Assembly (NCBI GenBank): GCA_027485695.1 | Contig: JAIXQO010000003.1 | Coordinates: 310,001-374,000 of the forward strand | Source: Pseudomonadota bacterium | Lineage (GTDB): Bacteria; Bdellovibrionota; UBA1018 | DNA: 64,000 nt | Direction: 5' to 3' | Shown: one piece after another, positions 1 through 64,000 of the stretch | Position numbering within the stretch: position 1 is the first letter of the stretch | How the letters are laid out: each line of letters starts with the position of its first letter | Notes under the pieces: generated by a model | What the model was told of the DNA's origin: nothing | What the model saw: only the letters and a program-made list of their open reading frames with translations | The model's database searches: none | Translations under genes and position numbers: made by a program

Positions 1-1853
1 GCATCGATCTCCACCACTTGATAGAGTTTAGCCTGCGCGACGAAAGAGGCGTTCGCGACGACGCTATCGGTAATGATGAATGATTCACCGATAGAAATCA
101 TTTCTCCCAAGCTCGAGATCACGCTCCGAAGTTCGGTCTCGCGTTCTGCCTCGTCCTTCTTGCCGAAACCTGGAGCAAGCACTTGATCAAGCGTTTTACC
201 AAGCTTACGGGTCATGAGTGGAACGAACAGGTTCTTAAATGGATAGCGATTCGCGGCCTTGAAGCTCGTCAGTGGACGAACGTGAGTGTACACGCGTGAC
301 ACGCCTGCATCGGCTGAACCACCCACGCCAAAAGGTTGCGCGACGCCGTTGACGATGAGTTTCGCTCCCGCGTTGACGACAACGCCGATGGAATCCGCCA
401 ACTGAAGCAAGTTGTCGGTACCGAGGTAACTGCCGGTCACGACGTCACGGCTGAGCACGAGGCTCCCGCTCACGAACGGGATCGCCCAAGTTTTCACGCG
501 GTTCTCAGACACCTTGCCGGTGCGCTCGAATTCTTCGAGTTGGCTCAGGAATTCAGTGGCGCGGCGGTCTTCGATTTTTTCATCGATATCGGTCTTGAAG
601 TAAGGAAGGTCATTCAGGACTCCCACGGCGTTCTCAAGCGCGATCGAGATCAGACGCGAGAGACCGAATCGACCGAGCTCGCCTGGAGAGAGTGGAGACT
701 CTGGATCACCGAATGAGAAACGAGTGGAATAGCCGGGCCAACGTTCACGGGTGACTTCGCCTTTTGCAAGATCGGGAGCGAGAGAGATTTTGTAGTCGGG
801 TTTAGGAAACTGGCGTTTCTGGTCGAGTTCTAAGAATTCACCCTCGATACCGATTTTTTCGAGGAGCGTTGATCGACGCGAATAGAGTTTCTGAAGCACG
901 AGTAAGCGAACGGCCTCCGGTAGCCTCGCGTACTGCGTGATTTTCTCCCAGTCTTCCTGACCGAGGGCAGCGATCCGGCGCGCGATCCAGCGAACGTCAT
1001 CGATGGACGGGCCGTATTCAGCGCGGTTCGGGTATTGAAGGCTCAAACCTTCGTTCACCACTAAGGCGCCTTGCCACTCGAATAAGTTCACACTCTCGGG
1101 AACATAGGTCAGTGAAAACGGAACCAGGAGTGCCGAGAGTAGGCGGCGATTCTGGATCGTGCTCGAGTAGAGGTTACCCTTGGCGAGATCGTAGATGTCG
1201 TCTTTGTCTTCGGTTACGAGCACGTCTTGAAGGGTGAGGGTGGTCGGAGTCTCGCCCACGATCCAGCGCGACTGCACGTCTCGAAACAGCTTGAGTTCAA
1301 GGTCGGTGAGAAACGCCTTCTTGTCGATTTCGGATGGGAAACGGATTTTGATTTGATCGACGACCGCAGAGGGCGCAATCTCGTAGCCGATTTTTGAAAG
1401 TAGTGCTTTGCGGAGGAGAATATTTCGAATGAGTGGGTCGAGCGATAATGCAAGCGCGACCGGCCGGTTCTGTGAGTCTTTGGCTCGGACAACGAACTTA
1501 AAAACTTCGGATGGTGCTGCCGCCGTCGAGAGAAATTCGGCTTCGGTGGTTTTTGCGAGTTCGATCTCGCGTTCACTCACAGGAATCTCCCCACCGATGC
1601 GGTCTTGCCAGATGTTGGTATTTGGATCTGGATTCACCTGGGACAGGTCTTGTCCCTGATTACGGAGCGCGACTGCTTCGGGCGGGGTTAGGATACGGCC
1701 CTGATAGTAAAGATCGGTCGAAACCGGAGTCTTGCGTGTATCGAGTGGGATAACTCCCTCAGGATTTGCGCCGGATGCATTCGAGGCGGTGAGAAGAATC
1801 GCGAAAAACGCGTGAATACCGACGTGAGAACGAAGGGAGGAGAGCAAACCCAT
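1..1853 (-). CDS. large exported protein of unknown function, 3' end outside the window
   Basis: The reverse strand is open without a stop from an ATG at 1853 to the window edge, giving at least 617 residues, so the C terminus is missing. The N terminus (MGLLSSLRSHVGIHAFFAIL, then small residues to about residue 28) looks like a signal peptide. The rest is mixed hydrophilic sequence rich in R, E and L, with no membrane segment or catalytic motif I recognise. There is no strong Shine-Dalgarno before the ATG, so the start is the least certain part. Short open frames on the opposite strand here are antisense shadows. The next gene (2063) diverges. The export prediction is reasonably safe; the function is unknown. 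Confidence 0.75.
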   Translation of the reverse strand, partial: MGLLSSLRSHVGIHAFFAILLTASNASGANPEGVIPLDTRKTPVSTDLYYQGRILTPPEAVALRNQGQDLSQVNPDPNTNIWQDRIGGEIPVSEREIELAKTTEAEFLSTAAAPSEVFKFVVRAKDSQNRPVALALSLDPLIRNILLRKALLSKIGYEIAPSAVVDQIKIRFPSEIDKKAFLTDLELKLFRDVQSRWIVGETPTTLTLQDVLVTEDKDDIYDLAKGNLYSSTIQNRRLLSALLVPFSLTYVPESVNLFEWQGALVVNEGLSLQYPNRAEYGPSIDDVRWIARRIAALGQEDWEKITQYARLPEAVRLLVLQKLYSRRSTLLEKIGIEGEFLELDQKRQFPKPDYKISLAPDLAKGEVTRERWPGYSTRFSFGDPESPLSPGELGRFGLSRLISIALENAVGVLNDLPYFKTDIDEKIEDRRATEFLSQLEEFERTGKVSENRVKTWAIPFVSGSLVLSRDVVTGSYLGTDNLLQLADSIGVVVNAGAKLIVNGVAQPFGVGGSADAGVSRVYTHVRPLTSFKAANRYPFKNLFVPLMTRKLGKTLDQVLAPGFGKKDEAERETELRSVISSLGEMISIGESFIITDSVVANASFVAQAKLYQVVEID

Positions 1854-2062
1854 GATCGCGCGATACTAAATCGATGCGACAGACGAGCGTAGGAAAAAAT
1901 ACGGGTCCGCGATCATGATTTATTCATCCCGATTGTTGAACGATCAGTGTTTCATCTCACAAATGTTCCGAGTGATTCAGAGAACGGGTTCTCTTGGGTT
2001 CAACGACGGGGAGTTCTCAATTGGTTGGGCCTTTTTGATGAAATCGAATAGTGGATTAAGTC

Positions 2063-3028
2063 ATGAAGCTTGCGGCGAGGGCCCTGATTCTTGGGGTATT
2101 GTTCATTTCTGAAGTTCAAGTGGTGCGAGCGAGAACGTTTGATGCTCCCTCGGTTCGTGAAACCTACGAACGACTGTTCGAAGAGACGAAGCAAGAATAT
2201 CAGCGATATTCTCTGCAAAAACAGCTCAATCCTGCCTACCTGGCATTCTCCGATGATCGGTATCTCACGCCAGAGTATGACGAAGTGGGCGGATTTCGGT
2301 TATCTCTCTACGGCATCAAGCTGTACGGACCCGACGGAAACTTGAGCGGAAAATTCGCGACGGACTTGGGGTCGCTCGCGACGCTGTTTCGTCACGAGTT
2401 CGGGCATTTGGTTTTTCGAAGTTATCTCTCCGCACTCGATAGTGGATTGAGGGGTGTCTATAAGCGCTTGGAAAACTACGGCGCGTGGAGTGAGCTTGCC
2501 AAAAAACGTGCACTCACAGTCGAAGAACAGCGCAAACGCGATTCGGACTACCAGGTTTTTCGCTCGGATGAATACCGCGCTCAGGTAGCGTTTTTTACCA
2601 AATCACTGACGTATCATGAGTTTTTTGCTGATGCCTTCGCAGTGCTGACACAGGATCGAGAGGGCGCGGTCTATGATTTGTTTCAAATCATGGGCGACGG
2701 GCATTTTCAGATTTCAAGCGCCCATTCTTTTAGGAATACACACCTAATTCGTGAAATCCAACCGGACGCCTGCCAAGGCGACAATCGAGCGTGCCTGGGG
2801 GCACTGAAGCCGATGATCTGGAACGCCTACCTGAGAAAACAACATGCACTCTGTGGTGGTTCACGCTGCTCAAGAGATCAGAAACTACAAGTCGCATACA
2901 GTGTGCTCGATCGATTGGCGCGAACGCTTTATGAGCAGATACGTGATGAAGATTTACTCTACTGGGTGGTCACCGAGTCGCGGTCGCGTGCGGAGCGGTT
3001 GGAGCAGCGGCTGAGCCGAGTATTTTAG
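2063..3028 (+). CDS. secreted gluzincin-like metallopeptidase (HEFGH)
   Basis: This 321-residue protein has a signal peptide (residues 1 to about 23). It carries a zinc-peptidase core HEFGH at 111-115 and a downstream segment SLTYHEFFADAFAVL at 182-196. E186 is the natural third zinc ligand, and the EFFAD pattern resembles the ExxxD of gluzincins. The C-terminal part has several cysteines (CQGDNRAC, CGGSRC), as expected for a protein oxidised outside the cytoplasm. A second protein in this window (43418-44506, minus) has the same two-motif layout, SLSYQEIFSDLFAVV, so they are probably paralogues. The substrate is unknown. It stands alone and converges on the lipoprotein gene at 3080. Confidence 0.8.
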   Translation: MKLAARALILGVLFISEVQVVRARTFDAPSVRETYERLFEETKQEYQRYSLQKQLNPAYLAFSDDRYLTPEYDEVGGFRLSLYGIKLYGPDGNLSGKFATDLGSLATLFRHEFGHLVFRSYLSALDSGLRGVYKRLENYGAWSELAKKRALTVEEQRKRDSDYQVFRSDEYRAQVAFFTKSLTYHEFFADAFAVLTQDREGAVYDLFQIMGDGHFQISSAHSFRNTHLIREIQPDACQGDNRACLGALKPMIWNAYLRKQHALCGGSRCSRDQKLQVAYSVLDRLARTLYEQIRDEDLLYWVVTESRSRAERLEQRLSRVF

Positions 3029-3069
3029 TTCGAACTCCCGTCCGGCGAATCGCGAGACGAGAGTTCGAA
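3029..3069. terminator. dyad between convergent genes, possible terminator
   Basis: A 9-bp perfect inverted repeat (TTCGAACTC at 3029-3037, GAGTTCGAA at 3061-3069) with partial inner pairing lies just after the stop of the metallopeptidase gene and before the stop of the opposing lipoprotein gene. No clear T-run follows on either strand, so it is not a canonical intrinsic terminator. Confidence 0.35.
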
Positions 3070-3079
3070 AATCTAGGCG

Positions 3080-3724
3080 TTATTGAATTTTCGTGAAAAT
3101 TTCCGGATCGAGTTTCTCGGGGCGACTGTCGGGTTTCTCCGAGTCGCCATTTCCCAGTTGCAACTCGTTACCTTGGATACGAAAAATGTCGTAGTCGAGG
3201 GCGCCCACGGTGGCCACTTTTTCTTCGTTACAGGTTTGTCCTGAAACATCTTGTTCAACGTTCAATTTCCATTCAGTTACGTCGCAGAGCTGGGTTTCGT
3301 TTGCGATCTCAACTCCTTGTTCGGTGCCGGGAGTATAGGTGACCGCCGTGATGCGGGTGTCAACTTCGGTGCCTTCGCCGAACGTTCCGCCGATTCGCTC
3401 GACGATTCCCGACATTTTAATAGTGATGTAGGGCGCTTCGGAGCAATCAGCGGTCGCGTACATGCTCGCGCGAGTCGTGACATCGGATTTTCCAATTTCG
3501 GTGACGGCACGCATGGAGCCCCAGCTGCCTTGTTTCATGCAGGCGGTTTGGTAAATGCCTTGTTGTTCGGCGGTGAATTTTGGAGATTCAATTTTTGCGA
3601 CATTCGTGGAGGTGTCTTTTGAGGCACCCGATGCGCTGGGCTGGGTGCCTTCGCTACTACAGCCAGCAACCACTAAACTCATTCCAGTTCCCAAGGCGAG
3701 CCACAGGTTTTGGTTTTTATTCAT
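3080..3724 (-). CDS. small lipoprotein of unknown function
   Basis: The 214-residue product starts MNKNQNLWLALGTGMSLVVA followed by GCSS, a clear signal-peptidase II lipobox (VVAGC). A serine/threonine-rich linker follows the lipidated cysteine. The rest is a soluble domain with three further cysteines that could form disulfides (TADCSE, TQLCDV, QTCNEE). A purine-rich AGGAGG stretch lies just upstream of the ATG. It diverges from the carboxylase operon at 3942. No family is recognised. Confidence 0.8.
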   Translation of the reverse strand: MNKNQNLWLALGTGMSLVVAGCSSEGTQPSASGASKDTSTNVAKIESPKFTAEQQGIYQTACMKQGSWGSMRAVTEIGKSDVTTRASMYATADCSEAPYITIKMSGIVERIGGTFGEGTEVDTRITAVTYTPGTEQGVEIANETQLCDVTEWKLNVEQDVSGQTCNEEKVATVGALDYDIFRIQGNELQLGNGDSEKPDSRPEKLDPEIFTKIQ

Positions 3725-3941
3725 TTTTCTTATCCTCCTTCGGATTCATCAGTGTGGACCGCCTTCTAGAGGTTGTGATCTCTTGCGTCAAGCTAAAACT
3801 GAATGCAGCGCGTAATTAGATGAATTTAACTCGAAAAATGCCTGAAATATCGTCCTCTTGCTTGGAGAATGGGGCCGCTTATGGCAACGTCGGACCACTC
3901 TTAATTTATAAACAGAAACCAAATCGAAGGACGCGTCGACC

Positions 3942-5504
3942 ATGCCCAAAGATTTAGAGAAGCTCGCTCTGTTAGAAGAAAAAAACCGCCAAGCATTCTT
4001 GGGAGGCGGCAAAGAACGGATTGAGAAACAACATCAAGCAGGCAAGCTGACCGCTCGCGAGCGGATAGAGACGCTTCTGGATCCCGGTTCCTTCGTCGAA
4101 CTCGATCGATTGATGACCCACCGATGCACGGACTTCGGGATGGAGAAGCAAAAATTTCTCGGCGACGGCGTTGTCACTGGATACGGCACGATTCACGGCA
4201 AGACGGTTTATCTTTTTTCCCAAGACTTCACGGTTTTTGGTGGGAGCTTATCGGGCGCTCATGCTCAAAAAATCTGCAAGGTCATGGACCTCGCCATCCG
4301 TGCTGGTGCTCCGGTCATTGGTCTCAATGATTCGGGCGGCGCGCGCATTCAAGAAGGCGTGGAGAGTCTCGGTGGTTACGCGGAGATTTTCTGGCGCAAT
4401 ACACAGGCGAGCGGCGTGATCCCGCAGATCAGCGTGATCCTCGGGCCATGCGCAGGTGGGGCGGTTTATAGTCCTGCGATTACCGATTTCATTTTCATGG
4501 TCGAGAACTCCTCCTACATGTTTGTCACCGGTCCAGATGTGATCAAGACCGTCACGCATGAGGAAGTGACCAAAGAAGCGCTCGGTGGCGCCGAGACGCA
4601 TTCTGAAAAAAGCGGCGTGAATCATTTTGTCTATCCAGATGAGCGCGCTTGTTTAGAGGGAGTTCGAAAACTCCTTTCGCTCGTTCCGATGAATAACCTC
4701 GATTCCGCACCTCGCGTGAAATCCGAGGACCCATCCAATCGCATTTGCAAAGCGATCAACGACATTCTGCCGGATTCTCCGCAGAAACCGTATGATATGC
4801 GCAAGGTGATCGAAGACGTCGTTGATCAGGGCGATTTTTTCGAAGTGCATGCGGGCTACGCAAAAAACATCCTCTGCGGATTCGCTCGCTTAGGCGGCGA
4901 GACCGTCGGTATCGTCGCGAACCAGCCTCAGCACTTGGCGGGTTGCCTGGACATCGATGCATCGCTCAAAGGCGCTCGTTTCGTACGCTACTGTGATTCG
5001 TTTAACATTCCACTCATCACTCTTGTCGATGTCCCAGGATTCCTCCCAGGCACAGCTCAAGAGTACGGCGGGATCATCAAACACGGCGCGAAACTGCTCT
5101 ATGCATTCGCCGAGGCTACCGTGCCGAAATTGACCGTCATCACACGCAAGGCCTACGGCGGAGCCTACGACGTCATGGCCTCCAAGCACATCCGTGCGGA
5201 TTTCAATTTCGCGTACCCGATCGCGGAAATCGCGGTCATGGGTCCGGATGGGGCGATCAATATCCTGTACCGTAAGGAACTCGCTGAGGCTGAGAAGAAT
5301 GGCACGCTCGTTCAAGAGCGCGCACGTCTCACTGACGTCTATCGTAAGACGTTCGCGAATCCCTATAAGGCTGCCGAACTTGGATACATCGACGAAGTGA
5401 TCGAGCCAGAAATGACTCGCACGCGTTTGATTCAAGGGCTCAAGGCGCTCACCGGTAAACGTGAAGCGCTCCCGAAACGTAAACACGGTAACATTCCGCT
5501 GTAA
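3942..5504 (+). CDS. pccB: propionyl-CoA carboxylase carboxyltransferase (beta) subunit
   Basis: This 520-residue protein has normal length for the carboxyltransferase subunit that moves CO2 from carboxybiotin to propionyl-CoA (or acetyl-CoA) to form methylmalonyl-CoA. Both crotonase-fold halves are present. The N-terminal half has [18 protein letters not shown] and [16 protein letters not shown]. The C-terminal half has [20 protein letters not shown] and [14 protein letters not shown]. It is first in a four-gene operon with 14 bp to the next gene. The downstream methylmalonyl-CoA mutase argues for propionyl-CoA as substrate. An AAGGA lies 10 nt before the ATG. Acetyl-CoA carboxylase activity cannot be excluded by eye. 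Confidence 0.93.
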
Positions 5505-5518
5505 GGAGAGAGGACTCT

Positions 5519-7057
5519 ATGAAAAAACAACACAAAGTCCTCATCGCCAATCGCGGTGAAATTGCGATTCGCGTCGCCCGCACCGCCAAGGCGCTGGGTC
5601 TTAAGACGGTCGCCGTCTACTCTGAGGCGGATCGTTTCGCCGAACACGCTCGCTACTGTGACGAAGCCTATTTCATCGGTGGTGCTGCACCCAAGGACAG
5701 TTACATCAACGTTGAGAACGTTCTTGCGGCCGCCAAAAAAAGCGGTGCGACCCTCATTCACCCGGGCTACGGATTCTTGTCTGAGCGTCCTCATTTCGTC
5801 GAAGCTTGCAACAAAGCAGGATTCACGTTCGTCGGACCCACCGCTGAGAGCATGAGGGTGATGGGCGATAAGATCACTGCACGTAAGACCATTGATGATC
5901 TCGGTCTCCCACGTGTTCCCGGCAGCCCAGGCGCCGTAAAAGACGGCAGAGAAGCTCAGTCGTTCGCCGACAAAATCGGCTATCCGGTTCTCCTCAAGGC
6001 CGCAGCCGGCGGAGGGGGCAAAGGCATGCGTCGCGTGGATAAGTCTGATGAGATCTCGTCCGCATTCGAGAGCGCGAGCCGTGAATCCCTCGCCGCGTTC
6101 GGGGATGGCGCGATGTACGTCGAAAAACTGATCCTGGAACCGCACCACGTCGAGATCCAAGTATTTGGCGATGGCAAAGGCGGCGCCGTTCACTTGGGTG
6201 AACGTGAGTGCTCGATCCAACGCCGTCACCAGAAAGTCTGGGAAGAGAGTCCCGCGCCAATCTTGAATGTTCATCCGAAAACACGAGAGAAAATGTTCGA
6301 AACCGCGCTCAAGATCACCTCGCACATTCAGTATGCGGGCGCAGGAACGCTGGAGTTCATCGTCGACGGACAAGGTAGTTTCTATTTCTTGGAAATGAAC
6401 ACGCGCCTTCAGGTCGAGCACCCGGTCACGGAATGGGTGACGGGGGTGGACCTGGTCGCTTGGCAGTTGAAACTTGCGATGGGTGAACTCACGCTCCCCA
6501 AAATTCCAGAGCGTCGGGGTGCTTCGATCGAAGTTCGTCTCTATGCCGAGGATCCGAAATCATTCCTTCCCGCGCCGGGCCCTATCGAGACCGTCCGGTT
6601 CCCGTCCGGCGCATTTGTTCGCGTCGATACCGCGTTCACCGAGAGTGGAGAAGTGAGCATGAACTATGATCCGATGATCGCCAAGATCTCCGTCTGGGCG
6701 GAGAATCGCGCAGATGCGATCGGACGGATGCGTGTCGCTCTCACCGAAACTCGAGTAGAAGCTCCACAATCGGCGAATGGTGAGAAAAAAGGTTCTCTGA
6801 GGACGAACCTCGATTTCTTGAGCCGTCTCTGTTCGAACCGCGATGTTCTCGAAGGGGATACGCCAACGGATTTGATCGCCACCAATCCAGAACTCGTCGC
6901 GCCCGCGACCGCCGAGCCTTCTGCAGAAGAAGCCCTGGCACTGGCGCTCTACGAGAGCTTGCTTGCACAGACCCCTGTCGCTTCCACGGAGTCTGAAATC
7001 GTCAGCGCTGGTTCAGTTTGGGCGAGAGTCGCTCGCGAAGAAGGAGTCCGTCGATGA
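5519..7057 (+). CDS. pccA: biotin carboxylase subunit of propionyl-CoA carboxylase
   Basis: This ATP-grasp biotin carboxylase of 512 residues opens with the typical VLIANRGEIAIRVART and carries the glycine-rich loop KAAAGGGGKGMR. The catalytic region has ECSIQRRHQKVWEE, FLEMNTRLQVEHPVTE and the closing PMIAKISVWAENR. It charges biotin with bicarbonate at the expense of ATP. It lacks the C-terminal biotinyl domain found in fused PccA proteins; that domain is supplied by the next gene, which overlaps it by 4 bp (ATGA). An AAGGAGAG sequence lies 6-7 nt before the start. The last 80 or so residues are less conserved and may form the contact with the carrier. Confidence 0.92.
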   Translation: MKKQHKVLIANRGEIAIRVARTAKALGLKTVAVYSEADRFAEHARYCDEAYFIGGAAPKDSYINVENVLAAAKKSGATLIHPGYGFLSERPHFVEACNKAGFTFVGPTAESMRVMGDKITARKTIDDLGLPRVPGSPGAVKDGREAQSFADKIGYPVLLKAAAGGGGKGMRRVDKSDEISSAFESASRESLAAFGDGAMYVEKLILEPHHVEIQVFGDGKGGAVHLGERECSIQRRHQKVWEESPAPILNVHPKTREKMFETALKITSHIQYAGAGTLEFIVDGQGSFYFLEMNTRLQVEHPVTEWVTGVDLVAWQLKLAMGELTLPKIPERRGASIEVRLYAEDPKSFLPAPGPIETVRFPSGAFVRVDTAFTESGEVSMNYDPMIAKISVWAENRADAIGRMRVALTETRVEAPQSANGEKKGSLRTNLDFLSRLCSNRDVLEGDTPTDLIATNPELVAPATAEPSAEEALALALYESLLAQTPVASTESEIVSAGSVWARVAREEGVRR

Positions 7058-7581
7058 GCCGGTACAAAGGATCTGTTGGCAAAATAAATGTAGAACTGCT
7101 CTCGGTTCCTCAAGGCAACGAAGGCAAGTTGCTCGCTCGTCTCAATGGTGAGCCCGTCGAAGTTCTTTTTCGCCGTGATGCCCAGGGCTTGATGGTTGAG
7201 TTTCCGCATGGCGTGTTTGAATTCGACTTCAACGGCGAGTGGGATGAAGGTTTAGGGAAACGCGTTTTTACGACGCGTCTCCGAAACTCGGATGCGTTCC
7301 AAGGTCCGTATCGATTTCAATCGTCTGAAGAAAAAACGATTGGCGGCGGTGCAAGTGGCGCGAAACGCGCGATCAAGGTCAAGGCGCAGATGCCGGGCAA
7401 GATCGTTAAACTTCTGGTCAAGGTCGGCGACACGATCGCCAAGGATCAACCGCTTCTCGTGATGGAAGCGATGAAGATGGAAAACGAGATCCGAGCTACG
7501 GCACCAGGAGTCGTCGAATTAATTGGCGTCGAAGCGGGACAAGCAGTCGAAACGGGTGCTGAGCTCGTTCGTATTCAATAA
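7054..7581 (+). CDS. biotin carboxyl carrier protein of the propionyl-CoA carboxylase
   Basis: The 175-residue protein ends in a biotinyl domain with the canonical MEAMKMEN, placing the biotinylated lysine at K141. It is preceded by KVKAQMPGKIVKLLVKVGD. Residues 1 to about 100 form a separate N-terminal region, probably the linker or BT-like domain that docks on the carboxylase core. The start at 7054 is chosen because AAGGAG lies 8 nt upstream and the ATG overlaps the TGA of the biotin carboxylase gene; the frame is open further upstream. It acts as the swinging arm between the two preceding gene products. Confidence 0.9.
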   Translation: MSRYKGSVGKINVELLSVPQGNEGKLLARLNGEPVEVLFRRDAQGLMVEFPHGVFEFDFNGEWDEGLGKRVFTTRLRNSDAFQGPYRFQSSEEKTIGGGASGAKRAIKVKAQMPGKIVKLLVKVGDTIAKDQPLLVMEAMKMENEIRATAPGVVELIGVEAGQAVETGAELVRIQ

Positions 7582-7590
7582 CGAGGATTC

Positions 7591-9195
7591 ATGGAAAAGA
7601 AAAAAGCCGAACAGCTCGAACTTTTCACCCGCTCGCAAGTTCCGGTCAAAGAACTCTACACGAGTGCGGATTTGCCCGCTGGCGATTCATCGGAGTGGCT
7701 AGGAGCTCCCGCGAAATATCCTTTCACTCGCGGTGTTCAAAAAGACATGTACCGCGGGCGCCTCTGGACCATGCGCCAGTATGCGGGTTTCGGAACTGCC
7801 GAAGAATCGAACCGTCGATACAAGTACCTGCTCTCTCAGGGCACGATGGGTTTGTCAGTCGCGTTCGATCTACCGACTCAGCTGGGGTACGATCCCGATC
7901 ATCCGCGCTCCAAGGGCGAGGTCGGCAAGGTCGGGGTATCGCTTGCGACCTTGGATGAGATGCGGACTCTGTTTAACGGAATCGATCAGGCCAAAGTATC
8001 GACCTCGATGACGATCAATGCGACCGCAAGTACGCTGCTGTCGTTCTATATTCTGGCCGCCGAGGAGAACGGCGCCAAGCGATCTGAACTGCGTGGGACC
8101 GTGCAGAATGACGTGCTCAAAGAATACATCGCTCGCGGCAATTATATCTATCCAGCCAAGGGTGGACTCCGTCTCACGACCGATATGTTCGAGTGGTGCT
8201 CGAAAGAGGCCCCCAAGTGGAATCCGATCTCGATTTCTGGCTACCACATCCGCGAAGCCGGTTCGACGGCCGTGCAGGAGCTGGCGTTCACGTTCTCAAA
8301 CGCGATCACCTATGTTCAGTCCGCAGTCGATCGTGGACTACCTGTCGATCAATTCGCGGGACAGCTTTCGTTTTTCTTCAACGTGCATTCGGATTTCTTC
8401 GAAGAGATCGCCAAGTTCCGCGCCGCTCGTCGTATCTGGGCCAAGATCATGCGGGATCGATTCCAAGCGCAAGATCCGCGTAGCCAAATGCTGAGGTTTC
8501 ATTCTCAGACCGCAGGATCCACGCTGACCGCGCAGCAGCCGCTGAATAACGTCGTTCGTGTTTCTCTCCAGGCATTGTCGTCAGTCTTAGGTGGGACGCA
8601 ATCTCTGCACACAAACTCGTTCGATGAGGCGCTAGCACTACCGACGGAGGAGAGCGCCAAGCTCGCTCTTCGTACGCAACAGGTCATCGCATATGAGACG
8701 AACGTCAACCAGACGGTCGATCCGCTCGCTGGGAGCTATTTCATCGAGAATCTGACGAGTGAACTTGAATGTCGCGCGTGGGAACTCATCGAAGAGATCG
8801 ATCGCCAAGGCGGCACGGTTCGTTCGATTGAGAACGGTTCGATTCAGAATCAGATCCTGAACAGCGCCTACCAAGATCAGCGCGCGATCGACGAAGGTCG
8901 CATCAAGGTCGTGGGTCAGAACTGTTTCCAAGAAAAAGAAACGACCAAAGTCGATCTGATGCGAATCCCAGCCGAGCTCGAACGGGCCGCGGTGGAGCGT
9001 ATTCGAGCCTACCGTTTGAAGCGCACCCAGTCCGAGACGGATCAAGCACTCCGCCAACTCAAGGAAGCTGCGGGGGCGGACGGAAACCTTCAAGAGCGAA
9101 TTATGCAGTCCGCCCAGAAAGGTGCCACGCTCGGCGAGATCTCCGACGCTCTCCGCGAAGTGTTCGGGCAGTACCAGGAATATTCCGGCTTTTGA
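7591..9195 (+). CDS. methylmalonyl-CoA mutase, catalytic subunit without B12-binding domain
   Basis: This 534-residue protein is the TIM-barrel catalytic subunit that isomerises methylmalonyl-CoA to succinyl-CoA. Diagnostic segments are YAGFGTAEESNRRYKYLLSQ, GLSVAFDLPTQLGYDPDHP, ISISGYHIREAGSTAVQE and TQSLHTNSFDEALALPTE. It ends LREVFGQYQEYSGF and has no C-terminal cobalamin domain (no DxHxxG). It therefore belongs to the two-polypeptide type and needs a separate small B12-binding subunit. That subunit, the epimerase and the G-protein chaperone MeaB are not in the window. It follows the carrier gene by 9 bp, so carboxylation and rearrangement of propionyl-CoA are co-expressed. Confidence 0.92.
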   Translation: MEKKKAEQLELFTRSQVPVKELYTSADLPAGDSSEWLGAPAKYPFTRGVQKDMYRGRLWTMRQYAGFGTAEESNRRYKYLLSQGTMGLSVAFDLPTQLGYDPDHPRSKGEVGKVGVSLATLDEMRTLFNGIDQAKVSTSMTINATASTLLSFYILAAEENGAKRSELRGTVQNDVLKEYIARGNYIYPAKGGLRLTTDMFEWCSKEAPKWNPISISGYHIREAGSTAVQELAFTFSNAITYVQSAVDRGLPVDQFAGQLSFFFNVHSDFFEEIAKFRAARRIWAKIMRDRFQAQDPRSQMLRFHSQTAGSTLTAQQPLNNVVRVSLQALSSVLGGTQSLHTNSFDEALALPTEESAKLALRTQQVIAYETNVNQTVDPLAGSYFIENLTSELECRAWELIEEIDRQGGTVRSIENGSIQNQILNSAYQDQRAIDEGRIKVVGQNCFQEKETTKVDLMRIPAELERAAVERIRAYRLKRTQSETDQALRQLKEAAGADGNLQERIMQSAQKGATLGEISDALREVFGQYQEYSGF

Positions 9196-9205
9196 TAGTT
9201 CAGAG

Positions 9206-10591
9206 CTATGGGTGAACAGTCAGGAAACACATTTCACGAATATCTTTGAAAAACTCAAATGAGCTCTGGATCACAGAGGGTGGGCGTAGATGGACGAGAT
9301 AGGCAGCTTCTTGCGGTAATTTCAGCCCTCGACTTTTCAGATCCCTGAAGCCTTGCAGGACGATCTCCAAGATTTGTTCTTGATTTTGAGTGGCTATTTT
9401 AACCGACGATTCGGGAATTGCCTCGAGTGGACGACGAAAATCGAAAACGATATCAAGAATGGTATTTACGTTCTTCATCAAGATTGATTTTTCTAACTCA
9501 TCGGATGACATGTGACCGATCAGTTGATCGTTTATTGCGTATTTAATGAATTTCAGGTCGTCCGTTGAGAGCGGCTGATGGGTTCGTATTCTCCCTGCGA
9601 TGATCAGCAGGCGTGGTCCATCGGTGAACCAGGATTCATGAAGTGGATCGATCTTGTGATCTAAAAAGTACTGGTCAATTTCTCGAATGGTTCGAAAGTT
9701 CTTGAGACTGAATACTTTTCTATTGGTAGGTGATTCTCGAATCCAATGTAACGGAGCAGATAAGGCTCCTTGCCGGGCAACGAACTCATCGTCCGCGGGG
9801 AGTCCATTCCAAATTTTTGTTTGCGCTAGAACACCACGTAAATGCGAAGGTTCTAGTTCTACGTGAGCGGCTACCTGATTTTCGATCCGGATCGAATTCT
9901 CACCAGTTTTTTTCAGATGCGAATCAAGCGATTGAGCGTTTTGTTGCTCACTCATCCGACTAAGAAGAATCGATATATCCTCTTTTGCGGCGAGCGTGGT
10001 CTCTAAATGACCGTAGCTTTGGATCAGATTGATGTGTCTCCGTATCGCTTGAATGAATGTTTCGTCTAGGAACGATATTCGAGTGAGTTGCTGGTAAATG
10101 TCTACGACCGCCTGTGCCCGTCTGATGATTATCGATGTCCAAGGTGAGCCTGGATGGGTCGAGGTCCAATCTTTCAAACGTCGCATCGAAGTCTTCATCC
10201 AAGGGATCGAGGACGCATTCTTCGAGATCTCAAAGGAATGGATCAAAACCGCACCCTGCAACACGGGGTGCAGAGTTTTTAATCCTATGTCATCGGAAAA
10301 AAGTTCAGTGAGTAACTTAGCCTGGGCATCAGAAGATCGAATACCTTCCATTGGCTGGAAAGTGGTTTCGACCAGCGTAAATGCCCGCTGAAAAAGTTTG
10401 GCATGGGCTATCGAGTCGAGAGGATCCAGTCGACCCGCTTCCTGGGTGATGATCATCGCTGACTTTTTGGTATCTTTGTACCAGACATCGTCCTCAGGTA
10501 GAAACTCCCAGAGATCCTTGGCGTTTGCCGCTGAAGTAAAAACGAAACCTAACATCAATGGGAACAGAGTCGATCGTTCAAACAGACGCAT
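9206..10591 (-). CDS. exported protein of unknown function
   Basis: The 461-residue protein begins MRLFERSTLFPLMLGFVFTS followed by AANAKDLWEF, a good signal peptide with an ANA-K cleavage site. The mature part is long, mostly helical in appearance and has no motif I recognise. It is 12 bp downstream of the cysteine-repeat lipoprotein gene on the same strand, so the two are probably co-transcribed and may act together in the envelope. No clear ribosome-binding site precedes the ATG, consistent with coupling to the upstream gene. Confidence 0.75.
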   Translation of the reverse strand: MRLFERSTLFPLMLGFVFTSAANAKDLWEFLPEDDVWYKDTKKSAMIITQEAGRLDPLDSIAHAKLFQRAFTLVETTFQPMEGIRSSDAQAKLLTELFSDDIGLKTLHPVLQGAVLIHSFEISKNASSIPWMKTSMRRLKDWTSTHPGSPWTSIIIRRAQAVVDIYQQLTRISFLDETFIQAIRRHINLIQSYGHLETTLAAKEDISILLSRMSEQQNAQSLDSHLKKTGENSIRIENQVAAHVELEPSHLRGVLAQTKIWNGLPADDEFVARQGALSAPLHWIRESPTNRKVFSLKNFRTIREIDQYFLDHKIDPLHESWFTDGPRLLIIAGRIRTHQPLSTDDLKFIKYAINDQLIGHMSSDELEKSILMKNVNTILDIVFDFRRPLEAIPESSVKIATQNQEQILEIVLQGFRDLKSRGLKLPQEAAYLVHLRPPSVIQSSFEFFKDIREMCFLTVHP

Positions 10592-10603
10592 ATAGGTTTA
10601 TTT

Positions 10604-12352
10604 TCACAAGGATTGGCAATTCGCCGAGGGGTTCCCATAAGCTCGGCAGACGAGCTGCTTCACTTTGTAGCCATTCCAGTAAGGAACCTGCTGACCGTTC
10701 ATCTCGACCGTTCCGTTTGGCGAGCTGACGTTCTTACAGATCTTGCCGTAGGTTGGATCGTCAAATGGCTTGCCTCCGTCCATACAAGAACACTGTCCGG
10801 CCTGCCAGAACATGAAAGACGTATCACACTCCGGTTGCTTCGGTACTTCGTCGGGCTTGATCGTGAGCTTGACCTGATTGAAGTCGAGTCCCGCTTTGCC
10901 TTCGACTGTCTTTGGGCAGATCGTGAACGGAGGCGTCGGTTGAATGATCGTGTAGCCTTCGCTTGATAAGTTGCCAGCCGCGATGGGAACCGGATTAAAC
11001 TGACCGCCGACGACTTCGAGTTTGATCTGAAGGGCTTCGTTCACGATCGAGTTATAAGTGTGCTTCAGATTGAAATACGCTGTCTCGTTGGTTTTTGAGG
11101 TGTAGTTTTTCCAAACCTTGATCACCAGCGGTGAGTTCGCATTGGGTTTGTTGCATTCCGTAACCGTTTCCACTTGGAAATCAGGTGCTTTACATGCAGA
11201 GGCTTTTCCCTCGGCTGCTCGGTAGTCGAATACTTCGCCCGCTTTGCAAGCATAGCAACTATCGGAACCGGAGTCGTAGCCTTCGCCTGGACCGGCTTTG
11301 TCCGCGCACTTCTGGTTCGACCACTGACGGTCTTTGCAGGACTTCGTCGCTGGATCGAAACGTTTTTCACCGCAGGATTCGCATTTGTTCGTTTTCGAGT
11401 TATACACTTCGTTCGTACAGTCGTTTTGCGTTTTCCGAGTCTCGCAACCGGTTGGAATATTTGGGCTGAAGAACAAGTTGCCCGGGTCGAAACAAGTTTG
11501 TGTGGTCGCGTTGTAGCATTTAGTCGCCGCTTTACATTCGGCCTCCGAGTATTTGCGCGGTTCGCATTTACGATTGCCCGGATTGAACGTCTCCTTGGCC
11601 GGATCGCAAGCGCGGCACATCATCGGGGCGATCCATTGTTCGCCGTCCTTACAGTCGACGCACGCGCCGTTCTGATAGTTTTTGGACATCGCGTAGCACT
11701 CAGCCGGAGTTGGAGGACGCTTCACGCACGTGAGGCCGTCGTTGGTCTGCTCGCCGGCCGGACAAGCTTCGCACTTCGCGCCTTTGAGGACCTGTCCCTT
11801 GGCCTTGCAAGAGGTGGCGCTTTCGGGCTTGTCCATACAGAGTTTGGTGACGTCGTTGAAAATTTTTCCGGTCGCGGCGCAATCGACGCATTTTTCAGCA
11901 GCCGCATCGAACGCGAATTTTCTCTCATGGCAATCTTCTGCGGTCGGAGGGCGATCCGCGCAGGTGACGGTAGCGTCTTCGTAGATTTTTCCTGCGAGTT
12001 CGCAATTCACGCATCTTTTAAGAACCGGATCGAATGCTTGTTTGAGTGCTTTGCAATCGTCTGAGGTGATGACGGTGACGATACACTGGTTTGCGGTCGG
12101 GTCGAAAACCTCTCCACGGGTCGTGCACTCGTAACAGGCATTCAAAGAAGCATCGTAGCCTTTGCCATCGGCGATGCAGGCTTCATAGATCGCTTGGGAT
12201 TCGTCGTAGTCTGGTTTGTTGTTATTCTGGGTGAAGCTTGCGACGCTTCGGCCTTTGACTTTGATGTTGGAGGACCCCATGAGTCCGCAACCTTGGGTGA
12301 AAATGATGACCATTGCGGCCGCAAGTACGCTTGAACCCCGTTTTAAACCCAT
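10604..12352 (-). CDS. lipoprotein with tandem cysteine-rich repeats
   Basis: The ATG at 12352 gives MGLKRGSSVLAAAMVIIFTQ then GCGLMGSS, a lipobox with lipidation at the cysteine after FTQG. A run of GGGGGA lies about 8 nt upstream. A GTG further up (12379) is possible but less likely. From about residue 45 to 400 the protein is a tandem array of roughly 35-40 residue units of the form C-x(n)-(F/Y)(D/N)-x(n)-C-x2-C. Examples are YDASLNACYEC, FDPVLKRCVNC, FDAAAEKCVDC and FNDVTKLC. The units resemble eukaryotic GCC2/GCC3 or furin-like cysteine knots. A cysteine-poor beta-rich domain follows, then a short cysteine-containing tail. Function unknown; a disulfide-stiffened surface stalk is my inference. 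Confidence 0.8.
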   Translation of the reverse strand: MGLKRGSSVLAAAMVIIFTQGCGLMGSSNIKVKGRSVASFTQNNNKPDYDESQAIYEACIADGKGYDASLNACYECTTRGEVFDPTANQCIVTVITSDDCKALKQAFDPVLKRCVNCELAGKIYEDATVTCADRPPTAEDCHERKFAFDAAAEKCVDCAATGKIFNDVTKLCMDKPESATSCKAKGQVLKGAKCEACPAGEQTNDGLTCVKRPPTPAECYAMSKNYQNGACVDCKDGEQWIAPMMCRACDPAKETFNPGNRKCEPRKYSEAECKAATKCYNATTQTCFDPGNLFFSPNIPTGCETRKTQNDCTNEVYNSKTNKCESCGEKRFDPATKSCKDRQWSNQKCADKAGPGEGYDSGSDSCYACKAGEVFDYRAAEGKASACKAPDFQVETVTECNKPNANSPLVIKVWKNYTSKTNETAYFNLKHTYNSIVNEALQIKLEVVGGQFNPVPIAAGNLSSEGYTIIQPTPPFTICPKTVEGKAGLDFNQVKLTIKPDEVPKQPECDTSFMFWQAGQCSCMDGGKPFDDPTYGKICKNVSSPNGTVEMNGQQVPYWNGYKVKQLVCRAYGNPSANCQSL

Positions 12353-12400
12353 GAAATTTTTCCCCCGAAAAATGATCACTTGTTAAACAGTAACACCGTG

Positions 12401-12416
12401 ATTAAACACGTTTAAT
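12401..12416. promoter_or_regulatory. palindrome upstream of the cysteine-repeat lipoprotein gene
   Basis: ATTAAACACGTTTAAT has 7-bp perfect arms around AC. It lies about 50 bp upstream of the lipoprotein start, between that gene and the 3' end of nagZ. It is a candidate operator; no regulator is identified. Confidence 0.3.
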
Positions 12417-12488
12417 GGATCAAAAAAGACGCAGGGGGAACTGTTCAGATTTCAAAAAGGTTCAAAGATCCGGCAAATGAAACGGAAA

Positions 12489-13562
12489 TTAGAGACGAAC
12501 GAGCTCTTGGTTTTCAGCCCGTCCCACGAACGAGCGGATCTGTTCGCGGTTGGGTTTCTCATAAGGAATCAGGAATTCGTTCTTCAGCGCGTACGAACGT
12601 TCAGCAGCATCGATCACACGTTCCGGCGAGAGGGTCCCGGCGTCGAGGGCGCGGACGAGCGCAGTGTACGCGTGGCGCGCGGCCGGCTCGCTTCGATAGA
12701 TGAGCAGATCGCAACCGGCCTCGAGCGCGAGCCGAGGAGCATCTTCGGCACCGTAGTGATCGGTGATGGCTTGCATCTCCAGATCGTCGCTAACGATGAT
12801 ACCAGTGTAACGGAGTTCGGTGCGTAGGATATCGATGAGCGTGTGATGAGAAAGCGTCGCTGGTACTTTTTCGTCGAGGTTTGGATTCAGCACGTGTGCG
12901 GTCATCACCCAGCGGCAGCCGGCTTTGAACGCTTTCAGAAACGGTTTGAATTCGCGTTCACGAAGCGTTTCAAGATCCGTATCCACGCGGGCGAGCGCGA
13001 GGTGAGAGTCAACAGTCGTGTCTCCATGCCCCGGAAAATGTTTCACGCATGCCTGCACGCCGTTCGTGACATGGCCACGGACCCAGCTACTGACCATTTT
13101 GCTCACGGTTTCCTCATCGGATCCAAAAGCGCGACGGCCAATGATCGGGTTCGCTGGATTGGAATCGACGTCAGCAACCGGCGTAAAATTCACATTGATA
13201 CCGACCGTTCGCAGCTCAAGGGCGACCATTTCGGAGATCGAATAAATGAGTTTAGGAGAGTCCTTATCGGCGATGTCTCTTGCTTCAGGAATGAGCGTGA
13301 ATCCTTCCTGGAATCTCTGGACTCGACCGCCTTCATGATCGACCGAAATCCAGAGGGGGAGTTCACGACGGCAATCCTGGATCTGCTCGCATAGATCGGC
13401 AACTTGGTTCGGGTTCTGGTAATTTTTTGCGAAAATGATGACGCCGCCGATGGACGCTTGGGAAATGAATGCCGAAGTCTCATCGCTGAGCTCCGTACCT
13501 TCGAACCCCATGATGAAACATTCGCCGAGTGCTTTTTTTGCTTTAGTGAGGAGAGCCGACAT
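12489..13562 (-). CDS. nagZ: beta-N-acetylhexosaminidase (GH3)
   Basis: This 357-residue protein belongs to glycoside hydrolase family 3. NagZ removes N-acetylglucosamine from muropeptides during peptidoglycan recycling in the cytoplasm. The sequence shows GGVIIFAKNYQNP, the substrate-binding WISVDHEGGRVQRF, the catalytic-loop motif KHFPGHGDTTVDSH with its histidine acid/base, and the nucleophile region GIIVSDDLEMQAI. No signal peptide is seen, as expected for a cytoplasmic enzyme. The length matches the family. It stands alone between exported-protein genes. A weak Shine-Dalgarno leaves the exact start open. Confidence 0.92.
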   Translation of the reverse strand: MSALLTKAKKALGECFIMGFEGTELSDETSAFISQASIGGVIIFAKNYQNPNQVADLCEQIQDCRRELPLWISVDHEGGRVQRFQEGFTLIPEARDIADKDSPKLIYSISEMVALELRTVGINVNFTPVADVDSNPANPIIGRRAFGSDEETVSKMVSSWVRGHVTNGVQACVKHFPGHGDTTVDSHLALARVDTDLETLREREFKPFLKAFKAGCRWVMTAHVLNPNLDEKVPATLSHHTLIDILRTELRYTGIIVSDDLEMQAITDHYGAEDAPRLALEAGCDLLIYRSEPAARHAYTALVRALDAGTLSPERVIDAAERSYALKNEFLIPYEKPNREQIRSFVGRAENQELVRL

Positions 13563-13635
13563 GTTGTTCAGGCTACCATGGCAAAAAAATGTGGAGCAAG
13601 TTCAATTGAGCAACGAGCAGTGGCGGGAGGATCGG

Positions 13636-14499
13636 CTATTTCCCCAGTGAATCCGCCATCAGGAAACGCCTTGCGATGGCTTCCTCGGCTTTTTCCACCA
13701 GGATATTGGTGCCGGGGCCGTTGCCTTTGAGTTCAATGCGTTCGATCTGCCCGGAATCGTGCACGTACCAGATGCCTTCTTGATCGTTGAAATGGACTGC
13801 AATGCGATTCGTTTTAGTCTTTTTAGCGAATTCGTCAGCTTCCTGAAGCGTGTAATGTCCGCTGACTGGTTGATAAGCGCGTTGAACTTGATCTTCCAGA
13901 ATTGCTGAGAATGATTGTTTTGTGTTCTTCTTGGCTTTTTTGAGGTGCTTACCGAGGTAAATCGGGAAGTGGCTCGAAAGAAACGCCTTCTTGGCGACAG
14001 AGCGTTCGATCGACGGTATTTCTTTAGAGTTCTTCCGGATTTTTACTTTTAGTATACCGCTTTTCATCGTGCCGTCGAGATCGATGGTCGAGTCGCGGTA
14101 AAAACTCTTGAACTGAAAAAGCACCGGCGTCAGGTTGTCCGTATTTTCGGCGAACGCGATGAGCTGCTCTTCGTTGATGGAGCCTTCTTCGTTCTTCCAA
14201 TACTGATTCTGGAACGCGATTTTGCCGTCTTTGATCTCGACTCGGTCGTGATAGTAGCCGAACGGGATACTACCGCCGACTTTGACGGTGTACCAGCTGT
14301 CCCAAAGCTGGGTTGCTTTGGTGGAGGTCGAATCGGTTACACCTGAACCGGCGGTGGGCGCGGTGGTAGCGGGAGTCGACGGAGCGACGACAGGCTTCTT
14401 GGGTTCCGCGGCGATAGTCAGCCCGCTTGAGAAGGCGAGCGCGGTGACGAAAAAGAATTTAAGAGACGCTCTGCGGACGAGGTTTTTTTTCGACGACAT
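13636..14499 (-). CDS. exported protein of unknown function
   Basis: The start at 14499 is chosen because AAGGAG lies 9 nt upstream; an open frame extends 8 codons further. The product (287 residues) has a signal peptide ending near TIAAEP and a proline/threonine-rich linker. A mainly beta domain follows, with repeated short antiparallel-looking stretches (SWYTVKVGGSIPFGYYHDRV, KDGKIAFQNQYW). The gene overlaps the 3' end of the upstream membrane-protein gene by 41 bp. No family or catalytic motif is recognised. Confidence 0.75.
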   Translation of the reverse strand: MSSKKNLVRRASLKFFFVTALAFSSGLTIAAEPKKPVVAPSTPATTAPTAGSGVTDSTSTKATQLWDSWYTVKVGGSIPFGYYHDRVEIKDGKIAFQNQYWKNEEGSINEEQLIAFAENTDNLTPVLFQFKSFYRDSTIDLDGTMKSGILKVKIRKNSKEIPSIERSVAKKAFLSSHFPIYLGKHLKKAKKNTKQSFSAILEDQVQRAYQPVSGHYTLQEADEFAKKTKTNRIAVHFNDQEGIWYVHDSGQIERIELKGNGPGTNILVEKAEEAIARRFLMADSLGK

Positions 14500-15346
14500 T
14501 TTCGAATCTCCTTTGAAGTACAAAACTGAATGCGGCTCCGGCGAGCACGACGAGCCAAGCGACGTAGATCCAGAGGATGAAAATCGGGATCGCGCCTAAG
14601 CTACCGTAAATCTTGTTGTAGGTGACGACGTGGCGGACGTAGTAGGAGTAGCCTGCTTTGGCGAGAATCCAACTCGCAGCCGTGGCTAGTGCTGCGATGA
14701 GTGCTGGGCGCCAATGAACGACCCGGTGCGGGATCCATCGATACATTCCGAAAAAAACGAAAATAAGGATCGGGAAAAGGATCCAACCACTCGGCAAGAA
14801 CGAGGTGAAACTCATCGTTTGAGAGGTCGCCACGCCGATGGCGAACGAGAGTCCGAGTGGTCCGAGCGTGATAAATAGCCAGTAGCTTGCGACTCGTTGG
14901 AATAAAGAACGCTGGATTTTGGTTTTCCAGATGCGATTGATCGTCTTTTCGATACTTGCCAGCATGGACATGCAGGTGAGGATCAAGCCAATGAGGCCGG
15001 TCGTGCCGAGCGCACCGGCGTGGATGTTGCCGATGAATTGCCGAAGCGCGTTTAAGGTCTGTTCGTCGGAGCCTTCGGCCAGGTTCTCGAAAATAAACGG
15101 TTCGACTGTCTTGTAGAGTTGGTCGAGTCCCCCGAACGCTTTGAAGATCGATAGGCTTACGGCGACGAGTGGAATGACCGACAAGAGGCTCGTGTAGGCG
15201 AGCGACGACGCTGCCAAACTGAGGTCGGCGGTTTTCACTTCTTCGACCGTCTCCATCAATAAGTCGGTCAGTTTTTTGACGGTAATCTTCACGTGTCTCA
15301 AGATACCTCCCATTCTAACCGAAGAGTGTTTGGGATGGCTCATCAT
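14459..15346 (-). CDS. YihY/BrkB family inner-membrane protein
   Basis: About 295 residues with five to six hydrophobic segments and the family signature SLAYTSLLSVIPLVAVSLSI near the N terminus. Other family features are GLIGLILTCMSMLASIEKTI and the C-terminal SLGAIPIFILWIYVAWLVVL. This is the YihY/virulence factor BrkB family, once called RNase BN. Its function is poorly defined and transport is suspected. Starts at 15346 or an ATG at 15313 are both possible, since neither has a clear ribosome-binding site. It diverges from tadC. Confidence 0.85.
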   Translation of the reverse strand: MMSHPKHSSVRMGGILRHVKITVKKLTDLLMETVEEVKTADLSLAASSLAYTSLLSVIPLVAVSLSIFKAFGGLDQLYKTVEPFIFENLAEGSDEQTLNALRQFIGNIHAGALGTTGLIGLILTCMSMLASIEKTINRIWKTKIQRSLFQRVASYWLFITLGPLGLSFAIGVATSQTMSFTSFLPSGWILFPILIFVFFGMYRWIPHRVVHWRPALIAALATAASWILAKAGYSYYVRHVVTYNKIYGSLGAIPIFILWIYVAWLVVLAGAAFSFVLQRRFENVVEKKPRPQSVS

Positions 15347-15372
15347 TTATTCGAGAGCGGAGGGATTAGCTC

Positions 15373-16317
15373 ATGAAAATGCCTGGCTTCGGACTACTCT
15401 CGCAAAGCAGTCTCGATTTTACCTACCTAGCCGGACTTATTGGGATCTTTGTGGCCGTATTTATCATCGCTCATATGCTGATGAGCGAAGAAATCCGGTC
15501 GGCGGCCTCGGAAAACATCGCTGATCTTCGGGACCGCAAGGCTTCGAACGGCCTGGTCAAGATCGCGCGCCCGTTCATCACTCAGTACGTCGTTCCGATG
15601 ATCCGTGGCAAAGCGATGTGGGAGTCGCACCGAATTCGCTACAAACGCATGCTCATTACCGCCGGGTTGTCCGAAGAGCTGACCCCGGACGAGTTCATCT
15701 CATTTAAATTTTTCCTGATCCTTTTTTTCCCGATCGCGCTCCTAGGTCTCAATCGCGCGGGATTGATGGATATCTCGCTACTCTGGGTGTTCGTGGCGGC
15801 GGTTGTCGGATTCATTTACCCGGATTTCTGGGCCAAATCGTTGATTCAGAGACGGCAGAAAGAGATCTTGAAATCGCTGCCGTTCATCGTCGATCTGCTC
15901 GCGCTCTCGACCGAGGCTGGCCTCGACTTTATCGGAGCGATGCAAAAGGTCGTCGAAAAAGCCAATCCGAGCCCTCTAGTCGATGAGATCGGACAGGTCC
16001 TGAAAGAGATCAAAGTCGGTTCCGCGCGCGCTGAAGCGCTTCGTGAAATGGCGACTCGGATCGGGATGCAATCGATCAATAGTTTCGTGGCGATCTTGAT
16101 TTCTTCTGATCAGATGGGTGCATCGATCGGCAAGATCCTGCGTCAGCAGTCGGAGCAGATCCGCGCCGAGCGGATGTTGCGCGCGGAAAAAGCCGGCGCC
16201 AAAGCCGCGACTCAAGTCATGCTTCCAGCGATTTTCCTGCTTTTTCCGGCCATTCTTCTCATGGTCGGTGGCCCGTTCGTCATTCAGTTCATGAGTGGCG
16301 GCGGATCGGTGCCTTAA
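15373..16317 (+). CDS. tadC: Tad pilus inner-membrane platform protein TadC
   Basis: This 314-residue type II secretion F-domain protein has an N-terminal membrane anchor (about residues 17-38) and a central pair of hydrophobic segments. The GspF core includes LKSLPFIVDLLALSTEAGLD. A C-terminal hydrophobic hairpin (VMLPAIFLLFPAILLMVGGP) closes it. TadC pairs with TadB as the platform on which the TadA ATPase works. GGAGGG lies 8 nt before the ATG. It sits 17 kb away from tadB and the rest of the operon, separated by an ABC importer on the other strand and the FHA cluster. It converges on the importer gene 13 bp away. Confidence 0.88.
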   Translation: MKMPGFGLLSQSSLDFTYLAGLIGIFVAVFIIAHMLMSEEIRSAASENIADLRDRKASNGLVKIARPFITQYVVPMIRGKAMWESHRIRYKRMLITAGLSEELTPDEFISFKFFLILFFPIALLGLNRAGLMDISLLWVFVAAVVGFIYPDFWAKSLIQRRQKEILKSLPFIVDLLALSTEAGLDFIGAMQKVVEKANPSPLVDEIGQVLKEIKVGSARAEALREMATRIGMQSINSFVAILISSDQMGASIGKILRQQSEQIRAERMLRAEKAGAKAATQVMLPAIFLLFPAILLMVGGPFVIQFMSGGGSVP

Positions 16318-16330
16318 GGTGTGATTGTTA

Positions 16331-17275
16331 CTACTGAACGTAGAACTCTTTGGCGCTTTTCTTCTTCTTGACGAGTTTGAGTTCCACGAGAGCGTCTGAA
16401 ATCGCGTTCCATCGAGCATCGGTCATTTTACCGATTTCGGATTCTTTCATGCCTTTTGGGAGGACGAACGGTTTTTGCAGTTCTGCGATTTGATTGAAGG
16501 TTGCAAGCGTCATAGTGGGATTCAGTTTCGCCATGATTTCGTTCGAAGGCTTCGGATCTTTTAGGTAGGAGATCCAACCTTCGCGGACGGCTTCGACCAT
16601 TTTTTTCACCAACTCCGGTTTCTCGGTCATCGTCTTGCGGCGAGTGACGAGGAGGGAGGCGTACGGATCGTAACCTTCGTCGGCAATCAGGAACGTTTTC
16701 ACTTTTGCGCCTTTTTCCCGGGCGGCCAGGGGCTCAGACGTGACGAAACACTGTTGGCGAAACTGCGGATCCGCTAAGAACGTACCGACGCCACCGCTGT
16801 AGGGAACGATCGTGACTTTGAGGTCTTTTTTGAATTTGTTTTTGAGATAGAGCGTATAAGGCATGCCCACTGCGATTGCCATGTTGCCCGGCGTAGCGAA
16901 CGCGTCTTTCATGCTCTTGATTCCCGACGCTTCGTGAACCATGACGCCTTGAGGATTCGAGATATAGCCCGTGAAAATAGCGACCAAGTCGCTGCCGCGA
17001 TCTTGGGCGATCACCAGTTCATCGGCCGATGAGATCCCGAACTCGACCTTGCCCGCAGATACGATCTGGGCCACTGGGGTTCCGCCGCCGCCTTCGATGA
17101 TTTCCACGTCTAAATCACGTTTGGCGAAATGGTTGCCCAGTTTCGCTTGGTAGAATCCGCCGAACTCAGGCTCAGGTTTCCAGTTCAGCGCGAGTTTCGT
17201 TTTCACCGGCGTTGAAGCGGCGAAACCAGAGAAGGAATAGAGAGCAAGGGAAACCAGCGTGATGATGCGTTTCAT
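16331..17275 (-). CDS. ABC transporter substrate-binding protein (NMT1/ThiY/SsuA-like)
   Basis: The 314-residue product has a signal peptide ending at FAAS. The NMT1-type opening is KLALNWKPEPEFGGFYQAK, followed by VEIIEGGGGTPVAQIVSAGK and VEFGISSADELV. This family binds small organic nutrients: pyrimidine precursors of thiamine, sulfonates, nitrate or riboflavin. The opening is closest in feel to ThiY/RibY-type proteins, but the ligand cannot be assigned from sequence alone. It is last in a three-gene operon and overlaps the permease gene by 4 bp (ATGA). Confidence 0.85.
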   Translation of the reverse strand: MKRIITLVSLALYSFSGFAASTPVKTKLALNWKPEPEFGGFYQAKLGNHFAKRDLDVEIIEGGGGTPVAQIVSAGKVEFGISSADELVIAQDRGSDLVAIFTGYISNPQGVMVHEASGIKSMKDAFATPGNMAIAVGMPYTLYLKNKFKKDLKVTIVPYSGGVGTFLADPQFRQQCFVTSEPLAAREKGAKVKTFLIADEGYDPYASLLVTRRKTMTEKPELVKKMVEAVREGWISYLKDPKPSNEIMAKLNPTMTLATFNQIAELQKPFVLPKGMKESEIGKMTDARWNAISDALVELKLVKKKKSAKEFYVQ

Positions 17276-18051
17276 GCGGAAAGGTCCTTTCGTTCAGAAG
17301 CGTGCCAGCGGCCGAGGAACAACCGCGATAAGAGGTTCACTGCGGAGATCAGGGCGATACCGAGCAGTGCGGATGCGATGACGGCCGCAAAAATCTGTTC
17401 CATGCGTTGTTGCGCGCGAGCGGCTTCGACGAGACTGCCGAGACCGCCGCCGCCAATGAATTCACCGATGATTGCGCCGATGACGGCGAGTCCGCTAGAG
17501 ATGCGGAGACCGGAGAAGATCTGCGGTAGCGCGGAGGGGATCCTACAGCTGATCAGCGTACGGAAACGGCTGCTTCCGTAGAGACGGAACAAGTCGAGGA
17601 ACGTAGGCTCGGTCGATTGCAAACCGAGAAGCGTGCTCGCGATGATCGGAAACAGTGAACAGATGAATGCTGAGGCGATCACCGTCGGTCTCCCGAATCC
17701 GAACCAGATCACCAGCACGGGTGCCAGCGAAACGATCGGTACGGTTTGGAAAAACGTCGCGTAAGGATAGAGAGCGCGACGGAGAAATGTCGAGAGGCTT
17801 AGGAGGATTGCGGTACTGAAACCGACGATGAAACTGAGCACAAGCCCCACCACCGCACAAGAGAACGTCGAATAGATCGCCGGATAGAGGATATCCCACT
17901 CATCGACAAAATTTCGCATGACATCGAAAGGCGCCGGAATAATGAACGAGGGAACGATGTTCCGTCTCACTAAGAATTCCACGAGCGTGATCCAGACCAG
18001 GAGGGGCATCAAGGGGGGCAAAACTCTCGATAGGAATGACTTGAGTTTCAT
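17272..18051 (-). CDS. ABC transporter permease (SsuC/ThiX type)
   Basis: This 259-residue protein has about six transmembrane segments and the BPD-transport signature region GLAVIGAIIGEFIGGGGLGS. The preceding LISCRIPSALPQIFSGLRIS is the EAA loop that contacts the ATPase. It forms the membrane channel of the importer encoded with its neighbours. It overlaps the ATPase gene by 1 bp and the binding-protein gene by 4 bp. Confidence 0.88.
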   Translation of the reverse strand: MKLKSFLSRVLPPLMPLLVWITLVEFLVRRNIVPSFIIPAPFDVMRNFVDEWDILYPAIYSTFSCAVVGLVLSFIVGFSTAILLSLSTFLRRALYPYATFFQTVPIVSLAPVLVIWFGFGRPTVIASAFICSLFPIIASTLLGLQSTEPTFLDLFRLYGSSRFRTLISCRIPSALPQIFSGLRISSGLAVIGAIIGEFIGGGGLGSLVEAARAQQRMEQIFAAVIASALLGIALISAVNLLSRLFLGRWHASERKDLSA

Positions 18052-18812
18052 TAGAGAGGTGCCTCCGAAAACGGCACGCCGTCGTAGATTTTTTTCACTT
18101 CTGCCAGGTAGTCCGGACTCATCCGGAGCTGATGGTTCCGTTCCCCGAGAACAATCGTGTGGTCGAGTGCGATCCGTGCCGGGCGTTTAGTGAACACGAT
18201 GACTCGATTCGCGAGGAATACCGCTTCGCTCACACTGTGGGTGACGAATAAGATCGTCATGCCGAATTCTTTCCAGATCGAGTGCATCTCACTTTGGAGT
18301 GCATGCCTGGCGTTTTCGTCGAGTGCCGAGAATGGCTCGTCCATGAGTAAGAGCTTAGGTTTAGTCACGAGTGCGCGCGCGATGGAAACTCGCATTTTCA
18401 TACCGCCCGAGAGTTCGTGCGGGTACTGATCGAGATTGGAGCCGAGGCCGACTCGTTTCAGTTCCCGGACGGCACGTTCGCGGTTTTCGCTGGACCGGCC
18501 CCCCATGAGTTCGAGCGGGAGCATGACGTTTTGAAGTACGGTTCTCCAGGGCATCAGGGTCGCTTCTTGAAAGACGAAGCTGCGAAAGAACTTTTCATCC
18601 GTTGGGGTGACAGAAAATTGACCGGAATTCGGTTGATCGAGGCCCGCAGCCATGCGCAGAAAAGTAGATTTTCCGCAACCCGATGGACCTAAGAGCGCCA
18701 CGAATTCGCCGGACTGGATTTGCAGGCTCACGTCGTCGACGACTTTCCCCGATGAGGAGAAAGAGCGCACGATTTTATCGGCGTGGATCTGTGAGCCGCG
18801 AGATGGTGCCAT
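18051..18812 (-). CDS. ABC transporter ATP-binding protein (SsuB/TauB/ThiZ type)
   Basis: This 253-residue ATPase carries Walker A GPSGCGKST, Q-loop FVFQEATLMPWRT, signature ELSGGMKMRVSIARAL, Walker B KLLLMDEPFSALDE and the switch histidine in FVTHSVSEA. The PW after the Q-loop is typical of nitrate/sulfonate/taurine-type importers. It is the first gene of the operon and energises uptake by the permease and binding protein that follow. Confidence 0.9.
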   Translation of the reverse strand: MAPSRGSQIHADKIVRSFSSSGKVVDDVSLQIQSGEFVALLGPSGCGKSTFLRMAAGLDQPNSGQFSVTPTDEKFFRSFVFQEATLMPWRTVLQNVMLPLELMGGRSSENRERAVRELKRVGLGSNLDQYPHELSGGMKMRVSIARALVTKPKLLLMDEPFSALDENARHALQSEMHSIWKEFGMTILFVTHSVSEAVFLANRVIVFTKRPARIALDHTIVLGERNHQLRMSPDYLAEVKKIYDGVPFSEAPL

Positions 18813-18922
18813 AAACGCCAGTTATACCGGCAAAAAGTCATTTCGTTAAAGGAAACCGTTCGGCTGTCAAAATCTTGTCCATGTTCTTGGCGCAAGACCG
18901 CCTTTATTCTAATGGGAGCCTT

Positions 18923-19306
18923 ATGCCCCAGATCAAGATCTTTAAGGATGACCGTATTTTAGCCGATCAGTCCTACGTGGCAGACCGTTATTGGCGGCGC
19001 CTCAGGGGACTGATGGGCAAGCGCACGCTTGGAGACAGAGAGGGGCTCTGGTTTCCAAGATGCAACAGCATCCACATGTGGGGGATGTCGATGCCGATCG
19101 ATGTCGTGTTTTTTAAGAAAACGACAGAAGATCGGATCTTCGAGATCACTTCGCTACACGCGGATGTAAAAGCCTGGAAATTAGTTCCCTTGTTCGACGC
19201 TCGCGCGACCGATGTTTTCGAGGCATCGGTGGGTTGGATTGAGCGATCGGGCCTAAAGATTGGGGACAGGCTTCATGTACCGTTTGAAGATCATCGCCGG
19301 ACCTAA
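18923..19306 (+). CDS. DUF192 family protein
   Basis: From the ATG at 18923 (GGGAG 5 nt upstream) the product is 127 residues. It matches the DUF192 fold by RLRGLMGKRTL, the tryptophan/histidine-containing IHMWGMSMPIDVVFF and the C-terminal VFEASVGWIERSGLKIGDRL. DUF192 proteins are small beta-rich proteins of unknown function, often exported. No signal peptide is seen with this start; a TTG 16 codons upstream would add only a poor leader. It overlaps the FHA gene by about 30 bp, so it is the first gene of the FHA cluster. Confidence 0.75.
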   Translation: MPQIKIFKDDRILADQSYVADRYWRRLRGLMGKRTLGDREGLWFPRCNSIHMWGMSMPIDVVFFKKTTEDRIFEITSLHADVKAWKLVPLFDARATDVFEASVGWIERSGLKIGDRLHVPFEDHRRT

Positions 19307-20990
19307 AAACTCGCAGCCCGCGGTGGGCTCTTCTTTCGAATTGAAAGAAGGCGAGCTTTCGATCGGCCGTCACTCCCAAAACGAGATTGTGCTAGCGAGC
19401 GGGAACGTCTCGAAGAAGCACCTCATGCTGATCGTGGATCATGGCAAAGTTCTACTTCAGGACAACGGTTCAGCGAATGGTACCTTCGTGAACGGCCAGC
19501 TCACGAGCCGTAAACAGCTTTCCGCCGGCGACAAGATCAGCGTCGGTGAATACGTCATCGAGTTCAAAGACAAAGAACGCGCCTCGAAACCTCGCTCTTC
19601 GTCTCGGGCGTCTGCCCCGTCCGCTAACGGACAAATCATCGCATTCCCATCCTCATCGTCACTACCGTCAGTCCCCACTGGCTTGACGAATGGGATCGGA
19701 ATGTACACTGGAGCCGCATCCCCGGCGTACTCCAATCAACCGCTCCCCGGTCCCTCAACCCCAGTGGAAATACCGGAAGCAAAATCGCTCATTGGTCGGC
19801 TCAAGATCTTACTCGAATACAAGGTCTTGCCGTATTTCTTTGAGCTCAACTCCAAGTACGAACTTCGTATGATGGGCGTGGGCCTTGTCGGCGCATTTCT
19901 CACGATGTCGAGTTTGATTGGGGTCTATCCACTGATCGAAGCCCACGAAGATCAATTGCGCCGCGAGCTCACTCGCAAAGCAAAATTGATTTCTTTCGAA
20001 GTCGCCGATCGCAACAGCGCAGTCATGATTTCGAGACAAGACTCCAAGACGGACGTCGGCAATTTCGTCAAATCGATCGAGAACGGAATCAAAGGTGTGT
20101 TCCTCGTCGACTTGAACCAGAAGATCGTAGCGCCCGCCGAGCACGCCGGACAAATGTTCGCCAGCGGAGAAGAAGGCGCGTTCCTGACGGTCGCGCGAGC
20201 GGTCTATTCCAAGTCCGACACCAGCGAAGGTGTGGCCAAATTGCTTTCAGATGGCGGCATCATGGCCATCCATCCGGTGCGCGCGTTCAGTTCACAATCG
20301 GCAAAAAATATTACCGTGGGATTCGCAGTCACCATTATCGACGGAAGCGTCGTCTCGATGAGCGCGAGCGAAGTATCGATGCTCTATGGTTACGCGATGG
20401 TCATCGCGGCGCTGGTGGGAGCGCTGTTCTTCTACATTCTTTATCGACTGACTTTGCGCCCGCTTTCGGAACTCAACACCAAGGTGGACCAAGCGCTTCG
20501 CGGTGAAATGGTAGATTTCAAATTCTCGGGAAAATTCGAAGAAATGGATGAGATTTGGACCGTGATTGATTCGGCGCTTCGCCGAGTGCCTCGCTCCGAC
20601 TCGCTCGAAGGTATGGGCAGCGGACTATCCGGAATGCAGTCCAGCGACTTGATCCCAACTCTCACGTCGCTTGCCGGTACGAGCGCGAACGCGATGGCGG
20701 TATTCGAAGAAAATCGCGCTTTTTCGATGGTGAACTCTGCTTTCGAAGAAGTGACCAGCATCCGCGGCGATAGCTGCGTGGGACAGACTATTCAATACGC
20801 CTCGGGCGACCAAGCGTTCACTCAACTGGTGGATGACTTAATGGCGCGTGCGATGGCGGGGGGGGCGGGCATCAGTGAAACGCTCGATTTCTCGGGAACA
20901 ACTTACAAAGTAACTTTGTTGGCTTTTGGCGCGAACGGAGGAGTCAAAGCCTACTTAATGACACTAACGAAGGATGAAGCATTTGGATGA
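19275..20990 (+). CDS. membrane sensor with FHA, HAMP-like and PAS-like domains
   Basis: The start at 19275 (MYRLKIIAG) follows GGGGACAGG; the product is 571 residues. Residues about 1-100 form an FHA domain with conserved LSIGRHSQN, VSKKHL and GSANGTFVNGQ, expected to bind phosphothreonine. A proline/serine linker leads to a first membrane segment near 190-215 (GLVGAFLTMSSLIGVYPLI). A periplasmic sensing region and a second membrane segment near 370-390 follow. After the membrane come a HAMP-like stretch (RLTLRPLSELNTKVDQALRG) and a PAS-like C-terminal domain (MAVFEENRAFSMVNSAFEEV). No kinase domain is present. It is first of three overlapping FHA genes beside the Tad locus, so a role in pilus regulation is likely but inferred. 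Confidence 0.85.
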   Translation: MYRLKIIAGPKNSQPAVGSSFELKEGELSIGRHSQNEIVLASGNVSKKHLMLIVDHGKVLLQDNGSANGTFVNGQLTSRKQLSAGDKISVGEYVIEFKDKERASKPRSSSRASAPSANGQIIAFPSSSSLPSVPTGLTNGIGMYTGAASPAYSNQPLPGPSTPVEIPEAKSLIGRLKILLEYKVLPYFFELNSKYELRMMGVGLVGAFLTMSSLIGVYPLIEAHEDQLRRELTRKAKLISFEVADRNSAVMISRQDSKTDVGNFVKSIENGIKGVFLVDLNQKIVAPAEHAGQMFASGEEGAFLTVARAVYSKSDTSEGVAKLLSDGGIMAIHPVRAFSSQSAKNITVGFAVTIIDGSVVSMSASEVSMLYGYAMVIAALVGALFFYILYRLTLRPLSELNTKVDQALRGEMVDFKFSGKFEEMDEIWTVIDSALRRVPRSDSLEGMGSGLSGMQSSDLIPTLTSLAGTSANAMAVFEENRAFSMVNSAFEEVTSIRGDSCVGQTIQYASGDQAFTQLVDDLMARAMAGGAGISETLDFSGTTYKVTLLAFGANGGVKAYLMTLTKDEAFG

Positions 20991-22117
20991 GTGATAAGGT
21001 CTCTCGATTTCGACAAGACAAGCTCCCCAAACAGGTTGGGGAGATCGCCAGACTGCGGGTCAAAAGTGGACCCGACAGTGGGACTTCTTTTGTCATCAAG
21101 AACCTTCCGATCACGCTGGGTCGAGGCGAGGAGAACGAGGTGATGCTCGCTGATCTTCGTACCTCCCGAAAACACGCACTTTTGGGTAAAGACCCTCAAG
21201 GCCGTTGGTTCGTTCAAGATATCGGAAGTCCGAACAAAATCGAATGCGACGGCAAGGTCGACAAGTATTTCAACCTCAAGCATGGCTCCGTGTTTAAGCT
21301 CGGAGAGACGCAGATTGAATTTGGATTCGCGGAGCTCTGGGCAGATCTTCAGCCGAAGAAAGCGGGAGCGAAACAACAGAACCTTCCTGCGACCGTGAAT
21401 CCGCTTACGGGATTGCCATTTGCGCGTAATACTGGTGGTGCAGCTGCCGTACCGGCGATTCCATCGCCGCCACGCGTGGCGGCCTATACACCTCCGCCCG
21501 CGGGCGCGGTACGTAGGTCGGCCGGAAAATCGAACGGCTTCGAGTTTTCATTGGGTGGAGGATCGGATCCGAACGCGGCCGCAAAAAAACGCATACTGGT
21601 CATCGTAGGCGCGGTGGTTTTGGGTAGCGCGTATACGGTCATTGAGACTTCGAGTGTCGAATTCTCTCTGAGCCCTTTCAAATTTGTCGTCAAACCCAAA
21701 GAAGCGCCAAAAAAAGAGGAGAAGAAGGGACGTAGCCTTGCCTCTCTCCTACCTCCAAGCGTGAATTCCGATCGAGTGAACGCGGCCGACACGCTCTACA
21801 AATCCGGATATCGCGAGTATCGTGAACACAATTTCCTGCGAGCGAAAACACTCTTCGAAACGGTTCTGCAAGTGGATCCCGCACACGTACTCGCGCAGAC
21901 CTACTTGGAAAACACGGAAAATCAGATCCGCGAAGAGGTCAAATTCCACCTTGCGACCGCAAGGCGCGATTTGAATAACGGTAAATATCGCTCGGCCAAG
22001 GCACACTACGAGGCCGTGACGCGTCTTCTGTACCGAAGTCAATCAGCCCCGGAATTCGTCGAAGCAAAAGATCAACTCGATAGCGTGACCAAGAAAATCA
22101 AAGGAGGCTCGTCATGA
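20987..22117 (+). CDS. FHA domain protein with membrane anchor and TPR-like repeats
   Basis: The 376-residue product overlaps the previous gene by ATGA. Residues about 18-115 form an FHA domain with ITLGRGEENE and TSRKHALLG; the usual NG turn is degenerate (SPNKIECDG). A proline-rich linker and one hydrophobic segment (RILVIVGAVVLGSAYTVIE, about 202-220) follow. A TPR-type C-terminal region begins at about residue 265 (NAADTLYKSGYREYREHNFL). The layout suggests a cytoplasmic phosphothreonine reader tethered to a periplasmic TPR, possibly filling the role of the TPR protein TadD. That assignment is inference. Confidence 0.82.
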   Translation: MSDKVSRFRQDKLPKQVGEIARLRVKSGPDSGTSFVIKNLPITLGRGEENEVMLADLRTSRKHALLGKDPQGRWFVQDIGSPNKIECDGKVDKYFNLKHGSVFKLGETQIEFGFAELWADLQPKKAGAKQQNLPATVNPLTGLPFARNTGGAAAVPAIPSPPRVAAYTPPPAGAVRRSAGKSNGFEFSLGGGSDPNAAAKKRILVIVGAVVLGSAYTVIETSSVEFSLSPFKFVVKPKEAPKKEEKKGRSLASLLPPSVNSDRVNAADTLYKSGYREYREHNFLRAKTLFETVLQVDPAHVLAQTYLENTENQIREEVKFHLATARRDLNNGKYRSAKAHYEAVTRLLYRSQSAPEFVEAKDQLDSVTKKIKGGSS

Positions 22118-24435
22118 GCGCGCTTCCGTTTATTACGGTCACTAAAAAAGGCGAAGAAATCAAGTCTCTGCCGGTCGGCCAGGATATTTCCGTGGGCCGC
22201 GGCGATGGTTGTGTGATTCGCCTGGATGATAAGGCAATCTCGCGGCAACACGCACTTTTCAAAAAAGTCGGCGAAGAAATCCAAGTAGAGAAACGGAGCG
22301 AATTCGCGCCGCTCATCGTAAACGGCGAAGACTGCACTCGTCGCGTGCTTCAGCACGGCGACGTGGTTGAGATGGGACCTTATCGAATCAAGGTTTCGAT
22401 CCCAGAAGCACCGAAGCCGGTCGAGGAGCCCGAACAACGACATGGTCCGCTGGGTGTGGCCTCCATCGACGGAGGAAAAATCGGCGACGCCGTCGATGCA
22501 AATAACGTTATCAGCTTTCAATCCGAAAATTCTCAAGCCGGCCAGCAGCCGGGCATGGATTTCTCCTTTGACCATAAAAAATCTCTGAAGCGAGTTCAGT
22601 CCGATAACGACTCGAGTCGGGCAATCGAGATCAACGGCGCAAGCGCGACGGCCACGTTCTCTGTCAATGCTCCAGAGGCAAACGAAGACGACCCAACTCG
22701 CATTCACATGCGCAGTATCGAAGCCAAACTCGAGATTCCGGTGGGTTATGCCAACGTCACGGAATTCGATTTGGCCGAAGGCTCATACATCATTGGTCGA
22801 GGCAAGGGAAGCGACCTTGTCCTGACTGACAAGAAGTCTTCGAGAAAAAATACGGAGATTCGCAAAGAAGGAAACCGATTCATCGTTCGCGACTTGGATT
22901 CGGCAAACGGCACTTTCGTGAACGGCAAGCCGATCAAAGAACAAGAACTCAATCACGACGACCTTGTTCGCGTGGGTGAGGTACAGATTCGTTTCGTCGC
23001 GCTCAACAAAGTTTTCGAGAAGAAGAAAGACGCGCTAGCGACGGGGAATTCAGAAGTACCTTCGATGTCCATGGATATCGGTACTCAGAGCTCGATTGGT
23101 TCCCCAGCGTCTCCGATCGAAGGTACCGATGCGAGGTTCGAGATCGAAGGCGGTCCTTCGGCGTTGTCCCAACCGATTGCACCGATGTCGATGGATTCCG
23201 GACTTGGGGCAGGAGTTGATCCAGGGCTTGCGCCTGACATGGGTGAGGAGCACCTCGATCAGGAGCCGGCGCCCGACGTTTCGGAACGCAAAGGCATCTT
23301 TAAGATCTACGACCGCTACATCAAGAACTTTAAGACTCTGAAACCCATTCAGAAGATCTTGGTCGTCTCGGCGGTGGTGATGTTCGGCCTTTGGTATATG
23401 GAAGAGGATCTGGTTCCTCAGAAATCCGCCAAGCCAACCCCAGCGGCCACCGGGGCAGCAGTAGCTGCTGGGGCTTCAGGTACCACGGGCGGCGTGAAAA
23501 CCTATGATACGCTGGCTCCTGCTGATCAACAGTACGTCGATACGCAGATGAAGATCGCGAACGACGCCTATCAAAATCAAGATTACGACAAAGCCCTTTT
23601 TGAAATCGGTCGCGTCTTCCAAAAGTTGCCGGACTATCCTGCGGCCAAGGAGCTCGAGTACTACGTCAAGCGTGGACGCCGAATCGTAGAAGCTCAAAAA
23701 GCCGAAAACGCCAAAAAAGAAGAAGAAGCCAAGATGAAAGCGCGAGTCGCTGAGCTCGTCGATTCGGCACGCGCAGCGATGGAAGCCAAGGACTACGAGG
23801 CCGCCGAAGGACTGTTTGACGAAATTGTCAGCTTAGATCCCGAGAACGGCGACGTCGATGTTTGGAGAAAAGAAATCGAAGCCGTCGCCGAAGAACAGCG
23901 GCGGGTCGAGATGGAAAAACGAGTGGTCAAAGAGACCAATCAGATGGCCGAAGAAATCTACCGCGAAGGCATGGCGCTTCAAAAAGCATCTCAATACCAT
24001 GATGCGATTGATACCTATCACAAGGTGCTCGACGCGAATCCAGCCGATCAGAAGATCATCGCGAACGCCAAAAAACAGATCAAAGCGTGTGAACGGACGA
24101 TCCGTGCGCAGCGCGATCCCCTCTTAGAAAAGGGCCGTGAAGCGGAGAAGGCCGGAGATTTCACGACCGCCTACGCCTCGTTCCAAGAAGCGACGCAAGT
24201 GGATCCACCTCATCGCGAAGGCTACAAAGGAATGGAGCGGATTCGTGACATTCTCGAAGGCAAGGCCAAGACCCTCTATACCGACGGCGTGATCGCGGAG
24301 AGTTACAGTGATTTCAAGGGTGCGCAGTCCAAATTTCATGAAATTCTTAAGACGGCGCCGAGAGATAGCATTTATTTCGAGCGCGCCGAGCGTAAGCTGA
24401 AAAACTACGAGCATTATCAGGCCGAGGAGACCTAA
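22114..24435 (+). CDS. double-FHA membrane protein with long TPR/coiled-coil tail
   Basis: This 773-residue protein overlaps the previous gene by ATGA. FHA1 lies at about residues 5-95 (ISVGRGDGC, ISRQHALF). FHA2 lies at about 210-300 (YIIGRGKGSD, DSANGTFVNGKPI). In FHA2 the conserved SxxH histidine is replaced by asparagine (SRKN), which may alter phosphopeptide binding. After a low-complexity linker there is one membrane segment (IQKILVVSAVVMFGLWYM). An alanine/glycine linker and roughly five TPR-like units follow, with a charged coiled coil rich in A, E and K. It appears to be the largest subunit of the FHA cluster and could scaffold the Tad machine. Confidence 0.84.
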   Translation: MSALPFITVTKKGEEIKSLPVGQDISVGRGDGCVIRLDDKAISRQHALFKKVGEEIQVEKRSEFAPLIVNGEDCTRRVLQHGDVVEMGPYRIKVSIPEAPKPVEEPEQRHGPLGVASIDGGKIGDAVDANNVISFQSENSQAGQQPGMDFSFDHKKSLKRVQSDNDSSRAIEINGASATATFSVNAPEANEDDPTRIHMRSIEAKLEIPVGYANVTEFDLAEGSYIIGRGKGSDLVLTDKKSSRKNTEIRKEGNRFIVRDLDSANGTFVNGKPIKEQELNHDDLVRVGEVQIRFVALNKVFEKKKDALATGNSEVPSMSMDIGTQSSIGSPASPIEGTDARFEIEGGPSALSQPIAPMSMDSGLGAGVDPGLAPDMGEEHLDQEPAPDVSERKGIFKIYDRYIKNFKTLKPIQKILVVSAVVMFGLWYMEEDLVPQKSAKPTPAATGAAVAAGASGTTGGVKTYDTLAPADQQYVDTQMKIANDAYQNQDYDKALFEIGRVFQKLPDYPAAKELEYYVKRGRRIVEAQKAENAKKEEEAKMKARVAELVDSARAAMEAKDYEAAEGLFDEIVSLDPENGDVDVWRKEIEAVAEEQRRVEMEKRVVKETNQMAEEIYREGMALQKASQYHDAIDTYHKVLDANPADQKIIANAKKQIKACERTIRAQRDPLLEKGREAEKAGDFTTAYASFQEATQVDPPHREGYKGMERIRDILEGKAKTLYTDGVIAESYSDFKGAQSKFHEILKTAPRDSIYFERAERKLKNYEHYQAEET

Positions 24436-24442
24436 GCAGACC

Positions 24443-25174
24443 ATGTCGACGTCATCATCGCTGATCAAAACATTCACTCTGTACTCGACCCAAGGCAAGG
24501 CGCCTAGCCAAGAAGATTGGGTGATCGGAAAAAAAGAACGCGGTCTATTCGTGGTCGCGGATGGGTTTGGTGGAATGCCAGCCGGAATTGCGGCGGCTAA
24601 GACCGCCTGCGATTCTGTACTAGGATTTCTCGAACGCGAAGCCGGTGACTTGGAAGCAACCCTCCCGTTCATGCTTCGGAGCTATTTCTCGTTGGCTGGT
24701 AACGTGCTTTTCAACGCGCTGATTTTCGCAAATCGCAAAGTGTTCGATATGAACAAGAACAAGAATGCGAATGAGCGAGGCGGTTCGAGCGTGGTCGCTG
24801 GATTTTTGGACGAAGACCTGATGGCGCTTGCGAACGTCGGTAACTGTTCAGTTTGGTTGCTGAGACAGGGCAAACTCAAGGAACTCGTCACGCCACGCAG
24901 CTATTCGCGATTGGTGGATCCGTTTGCGGATGATCCGGGCTTAGATCGAGCGATTCCTCTGATGGCGATGGGGATGAGTGAGGACTTGGAACCGGAGATC
25001 ATCGAGTTTCGCGTGCGCAAAGGGGATTGGTTGATTCTGCAAACGGACGGAGTGACGACTCAAGTCCGGGAAACGATTCAAGAGTTGCAGCTCAAAGGCG
25101 AGATGCAGGTGGAGAGCCGTTTGAATCAGCTGCAATTCGAAGAGAACGGTACCTTAGCGTTGATACAATTTTGA
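24443..25174 (+). CDS. PP2C-like serine/threonine phosphatase
   Basis: This 243-residue protein begins 7 bp after the double-FHA gene. It shows PP2C landmarks in order: SQEDWVIG, the metal-binding LFVVADGFGGMPAG, GGSSVVAGFLDEDLMALANV with GN in place of the common GD, and WLILQTDGVTTQV. These acidic residues bind two metal ions for dephosphorylation of Ser/Thr. It is the natural partner of the FHA readers. No Ser/Thr kinase is encoded in the window, so the opposing kinase must lie elsewhere. The N-to-D change means activity should not be taken for granted. Confidence 0.8.
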   Translation: MSTSSSLIKTFTLYSTQGKAPSQEDWVIGKKERGLFVVADGFGGMPAGIAAAKTACDSVLGFLEREAGDLEATLPFMLRSYFSLAGNVLFNALIFANRKVFDMNKNKNANERGGSSVVAGFLDEDLMALANVGNCSVWLLRQGKLKELVTPRSYSRLVDPFADDPGLDRAIPLMAMGMSEDLEPEIIEFRVRKGDWLILQTDGVTTQVRETIQELQLKGEMQVESRLNQLQFEENGTLALIQF

Positions 25175-25278
25175 GGCGGACAGGCAATGCCGGCGTCGGA
25201 CCCTGTGTGCTGCAATAGATGCCACAAGACTTGTTGGCATTTGGCCCGCTCGTTGCCCCGGTGACCCTTTTCCGCGCT
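25175..25278. other. intergenic dyad after the phosphatase gene
   Basis: An interrupted palindrome (ATGCCACAAG at 25219-25228, CTTGTTGGCAT at 25230-25240) lies 45 bp after the phosphatase stop. It may act as a transcript end, but no T-run follows. Nothing else is seen in this stretch. Confidence 0.3.
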
Positions 25279-25377
25279 TTACTGGATCGCGCCCAACGCG
25301 ATTGTACTCGCGAGCAGCATTCCAGAAAATGCGAGACTGATCAGTGCGGCGGTAAAAAGTGATTTAAGAGCTTTCAT
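25279..25377 (-). CDS. 32-residue hydrophobic small protein
   Basis: An ATG at 25377 is preceded by AAAGGAG with 7 nt spacing, an excellent Shine-Dalgarno. It opens 32 codons ending TAA at 25279. The peptide starts MKALKSLFTAALISLAFSGM and continues with more hydrophobic, small residues to IALGAIQ. It looks like a single membrane helix or a signal peptide with almost no mature part. It runs opposite to the Tad operon, within the gap upstream of the first pilin. The strong ribosome-binding site supports translation; function unknown. Confidence 0.55.
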   Translation of the reverse strand: MKALKSLFTAALISLAFSGMLLASTIALGAIQ

Positions 25378-25685
25378 ACTTCTACTCCTTTTAAATAAGC
25401 GTCTCGGATGGGGCTTTTGACTGTGTCGGAAAAGACCACACTAGAGACCGACTAAATTTATCAGAAATAGAATCCTGAGCAATGAATTAATTGATAAAAA
25501 TTATCAACAATTATTAAATAGGGAAGTTAATAATTTCAGTTATTTAGTGGTGTTGGCGTCTTTTGTGGAGGCCTGAATAATAACTTGACCATAATGGTCG
25601 TATATAGAAAAATGATCGTATGGGGTTTTTGGGAAAATACCATTTTAAGTTTTTGAACGCCTCACCCGAAGAGAAGGGTGAAGGA
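25378..25685. promoter_or_regulatory. AT-rich control region of the main Tad operon
   Basis: This gene-free stretch is clearly more AT-rich than its surroundings. It holds two perfect palindromes. TTGATAA-AAA-TTATCAA is at 25491-25507. GACCAT-A-ATGGTC is at 25587-25599, directly followed by a -10-like TATATA at 25601-25606. No good -35 sits 17 bp upstream of that hexamer, suggesting activator dependence or an alternative sigma factor. The first pilin starts at 25686, preceded by AAGGG. These are likely operators for pilus expression. Confidence 0.45.
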
Positions 25686-25883
25686 ATGATGCCGCCCATG
25701 AATCGTCTAAAATCGATCATTACCCGATTCTGCAAAGAAGAGAACGGCCAGAGCACGACGGAATACATTCTGATCTTGGTGCTCGTGTTGATGATCTTCA
25801 ATAAGGTGAAAGAGAAAGTCGTCAAGGCGGTGGATACCTCCGCTGGCAGCTTCGAGGACAAACTGACCGACGCGCTGAAATGA
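25686..25883 (+). CDS. flp: Flp/Fap-type pilin
   Basis: The chosen ATG (25686, AAGGG 7 nt upstream) gives 65 residues, the normal size of a Flp prepilin. A short charged leader ends ENG, then the mature part begins QSTTEYILILVLVLMIF. That matches the Flp signature: cleavage after G, E at +5, Y at +6 and a following hydrophobic helix. It would be processed by the TadV-like peptidase encoded 260 bp downstream and polymerised by the Tad machine. It is the first gene of the operon and probably the major pilin. Confidence 0.85.
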   Translation: MMPPMNRLKSIITRFCKEENGQSTTEYILILVLVLMIFNKVKEKVVKAVDTSAGSFEDKLTDALK

Positions 25884-25892
25884 GGCGACTCG

Positions 25893-26168
25893 ATGTCAGG
25901 TGCTCATCTCTTAGTTCTCTCAATTAAATTTTCAAAGTATAAAAATACAAAAAGCCTTCCGTTCGGCAAAAAATGCCGCGTACTCTCCAATCAATCCGGT
26001 CAGGGAACGTTGGAATACATGCTACTTCTCATCATCCTCGTTGTCGCAGGAGCCTCGTTTACTGCTACAATCTTAAGAAGCGTGGATGATCAAATCCTCG
26101 CTGTCGGGGGGCGGCTGGAGAAACAGCTGAAAACGGGACGTGCAAACGTTAATTCCTGGAGAAATTAA
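25893..26168 (+). CDS. second Flp-like prepilin
   Basis: This 91-residue product follows the first pilin by 9 bp with GAGG 7 nt before its ATG. It has a longer basic leader (about 36 residues) ending QSG. A mature N terminus QGTLEYMLLLIILVVAG follows, again with E and Y at +5/+6 of a predicted cleavage after glycine. The mature tail is charged. It is probably a minor pilin or pseudopilin. It overlaps the start of the prepilin peptidase gene by 29 bp. Confidence 0.75.
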   Translation: MSGAHLLVLSIKFSKYKNTKSLPFGKKCRVLSNQSGQGTLEYMLLLIILVVAGASFTATILRSVDDQILAVGGRLEKQLKTGRANVNSWRN

Positions 26169-26700
26169 TATCGCTTCGCTGGTGATCGGTCTGATCGCTG
26201 CGATCTCCTTTTATACAGACCTCGCTCATCGAAAAATCTACAACGCCGTCACTGTGTTCGGAATGCTGACGGGTCTAGGGCTAGCTGCCGTCTCGGGCGG
26301 ATTTTCAGGTTTTATCTCGGCGATTCTTGGAATGGGAATCGCGATTCTCATGTTCGGTTGGCTTTTCGTTTTTCGAGTCCTAGGTGCGGGAGATGTGAAA
26401 CTGCTGATGGCGTTCGGCGCGCTCGGTGGAGTTCGTTACTGCGCGGAGACGGCGATTTTGAGCCTGATCGTTGCCGCAGCGTTTGGTGTCGTGCAGTTGA
26501 TCTACTTGGGAAAAATGCGCATGTTCGCGCAGAAATTGAAACGGTTCTTTCTGGGGCTTTTTTTCAAAGAGCTCGTCTTTGATTTGCCGCCGGCAGATCC
26601 CTCGATCACTTTTCCATTTGGGGTCGCGATGGCAATCGCCTCGATGTGGATGATGCTCGAAAACCCATTCATCCGATGGGGGATCGCACTATGGAGCTAG
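26140..26700 (+). CDS. tadV: prepilin peptidase (TadV/CpaA, A24 family)
   Basis: This 186-residue polytopic membrane aspartic peptidase carries both catalytic aspartates, in FYTDLAHRKIYN and in the GxGD motif RVLGAGDVKLLMAFGALGG. It lacks the N-methylating domain of PilD, as is usual for TadV/CpaA. It cleaves the leaders of the Flp-like pilins and TadE/F-like proteins around it. The start is a GTG overlapping the second pilin gene; no better initiator is seen downstream. Confidence 0.88.
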   Translation: MQTLIPGEINIASLVIGLIAAISFYTDLAHRKIYNAVTVFGMLTGLGLAAVSGGFSGFISAILGMGIAILMFGWLFVFRVLGAGDVKLLMAFGALGGVRYCAETAILSLIVAAAFGVVQLIYLGKMRMFAQKLKRFFLGLFFKELVFDLPPADPSITFPFGVAMAIASMWMMLENPFIRWGIALWS

Positions 26701-26969
26701 ATCGCCGATTCAGCTCAAAGTCCGGGCAGTCCACGCTCGAGTATATTTTGGTTCTCGTTCTCGTGATCGCGATTTTTACGGCCGTCGGTCGAGTGTTTCA
26801 AGCAGCTGGAGTCGTCGATCTGATGATGGCTCCGCTCAAGAAGGAATACAAAGCGGTCTACAAGTACGGGCACGTCGATGCAGAAGGGCCGGACGAAGGC
26901 TCGAGAGCATTTCACCCGTCGGCTCTCTACGGGCAGCCGGGACGGACATTTGTGAATCCGCAGCGCTAG
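26691..26969 (+). CDS. third Flp-like prepilin
   Basis: The ATG at 26691 lies inside the last codons of the peptidase gene and is preceded by GGGGGA 8 nt upstream. It gives 92 residues. Leader MELDRRFSSKSG precedes QSTLEYILVLVLVIAIF, a full Flp-type cleavage and assembly motif. The mature C terminus is about 55 residues of charged, proline-containing sequence, longer than in a standard Flp pilin. It may be a minor pilin with an exposed tip domain. Confidence 0.75.
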   Translation: MELDRRFSSKSGQSTLEYILVLVLVIAIFTAVGRVFQAAGVVDLMMAPLKKEYKAVYKYGHVDAEGPDEGSRAFHPSALYGQPGRTFVNPQR

Positions 26970-26996
26970 AAATCAGTCGAATAGGGGATCATCGGG

Positions 26997-27521
26997 GTGG
27001 GATTGAGTTCGAGACGAAAAAATAATCAAGCCGAGAGCGGACAAGCGATCCTCGAGTTCGTGCTCGCGATGTTTTTTATGTTCTCGGTCCTCTTGTTCAC
27101 TATTCAGCTGACGCTCTTCATGGCGTTCGGAAACTATATTCAATACTCGACCTTCATGGCGGCGCGCGCATTTCAGTCCGGTGGACTGAATCCTGGGGAT
27201 CAGGTGACTCGCGCTCAAAACGTCTTGAACCAAACCGTCAAAAAAGGCGGGACGGATCGCCTTTCGTCAGTCGTAACGGGTCAAACACCTGACATTGGAC
27301 CGGGGTCAATTTTCGATCGGGACTCATTAGATTCAAGCTGGCAAGAGGGTGTCCGATATGACTTTAAGGGCCGTCTATTCATTATGTCGCTTGGACCGAT
27401 TCGGGTGCCTGCGACGACGGGCGAAGTCGAGCTGACGAGTGAGGCTTGGTTAGGGCGTGAACCGACCTGGCAAGATTGCATGAATCAGATGGGGACAGGA
27501 AAAATCGATAATGGTTGTTAG
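26997..27521 (+). CDS. tadE: TadE-like minor pilin
   Basis: This 174-residue protein has a short basic leader and the TadE-type motif ESGQAILEFVLAMFFMFSVLLF: glycine cleavage site, E at +5, then one long membrane helix. The mature domain is about 130 residues and holds a lone cysteine pair near the C terminus. TadE/TadF pseudopilins are processed by TadV and needed for Tad pilus assembly. The start is a GTG. It overlaps the next gene by 11 bp. Confidence 0.75.
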   Translation: MGLSSRRKNNQAESGQAILEFVLAMFFMFSVLLFTIQLTLFMAFGNYIQYSTFMAARAFQSGGLNPGDQVTRAQNVLNQTVKKGGTDRLSSVVTGQTPDIGPGSIFDRDSLDSSWQEGVRYDFKGRLFIMSLGPIRVPATTGEVELTSEAWLGREPTWQDCMNQMGTGKIDNGC

Positions 27522-28044
27522 TAGGACGCGAGACAAAAAGAAATCGGAGGCAGGGCAAGCTCTCATTGAGCTCATGCTCATCATGCCGATTTTTCTCGTC
27601 GTCATCTATATGATCATTAAGACGAACCAATCGATCCAAGTTTCGATCAATAATCAAAAATACACACGCGCCGCTCTCACTCAACTCACTTACAACAATC
27701 CTTGGTTCTACAACCGAACGCTGGCAGGTGGTTCCGTCTACGGTACACAGGTAGTTGGTCAAGGGCATCAGCGTTTGACTTATGGAATCGGTAACGATGC
27801 GATCAGCCTCACTAACTCGCAACCCGTTGCCACCACCCAACGCATCACCCGGAGCGTGACCGTTCGAGGGGATGACGGGGCCGGAGAGGTCGATCGCAGG
27901 TCCGATGTGCGAGTTCGAAACACACTGACACTTTGTGGTCCATGGGTCGTCGCCGGACCAGGCACCGAACTGACCAACGCTACGCTTACCGAAAGATCTC
28001 AATTCGACATTTGCTCCGGCCCCGCGCCGGTGGAAGGAGGCTAA
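27511..28044 (+). CDS. TadE/TadF-like minor pilin
   Basis: The 177-residue product starts within the preceding gene. It has leader MVVSRTRDKKKSEAG before QALIELMLIMPIFLVVIYMI, a TadE/F-like motif with E at +5. The mature domain is soluble and carries two cysteines (TLCGPW, FDICSG) that may form a disulfide. It is the second pseudopilin of the pair normally found before the RcpC/CpaB gene, so it probably fills the TadF position. Confidence 0.7.
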   Translation: MVVSRTRDKKKSEAGQALIELMLIMPIFLVVIYMIIKTNQSIQVSINNQKYTRAALTQLTYNNPWFYNRTLAGGSVYGTQVVGQGHQRLTYGIGNDAISLTNSQPVATTQRITRSVTVRGDDGAGEVDRRSDVRVRNTLTLCGPWVVAGPGTELTNATLTERSQFDICSGPAPVEGG

Positions 28045-28047
28045 GTC

Positions 28048-28887
28048 ATGAATAATCGCGCTATGACGATGGCTCTCATCATCGCTGCATTCGCAACTAT
28101 GCTCGTCTGGAGTTACATTGACGATGTCGAGATTCGCGCGCAGAAACAGTTCGGTTCTAAGATCAACGTCGTCGTGGCAAAACGTCCAATCGACGAAGGC
28201 GCCACCATCGACGAGACGATGATTGATCTTAAGGCGATGCCGGAGACGTTTAAGGAACCGGGTTCGATCGCGTTTGTCAAAGGTAAGGACGACGCCGAAG
28301 TCCAAAAAAGTTTCCAGTCCCTCTACAATACGGTCGCTCTCGTTCCTCTCAAAGAAGGCGAGCAGATCTCTTTCACCAAGGTTTCGGAACCAGGAGTGCG
28401 CACGGGTCTTTCGCCACAAGTCGCTCCAGGTCGTCGCGCGATCTCTGTCAGTGTTTCCGAGCAAACAGCCGTGAGCAAGCTGATCAAGCCGGGAGACCGA
28501 GTGGACTTGATCGCCGTTCTCGATAGCGGTGGATCGAGTAAGCGTGAAAAACTCGCCAAGACATTGTTCCAAGATATTGTCGTACTCAGCGTTGGTAAGA
28601 ACGTGACGAACAACATTCCTCGCGAAGTGGTGCTCGAAGGCAACAAGACTCGAGTTCGCACGCTATCGAGCGATACGACGTACAATACCGTGACCGTGGA
28701 GCTTGAGCCGGCGCAAGTCGAGAAGCTCGCGCTCCTCCTGGCAAGCGGTGAGAACTCGATTCTGTTCTCGCTCAGGAATAACGACGACAACGAAAGACAC
28801 AATCTTCCGGGCGCGACCTACTTCGAGCTTTTTCAAGGCGCGGAGTGGGACCGTATGAGACGCGCACCAGCAGGAGCTAACCGCTGA
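28048..28887 (+). CDS. cpaB: Flp pilus assembly protein RcpC/CpaB
   Basis: This 279-residue protein has an N-terminal membrane anchor (MTMALIIAAFATMLVWSYI). It then has an SAF-type domain, NVVVAKRPIDEGATIDETMI and ALVPLKEGEQISFTKV. A C-terminal RcpC half includes GRRAISVSVSEQTAVSKLIK and VDLIAVLDSGG. CpaB/RcpC is a periplasmic partner of the secretin. It overlaps the secretin gene by one base (TGATG). Confidence 0.88.
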   Translation: MNNRAMTMALIIAAFATMLVWSYIDDVEIRAQKQFGSKINVVVAKRPIDEGATIDETMIDLKAMPETFKEPGSIAFVKGKDDAEVQKSFQSLYNTVALVPLKEGEQISFTKVSEPGVRTGLSPQVAPGRRAISVSVSEQTAVSKLIKPGDRVDLIAVLDSGGSSKREKLAKTLFQDIVVLSVGKNVTNNIPREVVLEGNKTRVRTLSSDTTYNTVTVELEPAQVEKLALLLASGENSILFSLRNNDDNERHNLPGATYFELFQGAEWDRMRRAPAGANR

Positions 28888-30596
28888 TGGCATGGAGACG
28901 ACTCCTCCTCATCATCGCATTCATGACCGGAAGCCTCGGGACGCGACTCGCGACCGCCGAAGACGAGGGCGCGGCTGCGCCTGCCGCAAGTACGTCGGAT
29001 GAAGAATCCGACACTCAAGCTGCTGATGCCGCCGAAGTCGAAGGTAACGACAATATCGTTGATGAGCCGCTCAAAGAACCTGCGCGCTCACCGCGTAAAC
29101 AAAACGTCAGGCGCTCTCGCTTAACGAAAGACCTGACCGAAGCCAAAGCGGATCGTCGCAGAATCGCCATTGGTGTGGCTGAGGATAAGATCGTCGATTT
29201 GGATTTCGATATCTTCGCGGGCGAACCTTGGCAAATCAATTCAAATGGAAAATCGGTCGGGCTTCAGCGAATCAAGACGGACGCCAGCGGTGGAAGACGT
29301 CTCGTACTGCGCGGCACCTCCAAAGGCGAAGCGACGATTTCTATATTCGACTCCAGCCAAAAAGTGAGTCTGATTCTTCTGGTGACCGTGACCGAAAAAA
29401 GCTTGGTCCGAAAAATGGATGAGCTCAAGGAGCTATTCCGCGACATCGAAGGCATTGAGATCAAGATCATCGGTGAGAAGATCGTCGTGGACGGCGAAGT
29501 GCTCGTACTCCAAGACTACGGTCGGATCGTTAGCGTGCTGACGGATGAATCCTACGGGAAAATCGTCATGAACCTCGTGGGTATTTCCCCCGTTTCCCTT
29601 GCCGGCATCGCCCGCGAAATCAAGCGTCAGGTAAATACGTTCGCTCCGAACGTCACGACCCGAGTAGTGAACGGTTACATCTTCTTAGAGGGCACGGTCG
29701 ATAACCTGACTCAGGTAAAACGGGTCGAAGATGTCGCGGACACGTATCTCGCGCTTCCGGAGAACCGGTTGGTGAGCCCGATTGTCCGTAAAGAAGAGAG
29801 CTCCGCCCAAGTTCAATCCAAATTCAGAAAAACGTTTATCGTTGTGTCCGAGCCGCCTCCGCGTGGACAAGACAAGCTCGTGAGGATCACCGTTCACTTC
29901 GTCGAGTTGCTCAAAGACTATAACAAGTTCTTCGGATTCCGTTGGAATCCTGGATTCACAAGTGCTCCGAGCCTCAGTTTCGGGCAACAAGCGGATGGAA
30001 ACGTCGGTACGAACAGCAGCACGTTCTCGGCGACGCTCTCCAATCTTTTTCCTAAACTCAATACACTTCAGAGCTCCGGTTTCGGCCGGATCCTCAAGCA
30101 GTTCGTCATGATTGGGAAAAACGGCACTGAAGTCTCTACTACCGAGGAGCGTAAGGTCTATAGCACGGTAGCGGGAGCGACAGGAGCCGCCGTTTCAAAC
30201 AACGTTTCAGCGGATACTACGGTAACCGTCACGCCTCGGATTTTTAAGCAGACCGAGGACGTTGAGATGGCGATTCAGTTTAGCAAAACGGATTTCGAGA
30301 GCGGTTCCACTCAAATCACTCTCTCCAAGAAATACAAAGGTACGGTTTTCGTCCGTTCGAATGAAAGCGCCGCTCTGGCCGCGTCGGATATCTCCCAAGC
30401 ATCGACCTCGTTTAACCGGGGTCCTGCGAACGATTCTGGGTCCGAAGGTACGGAAGCGATCTTCAACCTCAATCGCTCGAAGAACTACGTTAAAAACAAA
30501 GGGCAGATGGTGATATTCGTCACCCCTCAAGTCATCGAGAACGCCTCCGACGGCAGCGAAGATTTGAAGAAAAATTTCAGGATCAGGGTGAAATAA
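28887..30596 (+). CDS. cpaC: Tad outer-membrane secretin RcpA/CpaC
   Basis: This 569-residue exported protein has a signal peptide followed by an acidic linker. The N-terminal pilus-associated domain contains DLDFDIFAGEPW, and BON-like segments include VNGYIFLEGTVDNLTQVKRV. The C-terminal secretin domain includes TVTVTPRIFKQTEDVEMAIQ and a final VKNKGQMVIFVTPQVIEN. It forms the outer-membrane channel through which the Flp pilus passes. It ends one base before the fusion ATPase gene. Confidence 0.88.
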   Translation: MAWRRLLLIIAFMTGSLGTRLATAEDEGAAAPAASTSDEESDTQAADAAEVEGNDNIVDEPLKEPARSPRKQNVRRSRLTKDLTEAKADRRRIAIGVAEDKIVDLDFDIFAGEPWQINSNGKSVGLQRIKTDASGGRRLVLRGTSKGEATISIFDSSQKVSLILLVTVTEKSLVRKMDELKELFRDIEGIEIKIIGEKIVVDGEVLVLQDYGRIVSVLTDESYGKIVMNLVGISPVSLAGIAREIKRQVNTFAPNVTTRVVNGYIFLEGTVDNLTQVKRVEDVADTYLALPENRLVSPIVRKEESSAQVQSKFRKTFIVVSEPPPRGQDKLVRITVHFVELLKDYNKFFGFRWNPGFTSAPSLSFGQQADGNVGTNSSTFSATLSNLFPKLNTLQSSGFGRILKQFVMIGKNGTEVSTTEERKVYSTVAGATGAAVSNNVSADTTVTVTPRIFKQTEDVEMAIQFSKTDFESGSTQITLSKKYKGTVFVRSNESAALAASDISQASTSFNRGPANDSGSEGTEAIFNLNRSKNYVKNKGQMVIFVTPQVIENASDGSEDLKKNFRIRVK

Positions 30597-30597
30597 G

Positions 30598-32775
30598 ATG
30601 GCTGGACACATCATCGCCGTGGTCGGCGGAAAAGGCGGAGTAGGAAAAAGCGTATTCGCCGCGAACCTCGCGATCGCCCACTTAATGAATTTCAAGCAGC
30701 GTCCACTGATTGTGGATTTAGACCTCATGAGCTTGGGAGACCAGAATATTATTCTGGGGCAGAACCCTCCGAAGTCGATTGTCGACGTAAGCCGTATGCC
30801 TCCGGGACCGATCGATCCGAAGTCACTCGCGCCATTCATGGTGAACGCGCCAGCGGGATACAGCTACATAGCCGCACCTCGTGATGCCATTGCCGCGCGC
30901 GATTTGGATTTGGACGGCCTGGGACGGTTCCTCAAGGCGGTTACTCAGGTTTTCCCGTTGGTCGTGGTCGACTGCGGCAGCGCCCAAGATCCTTCGGCGA
31001 TGAAAGTGATGGAGTACGCGACGGCGATTTTCGTCGTGTCGACGGCGGATGTGATCGTCATCAATCAAACTCGCCGTATTCTTTCCCGGATTCAAGAGCT
31101 CTTGTTTCCTCCGGAAATGGTGCAGATCATTTTGAATCGTTTTTCTCCAAGCAACATCATCAATCCACAGATGATTCAAAAACAGCTAGGCCGAAACCTG
31201 CTAGAAGTTCTGCCGGAAGATCCGATGAGCTGCGAAGGCGCGCTCGCCAAGAGCGTTCCGATTTGTATCGCAGCCAAAGATTCTCCGATTGCGCGTAAGT
31301 TTTTTGATTTGGCTCGTAAGATTCAACAGACGCAGATGCTCGAGCAACTCTCTCGGTTGAAAAAACCGACGGGCGCAGCCGCTAAGATGCAATCGCTTGG
31401 TGCCCCAGCCCCCGCTAACGGAAGTTCAGCGGCTGGCAGCACCGGCGAGGGAGAAAACAACGATGTCGCTCCCGGCGTGACCGGTCCGGTCGATGCTTGG
31501 ACGGCGATGAAACTTCGGATCCACCGCGCGTTGGTTGAGGCGATGGACCTCAAGAAAATGGATACTGAGACCAAGGACGCGAAACAGCGTGCGATCTTGC
31601 GCGAGAAAACTCATAAAGCCGTAGTCGAAGTCCTGACCAAAGAAGACACCGGCACGCTCCTCAGTACTCGCGAACTCAAAGCGCAGATGATCAAAGAAGT
31701 CATCGACGAAGCATTGGGCCTAGGGCCACTCGAAGACTTGCTCTCCGATGACAGCGTGACGGAGATCATGGTGAACTCGCGTGAGCAAATCTATATCGAG
31801 CGTTCGGGTAAAGCTCAGCTCTCTCCAGTGACGTTTTCCTCGGAAGCGCAGATGATGAAAGTGGTTCAGCGCATCGTCGAACCGTTAGGGCGTCAGATCA
31901 ACGAGAGTGTTCCTTTTGTGGACGCTCGCTTAGCAGACGGGTCGCGTGTTCACATCATCATTCCTCCGCTTGCCCTCCGCGGGCCGACCATAACAATTCG
32001 TAAATTCCCCAAGAAACGCATCACCGTCAAAGATCTCGTCGCTTTTGGGTCTATGACCGAGGAGATCGCCGATTTCCTCCGCGCTTGCGTCGAAGGCAAG
32101 CTGAACGTCGTGGTTTCTGGTGGTACTGGTTCTGGTAAGACGACGCTCTTGAACGTTCTATCAAACTTCATTCCATCGAATGAGCGCGTGATCACGGTCG
32201 AAGATTCGGCCGAACTCCAGCTCGTGCAGGATCACGTCGTGCGTCTGGAAACTCGCCCGAAAAACATCGAAGGCTCCGGAGAAGTGACGATCCGCGACTT
32301 GATCAAATGTTGCCTACGGATGCGTCCCGACCGAATCGTCGTCGGTGAGTGCCGTGGCGGCGAAGCGCTCGACATGCTATCAGCGATGTCGACCGGTCAC
32401 GCCGGTAGTCTTACGACCCTTCACTCGAATAATCCGCGCGAATGCATGCAGCGTCTCGAGACGCTTTGTCTAATGTCCGGGGTCGCGCTTCCGGCCAAGG
32501 CGATCAAGGAGTCTATCGCAGCAGCCGTGAATATCGTGATTCAGCAATCGCGTCTTCCGGACGGTTCCCGCCGGGTGACTCATATCAGCGAGGTAACCGG
32601 TATGCAAGGCGACGTGATCACGCTGCAAGATATTTTCCTCTTCAAGCAAGAGGGACTCGATAAAAAACGCAAGATCGTCGGACGTTTCGTACCGACGGGG
32701 TTCATCCCGAAATTCATCGAAGAGATGGAAGCCAAAGGAATGAAGATCTCGCGGGGGCTATTCGCGTCGAAATAG
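30598..32775 (+). CDS. fusion of TadZ-like ParA/MinD ATPase and TadA/CpaF secretion ATPase
   Basis: One uninterrupted 725-residue frame joins two Tad proteins that are usually separate. Residues 1 to about 245 form a MinD/ParA-type ATPase with P-loop [21 protein letters not shown] and [11 protein letters not shown], like the localisation factor TadZ/CpaE but without its receiver domain. An alanine/glycine-rich linker covers about 255-300. Residues about 310-725 are a CpaF/TadA hexameric ATPase with Walker [10 protein letters not shown] at 508-516, Asp/His-box regions [12 protein letters not shown] and [15 protein letters not shown], and arginine-rich [16 protein letters not shown]. The protein would couple polar placement to the extension motor. 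Both halves keep their nucleotide-binding motifs. Confidence 0.9.
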
Positions 32776-32795
32776 GTTCGCGTTTTTTCGCGAAC
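32776..32795. promoter_or_regulatory. intra-operon hairpin between the fusion ATPase gene and tadB
   Basis: GTTCGCG, a loop of six T, and CGCGAAC form a perfect 7-bp stem starting right after the stop codon. No T-run follows, so RNA processing or modest attenuation before tadB is more likely than termination. Confidence 0.4.
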
Positions 32796-32811
32796 GGAAA
32801 GGGGGTAGGTG

Positions 32812-33699
32812 ATGGGTGGAGATCGGTTTCAGTTGTTTGGTTTGCTTGCGCTCTTTTTTGGGGCCGTGAGCTACGTCATGTATTTCTATAGCGAACGGTT
32901 TTTGGAATGGCTTCGGTTCCAATCGATCGGAACTCGCGACTATATCGTCGATCGTCTGGCTTTGATGTTCATAGAAGTATCCCCAAACCAAGTCTTGCTC
33001 GGGCAGTTTTTGGCGAGCTTCGGCTTGGGTTTCTTAGTGTTTTTCGTGTTTTGGATTTTTGGTGGTTTGCCGGTGGTCGGAGCGGTGTTCGGTCTGTTTT
33101 TGACGATGATCGGATGGTCTGTACCTAAGCCCCTCGTGAACTACTTTTATTTCCGTCGTGTCCGGCTGTTTCAAGAACAGATGATCGATGCGCTGGGACT
33201 GATGTCGAACGGAATGAAATCCGGACTGTCGACGGTTCAATCCATCGGACTCGTCGTCAAGGAAATGCCTGATCCGATCCGGGAGGAGTTCAACCTCGTT
33301 CTCAGCCAGAACCGCATGGGTGTTTCGGTGGAGGAGTCGTTTAACGGTCTTGCCAAGCGCATTCAGAGTGACGACGTTGAGATGTTCGTCACGTCGATCA
33401 ACATCCTCAAGGATACCGGCGGAAATCTGGCGGAAACCTTCGACACGATTTCTTCGACCATTCGCGAACGCCTCAAGCTCGAGAAGAAGATCGACGCGAT
33501 GACGGCGATGGGTTTCTATCAGGGTATGATGCTCCTAGCAGCGCCCTTTTTGATCGGTCTTTATCTTTATACGACCGACCCGACGATGATGAAGCCTCTG
33601 TTTACCACCAATATGGGCTGGGGTATTATTTTAGTAGTTTTGTCGCTAGAGGTAGTCGCGTATTTCGCGATCTCTAAAATTGTTAAAATCGATGTTTGA
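32812..33699 (+). CDS. tadB: Tad pilus inner-membrane platform protein TadB
   Basis: This 295-residue protein has an N-terminal membrane segment, a hydrophobic pair near residues 65-110 and the GspF-type core EQMIDALGLMSNGMKSGLST. LAKRIQSDDVEMFVTSINIL and DTGGNLAETFDTISSTIRER follow, then a C-terminal hydrophobic hairpin. It is the partner of TadC at 15.4 kb. The ATG at 32812 follows AAGGGGGT; a GTG one codon upstream is equally in frame. It is the last recognised machine gene of the operon. Confidence 0.88.
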   Translation: MGGDRFQLFGLLALFFGAVSYVMYFYSERFLEWLRFQSIGTRDYIVDRLALMFIEVSPNQVLLGQFLASFGLGFLVFFVFWIFGGLPVVGAVFGLFLTMIGWSVPKPLVNYFYFRRVRLFQEQMIDALGLMSNGMKSGLSTVQSIGLVVKEMPDPIREEFNLVLSQNRMGVSVEESFNGLAKRIQSDDVEMFVTSINILKDTGGNLAETFDTISSTIRERLKLEKKIDAMTAMGFYQGMMLLAAPFLIGLYLYTTDPTMMKPLFTTNMGWGIILVVLSLEVVAYFAISKIVKIDV

Positions 33700-33726
33700 T
33701 ACGGAAACTTAAGGGAGAGACGGTTC

Positions 33727-35403
33727 ATGAAACGAACGATGCAATGGGTGGTGGGGTTTGCGACAGCGATATTCGCTTTGTCGGTTGCCCATGCGAACGT
33801 GAGTATTCGTAACGGAAACTATTTCATTAGTTACACAGACCTGGAATATTCCGGCGGATTTGGAACTAAGGTTGACCGTGTCTACAACTCCAAAACGCCG
33901 TATAATGGCATGTTTGGATGGGGCTGGGGCAATGAGTACGAAGTATTCCTCGTCGTCTCCGCAGACGGTAGCGTGGTCGTTCACGAATACGGCGGCGGCG
34001 CGCAGAATCGTTTTGATCCGTCGTCGTTCAGTGCCGCTGAGCTGGGCAAAGCCGTAGACGTCATCGTCGACGCGGCCAAGAAGACCGGATCTATTTCGAG
34101 CGCCGATCAACTCGCTAGTTTTAAAACCCGTCTGACGAATGATGCTCAGTTTCGCAATGACGAGTGGAATAAGTACCGCCAAGCGGGCAAGGTTGCGGCG
34201 CGGAAACTTGCCGTCGGTTCTAAGCTGACCTCGAATCGTTTTGCGTTCCAGTACCTCGTTGTGACGAACACCGGTTATCAACGTATTTCTGACTCCGGAA
34301 AAGTCGAAGCGTTCGATACGAACGGTCGCTTGCTCAAGGTGCAGGACAAGGCCGGGAACAATATCACAATCACTTACACGAAAGACGGTCTTTGGGAAAA
34401 GGTCGTCGATAATGCTAATCGCAAAATGTTCTTCACCTTCAACAAGAACCGTAAGGTGATCAAAGTTCAGGGCGAGAGCAAGAAAATCGCAGAATACCAG
34501 TACAACGATCAAGACGAGTTGATTCAGGCCAAAGACGAACAAGGCAACGTCTATCGCTATAAGTACAGTAACGATAAACGGCACAACTTGGTCCAGGCTG
34601 ATGGACCGGACGCCTCGATGCAGATTGCCTATTACGGCAAAGATAAGCTCGAGAACGTCAAAAGCATCAAAGACAAAGACGGCACGCTGACCGAGTACGA
34701 CTACGAAAACGTCGGCGCCGGCAAAGACTGGCTCAAAGTGGGCGTTAAGGTCAAAGGTACGGACGGTAAGGTCATCACGCAGAGCAAATATGAGTACCAA
34801 TTCCGCCGCAAACCGACGGGCGAGGAGTGGACGTACCGTTTAACAACGGACCTCGATGGGATGAAGACCGAGACGACTTACAACGAATGTTGTTCGCTTC
34901 CGATCTTGATTAAGCGCGGGACAGAAGAAACGACCTTCGCCTACGATCCGCGCGGTCGCTTGCTGAAGAAAGTCACACCGAACGAGGTGACCGAGCTAAC
35001 CTACGACACTAAGGCGGGTAAGGTTGCTCAAGTCAAGACCGCTAAGAAGGGCGCTGGCGCAAAATCGGAATGGTCGCAGTTCAAATACGACGGCAAAGGC
35101 AACCTCGTTTTTGCCAAGAATTCAGCCGGTCTAGGCGTGCAGCTGCTCTATGATACCCAGAGCCGTATTAAGACGATGGTCGACCATAAGAAGCGTCGCT
35201 TGGATTTCAAATACAACGAGAACAACAAGCCGGTAGAGATTCGCGATCCGAAACTCGGCGCCATTGCCGTTACCTATAACAATGCGGGTGACGTGCAGAG
35301 CGTGGACTCCAAAGGCGGACGAGATATCGCAAGCCAAGTATCTGGCGCGTTTCAAAATCTGCTCGAGCTGATTCGTCCAGCCGGCGTGTCGTTATCTTTT
35401 TAG
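33727..35403 (+). CDS. exported YD/RHS-repeat protein downstream of the Tad operon
   Basis: This 558-residue protein has a clear signal peptide (cleavage near AHA-N). An RHS-type opening GGFGTKVDRVYNSKTPYNGM and FGWGWGNEYEVFL follows. From about residue 190 there are many YD-like repeats, for example NGRLLKVQDKAGNNITITY, YDPRGRLLKKVTPNEVTELT, YDGKGNLVFAKNSAG and YNNAGDVQSVDSKGG. The repeats form the beta shell that encloses toxins in full-size RHS proteins. Here no RHS core PxxxxDPxG motif or C-terminal toxin is present, so it is a short shell-only form. It lies 27 bp after tadB with GGGAGAG before its ATG, so it is probably co-transcribed with the pilus genes. Confidence 0.82.
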   Translation: MKRTMQWVVGFATAIFALSVAHANVSIRNGNYFISYTDLEYSGGFGTKVDRVYNSKTPYNGMFGWGWGNEYEVFLVVSADGSVVVHEYGGGAQNRFDPSSFSAAELGKAVDVIVDAAKKTGSISSADQLASFKTRLTNDAQFRNDEWNKYRQAGKVAARKLAVGSKLTSNRFAFQYLVVTNTGYQRISDSGKVEAFDTNGRLLKVQDKAGNNITITYTKDGLWEKVVDNANRKMFFTFNKNRKVIKVQGESKKIAEYQYNDQDELIQAKDEQGNVYRYKYSNDKRHNLVQADGPDASMQIAYYGKDKLENVKSIKDKDGTLTEYDYENVGAGKDWLKVGVKVKGTDGKVITQSKYEYQFRRKPTGEEWTYRLTTDLDGMKTETTYNECCSLPILIKRGTEETTFAYDPRGRLLKKVTPNEVTELTYDTKAGKVAQVKTAKKGAGAKSEWSQFKYDGKGNLVFAKNSAGLGVQLLYDTQSRIKTMVDHKKRRLDFKYNENNKPVEIRDPKLGAIAVTYNNAGDVQSVDSKGGRDIASQVSGAFQNLLELIRPAGVSLSF

Positions 35404-35430
35404 TTTGAAATAAAAGAGTAAGGGAATTTT

Positions 35431-35655
35431 ATGAACACTCGATTGAACTGGACACTAGTGTTGTTAGCCGTCGCAAGCTCGACATCTGTTTTTGCCGAAT
35501 GCGGCGACACGTCGGACGCCACTTACAAGGATTTGGAAGCCGCGGTGGCGGCGCCTACGACTGCGGAGTCCGGCACCCCGGCGACTTCAGGTGTCATTCA
35601 AGGTGACGTTACTCCAACCAATCGGCCAAGCCCAGTTCCTACGCACACCAACTAG
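35431..35655 (+). CDS. small secreted proline/threonine-rich protein
   Basis: This 74-residue product has a signal peptide (MNTRLNWTLVLLAVASSTSV, then FAE). Its short mature part contains one cysteine and is rich in A, T, P and S (PAT, PTNRPSPVPTHTN). AAGGG lies 6-7 nt before the ATG. It follows the YD-repeat gene by 27 bp, so it may be the last gene of the Tad transcript. Its stop codon overlaps the stop of the opposing gene at 35652. Confidence 0.65.
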   Translation: MNTRLNWTLVLLAVASSTSVFAECGDTSDATYKDLEAAVAAPTTAESGTPATSGVIQGDVTPTNRPSPVPTHTN

Positions 35656-35954
35656 GACCCGGGAACCAGTCGAGCTTCGAGTTGTCGAAGCGTCTGGCCG
35701 GTTTTTAGGAGAGTGTTGCGATCTAGTTCTGGGATGAATGATAGGCCGACGTCGAGCAATCGCACGTCGGTGCTGGAGTCGGACTTCGAGTTTTTGAGGA
35801 ATGAATTTTTTTGATACGAGGACCGGCGTTTCAATCGAAACGCCGTTTCTATTTGAGTGAGTCGATATTGAAACTCCTCGATATCATCTTGTTCCAGGTG
35901 CATACGCCCCGGGTTGGTATTTCCTGCCGATGTCACTGGTTTGATTTTCAGCAT
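35652..35954 (-). CDS. small hypothetical protein
   Basis: The 100-residue frame is preceded by AAGGAGG with 9 nt spacing, which makes translation likely. The sequence is hydrophilic and helical in look (QDDIEEFQYRLTQIETAFRL) with no signal peptide or known motif. It converges on the secreted protein gene so tightly that the two stop codons overlap on opposite strands. Confidence 0.6.
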   Translation of the reverse strand: MLKIKPVTSAGNTNPGRMHLEQDDIEEFQYRLTQIETAFRLKRRSSYQKNSFLKNSKSDSSTDVRLLDVGLSFIPELDRNTLLKTGQTLRQLEARLVPGS

Positions 35955-36030
35955 GCAATTGAGCCTCCTTCTTCACATCAGATTGCAACGGAGAGGCCAA
36001 CGAAACTGCGGAACCTTGCCCGATTCCAAT

Positions 36031-36068
36031 AAAAAAAGCCCAGGTTCATGATGAACCCGGGCTTTTTT
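36031..36068. terminator. bidirectional intrinsic terminator
   Basis: An A-run, stem GCCC-A-GGTTCA / TGAACC-C-GGGC and a run of six T form a textbook hairpin usable in both directions. On the minus strand it ends the redoxin transcript (36094-36687). Confidence 0.85.
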
Positions 36069-36093
36069 GCCGATGTAAATTGCCGCGTTCGGA

Positions 36094-36687
36094 TCAGTAT
36101 TTCACGCCGCAGCCGTAAGCCTTGGTTTCTGCCGTGGTGATCGGCTTTTTGGCTTTGAGTTCCTTAATCGCTTCTGCCACGTAGTTTTTGGACTTGGCGA
36201 TGTCTTCGGCATCGGTCGACGGATGATCATCGATGGCGCCTTGATAGACGAGTTTCCCTGCTTCGTTGATGATGTAGAGGTGTGGGGTAGTCTTAGCGTC
36301 GTATTGCTTGCCGACTTTTCCGTCAAAATCCTGGAGAATCATTTCCGCGTTGGAGCCTTCTTTTTTTGCGGCTGCTTCCAGCTCTTTGCCCTCTAAGTGG
36401 CCTTGCTTACCCTTGGCAGAAGACAGCACAGAGAGCCAAACAACGCCGTCTTTCTTGGCATTCGCCTGCGTTGTTTGCATATTTTTGGAGTCGTAGTGTT
36501 TGCGTACGAATGGGCATTCGAAATTCACCCATTCCAGCACGACCGTTTTGCCTTTGAACTGGGCGAGAAAGTATTCCTTGCCGTCGTAGCCCTTGAGCTT
36601 GAAGTCAGGGGCAGCGTCGCCGTTTTTGACAGCGGCGTAGCTAGCGGTTGTGAGGATCAGGGCGAGGGAAGCGAGCAGCGTTTTCAT
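36094..36687 (-). CDS. exported thioredoxin-fold redoxin (AhpC/TSA-like)
   Basis: The ATG at 36687 (AGGAG 7 nt upstream) gives 197 residues. A signal peptide ends ASYAAVK, and a redoxin domain opens with GDAAPDFKLKGYDGKEYFLA. The active-site segment is VNFECPFVRKHYDSK, with a single cysteine where thioredoxins have CxxC. Another single cysteine lies at the extreme C terminus (AYGCGVKY). This CPFVRKHY family is usually annotated as a redoxin/AhpC-TSA protein, likely periplasmic. Its partner and substrate are unknown. Confidence 0.85.
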   Translation of the reverse strand: MKTLLASLALILTTASYAAVKNGDAAPDFKLKGYDGKEYFLAQFKGKTVVLEWVNFECPFVRKHYDSKNMQTTQANAKKDGVVWLSVLSSAKGKQGHLEGKELEAAAKKEGSNAEMILQDFDGKVGKQYDAKTTPHLYIINEAGKLVYQGAIDDHPSTDAEDIAKSKNYVAEAIKELKAKKPITTAETKAYGCGVKY

Positions 36688-36819
36688 GTGAGGGCTCCTG
36701 GAATGGCGTTGGTTTTTATTGCGTGAAATGATCCTTTCACGTTTTTTGACGGGGAGAAAGAGTGTGAAAATCATTTAATTCCGAGCGAAAAATAAAGAGA
36801 GATCTAATAGAATGAAACG

Positions 36820-38694
36820 ATGCGTTTTGGTTCATGGCACTTAAAAACGTTGGCTTTGGGTGCTTGGTTCGCGATCGTTTTTATCTCGGTTCATCCCGCT
36901 TTTGCGGCTGAATCCTTCACGAGCAATTCCGTGGTGCCTGCTATTGGAGTCTTAGAAAATTGGAATCCAAGGTTTCTCGGTCCGAGTCTTACTTGCTCAA
37001 CTGGCGAACTCCTCGATTTTGCCCGCCTGGCCTGTGCCCGATCGATTTGCGGTAGTGAACTGCCCGATGCAGATACGCGTTGTATGGACCAAGATGCAGC
37101 GATTCCAAATGATCAGATGCTCCAGGCGCGCGCCATAATCACCAAGCGCGTGGAGCAAGCCTTGGTCCTGTTTGAAAAACAAATTCATTCAACGCGTGAA
37201 TTTAGAGCTGAACAACTCACACCGGAAGTGCGCGCAGTTTTTGGAATGAAGCTCGCCATGCATAGTTTTGATCCGCAAGCAGTTTCCGATATGGGGCAAA
37301 TGTACGGAAAACTTGCAGTGCAAAAAATCCAGGCGGCAGGCATTCAAAATCCAGCATTCGTTTCGATATTTGATAGCGATGTCAGTTATGCGTTTAGTTT
37401 GGAGCCTGTTCGGTACTGGTCTTGGGTTGGCAACCGAACAGAAAACTATTCAGTGAGCCGCGAAGAGGCGCTGAAAAACTACCAAACCGCCGTTCGTTCA
37501 CTGATGGCTGATTTGCCTAATATCAGAAGAGACACGATGGAATCCGTCATGCTTTCATCGAATAGTCTGAATTTTGTGGCTACTCTGAATCTCAAGAAGC
37601 CTCCTACGGAGGACGAAATGAAGCGTGTTCAACTGATTCAAGCGGCGCTCCGCTTAGTAAGAAACGTGAAAGCGAATCCTTCGGCGATGAAATCTGTCGT
37701 TGGACTGATCAACCCTGATCCAAAAGCGAAAGCCAATGATTTCAATTCGGGTTTGCCGCTCGCATTTCTCCATTTGACGGCAGAATCAATGGATGAAACT
37801 TATAGAGTAGAAAAAGAATACATCAAAAAGAATGTCATTATTGGCTGTTTAAACTCATACGAAGACTCTGTTAAACGAGCTCTTAAGCAATCTTGCATAG
37901 TCGAGTTTAAGGCCAAAGCTGAAGACGTTCGAGCCCAGGTGCTCAAAACATTAAAAAGTATCGTGCCGGAAGGTGACGCAAAAAAAATCGACGATCTCGT
38001 TTCAAAAGAAACGATTTCACTACCTCTGGATCGAGCACAGATTCATAAGAAGTTCCTGGATTCGATCGATGATGACTTTAGAAACGCCGAGCGTTCGGAA
38101 GATAATCACACTCAGGATATTGCAGATTTGTTGAGTTCGATGAATGCTCCGTATTTGAAACAGATCCTGGATGATTGCCGAAACCACATTCCGCCCATTG
38201 ATTTTACAGATTCTTATTGGAGTATGTCTGGCAAGGTGAAGGTGAGCTTAGTGAGCGTGTTGACTCCAATGTTTGAAGGAGTGCTATCACATGAACTGGG
38301 ACATACTTGGTCGACAGCGGCTCGTAAGAGTTCGCTGAGTGAAGTTGCAAAAAAGAAGTTGGAAAAGATACGAGATTGTCTGGCGAACCAGCATCGGCGC
38401 GCCGATCGAAACGTCGGGGCGCTGGACGCATCAACCACCTTCGAAGAGGATTTTGCAGATCTGGTTTCTGGAAATGCGGCACCGTCCGACTATAATAGCG
38501 GCTGTGAATTCATGTCAGAGATCTCATCGTCTGATGATCTGAGTTTTAGTAACGCCAATAAGTCCGAAACGCATTCAGCTGGATTTTTTCGCCTTTTGCA
38601 TCTGGAGTTTCTATCCAAGGGTAAGTTGCCTGCTGCTTGTGCGAGTTTACCGCAAATGCATCCACAGCCCGTATTCGAGAATTGTCTGAAGTAG
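36820..38694 (+). CDS. exported HExxH metallopeptidase-like protein
   Basis: This 624-residue protein has a signal peptide (cleavage near AFAAE) and a paired-cysteine region near the N terminus (CSTGELLDFARLACARSICG). A zinc-binding HELGH lies at 491-495. FEEDFADLVSG follows about 50 residues later; its glutamates (542-543) and D547 can complete a gluzincin-type site. It is much larger than the other HExxH proteins of the window but shares the EDFAD-like second motif. The region between residues 100 and 480 is unassigned. Codon and base use are slightly AT-richer than the Tad genes. Confidence 0.75.
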   Translation: MRFGSWHLKTLALGAWFAIVFISVHPAFAAESFTSNSVVPAIGVLENWNPRFLGPSLTCSTGELLDFARLACARSICGSELPDADTRCMDQDAAIPNDQMLQARAIITKRVEQALVLFEKQIHSTREFRAEQLTPEVRAVFGMKLAMHSFDPQAVSDMGQMYGKLAVQKIQAAGIQNPAFVSIFDSDVSYAFSLEPVRYWSWVGNRTENYSVSREEALKNYQTAVRSLMADLPNIRRDTMESVMLSSNSLNFVATLNLKKPPTEDEMKRVQLIQAALRLVRNVKANPSAMKSVVGLINPDPKAKANDFNSGLPLAFLHLTAESMDETYRVEKEYIKKNVIIGCLNSYEDSVKRALKQSCIVEFKAKAEDVRAQVLKTLKSIVPEGDAKKIDDLVSKETISLPLDRAQIHKKFLDSIDDDFRNAERSEDNHTQDIADLLSSMNAPYLKQILDDCRNHIPPIDFTDSYWSMSGKVKVSLVSVLTPMFEGVLSHELGHTWSTAARKSSLSEVAKKKLEKIRDCLANQHRRADRNVGALDASTTFEEDFADLVSGNAAPSDYNSGCEFMSEISSSDDLSFSNANKSETHSAGFFRLLHLEFLSKGKLPAACASLPQMHPQPVFENCLK

Positions 38695-38830
38695 GGACCG
38701 GGTCACGGTCGACACGCTCTCACGAGATTGTGCCCAAAACGGCTTAATTTACTGCTCGCGCCTGGTAGAACAAGACACATTCCGGAACCGTCCGTCAAAC
38801 TTTAGACTGTTTGAAAGGGGTTCATCGGGG

Positions 38831-40111
38831 ATGTTGCTGTCTCGCCCAATCATTCAGTCCGGCCTATGGGCCGTCACGGCTTTTGTTCTCACGGCCTGCG
38901 TGCCGACTGAACAAGACGCGAAGAAATCCTCGTCCTCCGGACAAAAGTCCGGGCAGGTGAACTACACCGCTCTTAGCGTACAAAACAACGATGTGCCGAC
39001 CCCGGACTCGGGCGTTTCCAAGCTCTCTGTCGGATATCAGCATGTCTGCGCTATTCGTAGCGGCAATCTTTATTGCTGGGGGCTGAACTCACATGGACAG
39101 ATCGGTACGGGCAAAGACAACGCCGGCGTGCTCGAAGGTCGCAAAGATCCGATCACCGGTACGAAAGACAGTTATCAGTTGGCACTCTCGCCATCCGCAG
39201 TGATTTCAGACGGCTTAGTGACTGACGTAGCGGTCGGATATGAGCACACCTGCGTGATCCATCAAGGAACCTTGAAATGTTTCGGCTCAAACGCTTACGG
39301 CCAACTCGGTCTTGGAGACCAGCTGGAGATGGCCTATACGCCCACGGTCGTTCTCGCAAACGTCGCGCAAGTTGCGGCTCGCGGACGATTGACTTGCGCG
39401 GTTACAGTCGACGGTAAGCTCTTTTGTTTCGGTCATCGGCTTAAACACACGGGCAAGGAGCTCATCGCCGAAAAAGTTTCCACGACTCCAAAACTCCTGA
39501 ACACGGGCGCGGTCGTGAAATCGGTTTCGATGAGCGCGACTCACTTCTGTTTCCTGACCAACATTGGTGCTCAGCGCTGCTGGGGACTCAATGTGACCGG
39601 TGAGATTGGTAATGGAGATACGAGTGGTGCTGACGTAGATACTCCTTTTGAAGTCTACGCACAGAAAGTGACACAAACTGCCCTGACGGACGGTCGGACG
39701 TGCTCGATGGTCAACGGCGCCCCAAAATGTTGGGGAGCAAGCCTCGGAGATCGTAAAGTTGATATCGCCAAAGCGACCTCCGGCTGGCATGTTCCGGAGT
39801 ACTATCCGTACGATAACGTCTATTTTGCCAAAGCGTCGTCGATCAAGAAAATGAGTGCCGTGGGCGCGTTCTTGGGTGGGGATTCGAATCTCTATTATGG
39901 TTCGCTTTTCCACTTCGATGGATTGCCGAAGAAAATTGCCGATGGCGTCCACGACTTCGACTATTCCGAACGAGAGCTCGTGGGCTGCGTGATGTTCAAG
40001 AATCGTAAGGTCAAATGCTGGGGATCGAATACATTCGGTCAGTTCGGCAACGGTAAGCGCGGCAGCGCCGATGATACGCTCTGGTATCAAGCCGAAGACG
40101 TACTCTTCTAA
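38831..40111 (+). CDS. lipoprotein with RCC1-type repeats
   Basis: This 426-residue protein has a lipobox (TAFVLTAC). It then has several RCC1/BLIP-II repeats: VGYQHVCAIRSGNLYCWGLN, SHGQIGTG, VGYEHTCVIHQGTLKCFGSN, AYGQLGLGD, and further copies ending KVKCWGSNTFGQFGNG. The repeats are predicted to fold into a beta-propeller and each carries a paired cysteine (HxCxI...xxCxG) that could form a disulfide. Such propellers mediate protein binding; the partner is unknown. Confidence 0.82.
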   Translation: MLLSRPIIQSGLWAVTAFVLTACVPTEQDAKKSSSSGQKSGQVNYTALSVQNNDVPTPDSGVSKLSVGYQHVCAIRSGNLYCWGLNSHGQIGTGKDNAGVLEGRKDPITGTKDSYQLALSPSAVISDGLVTDVAVGYEHTCVIHQGTLKCFGSNAYGQLGLGDQLEMAYTPTVVLANVAQVAARGRLTCAVTVDGKLFCFGHRLKHTGKELIAEKVSTTPKLLNTGAVVKSVSMSATHFCFLTNIGAQRCWGLNVTGEIGNGDTSGADVDTPFEVYAQKVTQTALTDGRTCSMVNGAPKCWGASLGDRKVDIAKATSGWHVPEYYPYDNVYFAKASSIKKMSAVGAFLGGDSNLYYGSLFHFDGLPKKIADGVHDFDYSERELVGCVMFKNRKVKCWGSNTFGQFGNGKRGSADDTLWYQAEDVLF

Positions 40112-40225
40112 ACTGCTCTCATCGCAGAGATCTATTCCCGAATAAAAAGGTCAACCTAAGTGAACCTAGACTCGTTCTTCGGGCTATGCTAAACCTCGTT
40201 AAATCCTTCAACGGATCTATGGTGC

Positions 40226-40315
40226 GGAGAGGTGGGTGAGTGGCTGAAACCGCACGCCTCGAAAGCGTGTTTACCTTAACGGGTAACGAGAGTTCGAATC
40301 TCTCCTTCTCCGCCA
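40226..40315 (+). tRNA. tRNA-Ser (anticodon CGA)
   Basis: A 90-nt class II tRNA. The acceptor GGAGAGG pairs with CTTCTCC. The anticodon stem CACGC/GCGTG encloses CTCGAAA, which gives anticodon CGA, reading UCG. A long variable arm (ttaccttaacgggtaac) follows, and the T arm is GAGAG-TTCGAAT-CTCTC. Discriminator G and an encoded CCA are present. The long variable arm fits serine. Confidence 0.95.
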
Positions 40316-40316
40316 C

Positions 40317-40423
40317 TTTTTTCTAAAAATCTTCCAATTAAAATACTTCTTACGCGACCTATCCACCCATCCAGGGCACGGTCGCTAACGTACGTATTTT
40401 AATTGGAAGATTTTTAGAAAAAA
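40317..40423. repeat. 30-bp perfect inverted repeat directly after tRNA-Ser
   Basis: The left arm 40317-40346 and right arm 40394-40423 are perfect reverse complements over 30 bp, separated by 47 bp. The spacer contains a further small stem (GCGACC/GGTCGC). The left arm starts one base after the encoded CCA, so tRNA transcription would run into this very stable hairpin. It could serve as the tRNA terminator, or it is part of a larger inverted duplication, since the similarity continues outward into the tRNA. Confidence 0.85.
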
Positions 40424-40449
40424 CTGTCGGTTGTAGGCGAGATTCGAAC
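40424..40449 (-). other. degenerate inverted copy of the tRNA-Ser 3' end
   Basis: Read on the minus strand, this segment begins GTTCGAATCTC, identical over 11 bases to the T-loop region of the tRNA-Ser. It then matches the acceptor end with four further substitutions and one gap, up to a CCA-like CGACA. It then runs into the same T-rich arm that follows the tRNA. It looks like the remnant of a second, inverted tRNA 3' end. Confidence 0.5.
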
Positions 40450-40482
40450 GAGATTTTCCCTTCCCTATGAAATGAGCTGGCT

Positions 40483-40881
40483 CTATCTTTCAAGGTTCTT
40501 ATAAAGGGTTGGAATTTCTCTAAGAGTTTCATAGTTCTTCAGCTGGGTTAGTTCAACTCCGCCGGTGTCAAAGCCGGACCATGTGAAATCACCCGCGAAA
40601 TAACCAACCGCGCACGCACCCATCATCTTTTTTTTGCTATTATTTTCTGCTTCTTTTCGAAGAAACTCGAGAGAGTCCTTGTACCTTTTTTCCAAATAAT
40701 CGTTTGAAATTTCGAAGCGGTAGTTTCCGTAAAAAATGGCGTAAACCATCTCATTGGAGTTACTATTTTTGGTTTTCTCGTACGACATTGGACCGCAGAC
40801 TCTGACTAGAGTTTCAGCGAAAGAATAAGCTGGATTCCCGAGAGTCAAAATTGCGAGGGCGAAAAATTTGTAGTGGTTCAT
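40483..40881 (-). CDS. small secreted protein of unknown function
   Basis: The ATG at 40881 is preceded by AAAGGAG with 8 nt spacing; the frame is open further upstream but without a better start. The 132-residue product has a signal peptide (cleavage near SFAE) and two cysteines in the mature part (VRVCGPM, GACAVGY). No family is recognised. The gene is visibly more AT-rich than most of the window and lies between the tRNA repeat and an IS66 remnant, so it may be acquired DNA. Confidence 0.7.
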   Translation of the reverse strand: MNHYKFFALAILTLGNPAYSFAETLVRVCGPMSYEKTKNSNSNEMVYAIFYGNYRFEISNDYLEKRYKDSLEFLRKEAENNSKKKMMGACAVGYFAGDFTWSGFDTGGVELTQLKNYETLREIPTLYKNLER

Positions 40882-41121
40882 GCTGATAACTCCTTTGTTT
40901 GAACTGTTACATATGCAGGTAAGCCGCATGACTAAATTGATCACAGCGACTCTACAAAATGGAATCTGCGCGAAATGTACCGATTCAGAATTGACTCGTA
41001 ACAAATGTGACCAGTCAGTGTCAGGAGTTTACGTTTCTGTTCTTGGCCCGTTTTGGATGAGGGGCAGGCTGTTGTACTGTCAGTCGTCGTTCCGCCCCGT
41101 CTTGACGATGGGACGTGGTTG

Positions 41122-41706
41122 CTATGAGGGGTGGGCAGCGGCTAGTTGCCGTTTATAGTCCGCAGGAGTGAGCACAGGAGATCCCGCGTGAATTGTCGCC
41201 GTGACCAAAGAGAAGAATTCCCGCGGATTCACCTGGTTCAGTTTGCACGTCTCAACGACAGTGAACAGAATGGCCGCGGTGAGCGCCCCTTTTTCAGAGT
41301 GAGTGCCGTACCAGGTCTTGCGTCCGACGACGTGGCTGCGCAGTAACCGCTCCTGCAGGTTGTTGTCGATCGGTACCTCGGGATCGGTGAGGAACACCGT
41401 GAGCCCCTCCCAGTTTTCCAAAAAATACCGAAGCGCACGAGCGTACTGGTTCTTCGGGGGATATTGAGGGAACTCCTGCTGCACCCGCGCGAGTTTCTCT
41501 CGGATCTCTGATCTCACCTCCAGTATCCAAGCAGGAGGCTGACCTCGTGCATCTGATTCTAATCGGTAAATTTCGTGGTAGTGGTCTAGGTAAAACTGAG
41601 ATCCCGGATACTTCGGATACCATTGGAAAAAATACCGCCGCGCATGTGCATGACAGTGCGCCGCCCGGATCTCCCGCATACCCAAGATTCTTTTATTTCT
41701 TACCAA
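41122..41706 (-). pseudogene. IS66-family transposase remnant (C-terminal part)
   Basis: The frame encodes about 190 residues matching the C-terminal third of IS66 TnpC transposases. It has AAHCHAHARRYFFQW (the cysteine/histidine motif before the catalytic end), VPIDNNLQERLLR, VVGRKTWYGTHSEKGALTAA and VETCKLNQVNPREFF. Full proteins are around 500 residues. The N-terminal helix-turn-helix, zinc finger and first catalytic aspartates are missing, and nothing upstream of 41706 resembles them. No IS66 accessory genes or terminal repeats are seen. It is a decayed fragment. Confidence 0.85.
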
Positions 41707-41878
41707 TGGAAATTAGAAACCAGCTCTACTTGCAACGTTTATAAGGTCGAGTTCATCATTCCCTGAATAAATGTTTTGGAGTAAAAATTTTTCGAATCGC
41801 GGAGAAGAGGGCGTGACGATTCAAGAGCGCTTCGCGCCGGTAACATGAGCGAAATAGACGTGAATGATCGCCTGAACC

Positions 41879-43306
41879 TCAGTTTACGCGATTGCCGAGC
41901 ATATCCTCTGGTCGCACCCACTGATCGAACTGCGCCTCGGTCAGGTAGCCGAGTGCGATTGCCGATTGTTTGAGCGTTGTTCCCTCGGCATGCGCCTTTT
42001 TGGCGATCTTGGCGGCTTTGTCGTAACCGATATGCGGATTGAGCGCGGTGACGAGCATGAGTGATTTCTCCAGCAGTTCGGAGATGCGCTCGCGATTCGC
42101 AACAATTCCGCGCACGCAGAATTCTTCGAAACTCGCGCTGCCGTCTTGAATGAGGCGCACGCTTTGCAAAAAATTGTGGATCATCATCGGTTTGAAAACG
42201 TTGAGCTCGAAATTTCCGCTCGCGCCGCCAAAAGAAACCGCCACGTCGTTCCCGAAGATCTGCGCGCAGAGCATAGTCATCGCCTCACACTGGGTCGGAT
42301 TGACCTTGCCGGGCATGATCGAAGAGCCCGGCTCATTCTCCGGCAGAGAGATCTCGCCGAATCCACAACGAGGGCCCGATGCGAGCCAACGCAGGTCATT
42401 TGCGATTTTCATCAGGGAGGCCGCGGTGCCTTTGAGCGCGCCATGGCCGTGTACGATCGCATCGTGCGCTGCGATCGCTTCGAATTTGTTCGGGGCGGTT
42501 ACAAACGGTAAGCCAGTCATCGTCGCGAGTTCTTGCGCGACTTTCTCGGCGTAGCCTTTTGGTGAGTTGAGTCCCGTACCGACTGCGGTCGCTCCGAGGG
42601 CGATTTCATGAAGGTGCGCGCGCGAGGCTTCGATGTGGCGAATAGAATGATCGAGTTGCGCTACGTAGCCGGAGAACTCTTGACCGAGTGTCAGTGGCGT
42701 CGCATCCATCAGGTGAGTGCGGCCGATTTTGACGATGTCGTGGAATTCAGAGCTTTTCTTTTGAAATGCGTCCCTCAAGTTCTTAAGCGAAGGAAGCAAT
42801 CCAGCCACTGCGCGCGCGGCCGCGACGTTCATCGAGGCCGGGAATACGTCATTCGAAGATTGACCGCGATTGACGTCGTCGTTCGGGTGTACCAAGCGTT
42901 CTTCGCCTCGCTGCCCTCCCAGGATTTCGCTCGCTCGATTCGCGATGACCTCGTTGAGGTTCATGTTCGTTTGTGTACCCGATCCCGTTTGCCAGACCGA
43001 GAGAGGAAACTCTCCTGAGTGTTTTCCAGAGAAGATCTCGTCGGCGGCTTGGATGATGGCCGAAGCCTTTTCTTTTGGGATGGATCCCATCTCGCCGTTT
43101 ACTTGGGCACATGCTTTTTTTACGAGTGCCAGGGCAGCGATGAGTTCCGGCGATTGTTTCTCGGTTGAGATCGCGAAATGATGAAGCGATCGCTGGGTCT
43201 GCGCTCCCCAGAGTTGGTCGCTCGGGACGGCGATATCACCGAAAGTGTCGCGTTCCATGCGGACGTTAGCGGACGATGAACCGGTCGAAGTGGGTGCGTG
43301 TGCCAT
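41879..43306 (-). CDS. fumC: class II fumarate hydratase
   Basis: This 475-residue protein of the aspartase/fumarase superfamily reversibly hydrates fumarate to malate in the TCA cycle. Family signatures include [20 protein letters not shown] near the N terminus, [36 protein letters not shown] and the [16 protein letters not shown] loop. The length and the [16 protein letters not shown] motif favour FumC over aspartase. It stands alone. Succinyl-CoA from the methylmalonyl-CoA route at 4-9 kb would feed this cycle. Confidence 0.93.
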
Positions 43307-43417
43307 ACGATTTTCGTATCAGCTTGCCGTTTTATTTCCAATGCCTCAGTACCGCCGCAGGTGCGAGTTAGGCGTTAATTCGAGTTACTGCGGCCCCATA
43401 TGTGGCCAGGAACTTGA

Positions 43418-44506
43418 TCATTCGGCAGGGCGATCCCATTCAGTCTTAAAGGCGTCAACGAGATCATCATTCAGCTTTTGGAAATCAATTTTCCACGGGA
43501 GTCTGAAATACTCGATTCCCAATCGATCAGACTCGCTTGCGATTGCGTTCAGGAGGGATCTCATCGCACGTCTTTTTCCAGTTGTCGTCTTGATCTGAGA
43601 CTGGATGAGGTTTCCGATTTCTCCACGCGCAGGTGAGAAAACGATGTGCTGAATGGAGTTTTTCGCCCGAAGTTCAGACTGAAGTGTTGCAAGCCATTGG
43701 TTGCGCTCTCGCGCACTCATTCTGGAAGCGAATCCTCGGTATTGAGATGACCGCGTGCCGTCAGAGAGGAGCTTTGCGATCGCTTGAAGATCCTCCAGAT
43801 ACACGACAGCAAAGAGATCCGAGAAAATCTCCTGGTAGGAAAGTGATCCGAAGTTATAGAAGCCTCGGATTCGAAGCATCTCCTCCCAGAGAGACTGTTT
43901 TTTCTCGAATGCGGCTTGAAGTACGGCGTAGCTCTCGCGGCGATCAACTCGGAAATTCTCAGGATTTTGGTTGGGCATGAACCAAATATTTTCTTTTTCG
44001 AGTTGATAGAAAACTTGTGATGCTGTGCTGTATTCTTTCTCAATCGTCATTCCACGTTTAGTGGCATATCGCCATGTCGGCGAGATCTTCGATATCTCTG
44101 GATGAATCACCAGATGCCCAACCTCATGTAAGGCACCCGCTAGGGTGGTTTTGGGACTCGTGGTTTTTCTAGAGGTGTATTTCGGATAGAGCGACGGGAA
44201 GTGTGCGACCTGACTGATAGAATCCGCGATGGGTTCCGCATTAAAGGCTCCGAATCGCATTTCCATCCGCTCAGGTAGCTCCCACTGGTGGAGCATCATG
44301 CAAGCGCTCGTGACGTGTTTTTCGTAAAAGGGCTGCAACTTTGCAAACTCAGGTGGAACCGATACTTGTATCGGGTGAATCACGAGCGCCGGGCATGCGA
44401 GAGTTTCGATTGGGTCTTGGGCGGCGCAAGTGAGCGAACTGGTGACCGTTATCCAGCATATGATGAGCAACCTAACGAGAAAAATAGTGAAAGTCTCCGA
44501 GCCCAC
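43418..44506 (-). CDS. secreted gluzincin-like metallopeptidase (HEVGH)
   Basis: This 362-residue protein has a signal peptide (VRLLIICWITVTSSLTCAAQ). HEVGH lies at 127-131 and SLSYQEIFSDLFAVV at 221-235, with E226 as likely third zinc ligand. The second motif closely parallels SLTYHEFFADAFAVL of the 2063-3028 protein, so the two are probably distant paralogues. The start is a GTG without an obvious Shine-Dalgarno and may lie nearby. Substrate unknown. Confidence 0.75.
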   Translation of the reverse strand: MGSETFTIFLVRLLIICWITVTSSLTCAAQDPIETLACPALVIHPIQVSVPPEFAKLQPFYEKHVTSACMMLHQWELPERMEMRFGAFNAEPIADSISQVAHFPSLYPKYTSRKTTSPKTTLAGALHEVGHLVIHPEISKISPTWRYATKRGMTIEKEYSTASQVFYQLEKENIWFMPNQNPENFRVDRRESYAVLQAAFEKKQSLWEEMLRIRGFYNFGSLSYQEIFSDLFAVVYLEDLQAIAKLLSDGTRSSQYRGFASRMSARERNQWLATLQSELRAKNSIQHIVFSPARGEIGNLIQSQIKTTTGKRRAMRSLLNAIASESDRLGIEYFRLPWKIDFQKLNDDLVDAFKTEWDRPAE

Positions 44507-44634
44507 AATTCAATATAGTTCCAAATGGGCTCTCTGGCAGTGACAGAGTTTTGACTTTTACTCAGATTGCTTTCTACTTAAACAAACGAGCGATCAAATC
44601 CGCGCAACTTCAGGGGCGGTCGATGAAATCCTAC

Positions 44635-45165
44635 TTAGTGGGCGGAGGCCGGCCCAGTTGTTTTGCCGTAGAGACGTGCCTCGACGAGATAGTAGTCGTT
44701 TATTTCGCCGTCCTCGCGCACACCCGTCGATTGAATGAATCCAGTGATCGGCACCACGGGGGTACTCCAGACTTGCATGTCATCGGTCGAGTCGCGAACG
44801 ATACAGACATCGGTGTTTCCAAATGGACTGGCGACGGTGCGGAGCTCGCCACCGACGTAACGTTCACATTCTTTGAGGATATCGGCGTTGATTTCTGTAG
44901 CTCGCGAATAGGCCAATTCGTATCGAGCAATCGTTTTAAGTGGGGCGTCGAAACCGCATTGCTCGGTCGTCTTCAATTTTAAGACGTCATTGCGAATGGA
45001 CACTGCGGTAACGATCATTTTTTGCTCGCAGACGACGGGGCCAGTCCCCGCTTTCTGACTGCGGCGCGCAACGCGATAAAGGAGATAATCGCCGACCAAA
45101 AGCTGAGGAGGTGAGGCGAGTGTGGTGCCAATGAGAGACAGAACGATTCCGAGGGAAACGACCAT
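44635..45165 (-). CDS. exported protein of unknown function
   Basis: This 176-residue protein has a short signal peptide (MVVSLGIVLSLIGTTLAS). Its beta-rich mature domain has four to five cysteines (VVCEQK, EQCGFD, KECERY, DVCIVR), which suggests disulfides outside the cytoplasm. No family is recognised. It is transcribed divergently from the methyltransferase gene. Confidence 0.65.
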   Translation of the reverse strand: MVVSLGIVLSLIGTTLASPPQLLVGDYLLYRVARRSQKAGTGPVVCEQKMIVTAVSIRNDVLKLKTTEQCGFDAPLKTIARYELAYSRATEINADILKECERYVGGELRTVASPFGNTDVCIVRDSTDDMQVWSTPVVPITGFIQSTGVREDGEINDYYLVEARLYGKTTGPASAH

Positions 45166-45181
45166 CCGGCTAAGCTAACAG

Positions 45182-45229
45182 AAATCAGCCATCAAGTTCG
45201 GGAGCGGGGCCCTTGAGGGCTGATTTTTT
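45182..45229 (+). terminator. orphan terminator-like hairpin in a divergent gap
   Basis: Stem AAATCAGCC (45182-45190) with inner TCAAG pairs to CTTGA and GGCTGATTT (45218-45226), followed by further T residues. It has intrinsic-terminator form on the plus strand. No plus-strand gene lies before it, so it may end a small RNA or an antisense transcript. Confidence 0.45.
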
Positions 45230-45375
45230 GTAGAAAAATGGGAAACTTCGGGACGAGCCGGAACACCCGAGTGGTCCAAACTGTTGAAAAACATGAAATT
45301 TGACCGAGATTATCCTTTTCAGGGGGGGGCCCTCCGAGAGTAGAATCCGAGCACGAACAAAAGGATCGGGTGGGG

Positions 45376-46374
45376 ATGGAAGCAGTTCATTGCGATTTGT
45401 GCGGTCAAAAAGATGCGCGTTTTGAAGCGAAGCAAACCGACTTCATGCACCAATCGACAACAGAGGTTTTCTCAGTAGTCAGTTGCACTACTTGCGACCT
45501 GCACTACACGAACCCTCGCCCCACTGAATCAGAGATCGGGCAGTACTACGTCGGCTCGTATTCATTTCACAACGCTCCGTCGCAGTTGAAGCGGTACATC
45601 GACGAACTGCTCTATTTTTTCGCGAATCATCTGTTCTTCGTCTATTTGTTCAACTGGATACCGTTCGTTCGCGAAAAGCTGATCTTGCGAATTCGCCCTA
45701 CCATCGCGGATCCCATTCGGGAATTCCTGAAGAAAAATCCGAATGCCAGTTTTATGGACATCGGCTGCGGAGCCGGTGAGCACGCTCATTTTTGGGGCCA
45801 TCGTGGTAGTGTGACCGGCTACCGTCGCATGGGCGTAAAAAATGTCTACGCAATGGAAATCGCCGAAAAGGCTCGAGAATCGCTTCGCGAAAAAGGCGTG
45901 ACACCATTCAAGTCTCTGGTGGATGTACCGGCGGACCTCAAGCTCGATGTGATTCGAATGAACTGGTCACTGGAGCATGTCCACCGACCTTCGGAGTATT
46001 TTCAGTTCGTTCGGCAGCATCTCAAGCCGGGGGGACTTTGTTTACTGACGATTCCAAACAACGATGGGATTCTTTACCGAATGTACCCGGACTGTTTGGA
46101 ACTCCCGATTCATCTTTATCATTTCTCGCCGGATACGATTCACAAGTACGCGCAGAAGCACGGCTTGGTTGTTCAGAAAACCGAAACATTTTCCTATCCG
46201 GGTAGTTTCTATTTCAACGGGCAGGTGTATCCATCGAGGAGAGATTCCGAGAATGCGTCAGGACCTCAAGGGTTCGCGCGGATGTCGTTGGTGGAGGCGT
46301 ACTACTTCAACCGCGTTTTGCAGCGGGCTGGAAACCATCTCGGTAACGATCTGATCGTCTTGCTGACCGTTTAA
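45376..46374 (+). CDS. class I SAM-dependent methyltransferase with N-terminal cysteine motif
   Basis: The ATG at 45376 (a GTG lies two codons up) gives 332 residues. The N terminus has a putative zinc knuckle, CDLCGQKDARFE and CTTCDLHYTNPRP, common in Methyltransf_12/23 proteins of polysaccharide or secondary-metabolite loci. The SAM-binding motif I is FMDIGCGAGEHAHFW. RMNWSLEHVHRPSEYF and PGGLCLLTIPNNDG follow. The substrate is unknown. No sugar genes flank it. A strong terminator follows. Confidence 0.82.
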   Translation: MEAVHCDLCGQKDARFEAKQTDFMHQSTTEVFSVVSCTTCDLHYTNPRPTESEIGQYYVGSYSFHNAPSQLKRYIDELLYFFANHLFFVYLFNWIPFVREKLILRIRPTIADPIREFLKKNPNASFMDIGCGAGEHAHFWGHRGSVTGYRRMGVKNVYAMEIAEKARESLREKGVTPFKSLVDVPADLKLDVIRMNWSLEHVHRPSEYFQFVRQHLKPGGLCLLTIPNNDGILYRMYPDCLELPIHLYHFSPDTIHKYAQKHGLVVQKTETFSYPGSFYFNGQVYPSRRDSENASGPQGFARMSLVEAYYFNRVLQRAGNHLGNDLIVLLTV

Positions 46375-46403
46375 ACGTACGGATCCTTTTGAAATCATTG
46401 GTG

Positions 46404-46441
46404 AGGCGGGAGCGCGTTTCGATTCGCTCCCGCCTTTTTTT
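46404..46441. terminator. intrinsic terminator between methyltransferase and hsp20 genes
   Basis: A perfect 11-bp GC-rich stem (AGGCGGGAGCG / CGCTCCCGCCT) with a 10-nt loop is followed by seven T on the plus strand. It terminates the methyltransferase transcript; the opposing hsp20 gene ends 3 bp away. Confidence 0.85.
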
Positions 46442-46443
46442 AC

Positions 46444-46965
46444 TTAGGCGACCTCAGGGGATGAGTGAGTTGAATGAAGGCCGTCCTTTTTGTTTTTTGC
46501 CGATCCAAGCCATTTCCCGAAGAAGCCCGTCTCCGGACTGCTGGAGATTTTGAGTTCGCGCGTTTTCGCGAGCTGAGCTTTCGGGAGATAGACGCGGATG
46601 ACGCCGTCTTCGTGGTGTGCTTCGGCACGTTCCGATTGGATTCCGGGCGGTAGCTGGAATACCCGGTGAAGTTTCCCATTCCGTCGCTCGGAGTAGATTC
46701 TTCCGGATTCCTTCTTCTCGGTTTGGACCTTACGTTCTCCGGAAATGGTCAGATGTTGGTCCTGGAACTCGATTTTGATTTGGTCTTTTGGCACGCCTGG
46801 CATGTCCACCGAGATCAAATAGTGGTCGTCGGTTTCTTCGACTTCGCACGTCGGGCTAACAGAATCGATTTCCCGCGTGCGGAGATCATCAAAAAATCGA
46901 TCCATTTCGCGATCCCAATTTGCAAACGCATTCCAAGTTCTCGGACGGTAGATGAGATGATTCAT
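46444..46965 (-). CDS. Hsp20/alpha-crystallin small heat-shock protein
   Basis: This 173-residue protein is a holdase chaperone. The alpha-crystallin domain spans about residues 38-130: CEVEETDDHYLISVDMPGVP, IKIEFQDQHLTISGERK and the C-terminal strand HHEDGVIRVYLPKA. A short extension follows, without the classical IxI. AAAGGAGG lies before the ATG. It is followed on the map by a possible ribosome-hibernation gene and a small membrane protein on the same strand, suggesting a stress group. Confidence 0.9.
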   Translation of the reverse strand: MNHLIYRPRTWNAFANWDREMDRFFDDLRTREIDSVSPTCEVEETDDHYLISVDMPGVPKDQIKIEFQDQHLTISGERKVQTEKKESGRIYSERRNGKLHRVFQLPPGIQSERAEAHHEDGVIRVYLPKAQLAKTRELKISSSPETGFFGKWLGSAKNKKDGLHSTHSSPEVA

Positions 46966-47055
46966 ATCAGTTTTCCTCCTTTGTTACATAGATATTATTG
47001 AGTTGAGTCTTGTCGCTCACGTATATCCCTCAAAATGGATTCTAGGTTTTCGCCG

Positions 47056-47391
47056 TCAAGCCGCGGGAATCGGATTTTGTTGATTTTGAGAATGTAGCCG
47101 TTCGAGCGCGCCCGTGATGGAAATGTCGTCCAGTGCGTTTAAGACAGTTTCTTGAACTGTGCAGGCCGTGGACGAACCGCACCAACGGTGACTTCCAAAA
47201 TGAATTTCAACCTCGCAGAAAAACGCGTTTCGACGCTCTCGATGGATTCGAAGCAGGTAGCCCGTTTGTCCTCGAATGGGCTTCGGAGCGATCTGGTCCA
47301 GCCATTTTCTGATCATCCGATCGGAGGCTCTCGCAATCGTGCGCGATGGATTCATTCCTGAAAAATAGATCTGACTTTGAAATTCGTTCAT
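47056..47391 (-). CDS. possible HPF/RaiA-like ribosome-associated protein
   Basis: This 111-residue protein has an S30AE-like pattern: an opening strand SQIYFSGMNPSRTIARASD, a helix RMIRKWLDQI, then strands ending FFCEVEIHFGSHRW and a helix TVQETVLNALDDI. Hibernation factors of this fold bind the 30S subunit under stress. The similarity is weak and judged by eye only. Its ATG overlaps the stop of the upstream small membrane protein gene (ATGA), so the two are translationally coupled. Confidence 0.5.
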   Translation of the reverse strand: MNEFQSQIYFSGMNPSRTIARASDRMIRKWLDQIAPKPIRGQTGYLLRIHRERRNAFFCEVEIHFGSHRWCGSSTACTVQETVLNALDDISITGALERLHSQNQQNPIPAA

Positions 47392-47573
47392 GGCGTTGCC
47401 TCGTACGAAAAATAGGGGAAATAAGGGATGAATGGTCCGATGAGTTCTTTAGACTGCCGGCGAGGTGGCAGTTGACCTTGCACCGAGTGTGACCACGCGG
47501 CAGCTAGGAGAGCGGATCCTACGATGATGGGATACGCTAGACGTCCAATTCGTTGCGCTACAGGAACAGGCAT
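47388..47573 (-). CDS. 61-residue membrane protein
   Basis: A perfect AAAGGAG lies 8-9 nt before the ATG. The product has one hydrophobic helix (RLAYPIIVGSALLAAAWS) and a proline/tyrosine-rich tail (GPFIPYFPYFSYEATP). It overlaps the next gene by 4 bp, so it is a real coding unit despite its size. Function unknown; the neighbours suggest a stress context. Confidence 0.65.
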   Translation of the reverse strand: MPVPVAQRIGRLAYPIIVGSALLAAAWSHSVQGQLPPRRQSKELIGPFIPYFPYFSYEATP

Positions 47574-47918
47574 AACTGTGATCTCCTTTCTTTCGGTTAT
47601 TCCGACCTCCCATTTGCGGACGGAAAGTTAGGTGGATCGAAGACGGACCCCCGGGAGGAGGCCTATTAAAAAGCTGGGATTTGGGTTTTTATAGTCAAGG
47701 GAGTGAAAAAAAATTTTAAAAACCCTTTTATAAACAAAGAGTTGTGACTGCGAGAGGACGCAATGCCTGAGAATCGTCTCGGCGGGTAGTGTTGCGTCAT
47801 TTAGTAAGGATATCAAAACGTTAAAGGATAGATTTTGTCTATCGTTACGTAACTACTATCAATTTCCTCGTTTTGTTCATAAGCTGCATACTCAAAACTA
47901 ACAAAGGAGATGTTCCCC
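47574..47918. promoter_or_regulatory. divergent control region of ahpC, with an OxyR-like site
   Basis: This gap separates the small membrane protein gene from ahpC. At 47827-47843 is GATAG-ATTTTGT-CTATC, which contains ATAG-N7-CTAT, the half-site pattern of OxyR operators. A perfect 10-bp palindrome GTTACGTAAC follows at 47844-47853, in place of the expected second ATAG-N7-CTAT copy. Further upstream (47683-47729) is a hairpin GGGTTTTTA/TAAAAACCC followed by four T. ahpC has AAAGGAG 9 nt before its ATG. OxyR control is an inference from the motif. Confidence 0.5.
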
Positions 47919-48485
47919 ATGAACACCATTATCAATACCAAGATCACCGATTTCAGCGTCCAGGCCTATGTGAACGGCGAATTCAAAACCGTCACCCAGA
48001 ACGACCTCAAAGGTAAATGGTCGATTTTCTTTTTCTATCCAGCCGATTTCACGTTCGTGTGCCCAACCGAACTCGGCGATATGGCTGATAAGTACTCCGA
48101 ATTCCAGAAAATGGGCGTCGAAGTGTACTCTGTTTCGACCGACACGCACTTCGCGCACAAAGCATGGGCGGATGCTTCGGACACGGTCAAGAAAATCAAA
48201 TACCCGATGCTCGCAGACCCAACCGGTCACCTGACCCGCGCATTCGGCGTGCACATCGAAGAAGCCGGTCTCGCTTATCGCGGTACGTTCTTGGTCAACC
48301 CAGAAGGTCAGATCAAGTTGGCTGAAATCCAAGACAACGGCATCGGCCGTAACGCTGACGAGCTTTTCCGCAAAACCCAAGCGGCTCAGTTCATCGCTAA
48401 AAACCCAAGCGAAGTTTGCCCAGCCAAATGGACTCCAGGCGCCAAGACCTTGAAGCCAGGCCTCGACCTCGTCGGCAAAATCTAA
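47919..48485 (+). CDS. ahpC: alkyl hydroperoxide reductase peroxiredoxin subunit
   Basis: This 188-residue typical 2-Cys peroxiredoxin is close to the length of E. coli AhpC. Peroxidatic C48 sits in DFTFVCPTELGD and resolving C167 in SEVCPAKWTPG. It reduces H2O2 and organic peroxides and is recycled by AhpF, encoded 154 bp downstream. The start at 47919 is preferred because an earlier ATG (47910) overlaps the Shine-Dalgarno. Confidence 0.95.
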   Translation: MNTIINTKITDFSVQAYVNGEFKTVTQNDLKGKWSIFFFYPADFTFVCPTELGDMADKYSEFQKMGVEVYSVSTDTHFAHKAWADASDTVKKIKYPMLADPTGHLTRAFGVHIEEAGLAYRGTFLVNPEGQIKLAEIQDNGIGRNADELFRKTQAAQFIAKNPSEVCPAKWTPGAKTLKPGLDLVGKI

Positions 48486-48497
48486 TTACTGGGTCGT

Positions 48498-48549
48498 GAA
48501 AACGGCGGTGCCTCTGGCAACGCTGACTTAAATCAAGTGCGCCGTTTTC
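48498..48549. promoter_or_regulatory. hairpin between ahpC and ahpF
   Basis: A perfect 10-bp inverted repeat, GAAAACGGCG and CGCCGTTTTC, encloses 32 nt just after the ahpC stop. There is no T-run. It may stabilise the ahpC message or lower ahpF expression relative to ahpC. Confidence 0.45.
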
Positions 48550-48639
48550 GCGGCTCCACCGTAATCCTATTTGGATGGCGAGGGGAGTTTCCTCTCGCCG
48601 TTCGTTTTTTCAGACACTGATCTCAAGGAGGTTACTGCA

Positions 48640-50190
48640 ATGCTCGACCATGACATGATTGAACAACTCAGAGGCGTCTACGCACAGCTCGATTCTAAAA
48701 TTTCGCTTCGAGTTCGTAAGTCCAGTCACGAGGCGCAAGCCGAACTCGTTGAGATGCTTCGCGCTCTCGCATCCTCATCCGAAAAAATCGAATTTCAAGA
48801 ACTCGATGAGATCTCGGATGCGCCCATGTTCACGATCGCGAGGAACGATCGAGAAACCGGAATCGCGTTCCGCGGCGTTCCCGGCGGTCACGAGTTTACC
48901 TCGCTCGTACTTTCTATCCTCTATGCCGACGGCAAAGGTAAACGCCCGGACGAAGGCATTCAAAACCGAATCCGAAATCTCAAGTCGCCGGTGCGTCTTT
49001 CGACTTACATCTCGCTCTCTTGCGAGAACTGCCCGGAAGTGATCCAGGCACTGAACCTGATGGCAACCATTCATCCGGATTTCCGCCACGAAATGGTAGA
49101 CGGCGCAGTCGCGCCCGGCGAAATCGAGAAACTCGGTATCCAAGGTGTTCCCGCCGTGATCAAAGACGGCAAGCTCGTTCATTCGGGCAAGATCCAGCTC
49201 ATTGATCTCCTCGCTAAACTCGAATCCGAATTCGGAACCACGCAAACAGGACCCACCGAGGAGCACCTCGGACATTTTGACGTCGTCGTGATTGGTGGCG
49301 GTCCTGCTGGCGCATCAGCCGCAATCTACAGCGCACGCAAAGGACTCACGACAGCGATCATCGCCGAGCGTTTTGGAGGTCAACTTCAAGAGACCAAGGG
49401 CATCGAAAACATGATCTCGATCCCCTACACAGAGGGCGTGAAACTCGCGGCTGAACTCAGTCAGCACGTTTCAAAGTATCCGGTAAAACTCTTCGAACAC
49501 CGCCGAGTAAAATCGATCTCTCAAAATGCCATCAAGCGGATCCAGCTCGAAAGCGGTGAAACGATGGATGCAGGCACGGTAATCGTTGCAACGGGCGCTA
49601 AATGGCGCGAACTCGGTATTCCCGGTGAGAAAGAACACATCGGACTCGGCGTTGCGTTTTGCGCTCATTGCGACGGACCATTTTATAAAGATCGACGGGT
49701 CGTCGTGGTAGGAGGGGGGAACTCCGGCGTCGAAGCGGCGATCGATTTGTCGAGTATCGCGAGCGAAGTTACGCTCATCGAATACAATGATCACCTCAAG
49801 GCGGACGGCGTCTTGGTGGAGAAGCTCAAGGCGCTTTCGAACGCCAAAATCATCTTAAATGCCAAGACCACCCGAGTGGTAGGTGACGGAAAAAAAGTAT
49901 CTGGAATCGAGTACCAAAGCCGCTTAAACGACGAGATCCACCAAATCGAAACGGACGGTGTATTTGTCCAGATCGGACTGCTCCCGAACAGTCAGTTCCT
50001 CAAAGGCATTGTGGACCTGACCCCTTATGGCGAGATCAAGGTCGACCACAAGGGCCGGACCTCGCTCCCGGGTATCTACGCCGCGGGCGACGTGACCACG
50101 GTGCCGTTCAAGCAGATCGTTGTAGCGATGGGGGATGGAGCAAAAGTCGCTCTTGCCGCGTTCGAAGACCGCTTGCACGCGGTTTCTTAA
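48640..50190 (+). CDS. ahpF: alkyl hydroperoxide reductase subunit F
   Basis: The ATG at 48640 (AAGGAGG upstream) gives 516 residues. The N-terminal tandem thioredoxin-fold domain carries the redox pair C128-ENC131. The FAD/NAD(P)H domain follows, with DVVVIGGGPAGASAAIYSAR, RFGGQ, the active disulfide C341-AHC344, NAD-binding VVVVGGGNSGVEAA and LPGIYAAGDVTTVP. Electrons pass from NADH through FAD and both disulfides to AhpC. It forms a two-gene unit with ahpC. Confidence 0.95.
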   Translation: MLDHDMIEQLRGVYAQLDSKISLRVRKSSHEAQAELVEMLRALASSSEKIEFQELDEISDAPMFTIARNDRETGIAFRGVPGGHEFTSLVLSILYADGKGKRPDEGIQNRIRNLKSPVRLSTYISLSCENCPEVIQALNLMATIHPDFRHEMVDGAVAPGEIEKLGIQGVPAVIKDGKLVHSGKIQLIDLLAKLESEFGTTQTGPTEEHLGHFDVVVIGGGPAGASAAIYSARKGLTTAIIAERFGGQLQETKGIENMISIPYTEGVKLAAELSQHVSKYPVKLFEHRRVKSISQNAIKRIQLESGETMDAGTVIVATGAKWRELGIPGEKEHIGLGVAFCAHCDGPFYKDRRVVVVGGGNSGVEAAIDLSSIASEVTLIEYNDHLKADGVLVEKLKALSNAKIILNAKTTRVVGDGKKVSGIEYQSRLNDEIHQIETDGVFVQIGLLPNSQFLKGIVDLTPYGEIKVDHKGRTSLPGIYAAGDVTTVPFKQIVVAMGDGAKVALAAFEDRLHAVS

Positions 50191-50255
50191 ACAGGCTTAA
50201 ACGCTGATTTTATAGACGTTCAGCGCTCCGTTCAGGTATAACGATCGGAGCGTTT

Positions 50256-51140
50256 ATGAAGTCCGGAAAACGGTTCTCCAAGATCAACATCGAGATCAGC
50301 AATATCTGCAATCTTCAATGCAGCTTTTGCCCCGAGGTCATTCGCGCCAAGGGTCTGATGGAGACCGATCTGTTCCGTCGCGTGATCGAGCAGGTGTCTC
50401 CGCTAACTGATCAGGTTTGTTTTCACCTGATGGGTGATCCACTCGTTCATCCCAAACTCGAAGAGTTCGTTGCCATTTGCCGCGAGCATTCGGTTCCCAT
50501 CTTCCTGGTCTCAAACGGGGTTCTACTCCGTGAGAAACAGGCAGCGCTTCTGCTGGATCCGGCGTTCCGCCAGGTGAACTTCTCATTGCATAGTTTTGTG
50601 GATAATTTTGGGGATAAAGATCCGACCACCTATCTCGAAAAAATTTTTCAATTCACCGAGCGAGCATTCGAGCAGCGTCCAGACCTGTACATCAACTACC
50701 GACTCTGGAACTTGGGCGAAGCGAGAGGCGAAGACGCCAAGAACCAAGATATACTCGCCCGCATCGAGTCACGGTTCGGCGTGAAACTCGGTAGAGATTT
50801 CGACGTTCGTCTGCAAAAGAGCCATCGAATCAAAAATCGCCTCTACCTTCATTACGATACCGAGTTTGTTTGGCCGTCGTTAGAGTTACCTGTATTGGGC
50901 ACGTCGGGAACTTGTTACGGGCTCTCGTCCCACATCGGAATTTTGATGGATGGAACAGTCGTCCCTTGTTGCCTCGACAAAGAAGGAGCCATTCCGCTTG
51001 GTAAGATCCAAGAACGAGAACTCACCGATATTCTAGCTGACGATCGGGCTCAATCGATCTTGCGTGGATTTCGGGAACGTAAGCTCAACGAGAGTCTTTG
51101 CCAGCGTTGCCAGTACATCGAAAGGTTTGAAACCGCATGA
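50256..51140 (+). CDS. radical SAM/SPASM domain protein
   Basis: This 294-residue protein has the radical SAM cluster motif C18-NLQC22-SFC25 in EISNICNLQCSFC. A C-terminal SPASM-like region follows: GTCYGLSSHIGILMDGTVVP, CCLDKEGAIPLGKI and ESLCQRCQYIERF. SPASM proteins modify peptides, proteins or cofactors using extra Fe-S clusters. No precursor peptide is seen beside it, and it is coupled by ATGA to a GNAT gene. It is about 4.6 kb from the YcaO locus and on the other strand, so a link is not supported. Confidence 0.85.
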   Translation: MKSGKRFSKINIEISNICNLQCSFCPEVIRAKGLMETDLFRRVIEQVSPLTDQVCFHLMGDPLVHPKLEEFVAICREHSVPIFLVSNGVLLREKQAALLLDPAFRQVNFSLHSFVDNFGDKDPTTYLEKIFQFTERAFEQRPDLYINYRLWNLGEARGEDAKNQDILARIESRFGVKLGRDFDVRLQKSHRIKNRLYLHYDTEFVWPSLELPVLGTSGTCYGLSSHIGILMDGTVVPCCLDKEGAIPLGKIQERELTDILADDRAQSILRGFRERKLNESLCQRCQYIERFETA

Positions 51141-51658
51141 ATCAATCGCTCACCATCCGACTTGCACAACCCGAAGATTCGGCCGAACTCTCGCGGCTCG
51201 GTTGGAGAACGTTTTGGACGACGTTTATCGAGTCGAATTCCGAGAGCGATATGCAGGAGTATCTGGAAAAGACCTTTTTCCCGGAAGAGCAAAAACGTGA
51301 AATCGCGGATCCGGACCGAAGAATCTATCTGGCATTTAGCGGTGCCGAAATGGTGGGCTATTTGTACCTGAGGTTCTCTGAACCCCATGCCAGCGTGAGC
51401 GCGAGGGATGCGGTCGAGATTCAGCGGCTCTATGTCGACGAAAAGTTTTTTGGCCGTGGGCTGGCCAAGCAGCTGATGGAAAAAGCGCTGGAGACCTGCG
51501 AGCGGATGGGGCGTCGGACGATCTGGTTAGGCGTTTGGGAAAAGAATTTTCGCGCACAAGCATTCTACAAAAAATGGGGATTTCGTGTCGTGGGCGAACA
51601 AGGGTTTCAACTCGGTTCGGATCTGCAGAGGGATCTTGTTTTGGAACGCGCAGTCTAA
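51137..51658 (+). CDS. GNAT family N-acetyltransferase
   Basis: This 173-residue GNAT protein opens LTIRLAQPEDSAELSRLGWR. The acetyl-CoA-binding motif A is VEIQRLYVDEKFFGRGLAKQ and motif B is FRAQAFYKKWGFRVVGEQ. It overlaps the radical SAM gene by 4 bp, so the two are co-expressed and may act on the same substrate. The acceptor is unknown. Confidence 0.88.
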   Translation: MNQSLTIRLAQPEDSAELSRLGWRTFWTTFIESNSESDMQEYLEKTFFPEEQKREIADPDRRIYLAFSGAEMVGYLYLRFSEPHASVSARDAVEIQRLYVDEKFFGRGLAKQLMEKALETCERMGRRTIWLGVWEKNFRAQAFYKKWGFRVVGEQGFQLGSDLQRDLVLERAV

Positions 51659-51668
51659 TCGAGATTGC

Positions 51669-51959
51669 CTAGTTGAGTTTCAAATCTTCGGCAAAGAGTT
51701 TCTTTTCAAAAAGAAACGGACCAAAAGGAATCGACGAAATCGCGCAGATCCAAACGAGCTTGGATGCAGGCCATTTGTGTTTCACTGACAATTGGATCGC
51801 CCAGTAGATGTACATCATAAAGAGCAAGCCATGAACCATGCCGACGATCCGTACCGCCAGAGGTAACCCTGCGAAGTACTTTAAAGGCATAGCGATAAAA
51901 AACAGAGCCAAGAGCGAGTAGGCCTCGGCGTAAGCGACGGTCTTGAAATTCTTGAACAT
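51669..51959 (-). CDS. DUF3817 membrane protein
   Basis: This 96-residue protein has three hydrophobic segments and matches the DUF3817 pattern: AEAYSLLALFFIAMPLKYFA, VRIVGMVHGLLFMMYIYWAI and ICAISSIPFGPFLFEKKL. The family has no firm function. It converges with the acetyltransferase gene and stands alone. Confidence 0.8.
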   Translation of the reverse strand: MFKNFKTVAYAEAYSLLALFFIAMPLKYFAGLPLAVRIVGMVHGLLFMMYIYWAIQLSVKHKWPASKLVWICAISSIPFGPFLFEKKLFAEDLKLN

Positions 51960-51991
51960 GCCGAAGTTCTATCGGAATTGCCCGAGGGAAT

Positions 51992-53221
51992 TCAAGTCGT
52001 GGTTCCGGATTGTTGCGCTGGAATCCTCAAGACGAATGAGGTGTGACCATTTTTTGGTTCATAACTCAATTCACCTGGGTGATTTCGGGCCAGATCGCGT
52101 GAGATGCAGAGCCCAAGACCGGTGCCAACTCCCAGGGGTTTAGTGGTAAAAAATGGTTCAAATAGACGAGCTTCGATTTCGGGCGGGATCGACGGCCCGC
52201 TATTAGTGACGCGGATTTCGATTTGAGTGCCTACCTGCTGAACATCGATTTCAATCCATTTGTTTTCGATGGACTGTACGGCATCCAAACTGTTGATGAT
52301 CAAATTGAGAATAATCTGGGAGACCTGTACGGCACGGCAATCGGAAAAAATGGTGCCTTCGGCAGGAGAGACACGAAGGTCAACGTTTTGATTCCATACT
52401 CTCGTGCGGCAAAATGCGAGTGTCTCCTCAATCAGGGAGACCAAGTCAGTTTCCTCGGTCGGGTCTTGTACGTTCGTTCTCCCGAACAGATTGAATCCCC
52501 GTACGATCTTGGAGACCCGTGTGATGACAGCGTCGATCTTGTTCAGATCTTCGCTCAAATCTTTGTACTCTGGGGATTTGCCGAGCATCTGTTCGAGCTT
52601 CCTCCGGATTTGCGAGACACGGATGACGATGATGGAAAGGGGAGTGTTCATTTCGTGAGAAATCTTGGCCCCCATTTCCCCCAGTCGCGCGAGTCGATGG
52701 CTCTCCACGAGTTTAGATTGGTAGTCCTGAAGGGAATGTGCTGCTTCAAAGCGCTCGGATACTTGACGAGCGAGCGTTGAAAGAAGCAGTTTCTCTGGCT
52801 CAGTGAAGTTTCGAGCTCGTTGGTCTAGGACGCAAAGCGTTCCAAGGATGTTTCCGTTTTTCGTGACGAGTGGGGCGCCCGCATAGGAGCGCAGGAGTGG
52901 CCCCCCAAGGACCCAGGGATGCGCCGAGCTTCGGGGATCTTGGGTGGCGTCTTCGATGACGAGGAGTTCGGTGGAGTGGAGTGCGTGAACACAAAGCGCC
53001 TGTTCAATCGAGGTTTCGTTTCGATGGATGCCAAAACTCGATTTAAACCACTGTCTGTTTTCATCGAGCAGTGTCACGAGGGCAATCGGAGCGTCACAGA
53101 TTCTCGCTGCTAGACGAGTCATCTCATCGATCAAGACGTCCGGCTCACTGTCCATGACTCGCAATCGACGTAAATCTTGAAGGCGTGCGGGATCGAGAAG
53201 AGCGGAACTCGCGTTTGACAT
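51992..53221 (-). CDS. GAF-domain sensor histidine kinase
   Basis: This 409-residue soluble kinase has a GAF domain at about residues 20-160 (CDAPIALVTLLDENRQWFKS, GTLCVLDQRARNFT). The HisKA helix has phospho-acceptor H189 in MGAKISHEMNTPLSI. The ATPase domain shows N-box QIILNLIINSLDAV and G-box GVGTGLGLCISRDL. There is no membrane segment. No response regulator is adjacent on its strand; the divergent kinase-regulator pair starts about 200 bp away. Confidence 0.9.
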   Translation of the reverse strand: MSNASSALLDPARLQDLRRLRVMDSEPDVLIDEMTRLAARICDAPIALVTLLDENRQWFKSSFGIHRNETSIEQALCVHALHSTELLVIEDATQDPRSSAHPWVLGGPLLRSYAGAPLVTKNGNILGTLCVLDQRARNFTEPEKLLLSTLARQVSERFEAAHSLQDYQSKLVESHRLARLGEMGAKISHEMNTPLSIIVIRVSQIRRKLEQMLGKSPEYKDLSEDLNKIDAVITRVSKIVRGFNLFGRTNVQDPTEETDLVSLIEETLAFCRTRVWNQNVDLRVSPAEGTIFSDCRAVQVSQIILNLIINSLDAVQSIENKWIEIDVQQVGTQIEIRVTNSGPSIPPEIEARLFEPFFTTKPLGVGTGLGLCISRDLARNHPGELSYEPKNGHTSFVLRIPAQQSGTTT

Positions 53222-53428
53222 CGTGAATAAGGTTAACGTCTTGCGCTAAAATGAGACAATTTAAGCTGTATTTAAGATTTCTTTACTCGACGAGTCGCCC
53301 GGGTGGCCGACGAAAATGAGATGACTTTGCGCGTCTTTGGTGATTCATTTTCAGACGGTCAGGTGGGAAATTTACGCGTGGTCGATAAAAAACGAAAAAG
53401 CATTTTTCACGGATTCCAAGAGCCTCCC

Positions 53429-55096
53429 ATGAAGCGGTTGATCGACTTTCTGAGCCCGCTCAGTTGGTTATTTGTCGTCATTGCTGGAAGCGCGCCGTTG
53501 ATCTTTATTCTTGAGCCGAGTCTCAAGGAATATTTCGTCGGCTTTGTAGTTGATACGATCGCGTATTCGATTTTTACGCCTCTCAGCTGGAAGCTTTTTC
53601 AGAAGTTCTACCCCGACACTCGAGTCTACCTAAACGGCTTGTCCGACGATCAGGTCGCTTCGCTCTCGCGAGCCGAGCGGGTTCAGTTGGTCGAGTCTTT
53701 TATGCTCTACCCGAAGCGAGCGGCCCGCCATTCATTTTTTGCGAGCCTCATAAAGGTACTTCCCGTTCAATTGGTCATCGTTTTCTACTGGCAGCATTCC
53801 GTATCGAATTGGACTCAATTCGCGTTGGCATTCGCAAGTTCGCTGACGACCATGACTTATTTTTACGGCGCCATGTTCCTCGAGGCGCATTTCTTTTTGA
53901 GTCGGGAGCTGGCTCGTTTGCATGAGAAGTTTGATTTTTCCGACGCGTTCCGCGATTGTCGCATCGTTGGTTCGAAGCGGGATTTCGAGTTCCAAGAAGG
54001 GCTCGCTCTCAGTCACATTCTCGTGATTTCGATGGGTCTTCAGGTGTTGACGATCTTGGCGCATCATTCCGAAGGTGCGTCGGCTTATGCAAGCAAGTTG
54101 ATCCTCGTGGGCGCCATGAGCCTGATGCTTTTCGGGCGTATCTGGTACCTGGGAACTCGGTTCTCTCTCGGGAGCTTGGATCAGGTGATTTCGCGCATGA
54201 CTGGTTACCGGCCGGAAGAGAACCGGCCGACGCTCGCGCTCTCGTCCGCGTATCATTATGCGCAGTTTTTCAAATCGTTCAACGAGACCACCGAACGATT
54301 GCGGACGATCGAGCGAGAGATGTCGATTCTCGTCTTCCGCGAATCGGATCGGAGTCGGTTTCGCGCGCTGGGAGAGATTTCGGCGCTGGTTGCGCACGAT
54401 TTGAGCGGTCCATTGCATGTGACGCGTTACTGCGCGCAGGAACTCAACGAGGAGTTGGCGGATCATCCCGTCTACGGCAAGTACGTTCAAATGATTCTCA
54501 CGAACTCGGAGCGAGCCAACGACTTGATTCTCGGACTTCGGGCTCGTCTACGGAACGAAAGCTCGAGTTCGCTGAGCTGCCATTTCGCCGAAGCGCACCA
54601 TCACGCGTTGAACGTGCTGAAGACCCAATTCTCTAAAACCGAATTCGATCGTGTGCAGATCGTCTTGGAGCCCGAAGCGTCGAATCTCGAGGTGGGGATC
54701 TCTCGCGTCGATCTGATTCACATCCTGGACAATCTTTATAAGAACAGTCTTGGCAATATGATCGTGTTTCATGTTGAATCACCGGAGCTTCGAATTCGCT
54801 ATCAAGACGGCGCTATTCTCATTCAAGACACCGGCACTGGTTTGAGTCGGGAGCGGTTCGAGTCATTGACTGCTTATCAATTTGAAACTCCCGGTAAGAT
54901 TCAAGTGGGACTGGGATTGAGGCTCACACGACGATTGATCGAAGTGAACGGTGGACAACTCCAGGTGGTTGAACCGGGCAGCTCGGGACAATTGGCGGGC
55001 ACGATCATGAGCCTAAAACTGAAAACGGTGGCCCGCGCAGTGGCTCGGGCGCCTCGCATGGAACTCCGGGAGGAGCCTGTTTATGCTGACTTCTGA
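53429..55096 (+). CDS. membrane-bound sensor histidine kinase
   Basis: The start MKRLIDFLSPLSWLFVVIAG at 53429 (AAGAG upstream) gives 555 residues. A GTG at 53303 would add a hydrophilic leader of 42 residues and cannot be excluded. About six hydrophobic segments fill the first 260 residues. The kinase core follows: H323 in ISALVAHDLSGPLHV, N-box HILDNLYKNSLGNM, and QDTGTGLSRERF with VGLGLRLTRRLIEV. It overlaps the response regulator gene by 14 bp, so they form a two-component pair. Confidence 0.85.
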   Translation: MKRLIDFLSPLSWLFVVIAGSAPLIFILEPSLKEYFVGFVVDTIAYSIFTPLSWKLFQKFYPDTRVYLNGLSDDQVASLSRAERVQLVESFMLYPKRAARHSFFASLIKVLPVQLVIVFYWQHSVSNWTQFALAFASSLTTMTYFYGAMFLEAHFFLSRELARLHEKFDFSDAFRDCRIVGSKRDFEFQEGLALSHILVISMGLQVLTILAHHSEGASAYASKLILVGAMSLMLFGRIWYLGTRFSLGSLDQVISRMTGYRPEENRPTLALSSAYHYAQFFKSFNETTERLRTIEREMSILVFRESDRSRFRALGEISALVAHDLSGPLHVTRYCAQELNEELADHPVYGKYVQMILTNSERANDLILGLRARLRNESSSSLSCHFAEAHHHALNVLKTQFSKTEFDRVQIVLEPEASNLEVGISRVDLIHILDNLYKNSLGNMIVFHVESPELRIRYQDGAILIQDTGTGLSRERFESLTAYQFETPGKIQVGLGLRLTRRLIEVNGGQLQVVEPGSSGQLAGTIMSLKLKTVARAVARAPRMELREEPVYADF

Positions 55097-55817
55097 TCGT
55101 TTGCTCTGGATCCTCGAAGACGATGCGGACAGTCGATTCATACTCGAGGAGTCGCTCGGGATACGTTATCAGGTACGTCTTTTCTCTTCTTTGGCGGAAC
55201 TGGATACGGCGTTGACCGCGGAAGACGAGCGACCATCGCTCTTGATCGCCGATCTCCGGTTGCCCGACGGAACTTTCGTTGAGTTTTGCGCCCGCAAGAA
55301 ACAGCAAGGAGCGCAGCTTCCTCCGTTCGTCGTCGTATCTTCGATGGATGACCTGGATTTCCTGCGCGAGTGTTATCGGCAGGGCGCGCTCGACTATCTG
55401 TCCAAACCTTTTAGCAAAAATGAGCTGATTGCTAAAATTGAGCGCTGGTTGCCGGTGAGCAAAGTGACGCCCGATCCAGCCGCAGGCGTCTTACAGGGCG
55501 GTATCGTGCTTCATTCTCTTAGGCTTCGAGTCGAGGATGCACAAGGTCGTTCTCAGCAGCTCACTTCCAAAGAATATCAAATCCTGACGATCCTTCATCA
55601 GAGCGCCGGATTCGTCTCTCGAGACCTTTTGCAAAGGCGCATTTGGGGAGATGTGAGTGTGGCGGCAAAAACTCTGGACGTGCATATTTTCAATTTGCGC
55701 AAGAAACTCGCGGCGCTCAATCTACGCGTGAACTATCACTCTGATCAGGGGTTTCATCTAGAGGCGGTGACTACGCGATCGGATGGATCCATTCTTCCCA
55801 GCCCGGAGTTGATCTAG
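55083..55817 (+). CDS. OmpR/PhoB-type response regulator
   Basis: This 244-residue protein has a receiver domain with the acidic pocket in LEDDADS, phospho-acceptor D57 in LLIADLRLPDG and K108 in YLSKPF. A winged-helix DNA-binding domain follows (QLTSKEYQILTILHQSAG, KTLDVHIFNLRKKLA). It is the output partner of the preceding membrane kinase. Its 3' end overlaps the end of the YcaO gene by 47 bp on the opposite strand. Confidence 0.92.
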   Translation: MLTSDRLLWILEDDADSRFILEESLGIRYQVRLFSSLAELDTALTAEDERPSLLIADLRLPDGTFVEFCARKKQQGAQLPPFVVVSSMDDLDFLRECYRQGALDYLSKPFSKNELIAKIERWLPVSKVTPDPAAGVLQGGIVLHSLRLRVEDAQGRSQQLTSKEYQILTILHQSAGFVSRDLLQRRIWGDVSVAAKTLDVHIFNLRKKLAALNLRVNYHSDQGFHLEAVTTRSDGSILPSPELI

Positions 55818-56778
55818 ACCAACTGGGATCCATACCAAAGAATAGGCGTTTTTTTTCGGGAATGGATGCTTGTACCACAAATACCTTGCCCTCGAGATGG
55901 GTAGGCGAGAGGTCGATAAATCCTTCGCCTGACAAAATCGGCGCGCTCGAAGGGAGTGGCCGCACCTCTTGAGATGTTCGATCGCCGGCGAGCCAGCGTT
56001 CGATCCGATAGCGTTGGTCGGGGCGACGAAACCAATCCATGTGGAAATCGGGTGTTCCGGTAACAGGAGGATCGTTCTCGGGTAACGGTTCGTCCCAGAG
56101 AAAAGCCATGCGTTGCAACGCCTCTTTTTGAGCCTTGGCGAGCGATGTTTCGAGATCGCTGGCCGCGCTGAATCCAAAAACCACGGGCTGATTCCTCGAG
56201 TTCGGAAAACCGAAAACGCCTCCGACGAATACCGGAGATTCCGGTGCAGAAAACGCGAACGCTTCGAATCGATAACCGCCCCAGGACTCGATTTTAAGTG
56301 GTGTATTGAGACGCCGTGGGGCTATCTCCCCAAACCAGGATCTTAAGACCTGATCGCGTTCCCAGATTTCAAACTCCGCGCCGCGAATTGCTGAAACCAA
56401 GTCGGTATGGGCGGCGATGCCGTTCGAGCGTGACCATCTCCAATGAGGGTCGGAGTCGTCAAATGGAGGGAGGGTCGTTCGTTGATCACTGGCGTTTCCG
56501 CCACGATCGAGCACTCGGAACGAGTGCTGCGGGCCTCGGTCATCCGCTTCGAAAATCGCGAGTCTCTCGAGCAGTTCGAAGTAGGCGCGTACTCGAGCGG
56601 CTTCCCTGGATAAATCGACGGCACTACCGGTGAGAAGCCGTCCGTCTGCACGTTTGGCGGCGATTCCCGCCAAATGCAGGGCCGGGAGATCGATGTTGAG
56701 AACGTCCTCGAATGTCTCGATTTCCGCAGAGCCCGGTGGAAGCGGGTATTGCTGCAATAAGTCCTTCCACGCGATCAT
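55771..56778 (-). CDS. YcaO-domain protein, possible peptide backbone-modifying enzyme
   Basis: This 335-residue protein has the three hallmark blocks of the YcaO ATP-binding fold. GSAVDLSREAARVRAYFELL followed by ER places Glu 68 and Glu 71. SNGIAAHTDLVSAIRGAEFE then IWERD places E137, E140 and R141. SDLETSLAKAQKEALQRMAF is the third block. YcaO enzymes phosphorylate backbone amides to make azolines, thioamides or amidines in RiPPs, or act on RimO-type targets. The protein is shorter than typical azoline cyclodehydratases and lacks their proline-rich C terminus. It overlaps the upstream diiron enzyme gene by ATGA, so it is last in a four-gene operon with a 10-codon peptide gene. Confidence 0.75.
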   Translation of the reverse strand: MIAWKDLLQQYPLPPGSAEIETFEDVLNIDLPALHLAGIAAKRADGRLLTGSAVDLSREAARVRAYFELLERLAIFEADDRGPQHSFRVLDRGGNASDQRTTLPPFDDSDPHWRWSRSNGIAAHTDLVSAIRGAEFEIWERDQVLRSWFGEIAPRRLNTPLKIESWGGYRFEAFAFSAPESPVFVGGVFGFPNSRNQPVVFGFSAASDLETSLAKAQKEALQRMAFLWDEPLPENDPPVTGTPDFHMDWFRRPDQRYRIERWLAGDRTSQEVRPLPSSAPILSGEGFIDLSPTHLEGKVFVVQASIPEKKRLFFGMDPSWSRSTPGWEEWIHPIA

Positions 56779-57446
56779 GCCGGCATTTTCTGCGCCGTTG
56801 AGATCACGCAGTTTTCCAAGAATCCGTGAACGTAGAGTACGGTTTCGTCGAGGGCAAATTTCATCCGTGCCTGGGTCTCGTTGGTGAGATTGAGCGTCGC
56901 AAGCAAGTCGAGCGTTTCCTGGGAGTGATCGGGATCGAGTTCGACGTGATTGCCGATAGCTGTCATGGAGGATCTCGGAATTCCACAGCGTTTTTCTAGC
57001 GCGTCGAGGAATCGAGGTCCCGCGAGCACGGTCATGTACTCGACGAAGAACATGTAAGACAGATAGTTTGCCGCATCTTCGCGGATCGCTCGATCAACGA
57101 AACGAAGGAGCGCCCGGAGGCTTGGGGATAAGTCAGATTCACTTACTTCGGAGGAGAAACCCTGTTTTTTAAGGTCGTTTTTGGCCCATTGATCATGTCC
57201 GGATTCCTCGGGGATCTTGTTTTTCATGAACTCCGCGAGTACGGGCTGACCTTGTTTTTGTGCCACATCATGAGCGAGCTGAAGAAACGGAGGCGTCCAA
57301 GAGAAAAGGAACGAGAGTTGTTTGAGGTAATTCTCGACGTCCATTCTCTGGAGCGTGCCATTCTGAGCGAGGAGCATGAGACGGTTGGTCTCGATGATTT
57401 TCTTGGTAGCGGACTCGGTTTCGGACTTGAGGTATTGGGCGATCAT
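56775..57446 (-). CDS. haem-oxygenase-like diiron oxygenase/oxidase
   Basis: This 223-residue all-helical protein carries the ligand pattern of haem-oxygenase-like diiron enzymes (the group including CADD, UndA and BesC). E81 and H84 lie in IPEESGHDQWAKNDL, E136 in YMFFVEYMTVLAGP, and H167, D171 and H174 in GNHVELDPDHSQE. All six candidate metal ligands are present. Such enzymes oxidise amino acids or fatty acids with O2, and some act in natural-product pathways. Translation is coupled to the YcaO gene. It lies downstream of an attenuator-like hairpin. The substrate is unknown; modification of the 10-residue peptide is my inference. Confidence 0.75.
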   Translation of the reverse strand: MIAQYLKSETESATKKIIETNRLMLLAQNGTLQRMDVENYLKQLSFLFSWTPPFLQLAHDVAQKQGQPVLAEFMKNKIPEESGHDQWAKNDLKKQGFSSEVSESDLSPSLRALLRFVDRAIREDAANYLSYMFFVEYMTVLAGPRFLDALEKRCGIPRSSMTAIGNHVELDPDHSQETLDLLATLNLTNETQARMKFALDETVLYVHGFLENCVISTAQKMPA

Positions 57447-57478
57447 GAGTTTCAGTTCTCCGTCTGAACTTCTGTTTG

Positions 57479-57514
57479 AAAACGAGGGGCGGGTCGAGCG
57501 GACGCCGCCCCTCG
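57479..57514 (-). terminator. attenuator-like hairpin between peptide and enzyme genes
   Basis: On the minus strand a perfect 10-bp GC-rich stem (arms CGAGGGGCGG and CCGCCCCTCG, 12-nt loop) is followed by four T. It lies 12 bp after the stop of the 10-codon ORF and 33 bp before the diiron enzyme start. The short T-run suggests partial termination, which would favour the peptide over the enzymes. Confidence 0.65.
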
Positions 57515-57526
57515 GTTAGAAATGGA

Positions 57527-57559
57527 TTACAGGCAGTGTTGGGCGAATTTCTTCTTCAT
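57527..57559 (-). CDS. 10-residue peptide ORF, candidate RiPP precursor
   Basis: ATG at 57559 to TAA at 57527 encodes MKKKFAQHCL. AGAAAGGAG sits 8 nt before the ATG, one of the best ribosome-binding sites in the window. That site overlaps the last codons and stop of the upstream acetyltransferase gene, so translation is likely coupled. A GC hairpin with a short T-run follows. The basic N terminus and the terminal His-Cys-Leu offer a cysteine for a YcaO or diiron enzyme. The size recalls the heptapeptide precursor of microcin C. It could instead be a leader peptide for attenuation. Coding is inferred from the signals, since length gives no support. Confidence 0.5.
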   Translation of the reverse strand: MKKKFAQHCL

Positions 57560-57564
57560 ACGTG

Positions 57565-58212
57565 CTACTCCTTTCTGATGAGTCGAGGTCCATCGCAGAG
57601 CTGATTGAGGAATGTCTCCTCGCACCGCGTATCCAAGTATTTACAAAGTCGAAGCAATGTTCCCCAGCGGTCAGAAGAGTGGTAGCCCGTGGGACGAAAA
57701 CCGCGTTTACTCATATATTCGATCTCGACGTAGTTTCCGGGAGCGACGTCGACTTCGGCACGCAGGACTCCATGACTGCGAAGCACCGGGAAAAGTACGT
57801 CGAGCATGGCTCCTGTAAAACCTTGTCCCTGATGGGAGGGGAGTAGGCCGGATGTTCGAAGGTAGTAGGTGGACCAGTCGAGAGGATTTCCCACGAAAAC
57901 TCCCACAATTTGATCTCCGTCGAAATACGCGAGGAAATCACCCATGATCTCGTAGTAGCGGAGTCGCTGCTCATTCATCGGCTCGACAAAAAATGGATGC
58001 GGGTGGCCGGATCTTAAGAAGATCTCGTCGTAGTGTTTGCCGTAAAAATCAAACACCTCTCGCGCGCTCGATCGGGCGATTCGGAGCGGCGATGTATTTC
58101 CGTTTTTGGAATTTAGCGTGATCGGGAAATGGTTGTTCCAGTCGATGCCGTAGAGCATCTGTGAGCCGTTCCAAGACGCTTGATTATTTTCTCTCTTGAG
58201 TGAAGCGTACAA
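57565..58212 (-). CDS. GNAT family acetyltransferase, first gene of the YcaO operon
   Basis: The start is a TTG at 58212 with AAGGAG 6 nt upstream; no ATG nearby has a comparable site. The product is 215 residues. The C-terminal GNAT core shows YYLRTSGLLPSHQGQGFTGA, an acetyl-CoA loop of Q-x-x-G-x-T/A type, then VLRAEVDVAPGNYVEIEYMS and KRGFRPTGYHSSDRW. The first 100 residues are less conserved. It ends 5 bp before the ATG of the 10-codon peptide. N-acetylation of a modified peptide, or self-protection, are plausible roles by analogy with other RiPP loci. Confidence 0.8.
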   Translation of the reverse strand: MYASLKRENNQASWNGSQMLYGIDWNNHFPITLNSKNGNTSPLRIARSSAREVFDFYGKHYDEIFLRSGHPHPFFVEPMNEQRLRYYEIMGDFLAYFDGDQIVGVFVGNPLDWSTYYLRTSGLLPSHQGQGFTGAMLDVLFPVLRSHGVLRAEVDVAPGNYVEIEYMSKRGFRPTGYHSSDRWGTLLRLCKYLDTRCEETFLNQLCDGPRLIRKE

Positions 58213-58354
58213 CGTGAGCTCCTTGTCCGATTCTTTGCAGGGAAAATTTGAACGATTCGTTCGTTATTTTGATGGTCGGATTTCGCTAAATGTTACTCAA
58301 GTTAAGTTGATTAAAGATTTCTTAAATACAAAGTAGGCAATAAATACTCAGCGA
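58213..58354. promoter_or_regulatory. promoter region of the YcaO operon with palindrome
   Basis: A perfect 13-bp palindrome, GAACGA-T-TCGTTC (58250-58262), lies 38 bp upstream of the TTG start of the acetyltransferase gene. Further out is an AT-rich stretch around 58290-58335. It is a candidate operator and promoter for the minus-strand operon; no regulator is assigned. Confidence 0.35.
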
Positions 58355-58492
58355 GCAAATATGGAGTGAAACGGAGAGTAGCCATCACTCTGCTTTGCTG
58401 TTGTGCGTCGCCAATGATGCACCGACCTCTGTGGCTTCAGTCGGGTGAGTCATTTTGCTTCGCTCCGCGTGATCGTTACGCGGACCTTTTTT
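58355..58492 (+). ncRNA. possible structured small RNA ending in an intrinsic terminator
   Basis: A 7-bp perfect stem TCCGCGT/ACGCGGA (58464-58470 and 58478-58484) with a 7-nt loop is followed by CC and six T. It has terminator form on the plus strand, but no plus-strand gene precedes it. The 100 bases before it contain a second dyad (CCGAC/GTCGG) and are G+C-rich compared with the AT-rich stretch further upstream. This fits a small RNA or a 5' leader attenuator of the lipoprotein gene at 58581. The 5' boundary is a guess. Confidence 0.35.
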
Positions 58493-58580
58493 GATGCTCC
58501 TTGGCGGGATTAGGAGATTGACTCGCTTGATGTGCGGTCATAAATCTTTTAGGTCAATAAATGTCCTGAAAGGGGATTCG

Positions 58581-59783
58581 ATGAGTTCAAAGCTGGTGTG
58601 GGCGTTTGCAGTGGTAGTTCTGGTAGCGGGTTGTTCTAAAGATAAAAACGGGGGAGTTCCGGTGAACCCGACGACCGTCGTGGAAGGCCAGCTCCAAACC
58701 GAAGCCTGTGACTACGCTCCAGGCGAGGGTGATGCGGCGAGCGCTGCGATCTCCGACGACAAATTCGTTTCAACCGCATTCGAGAAAGAATACCGCGGTA
58801 ATTGGCTGGACGATATCTCCTCGACATCGATCATCGATACGAGTCGCAAGATTCTTCAGGTCGCGCGAGTGGAGCTCTATCAGGCTGCGGACAAGGGACC
58901 GTCCCAATGCCGCAGTTTCGCGTTCTTGCCAACCATGCCACGCGACTTGGATACCTATTGGACTGGCGTCCTAAAAGAGGCCGAAGATCCGGACGGACGA
59001 TCGTTTATTGCCGGAATCTACATTCCGCAAAATACGCAGTCTTCCATTGCGACGAACCGAACCAAATCGCAGATCATTTTGCGCCGCAATCAGTCACGTT
59101 GGACGCTGGTGCACGAGTTCATGCATCACAATTTTCATCATCGCGCAGAGGAGCTGGACAAATCGTACACCCCTCAAGACGGCGGACGTTTGAGACAGCT
59201 TCAGAACACCATTCGTTTTTCTGAATTCGAGCAAGCCCGTCGAACCAGAAACCAAGAGACGTTGACCAAGATTCTGGATGAACAGGGCGCGCTGATTGCC
59301 GAGTTCTTCGAGAACTTTGACGCTCGTTACGTCGATTCCACTTTCGAAGAGGTCGCCATCGAAAGCGAACTTCGTAAGCGCTATGACGACGAGACCTTGA
59401 AGTTTGTGCCGGCGAATTCTTATCGGAATGCCGCTTGGTACATTGAGAGCTCGGCGGACAATGCAAAAACGTTCTACACACAAGCGTTGATCCCAGCGCT
59501 GACCCAGTTCTACACCGAAGCGCAGACGCTTGGTCACCCCATCACCGCTCGTCTGGCAGCGATCTATGCAACGCTTCAGCAACACGTTCGTGATGCTGAA
59601 CGACTCAAGCGCGAACATCCGCTCAGCATGGTGGATCGTTTGGCGCTCGTCAAAGAACTCGAAGACTCTCAGGGCGACGCTGATCGCTCGGCAATTCTTC
59701 AAGGCAGTTCTCCTTGCGGCCACGACGATCAAAAAGAATCCTGGGAAATCATGCAGTCGGTTTTGGATCAATTAGCCGGCTAG
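58581..59783 (+). CDS. lipoprotein with HEFMH metallopeptidase motif
   Basis: The ATG at 58581 (AAAGGGG upstream) gives 400 residues. The leader MSSKLVWAFAVVVLVAGCSK has a clear lipobox (LVAGC). A putative zinc motif HEFMHH begins at H178 in WTLVHEFMHHNFHHRAEEL. Downstream glutamates (IAEFFENF, STFEEVAIESE) could supply the third ligand. The cysteine near the C terminus (SSPCGHDD) may pair with others (EACDY, QCRSF). It is the fourth exported HExxH protein in this window. Substrate unknown. Confidence 0.75.
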   Translation: MSSKLVWAFAVVVLVAGCSKDKNGGVPVNPTTVVEGQLQTEACDYAPGEGDAASAAISDDKFVSTAFEKEYRGNWLDDISSTSIIDTSRKILQVARVELYQAADKGPSQCRSFAFLPTMPRDLDTYWTGVLKEAEDPDGRSFIAGIYIPQNTQSSIATNRTKSQIILRRNQSRWTLVHEFMHHNFHHRAEELDKSYTPQDGGRLRQLQNTIRFSEFEQARRTRNQETLTKILDEQGALIAEFFENFDARYVDSTFEEVAIESELRKRYDDETLKFVPANSYRNAAWYIESSADNAKTFYTQALIPALTQFYTEAQTLGHPITARLAAIYATLQQHVRDAERLKREHPLSMVDRLALVKELEDSQGDADRSAILQGSSPCGHDDQKESWEIMQSVLDQLAG

Positions 59784-59810
59784 ATCATCAACGCACGATC
59801 AATAGAACTG

Positions 59811-59859
59811 AAAAATGAAGAGGCGCCCCCGGAATCCGGCGGGCGCCTCTTCATTTTTT
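59811..59859. terminator. strong bidirectional intrinsic terminator
   Basis: A-run, a long perfect stem TGAAGAGGCGCCC / GGGCGCCTCTTCA and a T-run form a hairpin active in both directions. It ends the lipoprotein gene on one side and the PadR-HAAS operon on the other. Confidence 0.9.
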
Positions 59860-59870
59860 GATGATGTCGA

Positions 59871-60809
59871 TTACTCCTCGTCCTCTTGTCCTGACTGGAC
59901 TTGCTGGATTCTTCCGTTTCCGACATCGGCCCGAATCAGGAGCGCTTTTGGATCCGTACTTGAAGTGAATGGATCCATTTTTCCGTTCACGAGGTGAGTT
60001 TCATATCTGTAGGCGCGTGCCGTATCCGGCGCGATCCGAATCTGACCGTTCTTGATGTTCGCATCGACGTTCGATTGTACGCGTTCGATCACGATCCGGC
60101 CGTTCAGCCCTTGAATTCGCACGTCGATGCCGGACGGGACTGCGACTTCGCAGCGAGCACGCAGTGCTTGGTCCAACCGAAGCGAAAGCGTTGCGTCTTT
60201 TTCGGAGACAAACGAGCCATCAGGCTCTGCGCCGCTATCGAGTTTACATTTCCAGGTGAGACGGTTCGTCGGTGCCGTTGTGAGTTCAACTCCACCATTC
60301 GCGAACAGGATTTCGGCCTGGCGAATCTTTTTGGGGTCGATGTCCTTGTGTCCTTCGAATGTGCGGGACTCGCTGTGCACGAAGGATGAGCCGACTTTGA
60401 CTTTTCCTTCTTTGCCGTTGATGTCGATCATTCCACCGAGAAGAGTGACGCGTTCAGATTTTTCGTCAATCGTGATGAGGGGGGAGAATTTCCATACCAT
60501 CACGACGATGAACAAGAGAAACGCCGTGATCGTACCTAAAAATCCGATGACGAGCCATTTGATGATCGGATGCTTCGGTGGTTTTGCTGGCTTGAGTCCA
60601 CGTTCCAAGAGGTACCGATTAGCGACGGTCTCTGCTTCTCCCATCGAGGCGAGGGTCGACTCGAGCGTCGCTGTAGAGTCTCGGGTGAGTGCTTCCAATA
60701 TGTGACTTTTGATTTCAGTGACGATCTCGGCGCGGTCGCTGACCGGAATCGCGCTGAGTGCGCGATCGAGCGCAGAGAGGTATGCTTCTAGTTTTGGATC
60801 GAGGGCCAT
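59871..60809 (-). CDS. HAAS-domain membrane protein with adhesin-like (DUF4097-type) domain
   Basis: This 312-residue protein has an N-terminal HAAS/DUF1700 helical region (LEAYLSALDRALSAIPVSDR, EIVTEIKSHILEAL, MGEAETVANRYL). One membrane segment follows (VIGFLGTITAFLLFIVVMVW). The C-terminal beta-repeat domain (VEVAVPSG-like, RIQGLNGRIVIERVQS, NIKNGQIRI) resembles the putative auto-transporter adhesin DUF4097. It follows a padR gene by 27 bp, the usual arrangement for PadR-HAAS pairs, in which the regulator controls the membrane protein. It ends at a strong terminator. Confidence 0.82.
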   Translation of the reverse strand: MALDPKLEAYLSALDRALSAIPVSDRAEIVTEIKSHILEALTRDSTATLESTLASMGEAETVANRYLLERGLKPAKPPKHPIIKWLVIGFLGTITAFLLFIVVMVWKFSPLITIDEKSERVTLLGGMIDINGKEGKVKVGSSFVHSESRTFEGHKDIDPKKIRQAEILFANGGVELTTAPTNRLTWKCKLDSGAEPDGSFVSEKDATLSLRLDQALRARCEVAVPSGIDVRIQGLNGRIVIERVQSNVDANIKNGQIRIAPDTARAYRYETHLVNGKMDPFTSSTDPKALLIRADVGNGRIQQVQSGQEDEE

Positions 60810-60836
60810 ATTCGTTTCTCCTAAGTTCTGTACAGT

Positions 60837-61169
60837 TCAGTTCAAAGATTTGTAGATGCGGATCATGCGTTCGTACTCTTCATTCATTTCGTCGAGGAGT
60901 TGTTCGCCGGATTTCGCGAGGGAGTAGAATTTTCTTGGGTGACCTTTGAGGTTCTCGGTTTCCCAAGCCGCCTTGAGGAGACCTTCGTTGGTCATGCGGC
61001 TCAAGAGCGGGTAGAGGGTGCCTTCTTTGAGAACGATGTCTTGTTGGGCAAGTTTCTCGAGCAGATCAAACCCATAGACCCGCGTGTGCTTGCGGATCAT
61101 CAGGAGGATACAGAGATCGAGGTATCCCTTTTTGATCTGGGTTTTCCAATTGTCGAAGGCGTCACTCAT
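60837..61169 (-). CDS. PadR family transcriptional regulator
   Basis: From the ATG at 61169 the product is 110 residues with the PadR winged-helix pattern: KKGYLDLCILLMIRKHTRVY, GFDLLEKLAQQDIVLKEGTL, YPLLSRMTNEGLL and GHPRKFYSLAKSGEQLLDEM. It probably represses its own operon, including the HAAS protein, through the dyad just upstream. The open frame extends to a TTG that overlaps the -35 element, so the ATG is preferred. Confidence 0.9.
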   Translation of the reverse strand: MSDAFDNWKTQIKKGYLDLCILLMIRKHTRVYGFDLLEKLAQQDIVLKEGTLYPLLSRMTNEGLLKAAWETENLKGHPRKFYSLAKSGEQLLDEMNEEYERMIRIYKSLN

Positions 61170-61175
61170 GGCCTC

Positions 61176-61205
61176 ATACTTAGTAATGCTAGGTATAGTT
61201 GTCAA
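61176..61205 (-). promoter_or_regulatory. padR promoter and overlapping dyad operator
   Basis: On the minus strand, TTGACA (61205-61200) is followed after 17 bp by a -10-like TAAGTA (61182-61177). An imperfect palindrome ATACTTAG-TAATG-CTAGGTAT (61176-61196, one mismatch per arm) covers the spacer and -10. This is a good autorepression site for PadR. Transcription would start almost at the ATG, implying a leaderless message. Confidence 0.5.
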
Positions 61206-61270
61206 CGCAATTTATCGCTTCCCGAGGTCAGACTATCCGTGCGGCGTATGTAACTATCCGAATTGTTGGA

Positions 61271-61483
61271 CTATTTTAGAGAAGATTCGAGCTCTTGTTT
61301 TAGAGTGATGATAGCAGACCGAGCCGACGCAACGAGCGCAGCCCATTGCTCGGGGCTGGTGGAGAGGCGCTGAACTTCGTCCGGTCTTTCCACCAACTGG
61401 ACAAAAAACTCGAGTCGCGTGAGCGCACTCCGAAGATCGTGGATTCGTTTTGAGTTCTGAGAGCTGTCCATACGTCGGTTCAT
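61271..61483 (-). CDS. small hypothetical protein with a HisKA-like helix
   Basis: About 70 residues from an ATG at 61483 (an earlier TTG at 61540 is possible; neither has a good ribosome-binding site). The segment RIHDLRSALTRLEFFVQLVE resembles the H-box helix of histidine kinases (HDLRxxL), but no ATPase domain follows. A free-standing dimerisation or phosphotransfer helix is possible. No family is assigned. Confidence 0.45.
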   Translation of the reverse strand: MNRRMDSSQNSKRIHDLRSALTRLEFFVQLVERPDEVQRLSTSPEQWAALVASARSAIITLKQELESSLK

Positions 61484-61620
61484 TTCGTTTTTGGGGCGTA
61501 CTTTGGTTCTATCGGCAGCTGAGGAAAAGAAACCGATCAAAAAGCGCCCAAGTCCAAGCGCTCGAGTTTAACGACCAACGGGTGCGCCATATACGTCTCA
61601 GGTCGAAGTCGCATTTTACC

Positions 61621-61640
61621 GATTAAATAGTGATTAAATA
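61621..61640. repeat. direct repeat upstream of the FN3 lipoprotein gene
   Basis: GATTAAATA occurs twice, at 61621-61629 and 61632-61640, one helical turn apart, about 115 bp upstream of the lipoprotein start. It could be a binding site for a regulator acting on one face of the DNA. Confidence 0.3.
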
Positions 61641-61752
61641 TTAATAAAAACCAACGGTTAGGTGGGTCCCGGGTGACACATTTTTACGTGTTGGTCAGGT
61701 GTTGATACTTTTATTAGAGGCTGGTCTCACGGGGACGTTTGAGGGGATGACT

Positions 61753-64000
61753 ATGAAATGGAATTGGATTTCAAACGCGGCTTACGCGCTGATGTTGACG
61801 GCTTTGGCCGGATGCTCCAATGAGTTCAAGTTCCAAAAGCTCGAAAAATTGGCTCAACAGGAACGCGGCTGCGCGATCACCTCTTGTCCTGCCATCGAAG
61901 TTCCGACGAAATGTGAAATCGTCGGCATGGACTTTTCAAACGGTTGTATCCAAAGCTGCGGTACTCTCAAGTGCCCAGCCGCTCCAGGGCTCCCGACAGA
62001 CCTTGCTCTTGCTCAAGAAGACAACTCCATGAAGCTCTCTTGGAAAGCAGTCGAGGGCGAGGACGTCACTTATACCGTCCACCGACGGATCCGTCGCGGG
62101 CTTGCCTGGGAGACCAAGGACATCGAAGTTGTTCCTCCTCAGCTCGCGATCGCGGATCTGCTCGAGAACAATGAATTTGGAACCGACCTGGTCTATACGG
62201 TCGAAGCGAAAAATCCTTGGAATCCCGGATCCGTCAGCGCCGGCAAAGATTGGATCGCAATCGCTCCCGTCGAGTTTGAAAAAGTCGAAGGCCGCAAAGG
62301 TCTGATTCGTGTAGAACTCAAACCCACCGCAGGCGCACTAAAATATGAATACCGCTACGGAGTAGGTGCATTCACCAAAAAAGCCGAGAAGACTGAAGTG
62401 GTGGCAGACCTCACTGATGGTATCGAACTTGGCAAGTCGCACCAAGTTCAAGTAGCCGCATCCAACAGATACCACACGCGCTTCAGCAGTGTGCGCATGG
62501 CGATCCCCTATGGCGGATTCAGCGTCACGAGTGCAAACGGCTCTGATCAGAAAATCAGTGCGACTTGGGCAAAACTCGATGGCGCGACCTCCTATCGACT
62601 GAGCGCGACTTCGGTCGCAACTGGTACGGAGAAAAGCACACCCATCAATTCTTCAACGACACTGACCGGTGTGGTTTCTGGGCTGACGAATGGTGATAAA
62701 TACACGGTTCGCGTCTACGCCATCGTCGAAGGCAAAGAAGTTCAAACCGAAAACGCCATCGTCGTTATGCCACTTGGAAAAGCTGTACTCGGATCGATCG
62801 AGTCGAATGCAGTACGCACGATGAAAGTGAATTTTAGGACGGCTAAGGGCGGCTCACGCTACGAAGTGAGTTTTACGCTCAAGGACAGCGGCACCGTTCA
62901 GAACCTTGGCTCCGTGGTCGTGAACGCCGACGTTGCCTCAGACGGTGCGCAGCTGAGCGCGACCAAAGGCGACATTCCAGGCGGAAAAAACATCGAAGTC
63001 CAAGTCGTCTCGAAAAATGATTTTCTCGGACAAGAGTCATCGAACGTTTTGACGGCTCAAACATTTGAACCGATTTTCCCGCCGGCGCTTGCGAGCGGAA
63101 ACGCCGCTTTGGGTGTGACTTGGCAAAAAGTCGCCGGCGCCGAGAAATACCGAGTGCTCTCTCGCGCAGGCGCGACTGGGGCGTTTGCTGAATCAGGTGA
63201 TTTGACGGCTGCGACTTACAATCTCGCTTCACTCGTGAATGGAACTGCATACCAGGTGAAAATCGCGGCGATCAACACCTGGGGACGAATTGAATCTACC
63301 GAGGCGACTGAGACTCCCGTGGGTACGTTCGATATCCTGGCGATCCAGGCTTCGGATTCCAAAGCGGATCTCACTTGGGCCGCGCTTCAGGGGGCATCAG
63401 CCTATGACGTGTACGTCAAGGGAGTCAAGACGCCTTCGGATCGAGATTTCCTCTCCGCTTCTGCTTATTTTCCCGTGAACGCCGAGAAAAAAGCGACGTC
63501 TGCAGGAACGACGGTTTCGGTGACTGGATTGACGAACGGTTATGAATACGCGTTTTATGTCGTTGCAAAAGTCGGCGATAAAACGGTGCAGAGCGTTTCT
63601 ACTAAGAACGCGACTCCGCTGGGAACCCCGGTGATCAATGAACTCGTGGTGAGTGCTTCTCGAGCGCTTGAGGTCCGTTGGAACAAGGTTGCCGGCGCGA
63701 CTGAATACATCGTTGAGGCTAAATCGGCTTCTATCCTACAGGTCTCGATTCGAGTCGAAGCGAGTGCGACAGCAGTACAAACCGCGACGCTCTCGAATTT
63801 AGTGGCGGGGATTGATTATACAGTGACGGTTACCGCAAAAAACTCGACCGGTATGACGGTGTCGGCACCGAAAACGGGGCGCACGATCGATACGCTCGAG
63901 GCTCCCACGCTTGCGGCGGCTGACAAAAAAATCACCGCGACCTGGAAGAGAGTCGAAGGCGCGGAGTCCTACTGGGTTTCCTACCGCTTGAAGAATACAG
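61753..64000 (+). CDS. very large lipoprotein with tandem fibronectin type III domains, 3' end outside the window
   Basis: The plus strand is open from an ATG at 61753 (GAGGGG 6 nt upstream) to the window edge, at least 749 residues. The leader ends LTALAGCSN, a clear lipobox. A short cysteine-rich segment (CAITSCPAIEVPTKC, CIQSCGTLKCP) follows. After it come roughly eight FN3-like units of 75-95 residues. Each has a W in strand B (KLSWKAVEG, VTWQKVAGAEKYRV, LEVRWNKVAGATEY) and a late GLTNGxxYxxxVxA-type strand pair. It is a surface or periplasmic stalk, possibly an adhesin; any terminal effector domain lies beyond the window. Confidence 0.88.
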   Translation, partial: MKWNWISNAAYALMLTALAGCSNEFKFQKLEKLAQQERGCAITSCPAIEVPTKCEIVGMDFSNGCIQSCGTLKCPAAPGLPTDLALAQEDNSMKLSWKAVEGEDVTYTVHRRIRRGLAWETKDIEVVPPQLAIADLLENNEFGTDLVYTVEAKNPWNPGSVSAGKDWIAIAPVEFEKVEGRKGLIRVELKPTAGALKYEYRYGVGAFTKKAEKTEVVADLTDGIELGKSHQVQVAASNRYHTRFSSVRMAIPYGGFSVTSANGSDQKISATWAKLDGATSYRLSATSVATGTEKSTPINSSTTLTGVVSGLTNGDKYTVRVYAIVEGKEVQTENAIVVMPLGKAVLGSIESNAVRTMKVNFRTAKGGSRYEVSFTLKDSGTVQNLGSVVVNADVASDGAQLSATKGDIPGGKNIEVQVVSKNDFLGQESSNVLTAQTFEPIFPPALASGNAALGVTWQKVAGAEKYRVLSRAGATGAFAESGDLTAATYNLASLVNGTAYQVKIAAINTWGRIESTEATETPVGTFDILAIQASDSKADLTWAALQGASAYDVYVKGVKTPSDRDFLSASAYFPVNAEKKATSAGTTVSVTGLTNGYEYAFYVVAKVGDKTVQSVSTKNATPLGTPVINELVVSASRALEVRWNKVAGATEYIVEAKSASILQVSIRVEASATAVQTATLSNLVAGIDYTVTVTAKNSTGMTVSAPKTGRTIDTLEAPTLAAADKKITATWKRVEGAESYWVSYRLKNT

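Follow-up and report, generated by a model that had tools for sequence, protein, structure and literature searches.

The window, the whole 64-kb stretch of DNA analysed here, carries a minus-strand operon with genes for three enzymes, namely a GNAT-fold transferase, a diiron enzyme of the haem-oxygenase-like type (HDO) and a YcaO protein, and with a ten-codon open reading frame (ORF) between the first two. Judged from its sequence features, the locus very probably represents a new family of ribosomally synthesized and post-translationally modified peptides (RiPPs) with near-leaderless precursors. As a whole, we consider it reasonably probable that the product is a modified decapeptide RiPP, tailored by its neighbours and most likely read by the adjacent sensor kinase; a signal role of the modified peptide, taken by itself, appears rather likely. 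With confidence slightly on the favourable side, we propose an undescribed class of peptide signals that would be YcaO-made from a 9–10 codon gene, tailored by a diiron or B12 radical-SAM (rSAM) enzyme and kinase-read, in Bdellovibrionota-type bacteria and Myxococcota. The first-pass annotation had already suggested a RiPP locus, and both the recurrence of the short ORF and the affinity of the YcaO protein support that proposal.

Operon layout and the precursor ORF

The four minus-strand units of the first-pass annotation were all found where it had placed them, but the locus extends further: a convergent sensor kinase and response regulator (53303–55817) also belong to it. Neither this linked kinase nor the HDO/rSAM exchange described below had been recognized, and both bear on function. 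The features are as follows.

53303–55096, plus strand: sensor histidine kinase with a six-helix N-terminal membrane domain (HATPase_c/HisKA), convergent with YcaO; likely start ATG 53429
55083–55817, plus strand: OmpR-type response regulator (Response_reg and Trans_reg_C)
55771–56778, minus strand: standalone YcaO (PF02624, E 5.5e-14), C-terminus HPIA
56775–57446, minus strand: HDO, haem-oxygenase-like diiron oxidase (PF14518, E 8e-10)
57483–57514, minus strand: GC-rich hairpin, then a T run, 3′ of the precursor stop (z ~ -3 in the window)
57527–57559, minus strand: ten-codon precursor ORF MKKKFAQHCL (ATGAAGAAGAAATTCGCCCAACACTGCCTGTAA), conserved in 35 loci
57568–57574, minus strand: precursor Shine-Dalgarno sequence AAAGGAG, overlapping the GNAT 3′ end
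57565–58212, minus strand: GNAT-fold acyl/acetyltransferase (PF00583, E 7e-8), TTG start behind AAGGAG

The biosynthetic part is compact (~2.5 kb): the precursor ATG follows the GNAT stop after a gap of 5 nt, and HDO and YcaO overlap by 4 nt (ATGA). The response regulator gene shares 14 nt with that of the kinase and 47 nt with the 3′ end of YcaO.

An ORF of 9–10 residues occupies the position behind GNAT in 35/35 comparable loci from two phyla, most of which were found independently of the peptide sequence; the recurrence check suggested earlier is thus answered for every comparable homologous locus. Hosts that combine the tiny ORF with YcaO and a kinase are dozens of mostly uncultured bacteria of these two phyla. 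The precursor is near-invariant across them, with the consensus M-K-K/R-(K/R)-F/Y-A-x-x-[C/S/T]-(mostly F/L). Its penultimate residue is Ser in 13, Cys in 11 and Thr in 10 of the 34 tabulated members, and also Cys, Ser or Thr in the rearranged locus G803, where the peptide MRKKFALACY still directly follows GNAT. The conserved end is therefore x-[Cys/Ser/Thr]-hydrophobic rather than the His-Cys-Leu first envisaged, and Cys9 of MKKKFAQHCL is the predicted YcaO site. Three precursor ORFs start with GTG, all three stop codons occur across the loci, and an AAGGRG-type Shine-Dalgarno sequence precedes the ORF in most homologues. A pN/pS of 0.26 over codons 2–6 reveals codon-level purifying selection, although the YcaO proteins have diverged to ~30% identity. 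Two orphan YcaO loci (G435 and G534) have no such ORF; they are also without GNAT, HDO and kinase.

The combined Shine-Dalgarno and peptide pattern yielded one match in the window and none in 100 shuffles, and one match in the 4.05-Mb genome and none in the reversed control, which excludes a chance origin. A looser pattern, applied to 481 kb of related loci, matched at the expected position in the operon loci and once elsewhere. When ~85,000 genomes were scanned peptide-first (Shine-Dalgarno sequence plus decapeptide), 14 matches were obtained; 12 adjoin the genes described here, and the other two represent one shared stray site. A plasmid search gave no matches. Gene callers pass over ten-codon ORFs, and the class is consequently invisible in annotations. 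Very short, essentially leaderless precursor genes missed by annotation are also known from microcin C (MccA heptapeptide MRTGNAN; PMC7136475) and the biarylitides (5-residue precursor; PMC12951456, PMC13417212). The enzymes differ from those found here, namely MccB adenylation in microcin C and a P450 in biarylitides, and microcin C, unlike the present locus, comes with an exporter as well as an immunity peptidase.

YcaO and its probable tailoring partners

YcaO residues E68, E71, R72, S118, G120, E137, E140, R141, E219 and Q222 are invariant in 35/35 proteins, all of which have intact ATP/Mg-binding motifs and end in H-P-[I/V/L/F]-x. A PDB search with the single YcaO sequence returned noise only, and a profile was required. 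At E up to 0.01 the profile matched TruD, MusD and LynD best, then MJ1094 and McbD, and 6ci7, one more YcaO; among these matches the E. coli RimO-type protein did not figure. A grouping with RimO-modifying YcaO proteins, which the first-pass annotation had named as a possible objection, was rejected on this basis: the profile lies closest to peptide cyclodehydratases. The SagD model scored 46.9 bits, below its cut-off of 219, and no curated NCBIfam model names YcaO, HDO, GNAT or rSAM above cut-off.

YcaO cyclodehydratases use Cys, Ser or Thr residues. Because of this family chemistry and the strict Cys/Ser/Thr conservation, we propose that YcaO, with ATP, would activate the amide before the penultimate residue and close an azoline on the near-leaderless ten-residue precursor, which would thus become a ribosomal, post-translationally modified peptide.

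The six HDO ligand candidates put forward earlier (E81, H84, E136, H167, D171 and H174) all proved invariant in 21/21 homologues, and the HDO profile matched PDB entry 3dde (2.6e-17). By these features HDO is classed among the haem-oxygenase-like diiron oxidases, with a predicted iron site. It is optional: eight loci have a B12 radical-SAM enzyme in its stead, and both families were never found in the same locus. Whole-genome searches of 19 genomes gave rSAM scores of at least 579 bits only in those that have no HDO, and all others were below 140. At least five swaps map onto the YcaO tree, a minimum that alone is used because the tree is weakly resolved. HDO or, elsewhere, the rSAM enzyme may then carry out the oxidative tailoring, apparently as O2-dependent and O2-independent alternatives. 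The GNAT model (AF2, mean pLDDT 86) matched RimI/PaiA/Ard1-type folds in the PDB; these matches are generic and name no substrate. At one locus (G049) another GNAT family occupies the same place. The enzyme might acylate the peptide N-terminus or a lysine.

With TOMM/linear azol(in)e-containing peptides and cyanobactins (McbD, TruD, LynD) the locus shares YcaO homology, a Cys/Ser/Thr acceptor and a clustered peptide gene. It differs in having no E1-like/ocin-ThiF partner, SagB-type dehydrogenase or long leader, and in its single strictly conserved acceptor position within a precursor of 9–10 residues; it does not belong to the SagBCD/McbBCD type. Across the compared loci no E1-like/ocin-ThiF partner or flavin dehydrogenase recurs, and only GNAT, HDO or rSAM, and kinases do. 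Thiovarsolins likewise combine a YcaO (VarY) and a haem-oxygenase-like enzyme (VarO) in one RiPP cluster (PMC6511847). They need TfuA (VarT), of which none was found in the window's genome, and have a repeat-bearing precursor and ATP-grasp and MFS genes; the locus is thus not a YcaO-TfuA thioamidation cluster. No paper in the literature searched unites YcaO and a diiron enzyme of the haem-oxygenase-like type in the manner seen here.

Linked kinases and the proposed signal

A sensor kinase adjoins YcaO in 29 loci, including 16/16 Bdellovibrionota-type loci with sequence there. The exceptions are G803, with a response regulator only, and G373, where YcaO lies apart from the GNAT-peptide-HDO set and has no kinase beside it; G516 is ambiguous in this respect. 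The linked kinases are of two different architectures. The peptide gene of Bdellovibrionota-type genomes is linked to a polytopic membrane kinase with six helices. A response regulator usually accompanies this kinase and has the same place in most relatives. The window kinase has hydrophobic helices (AF2 mean pLDDT 87.8), and Foldseek matched its six-helix sensor domain to no solved fold in the PDB. In Polyangiales the partner is a giant hybrid kinase (Pkinase-AAA-GAF-HisKA-HATPase-REC) that looks cytosolic, and a single common extracellular receptor mode is therefore unsupported.

We suggest that the adjacent kinase most likely recognizes the product, so that maker and reader of a peptide signal would stand side by side, as in ComQXPA of Bacillus. 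ComP of that system is a polytopic membrane histidine kinase, and there too a modified peptide, its modifying enzyme, kinase and response regulator share one locus. ComQXPA differs in its isoprenylation by ComQ, its Gram-positive host and its processed precursor; here YcaO, HDO or rSAM, and GNAT would act, and sensing is putative. In the quorum-sensing kinases CqsS and LqsS, too, a sensor part of six transmembrane helices is coupled to a histidine kinase (PMC4821796), a likeness in architecture; their ligands are small, lipophilic and non-peptide, whereas a peptide ligand is proposed here. If the reading is right, YcaO chemistry would act on very small precursors, a diiron and a B12 radical-SAM enzyme would exchange naturally on one scaffold, and a ready question would arise on peptide signalling among predatory and social Gram-negative bacteria.

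Alternative readings and the hairpin

The kinase linkage is also compatible with control of production. Two-component systems commonly control RiPP production, and the peptide could accordingly be an effector such as an antibiotic, its manufacture merely regulated by the kinase pair that nearly always adjoins YcaO. We regard this as unlikely: the precursor is near-constant across phyla, unlike diversifying bacteriocins, and the compared loci showed no recurring gene for transport, proteolysis or immunity, extending to the relatives what the first-pass annotation had said of protease, transporter and E1-like partner at this locus. The lack of an exporter at the loci counts against an extracellular signal as well and, with the oxidative enzymes in the cluster and the apparently cytosolic Polyangiales kinase, would suit an intracellular cofactor or metal-binding compound. 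That role, guessed at earlier as a metal-binding or redox cofactor, found no support and seems improbable, since no dedicated client enzyme ever recurs, kinases being the sole recurrent partners, and Cys gives way to Ser or Thr in 23/34 members. A thiol is therefore not required, and a thiol cofactor was rejected.

Against the signal reading one may also set a tiny ORF that is no substrate at all. Its mid-operon position and the hairpin behind it could indicate a leader peptide controlling the enzyme genes by attenuation or ribosome stalling. Across 33 loci the hairpin has a mean z of -3.1, with 22/33 below -2 compared with 5/102 control windows; a strong hairpin is absent from several loci, however, and those of different loci are unrelated in sequence. 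Moreover, the downstream gene varies (HDO or YcaO), the ORF stays behind GNAT despite changed gene order, and one position takes Cys, Ser or Thr interchangeably, an exchange that suits a chemical substrate, not codon-specific stalling. A pure attenuator was rejected on the exchange and the unrelated hairpins, and we hold a leader-peptide role to be quite improbable. YcaO proteins can function outside RiPPs, and the orphan loci might suggest that the ORF is there by chance and that YcaO has some other substrate; given conservation in 35/35 loci under purifying selection, and orphans that lack the other partners too, this is very remote. For a modified and sensed precursor, the reading we offer of the hairpin is that of a partial terminator or 3′ stabiliser, which would probably hold precursor expression above that of the enzymes.

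Recurrence of a tiny ORF beside the GNAT gene

The first-pass annotation had proposed a minimal RiPP locus of GNAT, 10-residue peptide, diiron enzyme and YcaO on the minus strand. All four units are present and tightly packed; the HDO and YcaO genes overlap by ATGA, and the Shine-Dalgarno (SD) sequence of the 10-codon ORF sits inside the GNAT 3' end.

58212-57565, minus: GNAT-fold acyl/acetyltransferase
57559-57527, minus: 10-codon ORF, MKKKFAQHCL
57446-56775, minus: HDO, haem-oxygenase-like diiron enzyme
56778-55771, minus: YcaO

The SD-plus-peptide pattern gave a single match in the window, which is also the only one in its whole genome, and none in 100 shuffles. In a first collection, made independently of the peptide, the HDO protein was used as query across the window's order. 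Four more genomes contained GNAT, HDO and YcaO, each with a 10-codon ORF between GNAT and HDO (MKKKFAQISF, MRKKYAHASM, MKKKYAKICT and MKKKFAQLSF), the very place where the annotation had suggested looking for it. Extending the search to class and phylum with HDO and YcaO profiles brought in MKKRFAQSCI, MRRKFALYSF, MMKKFAQYCI, MKKYGFVTV, MKKRYATLSF, MKKRYATISF and MKIKFAAICF. The named relatives are MAGs labelled Bdellovibrionales, Oligoflexia, Bacteriovoracaceae, Deltaproteobacteria and Polyangiaceae. In the Myxococcota order holding the Polyangiaceae locus, 20 of 184 genomes have a YcaO of this kind, and the operon-bearing loci contain ORFs of 9-10 residues (e.g. MKKFALSSF, MKKFARATF, MKKRFALGTL, MKKFATGCF). 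Genome G803 of the same phylum has the altered order YcaO-GNAT-peptide-HDO, with MRKKFALACY still following GNAT; no such ORF was found at the orphan YcaO loci of G435 and G534, which lack GNAT, HDO and kinase.

A peptide-first scan of ∼85,000 genomes for an SD and a degenerate decapeptide pattern returned 14 stretches. Twelve adjoin GNAT/YcaO/kinase genes, adding MKKRFALACF, MKKRYALVTW, MKKQFALICF, MKKKFALLSF, MKKRFALTTL and MKKRFALASF; the remaining pair represents a single stray site, common to both, close to grpE/hrcA-like genes. Locus stretches L047 and L052, from MAGs labelled Muribaculaceae and Blautia, carry the same stray peptide-like site (MRKRFAPGCA), and their near-identical neighbour genes suggest a mislabelled MAG. 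The Lysobacteraceae label of L050 (JAGTJX010000003.1) also looks wrong; G016, the genome it matches, falls within the window's order.

Peptide conservation and YcaO relationships

The ORF is conserved and under codon-level selection, with a pN/pS of 0.26 for codons 2-6 versus 0.58 for codons 7-10 (first 17 members). Among 34 tabulated members, 33 have Ala at the fifth position from the C-terminus, with Phe or Tyr just before that position in every member, and 21 end in Phe and seven in Leu; three use a GTG start, and all three stop codons occur. At the penultimate position, 13 carry Ser, 11 Cys and 10 Thr. Later collection patterns demanded C/S/T; yet each intact operon locus gave a match, and the first five peptides were read by eye ahead of any pattern.

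A hairpin 3' of the peptide stop has a mean z of -3.1 (below -2 in 22/33 loci versus 5/102 controls). Its sequences are unrelated from locus to locus, which is what an element balancing expression would be expected to show; the hairpin may also play a regulatory part.

The YcaO motif residues are invariant (35/35), and every C-terminus reads H-P-[I/V/L/F]-x. The YcaO profile is nearest to TruD, MusD and LynD; a RimO-type grouping, which the annotation had held would count against its proposal, was not found. The enzyme would form an azoline at the penultimate residue. By all sequence criteria the cassette appears to belong to the RiPPs. It did not match the TOMM/LAP or YcaO-TfuA classes. Thiovarsolins provide one precedent for a haem-oxygenase-like enzyme inside a YcaO cluster (VarO there, HDO here), but they use TfuA (PMC6511847), which is absent from the window's genome. 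Non-exhaustive literature searches, covering open-licence papers, found no description of such a system. A further haem-oxygenase-like protein of the same genome (G000:C6:868217-868810, L009), between two other biosynthesis-like genes, is apparently a separate system.

HDO, radical-SAM and GNAT enzymes

The HDO ligand candidates are invariant (21/21), and the nearest PDB entry is 3dde. Not every locus contains HDO: in eight, a B12-binding radical-SAM protein (rSAM) takes its place, found beside the peptide only where HDO is missing.

L079:2851-4473, plus: rSAM
L077:11704-13425: rSAM
L076:6937-8556: rSAM
L078:10573-12153: rSAM
L082:5207-6784: rSAM
L086:15983-17626: rSAM
L128:8994-10757: rSAM
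L129:9266-11011: rSAM

The two enzymes exclude each other. No locus has both, and in 19 genomes searched whole, rSAM scored at least 579 bits only in HDO-less genomes and below 140 bits in the others; the YcaO tree cannot be explained with fewer than five switches between HDO and rSAM. No NCBIfam model matched this rSAM family above cut-off. A known pair of diiron and B12-radical-SAM enzymes, AcsF and BchE, catalyses one and the same oxidation, the former using O2 and the latter not, and by this analogy HDO and rSAM may be functional alternatives, either of which would oxidize the peptide.

The fold of the GNAT is ordinary for such enzymes, and it would acylate the peptide. G049 instead has a GNAT of another family (PF13302) at this position, which suggests that acylation matters; in G369 no GNAT was seen beside the peptide. 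In G121, an additional GNAT, belonging to the same family as the first, and another hybrid histidine kinase (L079:4467-5096 and 5138-6652, minus) lie beside the rSAM gene, and no second peptide was found.

Kinases linked to the cassette

The cassette is linked to kinases. Of the Bdellovibrionota-type loci whose sequence covers the flank beside YcaO, 16 of 16 have a histidine kinase there, in most cases accompanied by a response regulator. The kinase's N-terminal domain of about six hydrophobic helices was modelled confidently (mean pLDDT 87.8) and had no PDB match; the membrane layout, and the layout only, resembles that of the quorum-sensing kinases CqsS/LqsS (PMC4821796). Thirteen Polyangiales loci encode a giant protein after YcaO; the three scanned have the architecture Pkinase-AAA-GAF-HisKA-HATPase-REC, and one partly matches the TOMM kinase/cyclase model TIGR03903, far below cut-off.

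Giant proteins combining Ser/Thr-kinase, AAA, GAF, histidine-kinase and receiver domains, encoded immediately downstream of YcaO
L128:1524-7118
L142:2772-8075
L139:8919-14324

Exceptions are G803 (response regulator only), G373 (YcaO on a separate contig, no kinase there) and possibly G516. We read the product as a probable signal, mainly because two kinase architectures join one biosynthetic cassette, with which no exporter or immunity gene recurs; the linked kinase would recognize the peptide product.

In the window, a GAF-domain histidine kinase (51992-53221, minus) adjoins the sensor kinase and does not accompany the cassette in the relatives examined. A PadR-type regulator beside a HAAS-domain protein (59871-61205, minus) forms an ordinary regulatory pair.

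Follow-up and report, generated by a model that had tools for sequence, protein, structure and literature searches.

The window, a stretch of 64,000 nucleotides, contains a compact gene cassette on the minus strand, arranged in the order GNAT-family acyltransferase, mini-ORF, hairpin, haem-oxygenase-like dimetal oxidase (HDO) and YcaO, and standing tail-to-tail with the genes of a response regulator and a histidine kinase. The mini-ORF (57527–57559, minus strand) has ten codons, starts with an ATG at 57559, ends with a TAA at 57527 and encodes MKKKFAQHCL. It is preceded by the Shine-Dalgarno sequence AGAAAGGAG (57568–57576, minus strand), which lies 8 nt 5′ of the start codon, overlapping the final codons of the GNAT gene. 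Between the mini-ORF and the HDO gene lies a GC-rich hairpin (57483–57514, minus strand), whose 13-pair stem was confirmed by folding; it probably terminates part of the transcripts or marks where the precursor mRNA ends. The original prediction had given the coordinates of the ORF and its stop exactly, the hairpin that it mentioned is real, and the strong, well-spaced ribosome-binding site that it described is indeed in place. An Rfam scan of the window returned one tRNA and nothing else.

Short ORFs (5–25 amino acids) with AAGGAG at a distance of 5–10 nt occurred three times in the window, compared with an average of 1.15 in 20 sequences simulated by a first-order Markov model. The ribosome-binding site of the mini-ORF is mildly unusual and is no proof of a gene by itself. 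ORFs of this kind arise by chance about once per window, which speaks for a chance ORF that happens to carry a good ribosome-binding site; however, the same peptide was found in the same place in 23 loci, so that this reading has next to no likelihood left and was already refuted by conservation. It is because of this conservation, and not because of the ribosome-binding site, that we regard the mini-ORF as a real gene.

The three enzymes of the cassette, all encoded on the minus strand, agree with the claim that the mini-ORF lies near modification enzymes. The standalone YcaO (55771–56778; PF02624, 5.5e-14) appears to be of the azoline-forming type, judging by its nearest solved relatives in profile matches, which indicate homology only: TruD, MJ1094, MusD, LynD and McbD. 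We take TruD, MusD, LynD and McbD to be azoline formers and MJ1094 not to be one. The YcaO motifs SNG..ELxERD..ExxQ are conserved. The HDO (56775–57446; PF14518, 8e-10) has the invariant residues E81, H84, E136, H167, D171 and H174 in the alignment, a set of three histidines and three carboxylates that is predicted to hold the metal and that a review describes as the common HDO ligand set (PMC13108848). Its AF2 model (pLDDT 95) had 3dde, CADD, TenA and UndA as the nearest folds. The same genome carries a second HDO-family gene (L002, G000:C6:868217-868810), with no YcaO or mini-ORF detected nearby. The acyltransferase (57565–58212, with an uncertain TTG start; PF00583, 7e-8) was modelled by AF2 as a generic GNAT fold (pLDDT 83.5), and comparison of the model with the PDB returned many generic acetyltransferases, pointing to no particular substrate. 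Several GNAT homologues have a degenerate acyl-CoA loop motif, and the acyl donor may therefore be unusual. Elsewhere in the window, a radical SAM/SPASM gene followed by a GNAT gene (50256–51658) is apparently unrelated to the cassette.

The conservation of the mini-ORF was examined across related genomes. With the HDO as a query in 143 of these, a 10-codon ORF was present 5′ of the HDO in all six relatives that were checked closely. YcaO alignments were searched across 368 genomes of the phylum, genome contigs (with a narrower alignment), Myxococcota and the small phylum-level group of G369. The search yielded 27 loci with an orthologous YcaO, distributed over Bdellovibrionota, Myxococcota and the third group, that of G369. 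One locus that was cut at a contig end (L077) was left out of the counts, leaving 26 evaluable YcaO loci, and the mini-ORF was present in 23 of them, with 10 codons in 20 loci and 9 codons in three. The claim of a genuine mini-gene, too small for gene finders, was thereby borne out. The 10-residue homologues include MKKKFAQHCL, MRRKFALYSF, MKKRFAQSCI, MRKKYAHASM, MKKQFALICF, MKKRYALVTW, VKKKFAHMSF (with a GTG start), MRKKFALACY and VKKKFACITF, and the 9-residue forms include VKKFALVCF and MKKYGFVTV. The consensus is M/V-K-K-[KR]-[FY]-A-x-x-[CST]-x. The original prediction had pictured a modifiable cysteine at the end of the peptide; the peptide ends in Cys-Leu, so that the cysteine is penultimate and not terminal, while the modifiable character of the position is supported by the occurrence of Cys, Ser or Thr there in all 23 peptides.

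Selection on the peptide sequence was evident from the codons. Ala6 is invariant among the 10-residue forms, while the third base of its codon varies freely, and the pooled pN/pS of the mini-ORF is ∼0.40. The two paralogous copies in one genome (G730, loci L100 and L101) encode identical peptides and differ by four synonymous and no nonsynonymous changes. The comparison of synonymous and nonsynonymous changes, which had been proposed along with the prediction, therefore favours a coding sequence, and across the 23 loci the mini-ORF encodes a peptide under purifying selection. In the locus comparison, a strong Shine-Dalgarno sequence preceded nearly all homologues, and clear hairpins followed the stop codon in most loci, the hairpin sequences being unrelated to each other. 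The three ORF-less loci (L086, L097 and L099), where a search for a diverged mini-ORF found none, are likewise without a neighbouring HDO and GNAT.

A degenerate 33-nt pattern of the mini-ORF was matched 19 times in the 368 genomes, 11 times at the cassette and eight times elsewhere, and a reversed control pattern was matched 14 times (counted by hand from the table). These counts correspond to a chance rate of ∼0.02–0.04 per genome, versus 11 cassette matches among the 16 genomes with YcaO. In the G369 group, the pattern was matched at the cassettes of G369, G727 and G730 (two copies) and once elsewhere, in G724, where YcaO had no match. A search of a plasmid collection with YcaO gave no matches.

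A short ORF with a strong Shine-Dalgarno sequence, followed by a GC-rich hairpin ahead of enzyme genes, can also be understood as an attenuator, in which the mini-ORF would encode a leader peptide for HDO–YcaO and the position of the ribosome would decide whether the hairpin terminates transcription. The arrangement in other genomes argues against this. Both cassettes of G730 (L100 and L101) have the mini-ORF on the opposite strand, divergent from HDO–YcaO, and in another locus (L087) it comes after YcaO and GNAT. The amino-acid sequence, moreover, is kept while the codons drift, and no single regulatory codon is repeated in a row. The attenuator is therefore very improbable, and we rejected it mainly on the strength of these three loci.

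YcaO is present in every locus by design of the search, and the remaining gene set was compared among the 23 loci with a mini-ORF. We observed the HDO in 15 of these and a B12 radical SAM enzyme (B12-rSAM) in seven, never both together; one of the two was thus found in 22 loci, and the remaining locus is a 3-kb contig. HDO-type and rSAM-type loci are scattered over the YcaO tree, and this mixing suggests that the two enzymes were swapped more than once, many branch supports being modest. The B12-rSAM of one locus (L072) was closest to the RiPP families ApyD and rSAM_ocin_1 and that of another (L073) to other B12-rSAM families, in both cases below the cut-off. The same GNAT family adjoins the mini-ORF in 17 of the 23 loci, and in L078 a different GNAT takes that place. 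Modification enzymes are thus conserved with the precursor, as is characteristic of RiPPs. In the neighbourhood comparison, no exporter, peptidase, RRE or E1/ThiF partner was common to the loci nearby, nor did the window's own cassette genes include an E1/ThiF-like partner or RRE, and no dehydrogenase was seen near the cassette. Operon-wide conservation, the exchange of HDO for B12-rSAM and the linked sensor kinase described below were not part of the original prediction.

A RiPP precursor is by far the best reading of the mini-ORF, because of its conservation and of the gene set that accompanies it. We estimate at roughly 80% the probability that it encodes a RiPP precursor which is 9–10 residues long in its entirety and has no separable leader, with the enzyme steps and the kinase link that are proposed below. 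Against this reading count the absence of a shared RRE, E1/ThiF partner, exporter or peptidase near the loci, the three YcaO loci with no mini-ORF, the restricted occurrence of the kinase outside Bdellovibrionota and the degenerate acyl-CoA loop of several GNATs. Among the known systems, the LAP/TOMM azoline RiPPs, with YcaO enzymes of the TruD, LynD and McbD type, provide the closest matches to this YcaO. By homology, the cassette has a putative cyclodehydratase (PF02624) and, in 23 of 23 peptides, a candidate Cys, Ser or Thr substrate residue. It differs from LAP/TOMM loci in the 9–10-residue precursor, in the penultimate position of that residue and in the lack of an E1/ThiF partner, RRE or dehydrogenase among the genes compared. 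Streptamidine-type RiPPs are similar in having a standalone YcaO and unannotated short precursors, but these precursors, from Actinobacteria and Firmicutes, are 31–89 residues long and lack the motif of the mini-ORF (PMC8442711). Biarylitides share with the present cassette an ultra-short precursor gene that is missed by gene finders, in their case one of 18 bp for 5 amino acids; their biaryl cross-link is made by a cytochrome P450, and they have no YcaO, HDO or sensor kinase (PMC8708641, PMC13417212). Their pentapeptide MxYxH was not found here, where the peptides have 9–10 residues and another motif, and no P450 was present among the cassette genes tested.

Microcin C is produced from a 7-codon gene, and the enzyme MccB adenylates the C-terminal Asn of its peptide. 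The original prediction had drawn this comparison, which holds for gene size and fails for the chemistry: no MccB-like ThiF enzyme lies near, no mini-ORF homologue ends in Asn, and the enzymes present are YcaO, HDO or B12-rSAM, and GNAT. The microcin C-like reading was rejected on these grounds. An antimicrobial peptide in a broader sense would agree with the size of the product and with the combination of a peptide and modification enzymes; however, we consider it improbable, as no conserved immunity or export gene is nearby, an adenylating enzyme is missing and a dedicated sensor kinase is found instead.

The neighbours on the plus strand were also conserved. The OmpR-type response regulator (55083–55817; PF00072, PF00486) overlaps YcaO tail-to-tail by 47 bp (55771–55817), and similar convergent overlaps were seen in many Bdellovibrionota loci. 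The histidine kinase (53303–55096, with a conserved start near 53429; HATPase_c, HisKA) carries an N-terminal six-TM sensor, whose 270 residues form three pairs of hydrophobic segments with no periplasmic domain according to hydropathy and alignment, and which had no match in Pfam. Among the 368 genomes of the phylum, the sensor was found in all 16 genomes with YcaO and in 4 of the 352 without it (Fisher p = 1e-24, shared ancestry uncorrected). It lies on a different contig from YcaO in G132 and G189. In two of the four sensor genomes without YcaO, the contig breaks off at the kinase or the response regulator; the other two (G002 and G025) have an HK–RR pair and no cassette. These orphan six-TM pairs and a second kinase copy in G187 are possible solo receptors (L148, L147 and L150 in all).

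Outside Bdellovibrionota, the sensor was detected in one of ten YcaO-carrying genomes tested (G369), and its absence from the other nine indicates that the kinase is not needed for biosynthesis. Three Myxococcota cassettes have instead a large Ser/Thr kinase-AAA-GAF-histidine kinase directly after YcaO, as in the Pkinase-AAA-GAF-HisKA proteins of L066:6156-10954 and L068:6089-11005. With this distribution, the six-TM kinase is best described as a companion of the cassette in particular lineages, as would be expected of a receptor or regulator but not of a component of biosynthesis.

The absence of the kinase from most cassettes of other phyla also agrees with another reading, in which the product is a small redox cofactor or metal-binding molecule and the kinase merely regulates its synthesis. 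PqqA is converted to PQQ with the help of an enzyme of haem-oxygenase-like fold and a radical SAM enzyme, and the present combination of a short peptide with either an enzyme of this fold or a radical SAM enzyme resembles such pathways. We nevertheless regard a PQQ-like product as rather unlikely, since neither a dehydrogenase that would depend on it nor a gene for metal uptake is conserved in the neighbourhood, and since Ser and Thr freely take the place of the cysteine, an odd pattern for a metal ligand.

For the RiPP reading, the following pathway is proposed. The enzymes probably recognise the peptide by its basic, aromatic N-terminus, M-K-K-[KR]-[FY]-A. The standalone YcaO would use ATP to cyclise the penultimate residue (Cys, Ser or Thr) with the carbonyl that precedes it, removing water and forming an azoline; we propose this step because the penultimate residue is always one of these three, matching YcaO heterocyclase chemistry. 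The calculated mass of unmodified MKKKFAQHCL is 1232.65 Da, and one azoline would lower it by 18.01 Da. A second step would be carried out by the HDO, as in the window locus, or by the B12-rSAM in other lineages, and the GNAT probably attaches an acyl group to the N-terminus or to a lysine. The hairpin 3′ of the stop codon probably raises the precursor mRNA above the enzyme mRNA. In Bdellovibrionota, the putatively secreted product probably serves the linked six-TM kinase and response regulator as a ligand, or belongs to their feedback loop.

Peptide quorum sensing of the agr/com type and the CqsS/LqsS kinases offer systems for comparison. As in these systems, one locus holds a peptide gene, modification enzymes, a multi-TM kinase and a response regulator, the last two being candidate partners of the peptide here. 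Unlike in these systems, there is no AgrB-like processing or export protein here (no such protein was conserved near the cassette loci), the sensor of the kinase is different and the hosts are Gram-negative. A peptide-based quorum sensing system in Gram-negative predatory bacteria is a tentative idea, which we hold at somewhat less than even odds: YcaO, HDO or B12-rSAM, and GNAT would turn the 10-residue precursor into a membrane-permeable heterocyclic signal that is read by the dedicated six-TM kinase, and the solo kinases of some relatives would listen in.

A literature search of incomplete coverage found no published description of the mini-ORF cassette. The mini-ORF very likely codes for the starting material of a peptide-derived molecule that is apparently undescribed and perhaps serves as a cell-to-cell signal. 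The RiPP family would have a precursor of 9–10 residues, too short for ordinary gene finders and probably also for the tools that mine for precursors, and two unrelated oxidative enzymes, the HDO and the B12-rSAM, substitute for each other in its one pathway. If the kinase link is true, the cassette would open a peptide signalling system to direct testing in Bdellovibrionota, whose cell-to-cell signals are poorly known.
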